Shown: one piece after another, positions 1 to 37,041 of the stretch
Layout: each line of letters opens with the position of its first letter
Numbering within the stretch: the first letter of the stretch is position 1
Source of the DNA: Candidatus Saccharimonadota bacterium
Lineage (GTDB): Bacteria; Patescibacteriota; Saccharimonadia; Saccharimonadales; Saccharimonadaceae
Direction: 5' to 3'
Length of the DNA: 37,041 nucleotides
NCBI GenBank assembly: GCA_017510075.1
Contig: JAFWNY010000001.1
Span: 1 to 37,041, forward strand
Program-made: the position numbers and the translations under genes
Notes under the pieces: model-generated
What the model saw: only the letters and a program-made list of their open reading frames with translations
Told to the model about the DNA's origin: nothing
Databases searched by the model: none

Positions 1-1248
1 GGTGCTGGCATTATAGGTCCAGACACCCGAAGTGGCCTTAGTGGGATTGGTCTTAATGCCCGTGGTGGCATTCGTATTATTCGTCTGGTTACCACGAGTA
101 AGGGAGGCGACAATGTTATAGAGTGTCTGACTAGTACTACTGCCCCAGACTGCGTATAAGGTCATGTCGCCTGTAGGGGTGATGGACTGGTTGGTTCTAT
201 ATGCTACACTACCACCAGAAGTGGTCGCCCAACCCTTGAAGTAATAATTACCTCTGGTGAAGGCGTTATCTGCAAGGGCTACACTACTGCCTGGAGTGAC
301 TTCTTGGCTAGTAATAGATCCACTGCCACCGTTGGCGTTATAGGAAATAGTGTAACCATTTGACTTCCACATGGCATAGAGGGTAATGGCAGGGTCATTA
401 GCAGCATTGAGGTTATAAGTCCCACCCGAGGCAATCGTAGTACCAGAGCAAGTATCTGGACTACCCGCTGTAGGCAGTACCGTACACCAACCATTGAAGA
501 CTTTACCACTTCTGGTAGGAGTAGTAGAGGATAAGGTAACATTAGTAGAGCCAGCCAGTGGATCTGATATAGTACCAGTAGTATTATTAGGTAGTCCTGA
601 TACAGTGTCAGTAGTATTGCCTTTATTGTAAGTAATAGTATAGTTAATTAAGTTTGCTACAGCAGATACTATGAAGGTATTACTATATGATCCAGTGGGA
701 GTATTACTATCTACTCTAGCTCCTATAGCTAGAGTATAGGTATTTGGTGTAGTAGCATTAGCAGTACTAGTAATATCTAGTGTATGACCACTACTTCCTG
801 TACCAGGAGATGGTTGGAAGGAAGTATTAGTACTAGAGTTTAGTTTACTAGGCAGATATCCCCATTTACCATTATAGTTAGTGGCAGCTGTAGATGTATC
901 TGCAGAGAAGTCTGCTTCTGATACTGCAGAGCCAATAGAAGCAATACTGCCATTATTACCAGCAAGGTTAGTAGAACTACTAGCGGCAATACTTAGTGTA
1001 TAGCCACTATAGTTATTGGTAGTGACTGATATAGTACTATTATCAGACTTAGCAAAGTCGCCGTTAGTGGAATGAGGTAATATGTCTAGGCTGAGAGTAG
1101 TGTTGTCTATACTCATGCTAAGAGTGCTATTGGTAGCAAAGACACTATTCATCCCCCAGCTCCTCCCCACCGCCCCTAAAACTACCGCCAATATTATCAG
1201 CCTCAAAAACCCCACTGTTTTTTGGCGATTTTTCACAAAAATATTCAC
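1..1248 (-). CDS. Secreted surface protein with Listeria-Bacteroides (InlB B-type) repeats, C-terminus cut off by window edge
   Basis: An open frame of 416 codons runs without a stop from a GTG start to position 1. The start is supported by AAGGAG six bases upstream (1255-1260). The N-terminus has basic residues and a hydrophobic segment (GFLRLIILAVVLGAVG) ending near NSVFA, a likely signal peptide. Residues about 20-210 are Ser/Thr/Asn-rich, with a NNYSGYTLSI stretch that recalls the NGYTV segment of the surface proteins at 24-26 kb. From about residue 215 there are at least two Flg_new/InlB B-repeats, recognisable by YTITYNKG, FNGWC, ITLYAMW, then YTISYNANGGSG, FKGWAT, MTLYAVW. That repeat family is typical of secreted adhesin-like proteins. 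The C-terminal anchor is not visible. Adhesion or host-cell contact is inference. Confidence 0.85.
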   Translation of the reverse strand, partial: MNIFVKNRQKTVGFLRLIILAVVLGAVGRSWGMNSVFATNSTLSMSIDNTTLSLDILPHSTNGDFAKSDNSTISVTTNNYSGYTLSIAASSSTNLAGNNGSIASIGSAVSEADFSADTSTAATNYNGKWGYLPSKLNSSTNTSFQPSPGTGSSGHTLDITSTANATTPNTYTLAIGARVDSNTPTGSYSNTFIVSAVANLINYTITYNKGNTTDTVSGLPNNTTGTISDPLAGSTNVTLSSTTPTRSGKVFNGWCTVLPTAGSPDTCSGTTIASGGTYNLNAANDPAITLYAMWKSNGYTISYNANGGSGSITSQEVTPGSSVALADNAFTRGNYYFKGWATTSGGSVAYRTNQSITPTGDMTLYAVWGSSTSQTLYNIVASLTRGNQTNNTNATTGIKTNPTKATSGVWTYNAST

Positions 1249-1507
1249 TTCTTACTCCTTCTTTTAGTGACCTATTGTTAGTGACCAATTCCCCCTTTCT
1301 TCCCCCTACCCCCGTGACCTTTGTGCCCCCTCCGCACCTTTCTTTTCACTTCTTTTTGTGTGCCTCCCCCTACCGCTGTACTATACATTACCTCCAGCTA
1401 CTCCCATTTTACCCCACTTTTTCCAAAAAAACAATACCTTTTTCACCACATTTTTCCACCAATTCCCACATCTATACATATCCACCCACGCCAAATACCC
1501 CAAACAC
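1249..1507. other. Gene-free spacer, pyrimidine-rich on the plus strand
   Basis: This stretch between the surface protein and the terminator holds no convincing gene. The plus strand is strongly C/T-rich, and the short open frames in it are low-complexity Pro/Ser/His/Thr strings without ribosome binding sites. On the minus strand TGTATAGT near 1380-1388 could be a -10 element for the leftward surface gene, giving a leader of about 125 nt, but no good -35 is seen. Confidence 0.5.
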
Positions 1508-1544
1508 AAAAACAAACCGGAGTATCAATATCTCCGGTTTGTTT
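1508..1544 (-). terminator. Rho-independent terminator after the DUF11 surface gene
   Basis: A perfect 13-bp inverted repeat (1510-1522 with 1532-1544, arms AAACAAACCGGAG / CTCCGGTTTGTTT) encloses a 9-nt loop. It lies about 25 nt downstream of the stop codon of the minus-strand gene and is followed on that strand by a T-rich tract. Confidence 0.75.
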
Positions 1545-1568
1545 AGACCACCCGTGAAGCGGCCAGAC

Positions 1569-2864
1569 TTACATTAACTTTTTGCGGCTAGCAATGTAAT
1601 AACCAAGTGTAGTTACCACCGAACCAGCGCCAATCGCACCAGTCGCAATAGTTCCTGCACCAGTATTTACAATCGTGGAGGGAGTTTCCACAGCAGTATC
1701 TACCTTAGGTGTAGATGTCGAGCTAGTAGTAGTCACTACCACCTCAGGCTTATCTTCCTCTTTAGCCTTACAAGTTTCATCGTCCTTAGTTACCATCACA
1801 GACGCATCATCCTTGTAAACCTCACTATTCCTTACGGTCACATTTGCCCAGTTTACTAACTGATTAGAACCACAGGATAATGATTTGTCTACTACTTTAC
1901 CAGTGAAACGCACATAAGCATCACCATTTGGCAAATAACTACCAACGTTGATACCAGTAGTAGTCAACGTATTCTGATCAAGCAATACCCAATCAGACAA
2001 CCCAGCCTTATAGAAATAAGTTGAGTTTTGTACATATTCTACGTTGTTTGGCAAAATATCACGGATCATTACATCCTTTACTTCCTCAGCGAGCAAGTTT
2101 TTGTATTCAATACGATATTCAACTTCGTCGCCAACTTTCGCCTCTACAACTTCACCCCATTCCTTTGTACCTTTCAAACGTACAAATTTCTGCAATTTAG
2201 CTGCTACAGAATTGTGGACTTTCACATCAATCGTAACTACACCACTATATTCAAAACAGCCAGGGATTTTACCATTCAAAGAATCGTAACCAAGTGTAGC
2301 GCCCGAGGTAATCACCTCATTAGGAAGCGACACGGTACCCATCTTCGCATTGGTATACTTAGCCGAACCATCCACATACTCTAAGTAGAAGTCACTATCA
2401 GAATTCAAAGTTACTTCATCCCAGTAAGTACCAGGGTTGGCATTTGTAGAATTCAAATAACCAATAATCGTATGAGATTTTGCCACCGTAGTAGGCAAAC
2501 TAAAGTTCGCCCGTACACCCTCAGCTACCGCCTCGGTACCTTTGGGGCTGTTATTGTGTACGTAAAGTCGGATCGTATAAGTCTCGCCGTCTTTTACGTT
2601 GATCGTGTCAGCGTTCCAGGTATCCACGTTTGCACCAGCTACCTTCGCGCCTACGAAGTTCTTCTCGTTTCCGATTTTACCATCAGAGATCGAGTTAAAG
2701 GTGATAGTATCACCAAGTTTCCCCTCATTGATTTCCGCGATTGTGTAGTTAGCGCGACCGTTGTTTGAGTCGCCCCAAGCACTCACCATCGCAGGAGTTA
2801 GCGTCACACCAGCCACAATTGCAGCTGCCGAGACACTAAGGATAGATTTATAAACTTTATTCAT
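1569..2864 (-). CDS. Cell-surface protein with DUF11-like domain and C-terminal membrane anchor
   Basis: 431 residues. ATG is preceded by AAAGGA six bases upstream. A signal peptide (MNKVYKSILSVSAAAIVAGV...VSA) is followed by a beta-rich region. Residues about 225-345 look like a DUF11/isopeptide-type domain: KFVRLKGTKEWGEVVEAKVGDEVEYRIEYKN splits naturally into a strand pattern, followed by DVMIRDILPNNVEYV, a segment very typical of DUF11. A Thr/Ser-rich linker leads to STIVNTGAGT, a hydrophobic helix and RKKLM at the C-terminus. That arrangement resembles a degenerate LPxTG sorting signal, although the Leu-Pro is missing. It is probably an exposed wall or membrane protein; the ligand is unknown. 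It has its own terminator at 1508-1544. Confidence 0.8.
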   Translation of the reverse strand: MNKVYKSILSVSAAAIVAGVTLTPAMVSAWGDSNNGRANYTIAEINEGKLGDTITFNSISDGKIGNEKNFVGAKVAGANVDTWNADTINVKDGETYTIRLYVHNNSPKGTEAVAEGVRANFSLPTTVAKSHTIIGYLNSTNANPGTYWDEVTLNSDSDFYLEYVDGSAKYTNAKMGTVSLPNEVITSGATLGYDSLNGKIPGCFEYSGVVTIDVKVHNSVAAKLQKFVRLKGTKEWGEVVEAKVGDEVEYRIEYKNLLAEEVKDVMIRDILPNNVEYVQNSTYFYKAGLSDWVLLDQNTLTTTGINVGSYLPNGDAYVRFTGKVVDKSLSCGSNQLVNWANVTVRNSEVYKDDASVMVTKDDETCKAKEEDKPEVVVTTTSSTSTPKVDTAVETPSTIVNTGAGTIATGAIGAGSVVTTLGYYIASRKKLM

Positions 2865-2929
2865 AATATTCCTTTCATTTATTAAAAGTTTAAATACATT
2901 CTAGCCGAATTGTTAATTTTCGTCTTTGG

Positions 2930-3047
2930 CAACCGAATCATCTCAGATTCAAACATAATCTTGGGTGAGCCCAGCAGCACGAAGCTGCTGGGACTTATAT
3001 AAAAGTGCTAGAGGCTCCCCCCAGCCTCACCCTCTTATGCTATCTAT
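2930..3047 (+). repeat. Hairpin-rich element A (inverted relative of element B)
   Basis: The spacer between the two minus genes carries, on the plus strand, a 24-nt motif at 2930-2953 (beginning CAACCGAATCATC), a perfect 9-bp hairpin CCCAGCAGC-ACGAA-GCTGCTGGG at 2970-2992, a GAGGCT/AGCCTC hairpin at 3011-3028 and TTATGCTATCTAT at 3035-3047. The first motif (22 of 24 bases by eye) and the last (13 of 13) recur in the same order on the minus strand at 4903-4949. One hairpin may also help terminate the gene ending at 3054, but no T-run follows it. Confidence 0.55.
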
Positions 3048-3053
3048 TATATA

Positions 3054-4445
3054 TTAATCGGGTGGTGCTTCTGTGGCCCCTCCCGAACTTGGAATTGATG
3101 TGCCGCTACCGTAGGTAACCTCGTTACCCTTAGGTGTGGCTTCGTTAGCGGAGTTACCACTATCAACAGCATCCGGTTTAGCCGCTGGTTTTGTAGAAGG
3201 TGTAGAGGGGTCTTTCCCAGTGCTTTGAGAATTATTTACATCCTCTTTCACCTTTTGATCAGCCTTATAATCACTATGGGACTGACCAGTTTGACCAGTA
3301 CTTACGCTTTCCGGCTTCTCTGCCGCCGAGGTCTTCGACCCCATACCGGTATTAGTGCTTTCACCTGTACCGGTATTGTTGTTTGGCTTTACCAGGTCGC
3401 CCTCGGGTCCTTTTGAGGGGTCCTTGTTGTAGGTTGGGGTCGGGGTTGGCTTCGGGTCCGGCTTCACCGGATCTGCCGGGGTTACCGGCTGTACCGGCTT
3501 CTTACTCGGCGTCGCCGGAGTTGACTTACTCGGCGTCGACGAACTCGGGGTCGTCTTCGCCGGGGTCGTCGGAGTCGGTGCCGTCGGAGTAGTCGTCGCA
3601 GGAGTCTTCTTCGTAGGATTCTCCTGCGGGGTAATATTAAGCAGCTCCGCCACGTTGGCGGGCTGGAACAGGCAGTCCGCCCTTACCATAAAGGCAAGGG
3701 TACCCTTGTTCTCGCCACCATTCCCCGCAGCAGGGTTACCCCCAGTAGTGGAGCTCTTGATTTGGAGCTCCATCTTAAGGAAGTAACCATCCTTTTGATC
3801 AGTCTCGAACACCACGACATCCGGCACGCCGGAGGTGGTGAATGGGTTCACGTACATTTGGTCTGTAATGCCAGACGTGTAGTGAACTACACTGATCTTC
3901 GCTACGCTAGACTCAAGATACTTGAAGAAAGCCTTGAGCGTATCATGATACAGAATTTCGTCTGCCATGAATTTCTCTTTGGCTAAGTTAATTGTCTTTG
4001 CCCAGTTACCCTGGCAAGTTTCGTAAAACTCGCCCAGATAACGGGTCCCGAATAACCTATCGAACCAAGCCAAGTTCGCGGCTCCGATAGTCGGGTCGTC
4101 CCACAAGACCTCCCGCCAGAGCTCATACAGCTCCTGAGTGGTCATGTTTTCAATGTCCGGCCTAAGGCCGAAATTGAAATCGTCCTCAGTTGTGTCATTG
4201 GCAAGACACTCACTATTGTGAATGTAATACCAATTATTGCCCTCAATTGTTGCTGCTTTATCGGTTCCTTCCCCTTCCGTTACTTCCGTTGCTTCAGCAT
4301 TATCAGCGGTGCTAACGTCCACCGACGCAGACGTGGTGTCACGATGGGGCAAGTCAAGCTCACTGTAATCGACGCCCCCAATCAACACTCCACAGAAAGC
4401 TACAAGCACACCGATAGTAGCCAGCCACTTCAGCGTCTTTTTCAT
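3054..4445 (-). CDS. Secreted or membrane-anchored Pro/Thr-rich protein of unknown function
   Basis: 463 residues; family not recognised. An N-terminal hydrophobic segment (WLATIGVLVAFCGVLIGGV, residues about 8-26) looks like a signal peptide or anchor. Residues about 70-270 form a globular region with several Trp and four Cys, containing NNWYYIHNSECLAND and ELYELWREVLWDDP. Residues about 280-463 are low complexity, with many TPxxTP and KP repeats, then a Gly/Ser/Asn/Lys-rich tail without a membrane helix or sorting motif. It is the second gene of a unit with the small membrane protein 31 bp upstream. A Pro/Thr stalk behind a folded N-terminal domain suggests an extracytoplasmic protein; nothing shows an enzymatic role. 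Confidence 0.75.
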   Translation of the reverse strand: MKKTLKWLATIGVLVAFCGVLIGGVDYSELDLPHRDTTSASVDVSTADNAEATEVTEGEGTDKAATIEGNNWYYIHNSECLANDTTEDDFNFGLRPDIENMTTQELYELWREVLWDDPTIGAANLAWFDRLFGTRYLGEFYETCQGNWAKTINLAKEKFMADEILYHDTLKAFFKYLESSVAKISVVHYTSGITDQMYVNPFTTSGVPDVVVFETDQKDGYFLKMELQIKSSTTGGNPAAGNGGENKGTLAFMVRADCLFQPANVAELLNITPQENPTKKTPATTTPTAPTPTTPAKTTPSSSTPSKSTPATPSKKPVQPVTPADPVKPDPKPTPTPTYNKDPSKGPEGDLVKPNNNTGTGESTNTGMGSKTSAAEKPESVSTGQTGQSHSDYKADQKVKEDVNNSQSTGKDPSTPSTKPAAKPDAVDSGNSANEATPKGNEVTYGSGTSIPSSGGATEAPPD

Positions 4446-4476
4446 AGCTATTTCACTCCCTTCCTTCGTTCATCGT

Positions 4477-4848
4477 TTAGTCCCACGGCGCTTTCACACC
4501 GCTACTATCTTCTTCTTCATCATCATCTTCGGTCCAGGGCGCAACATGAGGGCGGCCTCTTCTACGCCGAGGTGCCCTCTCCCTCTCGCCATCGTCTAGG
4601 CATTTCAAATTCCATATAAAGAATATAGCTGCCACGAGAACGACGAGCATCGGCACCACCGACATAAGTGATGCCCAAAACGCCGGGATCGACACCGGCA
4701 TAGCCCGGATTACGAATACTGCAACAGCGATAACAATCGCAGTTCCGCTAAGTCCAACTACCTTTTCCTTACCATCCCTGTTCAGCAGGGCATCGGACAT
4801 CGCCACAACAATAAAAGCAATGCCGATGATGATAGCCATGATCAACAT
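4477..4848 (-). CDS. Small integral membrane protein with basic-acidic tail
   Basis: 123 residues; family not recognised. Three hydrophobic segments (about residues 2-17, 31-47 and 55-80) are followed by a basic patch (ERERAPRRRRGRPH) and an acidic patch (EDDDEEEDSS), so a soluble C-terminal tail is likely. AAGGAAG lies seven bases before the ATG. A good sigma-70 promoter at 4998-5026 gives a leader of about 140 nt that contains hairpin element B. The gene is followed after 31 bp by the secreted Pro/Thr-rich gene, so the two are probably co-transcribed. Confidence 0.75.
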   Translation of the reverse strand: MLIMAIIIGIAFIVVAMSDALLNRDGKEKVVGLSGTAIVIAVAVFVIRAMPVSIPAFWASLMSVVPMLVVLVAAIFFIWNLKCLDDGERERAPRRRRGRPHVAPWTEDDDEEEDSSGVKAPWD

Positions 4849-4878
4849 AGCTACACTTCCTTTCTAAATAAAATATTT

Positions 4879-4949
4879 GGAGGCCCCGCCTCCAGGTCGG
4901 TTATAGATAGCATAAACCAGCTTCATTTGAAGCTGGGATGATTCGGTTG
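4879..4949 (-). repeat. Hairpin-rich element B in the leader of the membrane-protein operon
   Basis: Read on the minus strand, the leader contains the 24-nt motif beginning CAACCGAATCATC (4926-4949), overlapping a perfect 8-bp hairpin CCAGCTTC-ATTT-GAAGCTGG (plus-strand 4917-4936), then TTATGCTATCTAT (4903-4915) and a GGAGGC/GCCTCC hairpin (4879-4893). It is an inverted relative of element A at 2930-3047. The rest of the 319-bp gene-free interval holds the promoter, the palindrome AACACTAGTGTT (5031-5042) and a terminator. Confidence 0.55.
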
Positions 4950-4997
4950 TTAATGGTCTTCGTCGTTTTATTAACTCCCAAAACTCAGACTACTTCC

Positions 4998-5026
4998 ATT
5001 GTATCACACTTTCGCTTTTTTGTCAA
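4998..5026 (-). promoter_or_regulatory. Sigma-70-type promoter for the 4848 to 3054 operon
   Basis: On the minus strand TTGACA (5021-5026) and TACAAT (4998-5003) are separated by exactly 17 bp. The predicted transcript starts near 4991. A 12-bp palindrome, AACACTAGTGTT at 5031-5042, lies just upstream of the -35 and could bind a regulator. Confidence 0.75.
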
Positions 5027-5115
5027 TAGCAACACTAGTGTTTTGTGCTAATGTCTATTATATTATAAACTTAACCTTATTAATCCATTTTAGTCAAATC
5101 ACACTAATTTTCCCC

Positions 5116-5145
5116 ATTAAAAGTGGGAGCCATTACAGCTCCCAC
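5116..5145 (-). terminator. Rho-independent terminator after the coiled-coil gene
   Basis: GTGGGAGC (5123-5130) pairs perfectly with GCTCCCAC (5138-5145) over a 7-nt loop. On the minus strand it is followed by TTTTAAT. It sits 22 bp beyond the stop codon of the coiled-coil gene. Confidence 0.8.
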
Positions 5146-5167
5146 AGTCAGGGTTGAACACGAATAT

Positions 5168-5743
5168 TTAACCGAGGCGGTGCCTCAGGAGCGCCACACG
5201 GCGCCGCTGCTTCGCAGCGAGCGCCGCCGCGCGCTCCAGCGCCTCATCGGCAGCGGCGGCCTGCGCCGCCAGCTCCGCCGTCTCGGTTTCATCGAGGAAA
5301 CCGCTAAGCAGCAGTGCCTCGACATCAGAGTTATCGTCGGCGGCAGACTGCACCGCAGGCTGTTTGGCAGCTTCCAGCTCCTCGACCCGCTTCTGCAGGT
5401 CTGCGGCCTTCTTCTCGGCGGCCTTGACCTTGGCCTCAGCCTCGGTCTTAACCTTCTCGGCCTCATCAGTGAGCGCCTTAGCTCTCGCGATGGACTCCTT
5501 AGCCTGAGCGGCAAGCTTCTCGGCCTCAGCGCTCTTGACCTTGGAATCAGCCGCCGCCGACTTGGCGGTCTTCAGCTCCTCACGGAGCTTTTTGACCTCC
5601 TCCTCGGTCTTCTTTTTAGCTTCCTCAGCGGTTTTGGCCTTCTTCTTGGCTTCCTCTTCCGAAGCCTTGAGCTTCTCGTAGGCCTTCGCGGCCTTCTCGA
5701 GCTCTTTATTGGCCTCTTTAACATCAGTGAACGTAAACTTCAT
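5168..5743 (-). CDS. Ala/Lys/Glu-rich coiled-coil protein
   Basis: 191 residues from the chosen ATG (MKFTFTDVKEANKEL), which has AGGAGGG seven bases upstream. Residues about 10-130 are almost entirely charged heptad-like sequence (KELEKAAKAYEKLKASEEE onward), a long coiled coil; the rest is Ala-rich helix ending in a basic tail. No signal peptide or membrane helix is seen, so it is probably cytoplasmic or structural. The frame stays open to an upstream ATG at 5830, which lies only six bases after a TGGTATAAT promoter. A leaderless form with 29 extra residues is therefore possible, or both forms may be made. Base composition is clearly GC-richer than its neighbours. Function unknown. Confidence 0.75.
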   Translation of the reverse strand: MKFTFTDVKEANKELEKAAKAYEKLKASEEEAKKKAKTAEEAKKKTEEEVKKLREELKTAKSAAADSKVKSAEAEKLAAQAKESIARAKALTDEAEKVKTEAEAKVKAAEKKAADLQKRVEELEAAKQPAVQSAADDNSDVEALLLSGFLDETETAELAAQAAAADEALERAAALAAKQRRRVALLRHRLG

Positions 5744-5836
5744 GTCCAAACCCTCCTTTTTTAATGTACACAGCACAAACCCTAAACGCAAAGCGTCAGC
5801 ATCCGCCCCATGCCAGTTTGTTTTGAACATGACCTC

Positions 5837-5865
5837 ATTATACCACACACGATTATTTTTGTCAA
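5837..5865 (-). promoter_or_regulatory. Promoter of the coiled-coil gene
   Basis: On the minus strand TTGACA (5860-5865), a 17-bp spacer and TATAAT (5837-5842, with an upstream TGG extension) form a near-consensus promoter. The predicted start falls at about 5830, on an in-frame ATG. Confidence 0.8.
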
Positions 5866-5945
5866 TACCTAAAGCATATTTCACCAAATAATCCAATAAT
5901 TCCCTCTTGATTTTCCGCCCAATCCACGCTATAATAATACCATAT

Positions 5946-6023
5946 GGTGGGATTAGCTCAGATGGTTAGAGCGTCTGATTGTGGTCCAGAAGGTCGACGG
6001 TTCGATCCCGTTATCCCACCCCA
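5946..6023 (+). tRNA. tRNA-His (GTG)
   Basis: A full cloverleaf can be drawn. Acceptor GTGGGAT pairs with ATCCCAC (6013-6019), the D-arm is TAGCTCAGATGGTTAGAGC, the anticodon loop contains GTG, and the T-arm is GACGG-TTCGATC-CCGTT. The extra 5' G at 5946 opposite discriminator C (6020) is the histidine identity feature. CCA is encoded at 6021-6023. Confidence 0.95.
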
Positions 6024-6036
6024 TTACAATGGCGCC

Positions 6037-6111
6037 GCGGGTATAGTACAGCGGTTAGTATGCAAGTTTTCCAAACTTGAGATGCCAGTTCGATTCTGGC
6101 TACCCGCACCA
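6037..6111 (+). tRNA. tRNA-Gly (TCC)
   Basis: Acceptor GCGGGTA pairs with TACCCGC (6101-6107), discriminator A and encoded CCA follow, and the T-arm is GCCAG-TTCGATT-CTGGC. The anticodon loop TTTCCAA gives anticodon TCC. It lies 13 bp after tRNA-His, probably in one transcript. Its last 18 bases are repeated at 6177-6194. Confidence 0.95.
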
Positions 6112-6194
6112 GAGAAAGTAAAAATAAGCACTTGTGCTTATTTTTGGTTTCTCTGGAGTGGGGCTGGCAGAAGATTTTCTGGCTACCCGCACCA
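6094..6194. repeat. 18-bp direct repeat of the tRNA-Gly 3' end
   Basis: TTCTGGCTACCCGCACCA occurs at 6094-6111 as the end of tRNA-Gly and again at 6177-6194, followed immediately by the next gene. The second copy is preceded by CAGAA-GATT-TTCTG, so a T-arm-like hairpin is also present. This is either a truncated tRNA duplicate or a relic of integration at the tRNA 3' end; only about 80 bp separate the copies. Confidence 0.7.
6111..6154 (+). terminator. Terminator after the His-Gly tRNA pair
   Basis: AAAAATAAGCA (6120-6130) pairs perfectly with TGCTTATTTTT (6135-6145) over a CTTG loop, and the stem ends in a T-run on either strand. An outer AGAGAAA / TTTCTCT pair flanks it. Confidence 0.75.
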
Positions 6195-6198
6195 CTCC

Positions 6199-6864
6199 TT
6201 ATTTCGGCAACAGCAAGAAAGCAATCGTCCCAGCCGCTGCACCTAGTATAATAGTCAAGATAATACCCACCACCAACCCAGCGCGCGAGTCCTTTTCCGG
6301 CTTCGAGATAATCGCTACCGGCCCCGCCTTCGGCTCCTTCGTCGGTTCCACCTTCTTCTGATACACATTCTTCGACAACGGCCGCTTTGCGACATTCACC
6401 TGATTGATAAACGGCGATTTCGGTATCTGGTACTTTCCTCTCTGATCATCCTTACTCGCTGTCACACTTCTTTTTCTAGAAGGTTTTTCAGCCAAATTAG
6501 CCAATTCTCCAACTGACTTTTCCACAGGGTTTTCCACAGGCTCCACCTCTGTTATTACTCCCAAAAGATCATCTCGCCCATTATCCGGCATCGCCCGATA
6601 TACGTTACTATTCCTAACTCTCCTATTTACGACCGCACGTTTCGTAACACCACCCTTTCGCTTCGTAGTGCTATTCTTCTGCGTCACCACGCCACCACGC
6701 ATCGTCACATCGCCGCCTACCATGTCGCCACGCATCGTCACATCACCACTCGTCATCGCAGCACTAGTCCGCACCGTCGTAGTCCTAACCCGACTTACGC
6801 CACCTCCCACCTGTCCAGTCGCGCCATTCTTAGTAGGCACAAAATCTATATATTTTTTATTCAT
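6199..6864 (-). CDS. Basic protein with C-terminal membrane anchor, unknown function
   Basis: 221 residues; not recognised. The N-terminal 200 residues are basic, rich in Thr, Gly, Val and Asn and probably disordered, with short near-repeats (SGDVTMRGDMVGGDVTMRGG). Residues about 195-218 (LVVGIILTIILGAAAGTIAFLLL) form a single membrane helix at the very C-terminus, so it is probably tail-anchored with the long part inside. Its ATG overlaps the tpiA stop as ATGA, so it is translationally coupled to tpiA. It ends five bases from the repeated tRNA-Gly fragment. Confidence 0.65.
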   Translation of the reverse strand: MNKKYIDFVPTKNGATGQVGGGVSRVRTTTVRTSAAMTSGDVTMRGDMVGGDVTMRGGVVTQKNSTTKRKGGVTKRAVVNRRVRNSNVYRAMPDNGRDDLLGVITEVEPVENPVEKSVGELANLAEKPSRKRSVTASKDDQRGKYQIPKSPFINQVNVAKRPLSKNVYQKKVEPTKEPKAGPVAIISKPEKDSRAGLVVGIILTIILGAAAGTIAFLLLPK

Positions 6865-7628
6865 GATCTGACTCTTTTAGCTACCTCAATTATATCAACG
6901 AATTCATTCAAAATCAAGCTCGACCCACCGACTAGCAGCCCATCCACCCCTGGCACCGTGAGATACGCCCCCGCATTCACCGGCTTTACACTCCCCCCAA
7001 ACAGCACCGGCACCCTCTCTGCCACTGCGCCATACATATCCACCAAACTCGCCCGAATCAACCGCACTACCTCCGCAATTTCATCTGGCGCCGCCGCCTT
7101 CGCCGCCTTTGTAGACGAAATCGCCCACACCGGCTCATACGCAATTATCACCTTGTCCAACATATCATCCGAAACCTCCGACAACCCCCCAGTCAGCTGA
7201 TCTCGAATCACATCCGCCGTCTCACCAAACGCCCGCTCGCTCTCCGTCTCGCCAATACATAATATCGGCGTTATCTTATTTCGCACCGCCGCCGCCACCT
7301 TTTTAGCAATCATTTTATCATCTTCACGAAGAATATACCGCCGCTCCGAATGCCCCACGATCGCATAATCCACTATCCCCCTCAGCTGCGCAAAAGACAC
7401 CTCCCCAGTAAACGCCCCCGTATCCCGATAAAACGCATTCTGCGCCGCCAACTTCATCTTGTGCCGATCCACCTGCAACGACAACGGCTGCAACGCAATA
7501 AGCGACGGCGCCACCACCACCTCCACATCTCGATAATTCGGCATTGCTTTTAAAAGTTTATGAAGATAGATCGAAGCCTCCCCCACCGTAAAGTTCAGCT
7601 TCCAATTGCCCACAATATAAGTTTTCAT
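6861..7628 (-). CDS. tpiA: Triosephosphate isomerase
   Basis: 255 residues, the usual length. It interconverts dihydroxyacetone phosphate and glyceraldehyde 3-phosphate in glycolysis. All hallmark residues are present: N8 and K10 in GNWKLN, catalytic H93 in VGHSERR, catalytic E165 in AYEPVWAI and the phosphate-binding FGGSVKP near the end. The start is leaderless-type: TGATATAAT ends six bases before the ATG. It is divergent from the HAD-type mutase, with only 33 bp between the two start codons, and is coupled by a 4-nt overlap to a membrane-anchored protein. Confidence 0.97.
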   Translation of the reverse strand: MKTYIVGNWKLNFTVGEASIYLHKLLKAMPNYRDVEVVVAPSLIALQPLSLQVDRHKMKLAAQNAFYRDTGAFTGEVSFAQLRGIVDYAIVGHSERRYILREDDKMIAKKVAAAVRNKITPILCIGETESERAFGETADVIRDQLTGGLSEVSDDMLDKVIIAYEPVWAISSTKAAKAAAPDEIAEVVRLIRASLVDMYGAVAERVPVLFGGSVKPVNAGAYLTVPGVDGLLVGGSSLILNEFVDIIEVAKRVRS

Positions 7629-7634
7629 AAAACC

Positions 7635-7652
7635 ATTATATCATGTTATAAT
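7635..7652. promoter_or_regulatory. Paired divergent extended -10 boxes between tpiA and the HAD mutase
   Basis: On the minus strand TGATATAAT has its hexamer at 7635-7640, six bases before the tpiA ATG. On the plus strand TGTTATAAT has its hexamer at 7647-7652, nine bases before the HAD gene ATG. Both genes are thus read from a 33-bp gap with almost no leader. Confidence 0.7.
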
Positions 7653-7661
7653 TAAACTATT

Positions 7662-8426
7662 ATGAAAAAAGTTTTATCATTTGACATAGACCAAACTTTA
7701 AACGTCGCCAAGACCCCTATCACCGACGACATCGCCGATCTTCTCGTGCAGTGCCTCGATCACTTCGAGATTTGCCCCATTTCCGGTCAGAAATTTGACC
7801 AATTCCTCATCCAGATTGTCGACCGGCTCCCCCAGCCCACCCCAGAGCAGCTCTCCCATCTCCACCTCTTTGTCGCCCAAGGCACCCAATATTACCGCTA
7901 CAATATCGACAAAAAAGATTGGGAGCAAGTCTATAATTACCCCTTGACCGACGAGCAAGTCAAGAAAATCAGCGAAACTATCGAGCAGGCTGCCAAGGAG
8001 CTTGGCTACTGGGAGGAAGATAAACTAGCCGAAGGCGACGAAATCATCGAAAACCGCCTCTCTCAAGTTACCTTCTCGGCATTAGGCCAAAAAGCCGGCA
8101 CCGAGGAGAAATACGCCTGGGATCCCGACTGCAAAAAACGCGAAAAAATCTGCGCCCGCTGCCGCGAGCTCGCCCCCGAGTTTGAGTACGAAATCGGCGG
8201 TACTACCTCCATTAATGCCATCACCCCTGGCATGAATAAAGTCTTCGGCATGACCCACCTCCTAGAGGAACTAAACGTCAAGAAAGAAGACGTCCTCTAT
8301 TTCGGCGACATGACCCAACCTGGCGGTAACGATTACCCCGTTGTCCAAATGGGTATCGACACCATCACCGTCCGGAATCACGAAGATACCGCCTACGCCT
8401 TGCGCGGAATTCTTGGTGTGATATAA
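7662..8426 (+). CDS. HAD-superfamily phosphomannomutase-like enzyme (eukaryotic PMM type)
   Basis: 254 residues, close to the about 250 of eukaryotic-type phosphomannomutase. The nucleophile motif is FDIDQTL with D8 and D10. ISGQKFDQFL matches the second HAD motif region. The C-terminal motif YFGDMTQPGGNDYPV is characteristic of the PMM branch of HAD-IIB. The expected reaction is mannose 6-phosphate to mannose 1-phosphate, or the glucose equivalent, for surface glycan precursors; substrate choice cannot be read from sequence. It lies between tpiA and the aldolase fusion, so sugar-phosphate genes cluster here. Confidence 0.8.
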   Translation: MKKVLSFDIDQTLNVAKTPITDDIADLLVQCLDHFEICPISGQKFDQFLIQIVDRLPQPTPEQLSHLHLFVAQGTQYYRYNIDKKDWEQVYNYPLTDEQVKKISETIEQAAKELGYWEEDKLAEGDEIIENRLSQVTFSALGQKAGTEEKYAWDPDCKKREKICARCRELAPEFEYEIGGTTSINAITPGMNKVFGMTHLLEELNVKKEDVLYFGDMTQPGGNDYPVVQMGIDTITVRNHEDTAYALRGILGVI

Positions 8427-8427
8427 T
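8419..8427 (+). promoter_or_regulatory. Extended -10 box of the aldolase fusion gene
   Basis: TGATATAAT (hexamer 8422-8427) overlaps the stop codon of the HAD gene and ends six bases before the ATG at 8434. The downstream gene can therefore be transcribed independently with no leader. Confidence 0.6.
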
Positions 8428-8433
8428 ATACTT

Positions 8434-10323
8434 ATGATTACAATCGTGGGCAATGTCCTCAAGGACGTTTATCTTAATCTCGACAATCGCACCGCTAATT
8501 TCGAAACTGATCGAAACGGCACCGAATGGCTCGATCTCGCTTTCAACGCCAGCGAGCACCACTTTTTCAACCGCAACTCTAGCCTCGGTGGCGCCGCTGT
8601 CTCCCTAGAAGCCCTCACCAAACTCGGCCTCCCTGCCAGCATCTCTGGTTCCGATCTTCAGTTTACCAATGACGATTCTACCAATACCCTCAACACCAAC
8701 ACTTACGACTACCGTTACATCTTAATCGCCAATTCTGACGTCAGCTATCTTTCTCCCAGCACGCACCAGCCCACCACTTTTGTACCTCCTACCGAAGCCG
8801 TCGATTACCTCTACATCGACCGCTCCGCCCGTCTCACCACCGATTCTGCCGCCAAGATCTCCACTTATCTAGATCTTGCCCCCCACACCAAGCTCATCCT
8901 CTACCTCCAAAACCTCGGCAATCCCCATCTGATAAATCTCCTCCCCCGTGCTAATCTCGTTTTTTGCGAAAATAACAGGGGTGATGCGGAGTTTTCACAG
9001 GCGCTTACTTCCGCCAACCTTAGCGACGCCAACCTCATTTATCTCTCTGATACCCATTTTTCCTACCAAAACATCACCGAGCCCATCTCTGTCAGCCGTA
9101 TAGATACCCTCACTCACCTCTCAGCCTACTCTATCGCCGCCGCCACCATTCTCGGCTGCTTTATCCTCGGTCGCTCCGTCGAGGACAGTCTTCGGCTCGC
9201 TCGCGCCAATGTCGAGCACACCAAGCTAAACTCCACTCTTTCCCTTGCCAGCCTCCAAGAGATCGCCGCTAATCCCGACCCCACTGACAACCTCGAGCTC
9301 ATTGCCGCCAGTCTCCTTGTCAAAGGCAAAGGCATCCTCGCCGCCGACGAGTCCGGTGGCAGCATCCACAAGAAATTCGACCAGCTCGGCATCGCAGACA
9401 CCTACGACAACCGTCGCGATTACCGCAACATCTTCTTCACCACTCCCGGCATTGCAGACTACGTCAGCGGCATCATCCTCTTCGACGAAACCACCCGCCA
9501 GCACGCCGACAACGGCCAAAATTTCGTCGATTTCCTCACCGGTAAGCGCATCATCCCTGGCATCAAAGTCGACCAAGGCCTCGAGAAATTCTCCGATTCC
9601 ACCCCACCAGAATCATCCCCCAGCCCCTCCGTCCACCCCGACGAAACCTGGACCAAAGGCCTCGATGATCTCTCCACACGCCTGCGCGAATACTACCAGA
9701 TGGGCCTTCGCTTCGCCAAATGGCGCGCCGCCTTCGAAATCCGCCTCGACGACCAAGGCAATATTATTACTCCCACCTCTCACGCCATCACCGAGAACTG
9801 CCGCATCCTCGCCGAATACGCCACCAAATGCCAAGCTGCCGGCATCGTCCCCATCGTCGAGCCCGAAGTCGTCTACGACGGCTACTATGATATCGACCAA
9901 TGCGCCTCTGTTACCGGGCAGATCTTAGATACCCTCTTCGCAGAATTAAAAAACGCCCACGTTAATCTCCGCGCCTGCATCCTCAAATGCAACATGGTCC
10001 TTGCCGGCAAAAAATATCCCGAGCAGTCCACCCCCGCCGCAGTTGGCGCCAAAACCGCCGAGGTTCTTAAAGCCCACGTCCCCGAAGACCTCGCCGGCAT
10101 CGTCTTCCTCTCCGGCGGCCAGACCCCCGAGCAAGCCACTAACAATCTCGCTGCAGTCACCGCAAACGGCCCCTTCCCTTGGCCCGTCACCTTCAGCTTC
10201 GCCCGCGCTCTCCAAGACCCCGCCCTCTACGCCTGGTCCGGCGACAACACCAACAGCGAAAAAGCCCGTCAAGCATTCCTTGACAGGCTCATCGCTAATA
10301 AACAAGCTCTTATTCCTCAGTAA
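8434..10323 (+). CDS. Fusion: degenerate PfkB-like sugar kinase domain + class I fructose-bisphosphate aldolase
   Basis: 629 residues. Residues 1-270 resemble a PfkB/ribokinase fold: the N-terminal MITIVGNVLKDV strand, LGGAAVSLEALTKLGL (51-66), and the C-terminal helix pair IDTLTHLSAYSIAAATIL. In active PfkB kinases the last segment reads DTTGAGDAF; here GAGD is replaced by THLS (about 227-230), so the catalytic Asp is absent. Residues about 285-629 are a complete class I aldolase: LAADES (302-307), ISGIILFDETTRQ-like segment, GIKVDQG with K378, RFAKWRA, IVPIVEPE (471-478), Schiff-base K518 in ILKCNMV and FLSGGQ. The aldolase should cleave fructose 1,6-bisphosphate; the kinase half is probably structural or a sugar-phosphate sensor. 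It overlaps rplY tail to tail by 14 bp. Confidence 0.9.
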   Translation: MITIVGNVLKDVYLNLDNRTANFETDRNGTEWLDLAFNASEHHFFNRNSSLGGAAVSLEALTKLGLPASISGSDLQFTNDDSTNTLNTNTYDYRYILIANSDVSYLSPSTHQPTTFVPPTEAVDYLYIDRSARLTTDSAAKISTYLDLAPHTKLILYLQNLGNPHLINLLPRANLVFCENNRGDAEFSQALTSANLSDANLIYLSDTHFSYQNITEPISVSRIDTLTHLSAYSIAAATILGCFILGRSVEDSLRLARANVEHTKLNSTLSLASLQEIAANPDPTDNLELIAASLLVKGKGILAADESGGSIHKKFDQLGIADTYDNRRDYRNIFFTTPGIADYVSGIILFDETTRQHADNGQNFVDFLTGKRIIPGIKVDQGLEKFSDSTPPESSPSPSVHPDETWTKGLDDLSTRLREYYQMGLRFAKWRAAFEIRLDDQGNIITPTSHAITENCRILAEYATKCQAAGIVPIVEPEVVYDGYYDIDQCASVTGQILDTLFAELKNAHVNLRACILKCNMVLAGKKYPEQSTPAAVGAKTAEVLKAHVPEDLAGIVFLSGGQTPEQATNNLAAVTANGPFPWPVTFSFARALQDPALYAWSGDNTNSEKARQAFLDRLIANKQALIPQ

Positions 10324-10981
10324 CTTCTTCCTCCGGCTTAGATCCATTCTCCGCTGGCACATCCGCCGCATCCATCGCTGGCTCCTCTGCCTCGGCCTCA
10401 CGTTTCTCTGCCTCGGCCGCCGGATCATACAAAGACGCCACTACCTGCTCGCTATCCAATTCCTTATCCGCAAACTCCACCCCCGCCGGCAACTTAATAT
10501 CCGCGATCGTCAGCTTATCTTCCACTTCTTTCATCCCAGCCGCATCAATCGTCAATTCTTTCGGCAAATCTGCCGGCTTCGCCTTCACATCCAATTCCTC
10601 AATCGACTGCGTCATCGCAAAGTGGTAAATCTTCGAGGCTTCCGACCCCTCAAATCCTACAATCACCACCGGCGTAGTCGCGACCACCGCTTCCTTCGCC
10701 GAAATCGCCTGGAACTCAATATTCATAATCTTTCGTGACACTGGGTCAACCTGCACATCTTTCACGATCGCAAGCTGCTTCTTCCCGGCCATATCAAGGT
10801 CAATCGGCGAATGATAACCCGCCTTCTCCAATACCTTCTCTGTCGCTACATACTCAGACGCCATCAGCTCCGGTGCCTTCCCGCCATACACCACCGACGG
10901 GATCATCCCCGTAGCTCGCAAATTCTTCAATTTTTTACCTGTTACTTCGCGCTTCTCCAGCGCCAACTTATATTCAGCCAT
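10310..10981 (-). CDS. rplY: Ribosomal protein bL25 (Ctc type)
   Basis: 223 residues. It is a two-domain bL25 (CTC-like) that binds 5S rRNA. The N-terminal domain is typical: REVTGKKLKNLRATGMIPSVVYGG and DVQVDPVSRKIMNIEFQ. The C-terminal TL5-like beta domain contains LPKELTIDAAGMKEVEDKLTIADIKLP, and the protein ends in an acidic tail rich in Glu and Ala. A TGATATAAT box (hexamer 11007-11012) overlaps the grpE stop region and AAAGGA precedes the ATG, so it may have its own promoter. Confidence 0.95.
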   Translation of the reverse strand: MAEYKLALEKREVTGKKLKNLRATGMIPSVVYGGKAPELMASEYVATEKVLEKAGYHSPIDLDMAGKKQLAIVKDVQVDPVSRKIMNIEFQAISAKEAVVATTPVVIVGFEGSEASKIYHFAMTQSIEELDVKAKPADLPKELTIDAAGMKEVEDKLTIADIKLPAGVEFADKELDSEQVVASLYDPAAEAEKREAEAEEPAMDAADVPAENGSKPEEEVTEE

Positions 10982-11012
10982 AATAATTCCTTTCTCTATT
11001 CCATTAATTATA

Positions 11013-11519
11013 TCATATTTTCTTTACTTTTACCATTGCTGGGCGCAAAACTTCCGACTCATAATAATACCCCGGGCGCAGCACCTCCGCTATTACTTCC
11101 TTCTCACCATCCCCCTCCGCCATCACCGCTTCATGCAAATCCGGATTAAATTCCACCCCCTCTCCCGCTTCAATCTTCTTTAGACCTAGCTCCTTCAAAG
11201 TTTTCCCGAACGACCCCTCTATCGGCTTCAACTCCGCATACGACAAAATCGCTCTATCCACATCGTCTAGCAGCGGCAAAACCTTACGCACCGTCGCCAA
11301 TTTCGCCGCCCGACGCTCATTTTCCTTCTGCATTTCCACCTGTCTCCGATAGTTCTCAAAATCCGCCCGCGTCCGCTGCAAATCCCCCAGCATATCCGCC
11401 AGTTGCTTTTCTAGTCCTGTCGTGTCGACCTTTACTTTCAAATCGCCCAAATCCTCTTTACTAAACTTATACTCCTCCGTCACCGATCCATCTTTATTCT
11501 CTTTTATCGTCTTTTTCAT
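11013..11519 (-). CDS. grpE: GrpE nucleotide exchange factor
   Basis: 168 residues, slightly short for the family. It stimulates ADP release from DnaK. The N-terminal coiled coil (ADMLGDLQRTRADFENYRRQ) is followed by LPLLDDVDRAI and the C-terminal beta wing GVEFNPDLHEAVM...VIAEVLRPGYYY...LRPAMVKV, all typical. GAGAGGAG precedes the ATG. It lies 18 bp after hrcA, so it should be under CIRCE control. No dnaK or dnaJ follows; the next gene is rplY. Confidence 0.96.
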   Translation of the reverse strand: MKKTIKENKDGSVTEEYKFSKEDLGDLKVKVDTTGLEKQLADMLGDLQRTRADFENYRRQVEMQKENERRAAKLATVRKVLPLLDDVDRAILSYAELKPIEGSFGKTLKELGLKKIEAGEGVEFNPDLHEAVMAEGDGEKEVIAEVLRPGYYYESEVLRPAMVKVKKI

Positions 11520-11537
11520 CTGATACTCCTCTCTATT

Positions 11538-12338
11538 TTATAAAATTTCCTCGAGCGTCTTCCCCGCATACTCCACTAGGCGCATCACCTTAGCATAATT
11601 CTGCCTCGTCGGCCCCAGCACCCCAATATAGCTTCGGTCCGAAAACGGCGATTTAAACCGTGATATAATCAACGACACCTCCGAATTCTTACCAATCGGA
11701 TTCTCCTGCCCGATAAATATATTCAACGGCTCTCCTGGCGCCGCCTCCCTCAGCCACGGCTCCAAATTATCCAGCAGCCTCGCCACCGCCTGCACTCTCC
11801 TCGTATCACCAAATTCCGGCTGCGTAAATAGCCGCGAAATCCCCGCAAGATACAGCTGCCCACCAATCGTCGCCAACCCCAAATTCCCCGTCATCTCCAC
11901 CAACATATCCACCGCCCCCCGAATCGCCGCATCTGCCCGCGACTGCGAAGATATCCTCACCTCTAGAGCATGCCTCTCGCGGTTCAATTTTGCCGCGCCA
12001 TTCACCACGCCACCCATATCATCATAATAGCCATCCTCAATCGCCCGCACCTCTGGCATTTCCGCCACAAAGCTAGCGTCCGTCTCGTAATAATCATCCA
12101 CCGCCCCCAGATTATTCACATAATACCGGTACCCCGCATCCGTCGGCACTCGCCCCGCCGAAGTATGCGGCTGCGCAATCAGCCCCAGTGCCTCTAGCCG
12201 CGCCATCTCCGCCCTGATTGTCGCTGGCGACACATCAAAAAGCCTCGCAATCGTCACGCTCCCCACCGGCGCCGCCGTCTCGGCATATTCTTCCACAATC
12301 TGACTCAAAATCAGCTTCTGCCGCTCTGTTAGTTCCAT
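11538..12338 (-). CDS. hrcA: Heat-inducible transcription repressor HrcA
   Basis: 266 residues from MELTERQ. It represses heat-shock genes by binding CIRCE. The N-terminal winged helix is classical: LTERQKLILSQIVEEYAETAAPVGS, then SPATIRAEMARLEALGLIAQPHTSAGRVPTDAGYRYYVN. A C-terminal HrcA domain includes YIGVLGPTRQNYAKVMRLVEYAGK. An ATG three codons upstream overlaps the TATAAT box; ATG 12338 lies seven bases after that box, which fits the leaderless style of this window. It forms an operon with grpE. Confidence 0.95.
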   Translation of the reverse strand: MELTERQKLILSQIVEEYAETAAPVGSVTIARLFDVSPATIRAEMARLEALGLIAQPHTSAGRVPTDAGYRYYVNNLGAVDDYYETDASFVAEMPEVRAIEDGYYDDMGGVVNGAAKLNRERHALEVRISSQSRADAAIRGAVDMLVEMTGNLGLATIGGQLYLAGISRLFTQPEFGDTRRVQAVARLLDNLEPWLREAAPGEPLNIFIGQENPIGKNSEVSLIISRFKSPFSDRSYIGVLGPTRQNYAKVMRLVEYAGKTLEEIL

Positions 12339-12345
12339 ACTTTTC

Positions 12346-12383
12346 ATTATACAAAATTAGCACTAAAAAAGCAAGAGTGCCAA
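12346..12383 (-). promoter_or_regulatory. hrcA promoter with CIRCE operator
   Basis: TTAGCACTA (12357-12365), nine bases, and GAGTGCCAA (12375-12383) match CIRCE (TTAGCACTC-N9-GAGTGCTAA) with two mismatches. The minus-strand -10 TATAAT (12346-12351) lies directly downstream. HrcA bound here would block its own promoter. Confidence 0.9.
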
Positions 12384-12389
12384 TTTCAC

Positions 12390-12476
12390 AAACCCACTAC
12401 AAACCACTACAAGCTCGCCACGAACTCACCATAAACCCGCTACAAACCCACTACAAACTCGCCACAAGCCAGTTAT
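12390..12476. repeat. Imperfect tandem repeat, period about 43 bp
   Basis: Two similar units begin with AAACCCACTACAAA (12390) and AAACCCGCTACAAA (12433), each rich in CACTACAA and CTCGCCAC. The repeat fills the gap between the end of ftsK and the CIRCE site. No role is apparent. Confidence 0.6.
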
Positions 12477-14683
12477 ACCCCCGCCAGTTGGTCAAACTCC
12501 TCCAACGAAGATATCAACAAATCGCGCGGCTTATTACCGTTTTGCGGCCCTATCACCCCAATTTCCTCAAACCAAATCGCAAGCCCCGATACAAATCCAT
12601 GCCCTTTCCCTAGGTAAGTCTGCAGCATTGCCGTAGAGAATTTCCCTTTTGATAGAGATATTTCTACCGCCTTGCGTACTATCGGGTCAGTTGGGTCAAA
12701 TCTCCTCCCTAACCCCCCAGCTTCACCAACCCCACCAGTCATACCTTTGATAGCCACCTGTTGAGCCACCACCTCATCATTATATTCTGGCGCTCGTTGC
12801 GCTCTCAAGAAGTCCGTCACTTTAGCGATATCATCATCCGATGCCCAAGCACCCTGTATCCGTCGCGGCTTACCCATCATCTCAGTCGTCAAAAGCAACA
12901 TATCACCCTTACCAAGTAGCTTTTCTGCGCCACCCTGATCCAACATAATTCTCGAATCCATCTGCGAACCCACCGCAAAAGCAATCCTCCCCGGAATATT
13001 TGCCTTAATCAACCCCGTAATCACCTTTACCTCCGGACGCTGCGTCGCGAGCACCAAGTGTATCCCCGAAGCTCGCCCCTTCTGCGCAATCCTCACAATC
13101 AACATCTCCAAATCTTTACCCGCCATCATCATCAGATCCGCCATCTCATCTATAATCACTACAATGTATGGCATCTTACCCTCCTTTTCCGGATTGTCAG
13201 ATTTCGCCATCTTCGCGTTATAATCAGAAATATTCTTGACTTTTTCCTCCGCCATCAGAGTATACCGTCTTTCCATCTCGCCCACCGCCCATTTCATCGC
13301 CGAAAGCGCCTTCTCGGTCTGGGTAATGATCGGGGTCAAAAGATGTGGAATGTCCTGATATTGAGCCATCTCTACCTGTTTTGGATCCACTATAATCAAC
13401 TTCATGTCCGAAGGTGCATTACGATACAATAGCGAAGAAATCAAAGTATTCGTCATTACCGACTTACCAGACCCAGTAGTACCTGCAATCAAGAGATGCG
13501 GCATCTTTGCCAAATTAGCCACCACTGCATGACCAGAAATATCTTTCCCTACCGCAAAAGTCAGCGGATCAGTCGCCTTTTTCCACTCCGATGATTCCAA
13601 TACACCACGTAGCCTCACATCCGCCGAGCGCGCATTCGGTATCTCTACCCCCACCGACCTCGTCCCAGGGATCGGCGCCTCTATCCTAATCTTATCCACC
13701 GCAAGGTTCAACGCCAATTCCTTGTCCCTTGCCAATATTTTACTCAAATTCACCCCTGCCGGCGGCTTCATCGTGTACTGTGTCACCCGCGGCCCCACAT
13801 TTGCCCCCTCCATCTCCACATCTATGCCAAACTCCGCCAACGTAGATTTTATAATATACGCATTCTGCTGAATATTCCCCGCATCAGCCGGCGACTGTTT
13901 CTTCTCGAGCAAGTCCGTAGATGGCATCTTCCAATCCGGGTCGTTTACCGCCATAAGTGCCGTAGGCTCCTTGGACTGCTCTGGCGCGGCGACTTTGGTA
14001 GGCACCTTATGCAATAATTTCCCCTTCGCGGCTGGAGCAGCCGTCTCAGTACCGCCCAAACCCGAATTAACCTTAATCTCCAATTGCCCTAATTTCTTAG
14101 ACTTTTTATCCTCCCCGTCCGACTTTTCCCTCGCAGGCATTCTGCCAGTCTTTACCATATTTGTCGTACCTTTAAACAGCGTCACCGGCGAAATTTGCAA
14201 TATAAACGCCAGCGTGATAAACATCAGCACCACATATATAAATATCACCACTCCCTGATTCAGCACATTTGTCATTAACGAATTCAACCACTCCCCCAGC
14301 ATACCTCCGTTACCCCAAATCGCCGCCACCCCTGCTATCCACACCACCATTAGCAAGCTCGCTATATACACCGGCACCGCCACCCGATTATTTTCGCTCC
14401 GAAGTATCTTTACTGCTAAATACACCAAAATCGCCGGCACAAAATACGCCGCAAACCCAATAATACTCAAGAAAAACTTGTGCACCTCGTTTAATACATT
14501 ACCTCCCTGCCCAAACCAAGTAATTACAAAAAACAACGCCAGTGCAATCATCAGCACCGCAACAATCTGTCGCCAAAATCCACCCGGCAGCTCATGCTCT
14601 ACCGGAGCTTCTTTTCTAGTATTCCGCTTCCGCGCCGTAGATGATTTCCGAGATTTTGTAGTTTTTCGTTTTTTCGTTGCCAT
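12473..14683 (-). CDS. ftsK: DNA translocase FtsK/SpoIIIE
   Basis: 736 residues. It pumps chromosomal DNA through the closing septum and acts on XerCD/dif resolution. After a basic N-terminus there are about four membrane helices (residues 36-56, 72-92, 103-123, 143-163), a short linker, then the RecA-like motor with Walker A GTTGSGKS (401-408) and Walker B IVVIIDEMAD (D512, E513). The C-terminal gamma winged helix (DPIVRKAVEISLSKGKFSTAMLQTYL onward, split here by position 660-700) should read KOPS sequences. The start is leaderless-type: TGCTAAAAT ends six bases before the ATG. Confidence 0.96.
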   Translation of the reverse strand: MATKKRKTTKSRKSSTARKRNTRKEAPVEHELPGGFWRQIVAVLMIALALFFVITWFGQGGNVLNEVHKFFLSIIGFAAYFVPAILVYLAVKILRSENNRVAVPVYIASLLMVVWIAGVAAIWGNGGMLGEWLNSLMTNVLNQGVVIFIYVVLMFITLAFILQISPVTLFKGTTNMVKTGRMPAREKSDGEDKKSKKLGQLEIKVNSGLGGTETAAPAAKGKLLHKVPTKVAAPEQSKEPTALMAVNDPDWKMPSTDLLEKKQSPADAGNIQQNAYIIKSTLAEFGIDVEMEGANVGPRVTQYTMKPPAGVNLSKILARDKELALNLAVDKIRIEAPIPGTRSVGVEIPNARSADVRLRGVLESSEWKKATDPLTFAVGKDISGHAVVANLAKMPHLLIAGTTGSGKSVMTNTLISSLLYRNAPSDMKLIIVDPKQVEMAQYQDIPHLLTPIITQTEKALSAMKWAVGEMERRYTLMAEEKVKNISDYNAKMAKSDNPEKEGKMPYIVVIIDEMADLMMMAGKDLEMLIVRIAQKGRASGIHLVLATQRPEVKVITGLIKANIPGRIAFAVGSQMDSRIMLDQGGAEKLLGKGDMLLLTTEMMGKPRRIQGAWASDDDIAKVTDFLRAQRAPEYNDEVVAQQVAIKGMTGGVGEAGGLGRRFDPTDPIVRKAVEISLSKGKFSTAMLQTYLGKGHGFVSGLAIWFEEIGVIGPQNGNKPRDLLISSLEEFDQLAGV

Positions 14684-14738
14684 GTTTCTATTTTAGCACA
14701 CTTTGATTTTTGGTGAAAGTATGATAAAATAAAACTAT

Positions 14739-14813
14739 TAGGCTGTCGCCAAGTGGTAAGGCAACGGGTTTTGGTCCCGTCATTCGCAGGTTCGAATCCT
14801 GCCAGCCTAGCCA
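14739..14813 (+). tRNA. tRNA-Gln (TTG)
   Basis: Acceptor TAGGCTG pairs with CAGCCTA (14803-14809), the discriminator is G and CCA is encoded (14811-14813). The T-arm is GCAGG-TTCGAAT-CCTGC. The anticodon stem ACGGG/CCCGT encloses TTTTGGT with anticodon TTG. Confidence 0.95.
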
Positions 14814-14904
14814 CATCATGCAACCGTATAATACAGGGCTAAATACGATATCAATTAATAGGATTGCATGACACCACAGCATAAATATGCTATAATATAC
14901 ACAT

Positions 14905-14981
14905 GGTACCGTAGCTCAGTTGGTTAGAGCGTGGGACTCATAAGCCCGAGGTCGGTGGTTCGAAACCACCCGGTACCACCA
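14905..14981 (+). tRNA. tRNA with CAT anticodon (elongator Met, or Ile2)
   Basis: Acceptor GGTACCG pairs with CGGTACC (14971-14977), then A and encoded CCA. The T-arm is GGTGG-TTCGAAA-CCACC and the anticodon loop CTCATAA gives CAT. The first pair is G-C, so it is not an initiator. Elongator Met is favoured by overall resemblance, but a lysidine-modified Ile2 cannot be excluded. TATAAT at 14890-14895 is a probable -10. Confidence 0.9.
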
Positions 14982-14982
14982 C

Positions 14983-15010
14983 ACTCCCGTACAGGGGGAT
15001 TTTTTATTTT
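14983..15010 (+). terminator. Short terminator after the CAT tRNA
   Basis: CTCCC and GGGGG form a short stem around GTACA, followed by ATTTTTTATTTT. It overlaps the end of the convergent helicase gene. Confidence 0.5.
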
Positions 15011-16959
15011 CCCCACTCCTCCACTCCCCTCCCCAGATATTTCACGAACCCCTCCCCCTTCGCCTCATCATGTATAATATACAGTCGCTTCTTCGCCCGC
15101 GTCATCGCCACATAGAACAGCCGCACTTGGTCAGCAAGCGCCACCTCCTCCGTCTCCCCAAAAATCCCATACAATTTAGTATCCGGATGCGTTTTCGGAA
15201 TCACCCCCTCGTCCGCCTCCAAAATTATCACCACCTCTGCCTCCAGCCCTTTCGATTTATGCATCGTCATCACCCGCACCTTCCCCTCAAACTCCGCCTC
15301 CGTAAACACCCCCAGCTGCCCCAGCCCCCACTTCAACCCACTCATCAGCCTCCCCAGCGCAATCCCCTCCAAATTCGTCTCATTATTCCGATGCAGTAGC
15401 AATATCTCCGACGCCTTCCGATTCTTCCGTATCACCTGCACCAACGTCTTAATATACCGCACTGTCCCCTTCTTCGGCGTCCGCCCCAGCATCCGCCGCG
15501 CCATCTCCGCATACACACGGTCCCGCCCGCTCGCCCGCCTGTCCCACTCCACCACCCCATATTCGCACGCCGTCAGCCGCGGATTCACCAATACCACCTT
15601 CCCCGCCCGCCGTGCAAACGCCCGAAATCCACCTTTTTCTTTCATCGCCTTCCGCATAAATTTCCCCGCCGTCCCCACAATCTCATAATTACACCGATAA
15701 TTCGTCGTTATCTCATACCGCCTCGCCGGCACAAAATACCGCTCAAACCTCTTAAAATACTCCACATCGCTCCCCGCAAACCGATTGATCGCCTGTCAAT
15801 CATCCCCCACCACAAATAGCCGCACCTCTGGCACCACCTCCCGTATCGCCAGCACCACCGACAAAAACAACTGTGAAAAATCCTGATACTCATCCACCAA
15901 TATATATTTCTTACCCTTCAGAAGTTCTCGTACTCTACCCCTACCGCCCAAAATCAATTTGCTCGCCCACGACACCAGCAAATTAAAATCCGTCCCATAC
16001 TCCTCAAATCCCGCCAACTCCCCATCCAATAAATACCAATGATACCGCCGATAGCACTCCACTCCCAGTTCAACAAAATCCCGTTCCCGCGCCCCCAAAT
16101 CTTTCTCACCCAGTCGCCTCCGCACACTCTCCCGCAAAGTATTCTCCCCCGCCAGGAACTTCTGCTGCGCCCGATTCACAAACAACGCCATCATCTTGGC
16201 AAATCTCACCAAATCCCGCTCTTCCACCTCATCGCCCTTCAATCTTCGCTCTCGCCCCACCCCGTTAATATCCTCCGCCGTCTCGTCTTCCACCTCACTC
16301 ATCTCTCCGCCTACAAACCGCCGAATCTTCCCCTCCCATTTCGGCTCCCTCATCATTCCCTGCACTATCCTCAAAATAAACCCCTCCTTCTCCCCCGCCA
16401 AAATCTTCCCGCACTTCTCCTGTCCATCGCATATATTATATACAATCTTCCGCGCAAACGCATGAAAGGTACTGGCAATCTTCACTTCTTTCACCGCTCC
16501 ACTCACACCACTATCCTTGTCCGCCCCATCACCACCTACGCCAGCCCTCATATTGTTATCTGTCACTGCCGTAGCACCACCATCATTTATCTCCGTTTCC
16601 GCCACCTTCACCCCACCCATCACTGGCACCCCATCCACACGCATTTTACCGAGCCTTTCGTTTATCTCTTTCGCTGCATTCGCATTAAACACAAACGCCA
16701 TTATCTCCTCCGGCTTCACCCCGCACCGTGCCACCAGGTACACGATTTTCGCTACTATCGTTCGTGTCTTGCCCGACCCCGCCCGCGCCACCACAATAGC
16801 ATTCTCCGATTCATCAATCACCGCCGCCACCTGCTCCGCATCCATCACATACGGCTCGCCCTCGTATGTCACCGCACGTGCAAACCACTTCCGCACCTCC
16901 CCTACCTTATCTATATCCTTCTTTTTCACAACCCCACCACCATTTCCAGTTGCTGACAA
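15004..16959 (-). pseudogene. UvrD/Rep-family superfamily 1 helicase interrupted by one in-frame TGA
   Basis: Two adjacent open frames in one reading frame make one about 650-residue helicase. The upstream part has VVARAGSGKT (Walker A), FVFNANAAKEI, STFHAFARKIV and LVDEYQDFSQLF; it ends at FVVGDD. A single TGA at 15796-15798 follows, then QAINRFAGSD continues the motif, with VMTMHKSKGLEAEVVII and LFYVAMTRAKKRLYI downstream. Many relatives have Trp between GDD and QAI, so TGG to TGA is the likely change. The first start is uncertain: TTG at 16959, or GTG at 16929. TGA is a normal stop elsewhere here (tpiA, grpE, ychF), so general recoding is unlikely. Recent nonsense mutation or assembly error are the main explanations. 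Confidence 0.85.
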
Positions 16960-16971
16960 TCCGTCAGCAAC
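16949..16971. other. Perfect hairpin at the 5' end of the helicase gene
   Basis: GTTGCTGAC (16949-16957) and GTCAGCAAC (16963-16971) form a perfect 9-bp stem over AATCC. It overlaps the possible TTG start, so it could hinder initiation there or bind a protein. No T-run follows on either strand. Confidence 0.6.
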
Positions 16972-17052
16972 TCATTCGCACTATTTTTCTTCATTCCCAC
17001 ACCTTACCACACCCCCACAATTATTTCAACCCCCACGCCCTCACTACGCCAA

Positions 17053-17150
17053 TTTTTCTTCCATAAAAGAAAAATACCCGGTTTTTGCAAAAGTTTTTCT
17101 TCCATGGAAGAAAAACTCCTTGACAAAACATGTCACGATAATATATAATA
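17053..17150 (+). promoter_or_regulatory. Promoter of the DUF4143 ATPase with two palindromic operator-like sites
   Basis: TTGACA (17121-17126), 18 bp and TATAAT (17145-17150) form a near-consensus promoter. Upstream lie two very similar palindromes: TTTTTCTT-N6-AAGAAAAA at 17053-17074 and TTTTTCTTTCCATGGAAG extending to 17116. Both contain CCAT near the centre. Their starts are 41 bp apart, about four helical turns, and the second ends just before the -35. This is the layout of a cooperative repressor or activator site. Confidence 0.7.
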
Positions 17151-17170
17151 TCCGTAAAAGGAGACATCCC

Positions 17171-18382
17171 ATGATAAAAAGACCGCTATATTTAGACAAA
17201 TTAGAGAGCTATATCGATAAACCTTTTATCAAAGTTTTGGCCGGAATTCGTCGCGCCGGCAAATCAAGCCTACTTTCCGAGCTAAAAGATATACTCATAT
17301 CTCGCGGAGTTAGCGAGGAGCAAATAGCTCTAATCAATTTCGACTCTCTAGACTATACCAATATCCGCGAAAAGGCCGATTTTGTAGCTCTAGAAAAGCG
17401 ACTTCTAGAACAAGGTGTTAAATATTTTTTATTTGATGAATTACAAAATATCGACCACTGGGACGAGGCAGTTAGTGCCCTCTACGCAGAAGGCGACATC
17501 GACATCTTCATCACTGGCAGCAATTCCAAATTGCTATCTTCAGAGCTCTCCACCTTCTTCACTGGACGCTATGTGGACATTCGTGTTTCCACTCTAAACT
17601 TCCAAGAATTTATCGATTTCAAAAATAGTCGCAACGACACCCCGTCCACCATTCAAGAACTTTTCAACGAATACCTCCGACGCGGCGGATTCCCTTCCAT
17701 CAACGTAGTGGATCAAACAGAGTCACAAGATGATGAAGAAGTATCCGATATCCTATCCTCTATCATCTTTCGCGACATCGTAGAACGCAAGAATCTACGA
17801 AACACTGAGCTTCTATCCCGAGTCCTCAGATTTGTTTTTGACAACGTCGGTAACACATTTTCAGCCAAATCCATCAGCGATTACCTCAAGAACGAAAAAA
17901 TGCCACTTAGTCAGGAGACAATTTATAAATATCTCAATTGGCTAGAAGAAGCTTTCGTCATAGAGCGCGTCAAGCGATACGACCTTCGTGGAAAAGTCCA
18001 CCTCAAGACCGACGAGAAATTCTATCTAGGCGATATTAGCTTACTCTACGCCTTAAATGGCAGAAGCGACACCTACCTTTCTGGTGTGCTAGAAAATGTC
18101 GTTTATCACGAACTAATATCTCATGGCTACGATGTATCCATAGGCCGTAACGCCGATCTAGAGATTGACTTCATCGCCGAAAAAAACCACCAGAAGATAT
18201 ATCTCCAAGTTGCAACATCCACAGCAGATAGAGCTACCTCTGAGCGCGAATTCGGAGCATTCGCCGGGATAACAGACAACTACCCAAAATACGTCTTAAC
18301 CCTAGACGACGCCAATATCCCCGAATCGCATAACGGCATCGAACGGAAGTACTTACCCGAGTTCATCCTGAATTTACAATAA
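17171..18382 (+). CDS. AAA ATPase with C-terminal DUF4143 domain
   Basis: 403 residues from ATG 17171, chosen because AAGGAGA lies eight bases upstream and a near-consensus promoter precedes it; the open frame extends further upstream only by chance. Walker A is GIRRAGKSS (25-33), in the GxRRxGKS form typical of this family, and Walker B is YFLFDEL with D89 and E90. ITGSNSKLL and FFTGRY are the usual sensor segments. The C-terminal part, with GRNADLEIDFIAEKNHQKIYLQVA, is the DUF4143 nuclease-like fold (E-I-D-F ... QVA instead of EVK). Members are widespread and mostly uncharacterised; a defence or toxin-like role is inference. It lies 27 bp upstream of the next gene, so an operon is likely. 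Confidence 0.88.
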   Translation: MIKRPLYLDKLESYIDKPFIKVLAGIRRAGKSSLLSELKDILISRGVSEEQIALINFDSLDYTNIREKADFVALEKRLLEQGVKYFLFDELQNIDHWDEAVSALYAEGDIDIFITGSNSKLLSSELSTFFTGRYVDIRVSTLNFQEFIDFKNSRNDTPSTIQELFNEYLRRGGFPSINVVDQTESQDDEEVSDILSSIIFRDIVERKNLRNTELLSRVLRFVFDNVGNTFSAKSISDYLKNEKMPLSQETIYKYLNWLEEAFVIERVKRYDLRGKVHLKTDEKFYLGDISLLYALNGRSDTYLSGVLENVVYHELISHGYDVSIGRNADLEIDFIAEKNHQKIYLQVATSTADRATSEREFGAFAGITDNYPKYVLTLDDANIPESHNGIERKYLPEFILNLQ

Positions 18383-18409
18383 TCAATCATCAAAAAAAGG
18401 AGCTTCAAA

Positions 18410-19774
18410 ATGGCGGGACATCCAAATTACACTGACGAACAATTACAGTCAATCGTAGAAGATGTAAGAGAAAGCAACGGCCTTTCCATCAGCAAATACA
18501 CGGAATTGCTATACTTTGCGGCAATCAACGAGGACACTCCTCAAAATCGAGCGCTATTCACAAGGGTAATAAAAAAGTATATTTATCCCAGTCTAGACGA
18601 AAACGGCAAGATCACGCCGCCGTCAAATTTTAGCAGCAGAGATTTAACAAGAGAGATGAACGCTCTAGCAAGACGACCCCACAATAAATACCAAATGATT
18701 TTTGGTATAGCAACAATAGATGGAGACAAATTTTTACCCAAAAGTATCACGATAGACGGATACAAATACCATCAGATTTCCTGGCAAACTGTACGGCAAA
18801 ATCTAAAGAAGCATAATAAGTTTCCGCAGTTCCTAAATACATTCGCAAAAACCGTACGCCCAATAGAGATACTGCCTTTTCCAGACTCAGTCATCATTAA
18901 TTTTACAGGAAATGATTTTTATAAGCACCTAGAACGATTGCTATCTAAGCATATTTATTACCAAGTCGAAATAGACGCACTTGACGCAGAGCTAGCAACC
19001 AGTATCATAGATGATACCTTTGGCAAGGTATTATGGGCAGCAACAGCAGCATGGGCAACGACCGCTCAAGGTACAACTTGGACCAGTAGCGGATTGCTTG
19101 TACGACGAGCGCCAGCAATGATGAACGGAGTATATCAAGCATTTGACGTCGATAAGAACAACTTGGCATTATTGCAGGATACGGAAAGGAAAGTAAAGGC
19201 GGAACAAAAATTGCTCAGCAGCACAGAGCCAAAACATGATGAAGACAGATTACACCTTTATCGGAAAATCCTAAATATGCTCCTAAACCCACGAGACTAC
19301 TGCGCCCGTACAAGGCTTATCAAAGTGACTAAGGTATTGCACGAAGCCTTATCGTCAGACAATGTCAATAACCGACATCTCAAGCTTTGGCAATGTGTAG
19401 AACTCGGCATTGGCTGGAGATTCCGCAAAGAAAAGGACATAATACGAACATTAAAGCGCTATTATGACCCATCGCTTGCCACAAATGGAATATGGATGGT
19501 AATAGGAGATTACGTACATACAAAACGATGCACCCATGTACATGAAGGTACCGAGTTAACTTGGGATGTTCACGGCACTTATGACCCAGCACTAAATCTT
19601 TACATGGACTACGTACGCGTAGTCATAATGATGCTAACATATTTCGGTGACTCACGACGACCAAAGTTCATACGTGACGAAGAAAATTTTAAGAAGCTCA
19701 TGGAATATTATGCCCAAGACAATAAAGACCTCGCACTCGCAAAATGGGTCAAGTCACACAGATATGGCAACTAG
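18410..19774 (+). CDS. Unknown protein with HEPN-like C-terminal region
   Basis: 454 residues; family not recognised. AAAGGAG lies before the ATG, 27 bp after the ATPase gene. The N-terminal two thirds are mixed alpha/beta with no obvious motif. The C-terminal 190 residues are helical: HLYRKILNMLLNPRDY, LKLWQCVELGIGWRF and then VHTKRCTHVHEGTEL near residue 380. The last segment contains R-x4-H followed by EG, as in HEPN (ApeA-type) RNase domains, and the preceding LWxxxE helix also fits that fold. HEPN proteins are often RNA-cleaving effectors. The assignment rests on short motifs only. No signal peptide or membrane helix is seen. Confidence 0.55.
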   Translation: MAGHPNYTDEQLQSIVEDVRESNGLSISKYTELLYFAAINEDTPQNRALFTRVIKKYIYPSLDENGKITPPSNFSSRDLTREMNALARRPHNKYQMIFGIATIDGDKFLPKSITIDGYKYHQISWQTVRQNLKKHNKFPQFLNTFAKTVRPIEILPFPDSVIINFTGNDFYKHLERLLSKHIYYQVEIDALDAELATSIIDDTFGKVLWAATAAWATTAQGTTWTSSGLLVRRAPAMMNGVYQAFDVDKNNLALLQDTERKVKAEQKLLSSTEPKHDEDRLHLYRKILNMLLNPRDYCARTRLIKVTKVLHEALSSDNVNNRHLKLWQCVELGIGWRFRKEKDIIRTLKRYYDPSLATNGIWMVIGDYVHTKRCTHVHEGTELTWDVHGTYDPALNLYMDYVRVVIMMLTYFGDSRRPKFIRDEENFKKLMEYYAQDNKDLALAKWVKSHRYGN

Positions 19775-19811
19775 AGATCTTCTGGCTTGTTTAGAGCTTC
19801 CGCCAAAAAAT

Positions 19812-20534
19812 CTACATCATGCCCATAATTTTGTCCCATACTGCACGGCATGACATAACAAGAGCATTCGCCGCTCTTTGCAACTCCATATGGACGTTAA
19901 ATGAATTTGGCGCATTTGCAAATCTTAATTCCGCGCCTATCATCTCATACGCATATACGGACAAATTTACAAAGTTAATCTTCAAATCCAAAAACACATT
20001 AAATTTTTGACGATTATTGCCACAAATACGAAATATATCACCAAGCGGCAGCCCATCGAAACTGCCGTACTGATAAATAGCCATAGATACATACGGCCTT
20101 ATCCATACTATAGGCTTAAGCTGGTTCAAACGATGTACCAATTTAGAATGTTCGTCCAACAGCCCATTGGGCAATTCGTCAAAATCCATCTTCATCATTG
20201 CTTCACGCATTTTTGGCAGTTTCGTCTCGAAAATCTCATCGTATTCAAGTTCCTCTTCCTTTGTCATTTTTTTCTTGGCTTTTTCTTTTAGGTTATCATC
20301 AAAGTATTCTACATCCAAAAACTTATCCATCGCACTATGAACAAATAGAGTAAGATTAAAATCGAACTTCTCAGCATCCTCCACGTTCTCGATTACGAAA
20401 TCCACTTCAGGCATAACAATTTCTCGTGCAATCTTATTCGCAGGCGACAGGCTAGACTTCGGAGCAACCAAAGCAACAGTGTCCCAAGGCATCAATTTCT
20501 GAATATCATTTTTATTATTTACATTGTTTTTCAT
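19812..20534 (-). CDS. Cytoplasmic protein of unknown function
   Basis: 240 residues from ATG 20534 (MKNNVNNKND), selected because AAAGGA lies eight bases upstream; the frame extends 18 codons further without a better signal. Not recognised. A middle helical, highly charged stretch (FDDNLKEKAKKKMTKEEELEYDEIF) separates an N-terminal region from a C-terminal region ending in ELQRAANALVMSCRAVWDKI, a helix that vaguely recalls HEPN-like nucleases, without a clear R-x4-6-H. TATAAT on the minus strand (20562-20567) is a likely -10. It converges on the HEPN-like gene, with 37 bp between stop codons. Confidence 0.65.
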   Translation of the reverse strand: MKNNVNNKNDIQKLMPWDTVALVAPKSSLSPANKIAREIVMPEVDFVIENVEDAEKFDFNLTLFVHSAMDKFLDVEYFDDNLKEKAKKKMTKEEELEYDEIFETKLPKMREAMMKMDFDELPNGLLDEHSKLVHRLNQLKPIVWIRPYVSMAIYQYGSFDGLPLGDIFRICGNNRQKFNVFLDLKINFVNLSVYAYEMIGAELRFANAPNSFNVHMELQRAANALVMSCRAVWDKIMGMM

Positions 20535-20594
20535 ATCCACGTCCTTTCCAACTACCCGCCCATTATAACTAATAATAGTATAACACACTATAAT

Positions 20595-20641
20595 CTTAAG
20601 AAAAAATATCGCTTCTTTAAAAAAGCGATATTTTTCTTAAG
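20595..20641 (-). terminator. Strong terminator after the WxL/DUF916-like gene
   Basis: CTTAAGAAAAAATATCGCTT and AAGCGATATTTTTCTTAAG form a stem of about 19 bp over CTTTAAAA. A/T-runs within the stem make it usable on either strand. It lies 9 bp beyond the stop of the gene ending at 20650. Confidence 0.85.
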
Positions 20642-20649
20642 AGTATATG

Positions 20650-21669
20650 TTATTCCGCGCTACCGCCCTCGGTACTACTCGCAGAGCTACCGGCACTACT
20701 CTTCCGCCCCTTCTTACCACGGCCTCTTACTCGCATTACGATCCACAATATCGCCGCCACAATCACAAAGATGATTAGGAATAGCAACCAAATCGGGCAA
20801 ATAATCACCAGCTTCTCCGTCACACTCGGCTCATTATCCAGCGAATCATAATACACCGTCTGTCGCACCTTGAAAATTCCTATAGACGGCGTATTCTCCC
20901 AAGTCTGCTCCACATACCGCGTCGTCCCAGGCAACACGTAATCAGACCCCGGATTCTCTTCTGTCGTGTAAATTTCTTCGTCGGAAAACAATGGATATAC
21001 CTGCATATAATAAGTTATCTCGGAATGAGTATTACCATTATTCGTAGCAAGAAAAGACGTCGTAATCGGAGGACTCAACAAAAATCCAGGAACATTATTA
21101 TCTGTTATAGAACCCGATATGTTTATATCACCCGCCACCTCAGTATACACGGCCGAGGCAATCTGGACATAATCTACAATCCCTACATTTCCTTCATCTT
21201 TCGCATTTGGATTTGGTACCTGCTGGATCACTATTGCAAAATACTGCCCACCACCCCTAGCATCCTCTGGCACGCTCACCGTGTAGGTAAAATCGACTGA
21301 CTCTCCTGGTTCCATTACGCCAGCTACCTTCTCGTTATATTTTGCCGTCTCGTCGCCATCCGATAACGTCACCCAATTCACTATATCTGTCTGGTCGCTA
21401 GTCTTATCAAATATCCCCGTATAATGGTTATCTACATCGTCCACGGTGAGTGGTGCTATCCATGCTTTATAGTAAGTAGTATTACCGCCGTTATTCTCAT
21501 TCATTACAAAGGAACTAACTCTTCCACTATACGTATCACCAGGTTGAAGCGTAATTGTTTGTTTCATCGGACTAACCGAAAAAGCAGACGCATCACTTGA
21601 CAGCCCACCAAACCCAGCCAACGCCAGAGCAAACCCCACCACAGCAAACATTATTTTTTTATATTTCAT
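20650..21669 (-). CDS. Envelope protein resembling DUF916/WxL-associated surface proteins
   Basis: 339 residues. A signal peptide (IMFAVVGFALALAGFGGLSSDASA) is followed by FSVSPMKQTITLQPGDTYSG, the N-terminal strand pattern of DUF916 proteins. A beta-sandwich middle includes VMEPGESVDFTYTVSVPED and GGQYFAIVIQQ, a typical immunoglobulin-like repeat. A C-terminal membrane helix (IWLLFLIIFVIVAAILWIVM, about 293-312) ends in a basic then Ser-rich tail. It should sit outside the membrane with a C-terminal anchor. In Gram-positives such proteins accompany WxL proteins and bind peptidoglycan; no WxL gene is seen here. AGGAGG precedes the ATG. Confidence 0.7.
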   Translation of the reverse strand: MKYKKIMFAVVGFALALAGFGGLSSDASAFSVSPMKQTITLQPGDTYSGRVSSFVMNENNGGNTTYYKAWIAPLTVDDVDNHYTGIFDKTSDQTDIVNWVTLSDGDETAKYNEKVAGVMEPGESVDFTYTVSVPEDARGGGQYFAIVIQQVPNPNAKDEGNVGIVDYVQIASAVYTEVAGDINISGSITDNNVPGFLLSPPITTSFLATNNGNTHSEITYYMQVYPLFSDEEIYTTEENPGSDYVLPGTTRYVEQTWENTPSIGIFKVRQTVYYDSLDNEPSVTEKLVIICPIWLLFLIIFVIVAAILWIVMRVRGRGKKGRKSSAGSSASSTEGGSAE

Positions 21670-21702
21670 ATACCTCCTATTAATTATTTTCCATTATATC
21701 AC

Positions 21703-22260
21703 TTATTTCGTCGTTTCACAAGAGAATCCAGCACCTTCATACGCTTTTCTTACAGCATCAAGGGTCTTAGGAAAAGAATCATTTTGCTCCAACATAAAAT
21801 ACGGTGCTACCTTAGAATTAACCTTGTCCGCTTTCCCATTTATTGTTAATCTTAATTCGTTCCCATCCTTCACGAAAACATGTGAAAATATATTTGTATC
21901 GACTCCATAATTCTTTGCTAAAATTTTGTTATAATCCGCTGCCGCAAAAGCTTCTGCTTCCTTCACCTCTTCCTCAGAACTATAAATACCTTCATATTGG
22001 TACATGATAGACATCAGTTTATCGTCCTGAAAATTCGCTAAAACCTCGTTCGTAAACGAAGTAGGACGACCGTAGGTCAGTACAACATGCGTCAACTTAT
22101 CATCCTTACATTTTAACCCAATCACTTCACCTTCCCCGCTCACGACAATATCATTAGAACTGCCACTATTCAGTAATGCAGCTATCACTGCTACCACACC
22201 AACCACCATCACTACTGCTACCGCCACCCATGTAATATTATTTTTTTTCTCTTTACTCAT
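21703..22260 (-). CDS. Membrane-anchored extracytoplasmic protein, unknown function
   Basis: 185 residues; not recognised. A basic N-terminus and one helix (ITWVAVAVVMVVGVVAVIAALL, about 9-30) anchor a compact domain with two Cys (C51 and one near the C-terminus, SCETTK), which could form a disulfide. AAGGAGG precedes the ATG closely. It ends 33 bp before the DUF916-like gene, so the two are probably co-transcribed. Confidence 0.65.
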   Translation of the reverse strand: MSKEKKNNITWVAVAVVMVVGVVAVIAALLNSGSSNDIVVSGEGEVIGLKCKDDKLTHVVLTYGRPTSFTNEVLANFQDDKLMSIMYQYEGIYSSEEEVKEAEAFAAADYNKILAKNYGVDTNIFSHVFVKDGNELRLTINGKADKVNSKVAPYFMLEQNDSFPKTLDAVRKAYEGAGFSCETTK

Positions 22261-22355
22261 TAACCTCCTTTTCTAATATTATATTACATTACTCTATAAA
22301 AATAAACCTTAAAGTTCGCATTTATTGCACCCCTAGCCATCATCACAGAAAACTA

Positions 22356-23273
22356 TTAAGCGACAGAAGGGACATCACCTCCATGCGATATCGGCGCGAA
22401 CCTTTCTGCCCTAATCGCCAATGTCTTTTCTCCAGTAATTTCATTGGTGAAACATCTCCCTATCATCACCGAAAGCGCCTTTGTCAGTTCTTTATCATTT
22501 CCAACTACGATCTTACCGTCAACCATCTTTAGTTCCAATTCCTCGCCATATTTGTCAAAAATCCTACCGAGTTTCGAGCTATATTCTGGATCTTCCAAAA
22601 TCCTATCATCCAGCATACTGGCTATTATCTTTCTGCTTCTCACGCCAACCTTTACGTCTTCATTAATATCTAAATATCCACACTCTTTAACCCTCCGAAC
22701 TTCGTCATCAGTCGCGCTACGATAATAATCCACAATTCCATCAAACATGCACCTTATTTTTGAAAATTCTCTAAAATAAATGCGCTTACGTTCGACATCA
22801 TAAATCGCATCAATCCTATTTACTATGCTAATGCTTCTATCCAGTTTCTTAATTTCAGGTCGCCCATCAAACAAAAACAGAGAAAAGCCACTACTAATTT
22901 TCACACTTGGCAAAATCTTCTGAAAAGTAATAGATTTTACTCCACCCCCATCGCCTCTAGCAACATAAAGAACCTCCGCCTTCGAAAAGTCGTCTGGCCC
23001 AGCTAAACTAACCCCCGCTGTCGAACTCGCATTCTGGATATAATCGTCCATCATGCCAGAATGTTGCTCATCTAAGTCAATATAATAATATTCGTCGACT
23101 TCTGGCGCTGCTTCCGCACTAAATTCAATCGCCATAGAGTCTAAAGCGCCAAAGTCAACCCCTCCAAATAACTTTATGTCATCATAATTGACACCCTGCC
23201 TCGATTCGACCAACCTGTGCTCACCCCTCTTTCCGCTCTTTTTCATAAAAACTCTATATTCATCATCCAACAT
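22356..23273 (-). CDS. kwaB: KwaB-like DUF4868 protein of a Kiwa-type defence pair
   Basis: 305 residues. A cytoplasmic protein without membrane helices. The central segment (residues about 140-205, LFLFDGRPEIKKLDRSISIV, IDAIYDVERKRIYFREFSKI) has the look of DUF4868: an Asp in NRIDAIYD, then a strand ending in FREFSKIRCMFDGI. Kiwa is a two-gene anti-phage system in which membrane KwaA senses infection and DUF4868 KwaB binds DNA and acts as effector. The start codon follows the stop of the upstream membrane gene directly, with GGAGATTTAG as ribosome site. Order, sizes and coupling match Kiwa; the DUF4868 match is from memory, so the symbol is tentative. Confidence 0.6.
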   Translation of the reverse strand: MLDDEYRVFMKKSGKRGEHRLVESRQGVNYDDIKLFGGVDFGALDSMAIEFSAEAAPEVDEYYYIDLDEQHSGMMDDYIQNASSTAGVSLAGPDDFSKAEVLYVARGDGGGVKSITFQKILPSVKISSGFSLFLFDGRPEIKKLDRSISIVNRIDAIYDVERKRIYFREFSKIRCMFDGIVDYYRSATDDEVRRVKECGYLDINEDVKVGVRSRKIIASMLDDRILEDPEYSSKLGRIFDKYGEELELKMVDGKIVVGNDKELTKALSVMIGRCFTNEITGEKTLAIRAERFAPISHGGDVPSVA

Positions 23274-23822
23274 CTAAATCTCCATAAAAGTATAGTTATT
23301 AATTCGCCTCAGATTGTTAATCTTCATACCATTCTTTAATCCATCCCTCCGAGTAATCAAAATTACAAACTTAGCATGAACATCATCTAATCTAGCCTGA
23401 TAAAACCTATATCCAAACAATGTAAAAAACGGATTATAATATGATGTGTGGCATAAAATCCCCCAAAACAAAAACATCAAAACGCTCACAGCTATAACCG
23501 AAGAAATGGGCATAGCAGCCAAACCTAGCGACACAACAAACATCCCCACGAAAGAAGGTACAATCTGAGATTCGTGTGGATTTAGATCAATGATATCGGC
23601 ACTCTCCCGGTCGGGACTCTTTTTCAACCGCCAAATACAAAACCACGCCACAGCTAAACAAAACACAAAAGCGCAAGAAACAACAATACATCTGCAAATC
23701 CATAATTCCAATCCCCAAAAACTACCGAAATCTATTATCACCAAGTAAAAAATAATCCCCATCGAAAATGACGAAAAGCAAAGCAAAAACCACAGGCAGA
23801 ATCTCAACAAATTATTCTTCAT
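23274..23822 (-). CDS. kwaA: KwaA-like four-helix membrane protein of a Kiwa-type pair
   Basis: 182 residues from ATG 23822, which has GGAG six bases upstream; a TTG four codons earlier is less likely. Four hydrophobic helices (about residues 6-30, 40-64, 87-106 and 107-125) are followed by a conserved-looking YYNPFFTLFGYRFYQAR and a short cytoplasmic tail. Known KwaA proteins have about this size, four helices and a short tail. The stop TAG abuts the start of the DUF4868-like gene. A consensus-like promoter lies at 23863-23891. Confidence 0.6.
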   Translation of the reverse strand: MKNNLLRFCLWFLLCFSSFSMGIIFYLVIIDFGSFWGLELWICRCIVVSCAFVFCLAVAWFCIWRLKKSPDRESADIIDLNPHESQIVPSFVGMFVVSLGLAAMPISSVIAVSVLMFLFWGILCHTSYYNPFFTLFGYRFYQARLDDVHAKFVILITRRDGLKNGMKINNLRRINNYTFMEI

Positions 23823-23862
23823 AGATTTCTCCAAATTTTCAAATCAGCACACCCCGAAGATA

Positions 23863-23891
23863 ATTCTACGCTAAAATCCTCTAAATGTCAA
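23863..23891 (-). promoter_or_regulatory. Promoter of the Kiwa-like pair
   Basis: On the minus strand TTGACA (23886-23891), 17 bp and TAGAAT (23863-23868) form a good sigma-70-type promoter about 41 bp before the ATG. The remaining spacer to 24031 shows no gene. Confidence 0.7.
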
Positions 23892-24031
23892 TATAAGACA
23901 CTATATCTAGCGTCATCCATAGAGCATGTGCCACCACATATAGCGACAGTAAAGAAACCTTCCTATACCCCCAGGCCGGATCGACTACTCGGCGTCACAA
24001 CAAGAAATCGTAATGCAAATCAACCCCATCA

Positions 24032-24059
24032 AAAATCCCCCTTTATATAGGGGGATTTT
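24032..24059 (-). terminator. Terminator after the small surface protein gene
   Basis: AAAATCCCCC (24032-24041) pairs perfectly with GGGGGATTTT (24050-24059) over TTTATATA, 14 bp beyond the stop codon of the minus-strand gene. Confidence 0.85.
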
Positions 24060-24073
24060 CATGCTAGCTCTTA

Positions 24074-24640
24074 TTAAAGCGCAGATAGACCGTAGGTCAT
24101 CGTACCTTTATAGGTATCAGCTGGCGTCTCAGTACCAACGTAAGCACTGTAGGTCACAGTGAAGGAGGAACCATCAGTAGGACCAGCTTCAGTGATGATT
24201 ACGTGGCTCTGAGCATCGATAGCCGGGACTGGGCTTGTCAGGCCAGAACCAGTGACATCGCTTGAAGTAACCGCTGCACTCCACATTCCAGCCGTGCCAG
24301 AAGCACTATAAGAAGTAGTGTAAGGAATGTTATTCGTGCTTACTGTCTCACCAACGAGGTTGGTTGGAATAGCAGTCACCTCGTAACCATCATTGTCGTT
24401 GCAGGTTACATTAAATTTGTGAGCACCACTAGCGTTGAAGGCAGCCTCAGCACCGTTAGCTACGGTTGCAGTATATGCCGTATCCGCAGCTGAAGAACTC
24501 TGACCATTGTCGAACGAACAAGTTGCATTAATCGTTACAGTAATGGTATCCACAACTTCCGTGTCGTCTACTGCGAATACGCCCATTACTGGCATAGCTG
24601 CGAGAGCCACTGAAGAAGCCGCAATTGCTAATTTTTTCAT
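24074..24640 (-). CDS. Small secreted two-cysteine surface protein
   Basis: 188 residues. A signal peptide (MKKLAIAASSVALAAMPVMGVFA) precedes a beta-rich domain with exactly two Cys, in INATCSFDNG and FNVTCNDNDGYEV, likely disulfide-bonded. The sequence ends in TVTYSAYVGTETPADTYKGTMTYGLSAL without an anchor. The same pattern occurs in the neighbour at 24857-26020, so the two are paralogues. The fold could be like spore-coat U or pilin-like subunits, but no donor-strand motif can be shown. AAGGAGA precedes the ATG. It has its own terminator and may be an abundant surface subunit. Confidence 0.75.
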   Translation of the reverse strand: MKKLAIAASSVALAAMPVMGVFAVDDTEVVDTITVTINATCSFDNGQSSSAADTAYTATVANGAEAAFNASGAHKFNVTCNDNDGYEVTAIPTNLVGETVSTNNIPYTTSYSASGTAGMWSAAVTSSDVTGSGLTSPVPAIDAQSHVIITEAGPTDGSSFTVTYSAYVGTETPADTYKGTMTYGLSAL

Positions 24641-24813
24641 TGTATTTTTCTCCTTCCGTTTTACGGAATTACTTTGTTATTTATGTTAAATGTATAACCT
24701 TTAACATTTATTATTATAGCCAAGCTCAAGCGCAATGTCAACATATTTTTTAAGACTTTTTTAATTTTTCCCACCCGACTTTTCCACAACTACATACAGA
24801 GTCATACAACAAA

Positions 24814-24839
24814 AAACTAGGTGGCAAACCACCTAGTTT
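24814..24839 (-). terminator. Terminator after the larger surface protein gene
   Basis: AAACTAGGTGG (24814-24824) pairs perfectly with CCACCTAGTTT (24829-24839) over CAAA. On the minus strand a T-run follows (TTTTTTG). It lies 18 bp after the stop codon. Confidence 0.85.
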
Positions 24840-24856
24840 CTATCATCTTATAGCCT

Positions 24857-26020
24857 CTATTCTTTTTCCTTATCCTTTTGTGCCACAGCCACCGCCGCCA
24901 CCCCCGCCACAGCCAACGCTCCGGCTGTTACTGCAAACGGCACCCATTCCATTCCCGAATCTTCATTTGGCGACGACGTAGTAGTAGTTGTCACGCCTAG
25001 TGGTTTCTCGTAATTAGCACTCGCTCCTGAATTATCATCGTCACTGATTGTAGTAGTTTTGTTTACCTCACCCAGCAAATCGTCTGTATCACCATTCGTA
25101 GTGCCCTGCATATTTAATACAACTGGCGCACTCGTACCGCCACCCGAATAATTCGTTGTGCCACCATAAGTATTCGTTGTATTGTAAGTGTTGTAGGTAT
25201 TATAGGTATTATTCAATGTCGTCGGTGAGACATTTTGTAAACTGTTCTGAGTGCCATTGCTATCACTCGAATTGGTGCCATTAGAACCAGCATCACCCGA
25301 CCCCGAGTTGCCAGAATCGCCACCGTTATTTGTATCGTCCGTCACTTCGCTACCAGAATCAGTACCGCCATTATCATTATTCTGGCCAGTACCACCCGAA
25401 CCAGAGCCAGAACCAGAACCGCCACCATTACTGGCAGTCCCATTCAGCGACGACAAAACATATTCTATCCTCCCAGTATAAGTTCCCGCCGAAGTCTCAG
25501 TACCAACATAGGCACTATAAGTAGCGGTAAATGACGTCGATGCCGAAGAATGAGTATTAGATGATATAACAACGCCGCCACCCACCGGCACTGGACTGGT
25601 CACCGTTACGCCAGATTCACTTGTCGCAATCTTTGCCGTCCACATACCGCTCACTCCAGTATGAGTATAATTATTTGTATAGCTAATTACATCATCCGTA
25701 TTCGTCGCTTCCAAATCGTACGGCGTAGCCCTTACAGTGTAACCATTATTATTGTTGCAGAATAGATAAAATGTATGTACGCCCGAATCATTGAAGTTCT
25801 CCACCTCGCTACCATTTAATGCCGAACCAGCAAAAGTAGCGTCCGTCGTATTTTTGAACGTACATGTTTCTTCCACTCCTATCCTTAGTGTGTCCGTCAC
25901 TGTCGTCGTGTCCGCCACCACGACCCTCTCCGACACTAGCCCCATCCCAGCCATGCCAAGACCAGCAACTATTGCTACAGGCACTACGCGCGCCTTACTC
26001 TGCGAGTCCATTTCTCTCAT
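24857..26020 (-). CDS. Anchored paralogue of the small surface protein with long Gly/Ser/Asn stalk
   Basis: 387 residues from ATG 26020 (MREMDSQSK), preceded by AGGAAGG ten bases upstream. A signal-like helix (VVPVAIVAGLGMAGMGLV) leads to a domain homologous to the neighbour: two Cys in EETCTFKN and YLFCNNNNGYTVRA, ending TATYSAYVGTETSAGTYTGRIEYVLSSL. A stalk of about 150 residues rich in Gly, Ser, Asn, Asp and Thr follows, with NTYNTYNTYNTTNTYGG. The C-terminus is a membrane helix (VPFAVTAGALAVAGVAAVAVA) and a charged tail. It may serve as anchor or tip for the free small paralogue. Confidence 0.75.
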   Translation of the reverse strand: MREMDSQSKARVVPVAIVAGLGMAGMGLVSERVVVADTTTVTDTLRIGVEETCTFKNTTDATFAGSALNGSEVENFNDSGVHTFYLFCNNNNGYTVRATPYDLEATNTDDVISYTNNYTHTGVSGMWTAKIATSESGVTVTSPVPVGGGVVISSNTHSSASTSFTATYSAYVGTETSAGTYTGRIEYVLSSLNGTASNGGGSGSGSGSGGTGQNNDNGGTDSGSEVTDDTNNGGDSGNSGSGDAGSNGTNSSDSNGTQNSLQNVSPTTLNNTYNTYNTYNTTNTYGGTTNYSGGGTSAPVVLNMQGTTNGDTDDLLGEVNKTTTISDDDNSGASANYEKPLGVTTTTTSSPNEDSGMEWVPFAVTAGALAVAGVAAVAVAQKDKEKE

Positions 26021-26176
26021 TTTTGTATTACCTTCCTGTAATGTATAACCTTTATATACCTCCATCATACACTACTTTTCATTTTAGCGCAAGTGTTTTC
26101 ATACATTTAACCCTCCAGTGCACCACTTTAGACAAAAAAGAGACATAATCTGACATACTATGTTAAAATAAGATTA

Positions 26177-27085
26177 TCACTTCCCCAGCGTCTTAATCTT
26201 CTTAAAATTAACCGCTTCAGCAGCCTTACGCAAAGCCGCCTCACTCCCATAATGCGTATGCTGCCCAGGCGCATCTGACAGCATATGCTGCGCAAAAGGA
26301 AAACTCACCACCCGATCTAGCACCGCACCAAATTTACCTGTCCGCGCGCTCGCCACACCATAATGCGCCACATCCGCAAGCGGAATGTCCAAAGCTTGCT
26401 TCATCTCCTCAGGGAAGAAGGTTAGCGAGAACAAATCCCCATCTGGCTCACCCGCTAGCCTACCATAAGCAATCGAAGTGTTCCCCTCTATCCAAAGCCG
26501 CTCGTTCAACGGCTGCATCTTGCCACGCAACAAATTCACCGTACACTCCACCTTATGCGCATCATTCAGCCCCCGCATCTCGCACACAAAATCCCCCTCG
26601 CAGGTCGTCGTCATCACCGCCCCAGCGCAATCTGGCGACTTCAGTCCGTGCGCCTCATCGTAACTAATCGTATCCGAAATATAGTCCATCATCACCCAAC
26701 TGAGTAGTCCAGTCCGCGCATTCTCCGCCACAAGATAATACTCCGCCCTAGCACCCCAGAACACACTGGTATGAATCCGAAACATGCTCACGATACCGTA
26801 ATATTTCTCGGCATCACCCCCAAACACCGCCGACCGCGCCGGCATAAACCCCTCTGGCATAAACTTCTGAATTTTCACCGGGTCAGGTACCTCGTAAAAC
26901 AAAAAAGTACAATACGGCTCCACCACAAAAGGCATCTTGTTAGCCTTCTTGGTAGCCGACGTCACAATCTTGCGCTGCAAACACACCGGCAATTTGCTAA
27001 GCCGCGTTTGCAAATAATGCGTCTTCCCGACCATCATCGGGTCAACCAATTTCTCCACCCCCTTGGCATATTCTAATACGTTCAT
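26177..27085 (-). CDS. Soluble protein of unknown function, possibly acetoacetate decarboxylase-like fold
   Basis: 302 residues; not firmly recognised. No signal peptide or membrane helix. The segment from PFVVEPYCTFLFYEVPDP through KFMPEGFMPARSAVFGG, YYGIVSMFRIHTSVFWG and YYLVAENARTGLLSW has the strand order of acetoacetate decarboxylase-like/DUF2071 proteins (a ...P.G... segment, then a metabolite-binding barrel). The catalytic Lys of true decarboxylases cannot be assigned. The start is leaderless-type: TGTTATAAT ends six bases before ATG 27085. Confidence 0.6.
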   Translation of the reverse strand: MNVLEYAKGVEKLVDPMMVGKTHYLQTRLSKLPVCLQRKIVTSATKKANKMPFVVEPYCTFLFYEVPDPVKIQKFMPEGFMPARSAVFGGDAEKYYGIVSMFRIHTSVFWGARAEYYLVAENARTGLLSWVMMDYISDTISYDEAHGLKSPDCAGAVMTTTCEGDFVCEMRGLNDAHKVECTVNLLRGKMQPLNERLWIEGNTSIAYGRLAGEPDGDLFSLTFFPEEMKQALDIPLADVAHYGVASARTGKFGAVLDRVVSFPFAQHMLSDAPGQHTHYGSEAALRKAAEAVNFKKIKTLGK

Positions 27086-27129
27086 GGTTTAATTATAACA
27101 CACATCCCGACATCAATACCACCAATTCC

Positions 27130-27690
27130 CTACAACCACTTTCCCACCCACTCGTAAAACGCCCCCCCATCATTATACGCATCCGCGTCTTCATCACTGT
27201 CCGCCCGCAAATACCCCACCACTCGCCCCCGCGACACCACCACAAAAGACGGGTAGTACTTCACAAACTCATGCAGCGACGTCTCCCTCACCTCCGTAAA
27301 CATCATCCGATACACCTTTATCCCCGCCTCAGCAGCCCAATCCTCCACATACCCCCTCAATCTATCCGCCGTCGTACATCCCCCCTGATCCACAAACACC
27401 ACAAACGATTTCCCCTCATCCACCAGCTTCTCATACTCCGCCCCCGTCAAATCCACCATCTCACAACCCCCCTCACACACATATTCCGCATCCAACACCA
27501 CCTTCGCATCATCAAACCACCCCGCAATTGCCCCCATAAACACCACTGACAAAGCCAACACCGCCACCAACGCAATCACCAGCCCAGGCACACTTAGCTG
27601 TCGCTTTTTCTTATCAACACCAACCCCCTTTCCACCGCTCGCGCCCCTCCCTTCTAACCGCCTCCCCTTCGCCTCTTTATCCTTACTCAC
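27130..27690 (-). CDS. Membrane-anchored thioredoxin-like protein with a single active-site cysteine
   Basis: 186 residues. A basic N-terminus and one helix (about 34-56) place the domain outside the membrane. SFVVFVDQGGCTTADRLRGYV has the thioredoxin strand-turn-helix with C105, but CTTA replaces CxxC, so it has only the first cysteine. KYYPSFVVVSRGRVVGYL contains the conserved cis-Pro region. C72 and C76 lie before the fold and could pair. A single-Cys domain suggests an isomerase, a monothiol or bacteriocin-transport-like accessory protein rather than a classical reductase. It begins 2 bp after the rhodanese gene. Confidence 0.7.
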   Translation of the reverse strand: MSKDKEAKGRRLEGRGASGGKGVGVDKKKRQLSVPGLVIALVAVLALSVVFMGAIAGWFDDAKVVLDAEYVCEGGCEMVDLTGAEYEKLVDEGKSFVVFVDQGGCTTADRLRGYVEDWAAEAGIKVYRMMFTEVRETSLHEFVKYYPSFVVVSRGRVVGYLRADSDEDADAYNDGGAFYEWVGKWL

Positions 27691-27691
27691 C

Positions 27692-28375
27692 TTATTTCTC
27701 CGTCAGCTCACTAAAATCAATCTCATGCACCGGCACCTTCCAAAAATCATACACTACCGACCCATCCGCCAGCTCACGTTTCACTTCCACATTATTCTTA
27801 CCTTCATAGAACCAATACCCACCCACATCATAAATCTTACTCGCATCCCACCCTAGCGCCACCAACATATTCTTCATCATCCCCGAATATCCCCCACCGC
27901 CACACATCAAGAAAATCACCTTATCCTTCGGGAACAAATCCTCCAAAATCCGTAAAGATTCCTCATAATTCGCTTCATACTCAGTCCCATCAAACTCAAA
28001 CAAAGTCTTCCCAGTGTAAGTATCCCCCACCGCCTCCGGCAACCCCGTCACATTCACAATATACGGATACGGCACCACTTCAAACCCCTCCACAAATCCC
28101 GAAAGATACGAATCACCCCCAATCGCCTCATAATTCCCCGGATCCTTCAACATGCGTAAATCCCGATACACCGCATCGCTCCGCCCGAGATACTGATCTA
28201 TCGTTGCCTCATTCACATTCTTATCAACCCCTAACTGCCCCCGCTCCCCCTCAGCAAGTTCCGGCGCCGGCAACTCCGCCAAACTCACATTCGGAAACAC
28301 AAACTTCCCCAGCAAAAACGCCCCCACCACCAATATCACCGCCCCAACTATAATACTCCAAACATATTTTTTCAT
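27692..28375 (-). CDS. Membrane-anchored rhodanese-domain protein
   Basis: 227 residues. An N-terminal helix (VWSIIVGAVILVVGAFLLGKFV) anchors an extracytoplasmic domain. The rhodanese active-site loop is VIFLMCGGGGYSGMMKNML with C158, followed by the typical LGWDASKIYDVGGYWFYEG. Such domains carry persulfide sulfur or bind thiols. GGAG precedes the ATG and TGATATACT upstream is a likely promoter. It is followed 2 bp later by the thioredoxin-like gene, so an envelope thiol or sulfur unit is plausible. Confidence 0.85.
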   Translation of the reverse strand: MKKYVWSIIVGAVILVVGAFLLGKFVFPNVSLAELPAPELAEGERGQLGVDKNVNEATIDQYLGRSDAVYRDLRMLKDPGNYEAIGGDSYLSGFVEGFEVVPYPYIVNVTGLPEAVGDTYTGKTLFEFDGTEYEANYEESLRILEDLFPKDKVIFLMCGGGGYSGMMKNMLVALGWDASKIYDVGGYWFYEGKNNVEVKRELADGSVVYDFWKVPVHEIDFSELTEK

Positions 28376-28449
28376 ACTATCTCCACTTTACTTATCCTCA
28401 GTATATCACATCCCCACCATTTTCTCAACGCCCCGTCCATCTCAAACCC

Positions 28450-29199
28450 CTACACCCCCACCGCCGGCTCTATTGGGCAATTTTCCAAAACCCGCAAAAT
28501 CGCTTCCTTCTCTGCCTCCGTCACCCACAACCCATATTTATATTTCACCGACACCTGCCGCGCCACGTACTGACACCGAAACTTCTTATTCGGCGGCAGC
28601 CACGTCGCCGCATCTCCATCCGACTTCTTCCCATTCGCGCTCGCATCCACCGCCAGCAAGTTCAGCGGGTCCGTCGCCATCGCATTCCGTACCGCGTAAT
28701 CCATATACTGCGCCCCCTTCTGCCACGCGTCCGACAGCGCCACCACATGATCTATCTGCACTCCCTTCGAGATCTCCTCCCGCGTACTAAACACCTTATG
28801 CTCCCCAGTGTACGGTTCGTCATATTCTCCTGCCACCACATTACAACCATCAAGCACCGCACTCTCCCCAAACTCCCGCCGGATAATCCTCTGCCGCAAA
28901 TTACACCCATCCACCGTCGGCCAATTACCATAAAACTGTTCCCTATCATACCCCGTCTTCGGCGCCCGCCCCTTCACCTCCAGCTCCCCCAACACCTCCA
29001 CCGCCAATCTCGCCGATGCATCAGCTTCTGTCACCGCCTCCGCCGCATAGTCACCAACCCCATCAATCCCACTTTCCGCCCCAGTATTTTCAACAGGCGT
29101 AAAAATCTGTTCATAGCTCGCCGGATTCACTAAGAGCCAAATCACCACTCCAATAGCTGCACACACCACCACCGATAAACGTCTCGTCTTAAGCTTCAT
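28450..29199 (-). CDS. Secreted HNH nuclease (DUF1524/GmrSD-C type)
   Basis: 249 residues. An N-terminal helix (LSVVVCAAIGVVIWLLV) exports or anchors the protein. The nuclease domain contains NWPTVDGCNLRQRIIRREF, VQIDHVVALSDAWQKGA with D150 and H151, and DPLNLLAVDASANGKKSDGDAATWLPP with the Asn residues of the beta-beta-alpha metal site. This family of exported HNH nucleases degrades DNA outside the cell. In an organism expected to lack nucleotide synthesis, scavenging from host DNA is a sensible role, but that is inference. TGATATGAT ends six bases before the ATG. Confidence 0.88.
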   Translation of the reverse strand: MKLKTRRLSVVVCAAIGVVIWLLVNPASYEQIFTPVENTGAESGIDGVGDYAAEAVTEADASARLAVEVLGELEVKGRAPKTGYDREQFYGNWPTVDGCNLRQRIIRREFGESAVLDGCNVVAGEYDEPYTGEHKVFSTREEISKGVQIDHVVALSDAWQKGAQYMDYAVRNAMATDPLNLLAVDASANGKKSDGDAATWLPPNKKFRCQYVARQVSVKYKYGLWVTEAEKEAILRVLENCPIEPAVGV

Positions 29200-29287
29200 A
29201 CTCTTATCATATCACATATTTTCCTCCGACCGAATAACCAAAATCAACAGCCCCCACAATCGCCCCAAATATGCTATAATTATATAC

Positions 29288-29968
29288 ATGAAAAAGCGTG
29301 GGCGGATTAAGTTCAAACTTCACAAAATCAAAACATGGTGGCTAATAGCACTGCTAGTGCCCCTAGTATTTATTGACGCCACCCTATTACGACAAGACCA
29401 CATAAAAATGACCGAGCTCCGCGATGCCGTACTTGCAGCAGATGAAGCAGACGACGATGCCGCAATTATTCAAAATCTAGAAAACCTAAAGGACTTTGTA
29501 TTCCATAATATAGTAATAAATATCGTAGATGATAACGGCACGCAAAAAGTCACATTTGGCACGGGGCCCTTCTACCTAGAACATCAATACATCCGAGCCG
29601 CAAATGCCGCACTAGAGGCAGCCGAAACAAGCCTAACGGGAGACAGCAACCCCAACGGAAACGTATACCAAATGGCTTCAGATGTCTGCAGGCCCCAAGC
29701 TATCGCAAGCGGCTGGGCGTGGAACAATCCAAACTACATCAACTGCATGATGAGTGAAATCCAAAAATACCCAGCAGCCGACGACATCCAAGACACGATA
29801 ATCGCGGCATTGCCATCCACAGAACTTTATCGGCACAACTACGCATCTCCATTATGGGCGCCTACTTTGTCAGGCTTCATGCTATTATTAACAGCGATCA
29901 TTATTGTTGTAATTTTGATTAAAGTAATTATCTGGCTAATATTAAGATTATCCCTGTTATTCTTATAA
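29288..29968 (+). CDS. Membrane protein with two terminal helices, unknown function
   Basis: 226 residues; not recognised. A basic N-terminus and helix (TWWLIALLVPLVFIDATLL, about 16-34) and a C-terminal helix (PTLSGFMLLLTAIIIVVILIKVIIWLIL, about 190-222) flank a central soluble region with two Cys (DVCRPQAIASGWAWNNPNYINCMM). The central part is probably outside with a disulfide. TGCTATAAT ends seven bases before the ATG, so the mRNA is probably leaderless. It is divergent from the HNH nuclease gene. Confidence 0.7.
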   Translation: MKKRGRIKFKLHKIKTWWLIALLVPLVFIDATLLRQDHIKMTELRDAVLAADEADDDAAIIQNLENLKDFVFHNIVINIVDDNGTQKVTFGTGPFYLEHQYIRAANAALEAAETSLTGDSNPNGNVYQMASDVCRPQAIASGWAWNNPNYINCMMSEIQKYPAADDIQDTIIAALPSTELYRHNYASPLWAPTLSGFMLLLTAIIIVVILIKVIIWLILRLSLLFL

Positions 29969-30063
29969 ATATCAAAAATCCTCTAAGAAAAATGCGAAAA
30001 ACCCTTGACTTTTTGCCTTCGGGGTCATAAGATAAGAATATATTAACTTAAGGAGGAAGCTAA

Positions 30064-30270
30064 ATGGCTTACGAACATACCAACGGTAAAGGAATAAAAT
30101 ACTACCTTCGCAAATCTGAAGTTACACTACGTGGCGGCAAACCACAAACTATCTATTTCTTCACCAAGAACGCCGAGGGCGGCAAAGGCACCCCGTGCGA
30201 CCTACCAGAGGATCGCATGGTCTGCGAAAATCCACGCAATGGATTCTTGACCTTGAAGAAAAAGGCCTAA
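30064..30270 (+). CDS. Small conserved-looking protein, unknown function
   Basis: 68 residues. AAGGAGGAAGC directly precedes the ATG, the best Shine-Dalgarno in the window. It is basic and hydrophilic (YEHTNGKGIKYYLRKSEVTLRGG), with a run FFTKNAEGGKGTPCDLPEDRMVCENPRNGFLTLKKK and two Cys. I believe similar short proteins recur in Candidate Phyla Radiation genomes, but cannot verify it. A terminator follows. Strong signals suggest high expression; a nucleic-acid-associated role is only a guess. Confidence 0.8.
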   Translation: MAYEHTNGKGIKYYLRKSEVTLRGGKPQTIYFFTKNAEGGKGTPCDLPEDRMVCENPRNGFLTLKKKA

Positions 30271-30286
30271 TCAGGATTAGTCTTTT

Positions 30287-30321
30287 AAATGCACTGCGTC
30301 TAAATAGCGCGGTGCATTTTT
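30287..30321 (+). terminator. Terminator after the 68-residue gene
   Basis: AAATGCAC (30287-30294) pairs with GTGCATTT (30312-30319), with an inner GCG/CGC pair, and a T-run follows. Confidence 0.8.
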
Positions 30322-30336
30322 CCTAATTAATCCTCA

Positions 30337-31314
30337 TTAATATATAGGGAACCAAGTAACCGCCGGCGGAATCTCCGAATCCATGAAGTCACCAGTAACA
30401 GCAGCGACGGCAAGAATCGGGCTCAAATGCCTTAGTTGACGATCAGAGGTCACATATTTTAAATAACTCTCGGCAGCAAAACGCATCCGTTGCTGCTTAC
30501 TCCTATCAATAGCATCAAAAGGCGCACCCCGGTAGTCCGACCTCCGATATTTGACCTCAGTAAAATAGATGCGATCCCCCTTCACGCTAATGACATCTAT
30601 TTCATAGAAATAAGTCTTGTGATTCCTAGCAATTACATGATGCCCCTGCTGCTCAAGATACTCTGCAACGGCAAGCTCAGCTTGCTTACCCACCTCCGTA
30701 GTATTCTTTTTGACTTTAGTCGGCAACTGAAAATCAGAAAGAGTCTTGCAGGGCTCAAAAGATCTGCGATGCTCAGGGCAAAGGCCGTAAGCATAAATAG
30801 CCTTGACGTGCCCCGCCGTGCCATAGCCAACATGCTTAGCAAAGCCATAATCAGGATATTTAGAGTCCAGCCCCATCATATAATGATCCCGCGCAACCTT
30901 AGCAATAATAGAAGCAGCCGACACAGCTTTAAACTTAGCATCAGCCTTAATGCAGGTAGAAACATAACCCTCAAGAGAAGTCCTACTCAAAAAATTGACT
31001 TTACCATCAATAATAATCTGAGAAAAAGGCACGTGAAGCACCTGAACCGACTTCACAGCACGACGAGTAGCGAGCCTCAAACTATCACTGATACCCAATC
31101 GGTCAAGCTCACCAACGTGGACCCAGCCAAGACCAGCAGCGGCTTCTTGTAGAATAATGTCATTAAGCCACTCGCGTTTCTTGGCAGTCAACTTTTTGGA
31201 ATCATTGAGTTCCTGGAACCATTCACATTCCTCATCTGGCAGAACTACGGCCCCCACAACAAGCGGACCCGCTAGGGGCCCGCGTCCAACCTCATCTATT
31301 CCAAGAATTGCCAT
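30337..31314 (-). CDS. rnhB: Fusion: ribonuclease HII + YraN-like (UPF0102) nuclease
   Basis: 325 residues. Residues 1-195 are RNase HII: GIDEVGRGPLAGP with D7 and E8, LNDSKKL, IIIDGKVN with D103, KADAKFKAVSAASIIAKVARD and YGTAGHVKAI. It removes RNA from RNA-DNA hybrids. Residues about 205-325 are a YraN/UPF0102 domain: EVGKQAELAVAEYLEQQG, then FYEIDVISVKGDRIYFTEVKYR, giving the PD-(D/E)xK-type site D240, E253, K255. In other bacteria rnhB and yraN are often neighbours; here they share one chain. The ATG directly follows the rplS stop, so rplS and rnhB form one unit. Confidence 0.93.
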   Translation of the reverse strand: MAILGIDEVGRGPLAGPLVVGAVVLPDEECEWFQELNDSKKLTAKKREWLNDIILQEAAAGLGWVHVGELDRLGISDSLRLATRRAVKSVQVLHVPFSQIIIDGKVNFLSRTSLEGYVSTCIKADAKFKAVSAASIIAKVARDHYMMGLDSKYPDYGFAKHVGYGTAGHVKAIYAYGLCPEHRRSFEPCKTLSDFQLPTKVKKNTTEVGKQAELAVAEYLEQQGHHVIARNHKTYFYEIDVISVKGDRIYFTEVKYRRSDYRGAPFDAIDRSKQQRMRFAAESYLKYVTSDRQLRHLSPILAVAAVTGDFMDSEIPPAVTWFPIY

Positions 31315-31824
31315 TTAAGCTTCTTTTGTCTCGGCTACTTTCTCAGTTTCAGCCGACTCTTCAGCTTTAGACCCAGAGGCTACAGATTCCTCACTCTCAG
31401 GCTCAGAGGCCTCAACAACCTCCACATCAGCCGGCTCTTCAATTACAGTAACGTTATTAACAGCAACACGGTCAAAATCCTTACCCTGAAGGCGCGCAGA
31501 TTTACCAGAACGATTACGAAGGTAGCTCAAATTATTGCGTCGCACCTTCGCACGCTTAGTGATCTCGATCTTCTCCACCAACGGCGAATGAATAAGGTAA
31601 GATTTCTCCACTCCCACACCAGAAGTAACCTTACGCACTACGATGCGAGCAGTGTGAGATTCCTTGCGATCCACGCGAATCACGACCCCTTCAAAAGTCT
31701 GGAGGCGGAACTTGCTACCCTCTTTAATTTTTTGGGTGACTCTAACGGTATCACCCGACCGTACGTCCACGACAGCCTTCTTTTTCTGGGCGTCGCCAAT
31801 TTGCTTTAGAATAGAAAAACTCAT
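31315..31824 (-). CDS. rplS: Ribosomal protein bL19 with acidic C-terminal extension
   Basis: 169 residues, longer than the usual about 115. The core is typical: SGDTVRVTQKIKEGSKFRLQTFEGVVI, then VGVEKSYLIHSPLVEKIEITKRAKVRRNNLSYLR. The last about 45 residues are Glu/Ser/Ala-rich (ASEPESEESVASGSKAEES), probably disordered. AAAGG precedes the ATG closely. rplS followed by rnhB is a common bacterial order. Confidence 0.96.
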   Translation of the reverse strand: MSFSILKQIGDAQKKKAVVDVRSGDTVRVTQKIKEGSKFRLQTFEGVVIRVDRKESHTARIVVRKVTSGVGVEKSYLIHSPLVEKIEITKRAKVRRNNLSYLRNRSGKSARLQGKDFDRVAVNNVTVIEEPADVEVVEASEPESEESVASGSKAEESAETEKVAETKEA

Positions 31825-31896
31825 ATTATACCTTTATTATTTACGATTACTCACTATTTTACCACACTTTCAAAAGAGTTGCAAGAGTTATCTCTA

Positions 31897-32886
31897 TCAA
31901 ACATTGAATTTAAACTCAACCACATCGCCTTCCTGCATGATATAGGTCTTACCTTCGGTGCGGAGGAGGCCGGCTTGTTTGACGGCGAGCTCGGAACCGA
32001 GGCGGGCAAGGTCATCGTATTTGCAGACGTTGGCGGCGATAAAGCCACGCTGAAAATCGGTGTGGATGGTGCCGGCGGCTTCGGGGGCGGTGGAGCCTTT
32101 TTTGATAGTCCAGGCGCGGCATTCTTTTTTACCGGCGGTGAGGAAGGACTGAAGACCTAAAGTGTCGTAGGCGGCTTTGATTAGCTCGCCCAAAGCATCA
32201 TCTTTAACGCCATACGATTCGAGAAACTCCTTACGCTCCTCGCGACTCATTTCCGCCATCTCCTCCTCCAACTTAGCGTTGACAAAAATAGCTTTAGCAG
32301 GCTTCACAAGATCCTTAAGCTGAGATTGCAGAGCTTGATCAGTAAGACCAGATTCATCTACGTTAAACATATAAATTACTGGTTTATCTGTAAGATACGG
32401 GATATTCTCGTCAGACGGATCTTTTTTACGCTTAGCTTCAATCTTTGCACGAGTTTCCTCATCGGCTAGCTGCAATTCTAAATTAACGATATCGATGTCA
32501 TCCTTAGCTTGCGCCACAACATCGTCTTCAGGCTGGTTGTCAGCGCGGACAATGTCGTCATTTTTGAAAGCCCTTACGACATGGCAGATGGCTTGACATT
32601 CGCGAATGTGAGCGAGAAATCTATTGCCAAGACCTTCGCCCTTGGAGGCGCCTTGTACTAGGCCGGCGATGTCGACAAATTCAACGGTGGCGGGGACGAC
32701 TTTGTCGGTGTCGTATATTTTGGCAAGGACATCTAGGCGCTCGTCGGGGACTGGGACGATACCAACGTTTGGCTCGATGGTAGCAAAAGGATAATTCGCG
32801 GCGAGGGCGCCAGCGTTTGTAAGTGCATTAAATAGTGTAGACTTGCCGACGTTTGGGAGGCCGACGATTCCTATCTTTAAATTCAT
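31897..32886 (-). CDS. ychF: Ribosome-associated ATPase YchF (OLA1 family)
   Basis: 329 residues from ATG 32886 (MNLKIGIVGLPNVGKS), somewhat shorter than the usual about 363. Motifs: G1 GLPNVGKS, ANYPFATIEPNVG, DIAGLVQGAS, and FNVDES in place of NKxD, the YchF signature for ATP rather than GTP. A charged helical insert follows, and the C-terminal TGS domain (ECRAWTIKKGSTAPEAAGTIH...TYIMQEGDVVEFKFNV) is complete. YchF binds the ribosome and modulates stress responses. The first seven codons and the upstream region are the sequence copied in every repeat of the cassette array on the right. The stop is TGA. Confidence 0.96.
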   Translation of the reverse strand: MNLKIGIVGLPNVGKSTLFNALTNAGALAANYPFATIEPNVGIVPVPDERLDVLAKIYDTDKVVPATVEFVDIAGLVQGASKGEGLGNRFLAHIRECQAICHVVRAFKNDDIVRADNQPEDDVVAQAKDDIDIVNLELQLADEETRAKIEAKRKKDPSDENIPYLTDKPVIYMFNVDESGLTDQALQSQLKDLVKPAKAIFVNAKLEEEMAEMSREERKEFLESYGVKDDALGELIKAAYDTLGLQSFLTAGKKECRAWTIKKGSTAPEAAGTIHTDFQRGFIAANVCKYDDLARLGSELAVKQAGLLRTEGKTYIMQEGDVVEFKFNV

Positions 32887-32936
32887 AAACAACCTGTGAT
32901 ATCTGTTATTATAGATATCATTATAACATATTTTGG
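32866..32936 (+). repeat. Array repeat copy (a): ychF start, leader and promoter
   Basis: Contains GATTCCTATCTTTAAATTCA, the reverse complement of ychF codons 1-7, then ACAACCTG, the ychF leader and the TGTTATAAT box. Only the right half of the palindrome is present, since the left side here is ychF coding sequence. This looks like the original anchor site. Confidence 0.8.
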
Positions 32937-32944
32937 TGTATAAT
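32920..32944. promoter_or_regulatory. Divergent promoter elements between ychF and the first cassette gene
   Basis: On the minus strand TGTTATAAT (hexamer 32920-32925) serves ychF with a leader of about 27 nt. On the plus strand TATAAT at 32939-32944 ends seven bases before ATG 32952. The minus-strand element lies within repeat copy (a) and is also present in copy (c); copy (d) has TATAGT. Confidence 0.65.
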
Positions 32945-32951
32945 GTTTAAT

Positions 32952-33908
32952 ATGAGTAATAAAGAGCTTGAGCCTAAAGAAAGTAGCCCTGATTTATCTG
33001 AAGCGGAGAGAGTCTTGGGTTCGATGCCATCGTTTGAAGACTTCAGGCGTGGAGTTGAAGAGAAGAATGGTATTGTCTCTGGGTTAGATAAAATTGCGGA
33101 AAAATATAGGTATGGCGAAGAGCTTAGGGAAACACTAGAGATGATTGTTCCACAAATTGTAGATTACTTTGATGATTCGGAGGTTGTCTTAAAAGTGCTT
33201 GATAACTGTCCAATTTTTATGGTTGAACCAGGGAAAAATTTAAGCGAGGCTGCGAATGAGTATTTTGGTACAAATGAAGAGTTGCCAACAATAGCGTCTG
33301 GTGGCGCATCTATTATACCTAGAATTACTGAGGACGGCCGTATTGAAGTTAAAAAAGGAATTGTTTTAAGGAGCGATCATGAGGGTAGTTTACAAACTTT
33401 AGTTCACGAAATATGTCATCAAGTTGCATCTGTAAACAAAGAACCACAACTTGAATCTGATGGAAGAATAAGAATTGATATTGGACTATCGTCTGAGTAT
33501 TATGGAGTAGACGAGAATGGCGAGATGAGAATGGTTGAATCGAAGCGAGATTTCTTAGAGGAAATGATGAACGCTTACGATACAGAAAAAATCATGAAGG
33601 GCATTAAAGGGGATAGTTTTGAAAGTAATGAGTATGGTATTTTGAGAAAGATAGCTCATGCATGTTCAGCTGATGCGATTCAAAAGTTAGAGCGATTAAG
33701 AATTCATGGTGATAATACAGGGAATTCTGTTGACTATGAAAAACTTGACGATGTTAGTTTGGCGCTAGATAATATCATGAATATTCCTCATAAAATTGCT
33801 TTATCAAAAGAGATGGCTGGTGGTGATAGAGAGAAGGCTAAAATCATTCGTCAAGAAATGGACCAGCGTAATTATGAAGAAGCAGTTAATGGCTTGAATG
33901 GTTTTTAA
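32952..33908 (+). CDS. HExxH zinc metallopeptidase-like protein (cassette 1)
   Basis: 318 residues from ATG 32952; an ATG three codons upstream overlaps the TATAAT box. No signal peptide. SLQTLVHEICHQVAS carries H152-E153-x-x-H156, a zincin motif, and KRDFLEEMMNAYDTE about 50 residues later offers E203/E204 as third ligand, as in gluzincins. The N-terminal part is acidic and helical, the C-terminus helical. Substrate unknown. It stands alone between repeats (a) and (b), ending six bases before (b), with A/T-rich codons unlike ychF. Confidence 0.7.
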   Translation: MSNKELEPKESSPDLSEAERVLGSMPSFEDFRRGVEEKNGIVSGLDKIAEKYRYGEELRETLEMIVPQIVDYFDDSEVVLKVLDNCPIFMVEPGKNLSEAANEYFGTNEELPTIASGGASIIPRITEDGRIEVKKGIVLRSDHEGSLQTLVHEICHQVASVNKEPQLESDGRIRIDIGLSSEYYGVDENGEMRMVESKRDFLEEMMNAYDTEKIMKGIKGDSFESNEYGILRKIAHACSADAIQKLERLRIHGDNTGNSVDYEKLDDVSLALDNIMNIPHKIALSKEMAGGDREKAKIIRQEMDQRNYEEAVNGLNGF

Positions 33909-33913
33909 AAATT

Positions 33914-33963
33914 AGGTTGGTTTAAAAATTCAAGATTCCGATCTTTAAATTCAAAACCAACCT
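33914..33963 (+). repeat. Array repeat copy (b): perfect outer palindrome
   Basis: Outer arms AGGTTGGTTT (33914-33923) and AAACCAACCT (33954-33963) are perfectly complementary. Inside is AAGAT-TCCG-ATCTT (33932-33945) flanked by unequal A/T segments. Beyond 33963 the similarity to the ychF leader fades. The ychF-like mini-frame here would begin with TTG. Confidence 0.85.
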
Positions 33964-34075
33964 TTCTGTCCGTTAAATATAGCTATTATTATATCATTTT
34001 TGTATATTATTGATAAGCGGTAATGGTTTTTAGTGTATAATTAATAGTAAGTAATTGATGAAAGGAATAAAGCAT

Positions 34076-34780
34076 ATGCAAATTTTTATGAATGGCCACG
34101 GAGAAAAGGATTTTGCGCCAGACGAAATAGTAGCCAGTGTTACTTTTAATTATCATGCAAGTACCTATGATGAGGCTTTGAAAGGTGGGGTTGAAAAAGT
34201 TAAAAATTATATAGATAGTATCGCAGAAACAACAGATTTTAAAACTGAGGATTTTAAAACTAAAGCATATTCTGTACAAGAGCGTTTCCATATAAATAGA
34301 TTAGACCCTAAAACTGAAGCTGATTTAGATAAGAATTTACAGAAGCGCGTTTCAGATGGATTTTTCTTTACGCAATTTGCGTGTTTAGAATTTGATTATG
34401 ATAAAATGCGTTTAGCTAAGCTTCTTGCTACTTCGTCAAAAATCCCAAATGCCCCAATGTTGCACATTGATTTTACATTGAAAGATATTGAATCAAAAAA
34501 GAGAGAGCTTATATCTGTTGCTTATGAAGATGCAAAGAAGAAAGCTGAAGCCTTGGCGGTTGCCGCCAATAAGAATTTGAGAGATTGTGTGCGCGTAGAA
34601 ATTGACTATGTTTCACATAACGAGATGAGAGGCGATATGATGTTTGATAAAGCGGCTGCATTCAGGGGTGCACCAATGGATGATTTTGAGCAACAAATAA
34701 AAAATATCGACGAAACCTTCAAACCTGATGATATTACTTTATCAAAAGAAATCAGTTGCGTTTGGGAAACAAGTAATTAG
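34076..34780 (+). CDS. SIMPL-domain (DUF541) protein (cassette 2)
   Basis: 234 residues from ATG 34076, chosen because AAAGGAA lies about eight bases upstream. The pattern is that of SIMPL proteins: MNGHGEKDFAPDEIVASVTFNYHASTYDEAL at the start, FFTQFACLEFDYDKMRLAKLL in the middle and AYEDAKKKAEALAVAANKNL with a following VRVEIDYVS. Most SIMPL proteins are periplasmic or surface; this one has no signal peptide, so it should be cytoplasmic. TATAAT at 34036-34041 is a likely -10. It shares its unit with the convergent helical gene. Confidence 0.8.
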   Translation: MQIFMNGHGEKDFAPDEIVASVTFNYHASTYDEALKGGVEKVKNYIDSIAETTDFKTEDFKTKAYSVQERFHINRLDPKTEADLDKNLQKRVSDGFFFTQFACLEFDYDKMRLAKLLATSSKIPNAPMLHIDFTLKDIESKKRELISVAYEDAKKKAEALAVAANKNLRDCVRVEIDYVSHNEMRGDMMFDKAAAFRGAPMDDFEQQIKNIDETFKPDDITLSKEISCVWETSN

Positions 34781-34822
34781 GGATGAAAATAGGATGAGTT
34801 TAGCTGATATTCCTGCTACTTT

Positions 34823-35275
34823 TTAAACGGAAAGTTTATCTGCGACTATTTTTACAGATTTTTCTAAGGTTAGAGCGAGATTATTAAAGAAACATAGCGC
34901 ATAAATGTTCAAATATAAATCTGGGGAATAGTCGAAAAATGAGATTAACTCCCACCAGGCACTTCTTATTAGCTCTGAAACATCATCATATTGCAGTTTT
35001 TCCCTAGAAGACGCTTGGGCAAGTTTTATAGATGAATTTAGAATTGATTCTGCGCAAGAGTCAAAGCGTTTTACTTCACGTATAATTTGAGATTCATTTT
35101 CTGCTAGATTTAGCTTTAAACTTTCTGCGTTCATATTGTATATATCAAGATTAAGTTCAGTCATAGTTTCTGATAATTTTTTGAATGCAGCTAGCCATTC
35201 ATCAATAGTGTGTTTTCCGGACGCAACGATAATTTTGTCTAAATAGTTTTTTGTAAATTCCTCATTTTTGATCAT
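34823..35275 (-). CDS. Helical protein of unknown function (cassette 2)
   Basis: 150 residues; not recognised. Almost entirely helical and soluble: MIKNEEFTKNYLDKIIVASG, EWLAAFKKLSETMTELNLDIY, then SELIRSAWWELISFFDYSPD. On the minus strand TGATATAAT (hexamer 35299-35304) and a weak GAGGG precede the ATG. It is convergent to the SIMPL gene; no repeat separates the two, so they may be one unit or an older fused pair. Confidence 0.6.
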   Translation of the reverse strand: MIKNEEFTKNYLDKIIVASGKHTIDEWLAAFKKLSETMTELNLDIYNMNAESLKLNLAENESQIIREVKRFDSCAESILNSSIKLAQASSREKLQYDDVSELIRSAWWELISFFDYSPDLYLNIYALCFFNNLALTLEKSVKIVADKLSV

Positions 35276-35343
35276 TATCTAGCCCTCTTATTTATTAAAT
35301 TATATCATTTTTGAGCCGCCCGATATCAAATCGGCTTCTCATT

Positions 35344-35431
35344 GGTCGGTTTAGAAATTCAAGATTCCGATCTTTAGTATTTAAACCAACCTGTATCTGC
35401 TATTATAGGTATATATTATAACATATTTTGG
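35344..35431 (+). repeat. Array repeat copy (c)
   Basis: GGTCGGTTTA pairs with TAAACCAACC (one mismatch), with AAGAT-TCCG-ATCTT inside. The right side continues as a diverged ychF leader and keeps TGTTATAAT and the ATATTTTGG end found in copy (a). Confidence 0.85.
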
Positions 35432-35490
35432 AGGTGTCTGAGGATTTTTATCCGGGCTGTGTTCTATGTGGACTTTTTGTTATATAGATA

Positions 35491-36414
35491 TTATGTTTTT
35501 GAATAGATTGTTCGTAAGCAACCGCTTATTTGTCGACCATCTGGATCATCTTCAGTGCCTATCCTGTCACGATAACTGCTATACATATCGCCTCGTATCG
35601 TATGGTTAAATTCTTTAGGGCAAGTTCCTTTATATTCTTTTTTGTCATTAGCTATAATAAGATTTACAGACGCTAGTTTTAGATTGTTTTGTTTTATCAC
35701 TTTAGCAATCTCAGACTCTATCGATGCAAAGTCTATCCAATCAAGGTTATATATATCCAAATTATTAGGATAAGGCGCTATTGTTAAATATATTTCCATA
35801 TTATCATTTCCTTTTTCTTCTAGCTGAGCCAGAAAATCATCGAATGAATCAAATGGGCCATTAAGCACGGAAGATTCAGCGCGGTTTATAATGGTAGTGT
35901 GAGCATTATAAGGTATTGATTGCGAGATAACATCTTCAAGGAGTTTGATGCCATATTTTTCATAATAATAATCTTCTAAATTAAAACCATATTTTGTTTC
36001 ATAGTAATTATCCCGAAAACTATTGTCGTAGTGATAGGCACTTACTCTAAATGTGGCGTTTTTCAATGATGTAGACGAAAAAACTACTTGACAATAGCCA
36101 GAGTCAAACCATCCGCAAGAGGGGTCACCAGATACATAATAGAAAGTATCATTCTTATATTTTTCAGTTAAGTACGATTCGTATTCTGATAGCGATGGTC
36201 CGACAAACATTGACTTTACGTTTTTGCATATTGGAAGAATGATAGCGAAGAAAAGAAAAATTGACCCTAAAATTGAAGAAACAATTATAATTATATGTTT
36301 CGTGTTTATTATATTATTTTTATAATTGCTCGACTGTTCAGACAATTGTTGTTGTAATTCGTTTTGAGGGTTAGTTTGTGTATTATATTCTTGGAATTCC
36401 TGCTCATTGTCCAT
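35491..36414 (-). CDS. Membrane-anchored extracytoplasmic protein, unknown function (cassette 3)
   Basis: 307 residues; not recognised. An Asn/Gln-rich cytoplasmic N-terminus of about 38 residues precedes one membrane helix (HIIIIVSSILGSIFLFFAIILPIC). The outer domain holds four Cys (SCGW, YCQV, GTCPKE, GCLR), probably two disulfides, and many Tyr/Asp. TGCTATAAT ends six bases before the ATG, so the gene has its own leaderless-type promoter as well as the promoter carried by repeat (d). Confidence 0.65.
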   Translation of the reverse strand: MDNEQEFQEYNTQTNPQNELQQQLSEQSSNYKNNIINTKHIIIIVSSILGSIFLFFAIILPICKNVKSMFVGPSLSEYESYLTEKYKNDTFYYVSGDPSCGWFDSGYCQVVFSSTSLKNATFRVSAYHYDNSFRDNYYETKYGFNLEDYYYEKYGIKLLEDVISQSIPYNAHTTIINRAESSVLNGPFDSFDDFLAQLEEKGNDNMEIYLTIAPYPNNLDIYNLDWIDFASIESEIAKVIKQNNLKLASVNLIIANDKKEYKGTCPKEFNHTIRGDMYSSYRDRIGTEDDPDGRQISGCLRTIYSKT

Positions 36415-36480
36415 AACTTAATTATAGCATTTTTCGTTTACTCTTTTAAAATTGATTTTGAAGAAAATGGGATTAAAATC

Positions 36481-36564
36481 AGGTTAGTTTATTAATTCAA
36501 GATTCCGATCTTTAAATTCATAACCTGCCTGTGATATCTGTTATTATAGATATAACTATAACAT
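36481..36564 (+). repeat. Array repeat copy (d)
   Basis: AGGTTAGTTT and AACCTGCCT form a weaker outer pair around the same AAGAT-TCCG-ATCTT core. From 36529 to 36553 the sequence is identical to the ychF leader copy (a). On the minus strand it encodes ATG plus eight codons, MNLKIGILN, and a stop. Confidence 0.85.
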
Positions 36565-36618
36565 GTTCTTATGTTATATATATTATATATGTTATTATAT
36601 AGCTATGAGGAGATATAA

Positions 36619-37032
36619 ATGAAAATATGTATTTGCTGCAGTTTATCATTCACCGACGAAGTGAAGAAAATAGCTGATAGATTGCATGAGCTTGGACACG
36701 AAGTGCTTTTGCCTAATGGGGTTATAGTTGATGCGATTCATAAACTAGATTTTGATCCAGTTGGAGCTAAACGAGGAAACGGCTATGATTTTGTTAGAGA
36801 GCATTTCAAGAAGGTTGAAGAATCTGATGCTATACTAGTATGTAACTTTACAAAAAATGGTATAGACAACTATGTTGGAGCAAATACGTTTTTAGAAATG
36901 GGATTTGCATATTATGTTAAAAAACCAATTTATGCGTTAAACCCATTACCGGATTATAAATATATAAATGATGAACTATTGAATTTTGATGTTATGGTTA
37001 TAAATGGTGATTTATCAGAGATAAAAGAATAG
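36619..37032 (+). CDS. Nucleoside 2-deoxyribosyltransferase-like protein (cassette 4)
   Basis: 137 residues, about the size of the family. GAGGAGA precedes the ATG. MKICICCSLSF and the KIADRLHELGHEVLLPNG Rossmann-like start, then KKVEESDAILVCNFTKNGIDNYVGANTFLEMGFAYYVKKPIYAL, match the 2-deoxyribosyltransferase/TIR-like superfamily. E93 in GANTFLEMG corresponds to the usual catalytic Glu. Members move deoxyribose between bases or hydrolyse nucleotides, including NAD-consuming defence enzymes; which applies is unknown. The stop TAG is completed by the next repeat. Confidence 0.75.
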   Translation: MKICICCSLSFTDEVKKIADRLHELGHEVLLPNGVIVDAIHKLDFDPVGAKRGNGYDFVREHFKKVEESDAILVCNFTKNGIDNYVGANTFLEMGFAYYVKKPIYALNPLPDYKYINDELLNFDVMVINGDLSEIKE

Positions 37033-37041
37033 GTTGGTTTA
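37031..37041 (+). repeat. Array repeat copy (e), truncated by the window edge
   Basis: The last 11 bases, AGGTTGGTTTA, equal the start of copy (b). The preceding base with AG forms the stop codon of the last gene. Confidence 0.7.

Follow-up and report, generated by a model that had tools for sequence, protein, structure and literature searches.

What is a 50-bp imperfect palindrome doing, in repeated copies, beside the start of a housekeeping gene in a Saccharibacteria genome, and is it read as a folded single strand in the manner of the attC sites of integrons, as the original prediction proposed? Saccharibacteria are episymbionts with tiny genomes, and how they gain genes is poorly understood. 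The window examined here (the whole stretch of DNA analysed, 37,041 nucleotides) is the entire contig C23 of a draft genome of 668 kb in 32 contigs that is 83% complete, and the closest named relatives of its YchF protein come from rumen and gut Candidatus Saccharibacteria MAGs. The palindrome belongs to a series of sites that separate short gene cassettes inserted at the start of ychF, with the following features (cassette limits were taken from the sequence, sites 2 and 3 from the sequence and a site model).

31897-32886, minus strand: ychF, 329 aa (TIGR00092, 389.8 bits, and translation), whose first codons are the insertion target.
32866-32895, plus strand: site 0, hybrid half-site on the ychF side, with host ychF to the left of CC 32870-32871 and the half-site of cassette 1 to its right.
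32872-33939, plus strand: cassette 1, 1068 bp, from junction CC to junction CC.
32908-32913, minus strand: predicted -10 element TATAAT of the ychF promoter, borne by cassette 1 and read from the sequence.
32943-33908, plus strand: cassette 1 gene, 321 aa, no Pfam or NCBIfam match.
33914-33963, plus strand: site 1, the initial finding, a 50-bp imperfect palindrome with its centre at CC 33938-33939.
33940-35368, plus strand: cassette 2, 1429 bp.
34055-34780, plus strand: cassette 2 gene A, SIMPL (DUF541) family (PF04402, 4e-19).
34823-35275, minus strand: cassette 2 gene B, 150 aa, no Pfam match.
35343-35392, plus strand: site 2, full.
35369-36506, plus strand: cassette 3, 1138 bp.
35491-36414, minus strand: cassette 3 gene, 307 aa, with an apparent N-terminal membrane segment (by eye), no Pfam match.
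36481-36530, plus strand: site 3, full, with a degenerate right outer arm.
36507-37041, plus strand: cassette 4, cut at the contig end.
36619-37032, plus strand: cassette 4 gene, nucleoside 2-deoxyribosyltransferase-like (PF05014, 7e-5, under the curated cut-off).
37031-37041, plus strand: site 4, first 11 bases, the contig end cutting the repeat.
C24, 205-240 (another contig of the same genome): terminal half-site of the array.

Site 1 (33914-33963) reads AGGTTGGTTT AAAAATTC AAGAT TCCG ATCTT TAAATTCA AAACCAACCT, and the perfect 10-bp outer arms and the inner AAGAT/TCCG/ATCTT hairpin originally described are both present in it. Folded as single-stranded DNA it reaches -11.8 kcal/mol, compared with -3.2 +/- 1.6 in shuffled versions (z -5.5, with none of 200 shuffles equal to it). 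The claim that the repeat folds as a hairpin thus stands for site 1, but the other two full copies in the window fold much more poorly (z -1.9 and -2.7). Unpaired bases had also been described within an unequal A/T region, but both arms are 23 nt long and can pair without gaps, so that this region may be taken as mismatched (consensus positions 10, 11, 15 and 18) instead of bulged. In the site consensus, AGGTTGGTTTARAAATTCAAGATTCCGATCTTTAAATTCATAACCAACCT, these two 23-nt arms flank TCCG, and the CC lies exactly at the centre (positions 25-26 of 50). Each cassette ends in a left half-site, and the next begins with a right half-site. A sequence-only site model matches site 1 with an E-value of 1e-18 (site 1 being one of its 31 building sequences), and the site series is far beyond chance. 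An Rfam scan of 32700-37041 gave no match. On the minus strand of the full sites (e.g., 33914-33963), a short ORF, MNLKIGILNF, is possible, with a TAA in the left arm; this may be chance.

The relation of the array to ychF is apparent from its two ends. Site 0 joins host sequence on its left to cassette sequence on its right, while terminal sites join cassette on the left to host on the right. The right half-site holds the first ychF codons on the minus strand (ATG AAT TTA AAG ATC GGA), and the ychF start in the window, MNLKIGIVG, is supplied by cassette 1. When the host parts of site 0 and of the terminal site are joined, the native start of the window genome reads, in frame, as MGLRFQFKIGIVG, and empty loci carry a native AAATTCATATCTGTTATTATA at the ychF start; this target is a shorter site that lacks the outer arms. 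The first ~65 bp are conserved among 86 cassettes and form a leader with the TATAAT and the start of the ychF frame. Because this conserved TATAAT stretch follows the right half, whichever cassette lies next to ychF supplies its start codons and predicted promoter.

The point of exchange was located by comparing wobble positions in site 0, internal sites and empty loci over about 130 loci, with c denoting the base after CC. At c-3, T is found in 71% of occupied site 0 copies, versus 61% of empty loci (p 0.30) and 96% of internal sites (p 1e-5); at c, A is found in 8.5% of occupied site 0 copies, versus 10% of internal sites (p 0.8) and 53% of empty loci (p 1e-7). Further out, site 0 resembles empty loci and not internal sites at c-6, and internal sites and not empty loci at c+6. 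One occupied genome (G111) could be compared with an empty locus (L055) whose ychF is 96% identical, and here the terminal site now carries the host base at c, and site 0 that of the cassette. Finally, a cassette inserted outside ychF in G426, near a partial tRNA-like sequence, has both half-sites, with host flanks ..GATGACCCC and AATCTTAAAA.., placing the junction inside CC. The empty/occupied pair, the off-target insertion and the locus statistics together place the exchange at the central CC, between c-3 and c, instead of at an outer box; that the junction can be fixed to within 2 bp depends on one insertion combined with population statistics. A match within the rnc gene of G341 was judged to be a chance resemblance. 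At L286:5146-6120, an off-ychF cassette has as neighbours a partial tRNA-like sequence and two genes resembling DNA methyltransferases.

Comparable arrays are common among relatives of the window genome. Among 154 ychF loci, nearly all from the same genus with a few from a second genus in the family, about 100 were scored as occupied, while 54 were classed as empty, intermediate or divergent. The site motif was found with up to 3 mismatches in 115 of 174 genomes of the genus, and of 393 genomes in the order, 72 contained sites according to the sequence-only model, all in the window's family apart from two weak matches (E ~6e-4); in a 380-genome sample of the phylum, matches were confined to the window's family. 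Three exact site patterns had no match in viral contigs, and blastn searches of phage and plasmid records gave none either.

The 87 cassettes with both half-sites have a median length of 1001 bp (range 141-2337) and usually combine one or two accessory genes with their own copy of the promoter and start codons of ychF. ORFs are of mixed orientation (83 away from ychF, 36 towards it), and the sites are uniformly oriented within arrays, except for one inverted site in L158. Cassette genes were grouped into 65 families by custom ORF calling, with 18 proteins run through Pfam and the others judged from sequence. The contents include CdiA_C-type nucleases, which form the largest cassette gene family (18 members), Nudix, PemK, SIMPL, deoxyribosyltransferase, methyltransferase, GH13 and MFS proteins. 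Several further arrangements were seen along the way. The 129-130-aa CdiA_C-type nuclease (L134, L149, L164, L184 and others) often has a companion gene next to it, a possible partner. The inverted full site (L158:3261-3309) lies beside a deoxyribosyltransferase cassette and adjoins a tyrosine recombinase gene (1258-2292). Two larger cassettes upstream of ychF hold, as judged by eye, radical-SAM and tRNA-synthetase-like genes (L347, 6.1 kb) and a RepA-like ATPase with a restriction-modification pair (L392, 7.1 kb). At L175:5348-8039 (reverse-complement coordinates), native ychF upstream sequence occurs twice, each time behind a cassette left half-site, with a 2.6-kb spacer.

Cassettes also travel between hosts. 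Shared cassettes are 99.7, 94, 92 and 88% identical where the host ychF genes are 84, 79, 76 and 71% identical, respectively, and near-identical cassettes occupy different array positions and also different genera. Such near-identity across species and genera whose ychF differs by 16-30% shows that cassettes move. Those of the window take part in this exchange: the cassette 1 gene has a counterpart in a cassette from a different species (L295), with a 76% nucleotide match, the gene B half of cassette 2 matches a segment of an array from another genus (L284) at 92% identity over 540 bp, and cassette 4 is 94.6% identical over 560 bp to sequence within the ychF array of another genome (L148).

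Taken together, these results are likely to reflect a mobile array of gene cassettes that is assembled through conservative site-specific recombination by a recombinase acting in trans. A cassette would circularise by recombination between adjacent sites, yielding a circle that bears one full 50-bp site, and this circle could then recombine with the ychF start or with an existing array junction, leaving ychF with a start and a promoter whatever the insert. Each 25-bp half-site would be bound as double-stranded DNA, with the outer AGGTTGGTT arms as a putative outer binding motif.

Which enzyme might act on these sites can be approached from the site itself or from the gene content of the genomes, and the two point to different candidates: a serine recombinase best fits the 2-bp central exchange, and the host Xer best fits the gene content of array genomes. 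None of the 65 families of cassette proteins was recognised as a recombinase (18 proteins via Pfam, the others by sequence). The window genome, at 83% completeness, has an Xer and one accessory tyrosine recombinase, both below the cut-off of the integron-integrase model TIGR02249 (126 and 55 bits versus 265). In ten array genomes that are 92-99% complete (G011, G062, G099, G085, G143, G107, G092, G075, G022 and G013), Xer is the sole tyrosine recombinase match, with no serine recombinase match. Nearly all of the genomes are fragmented drafts that may miss genes.

As one form of the trans-acting mechanism, it is possible, if somewhat doubtful, that a serine recombinase treats the 50-bp site as attP-like, with a central overlap of 2 bp, and the start of ychF as a shorter attB. 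A junction inside a 2-bp centre is what is expected of a serine recombinase and not of tyrosine recombinases, whose spacer is 6-8 bp; the exchange does fall at the central dinucleotide of a 50-bp imperfect palindrome, and the ychF target is without outer arms. Of 68 genomes, 41 encode serine recombinases, in some cases as pairs of neighbouring genes, but a comparison of genomes by hand revealed no obvious association between these enzymes and the arrays, and none of 20 serine-recombinase loci had a convincing array half-site nearby (best 14.9 bits). In addition, array-internal sites would be attP-type on both sides, and large serine integrases do not normally recombine attP-type sites with each other.

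A second form, exploitation of the host Xer as by CTX at dif, with ychF as a dif-like site, appears unlikely. The ten Xer-only genomes speak for it, but candidate dif-like ATWATAGCRCTTATGTTAA sequences in the order (candidates, the dif of the genus itself not being established) do not resemble the array site, and the native ychF half, in contrast to dif, varies at its wobble bases. Nor would a 6-bp Xer spacer with the dyad at its centre be expected to place the junction within CC, and two array genomes (G073 and G058) have no Xer match, possibly through incompleteness. Accessory tyrosine recombinases of a 284-aa type, encoded near ychF in some genomes, were considered as the enzyme and rejected: they are missing from the Xer-only array genomes, and at two of these loci they sit between inverted copies of surface-protein genes. 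At L145:8143-10977 and L188:12929-14150, tyrosine recombinases of 282 and 277 aa lie between long inverted repeats (142 nt at 94% and 84 nt at 98%) that head oppositely oriented surface-protein-like genes, and these are likely to be invertible surface operons in the style of phase variation, about 8-12 kb from ychF.

It is quite improbable that the arrays are instead remnants reshuffled solely by homologous recombination between repeats after natural transformation. Each junction offers ~100 bp of similar sequence on which homologous recombination could act with no need for a special enzyme, and some sites are degenerate; however, this process leaves the insertion outside ychF unexplained, and it sits poorly with a junction that is sharp at CC and with near-identical cassettes in different array positions and genera.

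For the folded strand itself, we compared pairing within sites with that of arms dealt at random. If the arms varied independently the folded-strand reading would suffer, and pairing was in fact no better than random: 781 within sites versus 780.3 +/- 2.3, and 981 versus 980.8 +/- 1.5 between the two ends of one cassette. Across 31 sites there was 1 both-sided change versus 1.9 in shuffled data, and 90.1% paired cells versus 90.4%. The proposal of a site read as a folded single strand is therefore not supported, this test having gone largely against it. Other parts of the original prediction fared better: the cassette array and the outer ends AGGTTGG ... CCAACCT agree with a recombination-type site that is not a canonical attC, and the GTT...AAC boxes do misfit the RYYYAAC ... 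GTTRRRY pattern of the outer attC boxes, with GTT and AAC on the sides opposite to those in attC, which implies another recombinase. In attC itself, recombination takes place at the AAC/GTT box at the edge of the site (PMC4792948). The independent arms, the central crossover and the inverted boxes argue against an attC-type mechanism. A site of which a tyrosine recombinase reads one folded strand, with replication resolving the product, is hence very improbable, even though the site consensus folds strongly as single-stranded DNA, both arms fit one consensus and are thus able to pair, the arrays of short accessory-gene cassettes are integron-like and one-strand exchange would likewise give a fixed junction, since there is no covariation between arms, the crossover is at the dyad centre rather than an outer box, GTT and AAC are reversed, both tyrosine recombinases of the window genome score far under the integron-integrase cut-off and two of the three full window copies fold poorly. 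The dyad symmetry is explained equally well by a protein on two inverted half-sites in double-stranded DNA; with the folded-strand reading unsupported, double-stranded recognition is the simpler account.

Whether the array should be seen more broadly as a cassette-capture platform of one Saccharibacteria family that arose independently of integrons, with duplex 50-bp sites, exchange at a central CC by a trans-acting recombinase, docking at a protein-coding start and insertions kept silent for the host by the cassette promoter and start, is in our judgement evenly balanced. In the open-access papers searched, we found no description of this ychF cassette array. The array offers a concrete and widespread route of single-gene exchange among Saccharibacteria, whose gains are recorded readably at one locus and include toxin-like nucleases, MazF/PemK, Nudix and restriction-modification genes. 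It also exemplifies an element that docks in a housekeeping gene by carrying its own promoter and start codons and, if its recombinase differs from IntI, would represent a second way in which cassette capture has been solved, with possible use as a tool.

Several known systems share part of this organisation. The attP/attB sites of large serine integrases and the tandem SCC elements involve a ~50-bp imperfect palindrome, exchange at a central dinucleotide and a shorter chromosomal target. The ychF array site is likewise an imperfect palindrome of ~50 bp with central exchange and a shorter target, but no serine recombinase lies in or is linked to the array, and insertion recurs at array junctions. 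Xer-exploiting elements such as CTX phage arrays and pdif modules are small and tandem, lack a recombinase of their own and have a site at each junction. The ychF cassettes match them in being small and tandem, without a recognised recombinase and with a site per junction; unlike them, their site is not evidently dif-like and their target is ychF, not dif. Islands and prophages at the 5' end of dusA insert into a housekeeping gene and supply it with a new 5' end and promoter (PMC4482086). In the same way, the ychF cassette restores the 5' end of its target, the MNLKIGIVG start coming from the cassette and an in-frame MGLRFQFKIGIVG being recovered from the flanks, but whereas dusA elements encode their own integrase, ychF cassettes are small, tandem and without a recognised recombinase. 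There is also a parallel with integrons and CALINs, which have the same tandem short cassettes, mostly of one or two accessory genes, with one-orientation sites at each junction, arrays without a nearby integrase and transfer between genera. The ychF array works like an integron array yet is not one, as it did not pass the tests for attC and IntI: no IntI was found in the 83%-complete window genome, and the crossover falls at the centre of a 50-bp palindromic site whose boxes are inverted relative to attC and whose arms show no covariation. Unlike integrons, the ychF array targets the start of a protein-coding gene, and every cassette brings a predicted promoter for the host gene.
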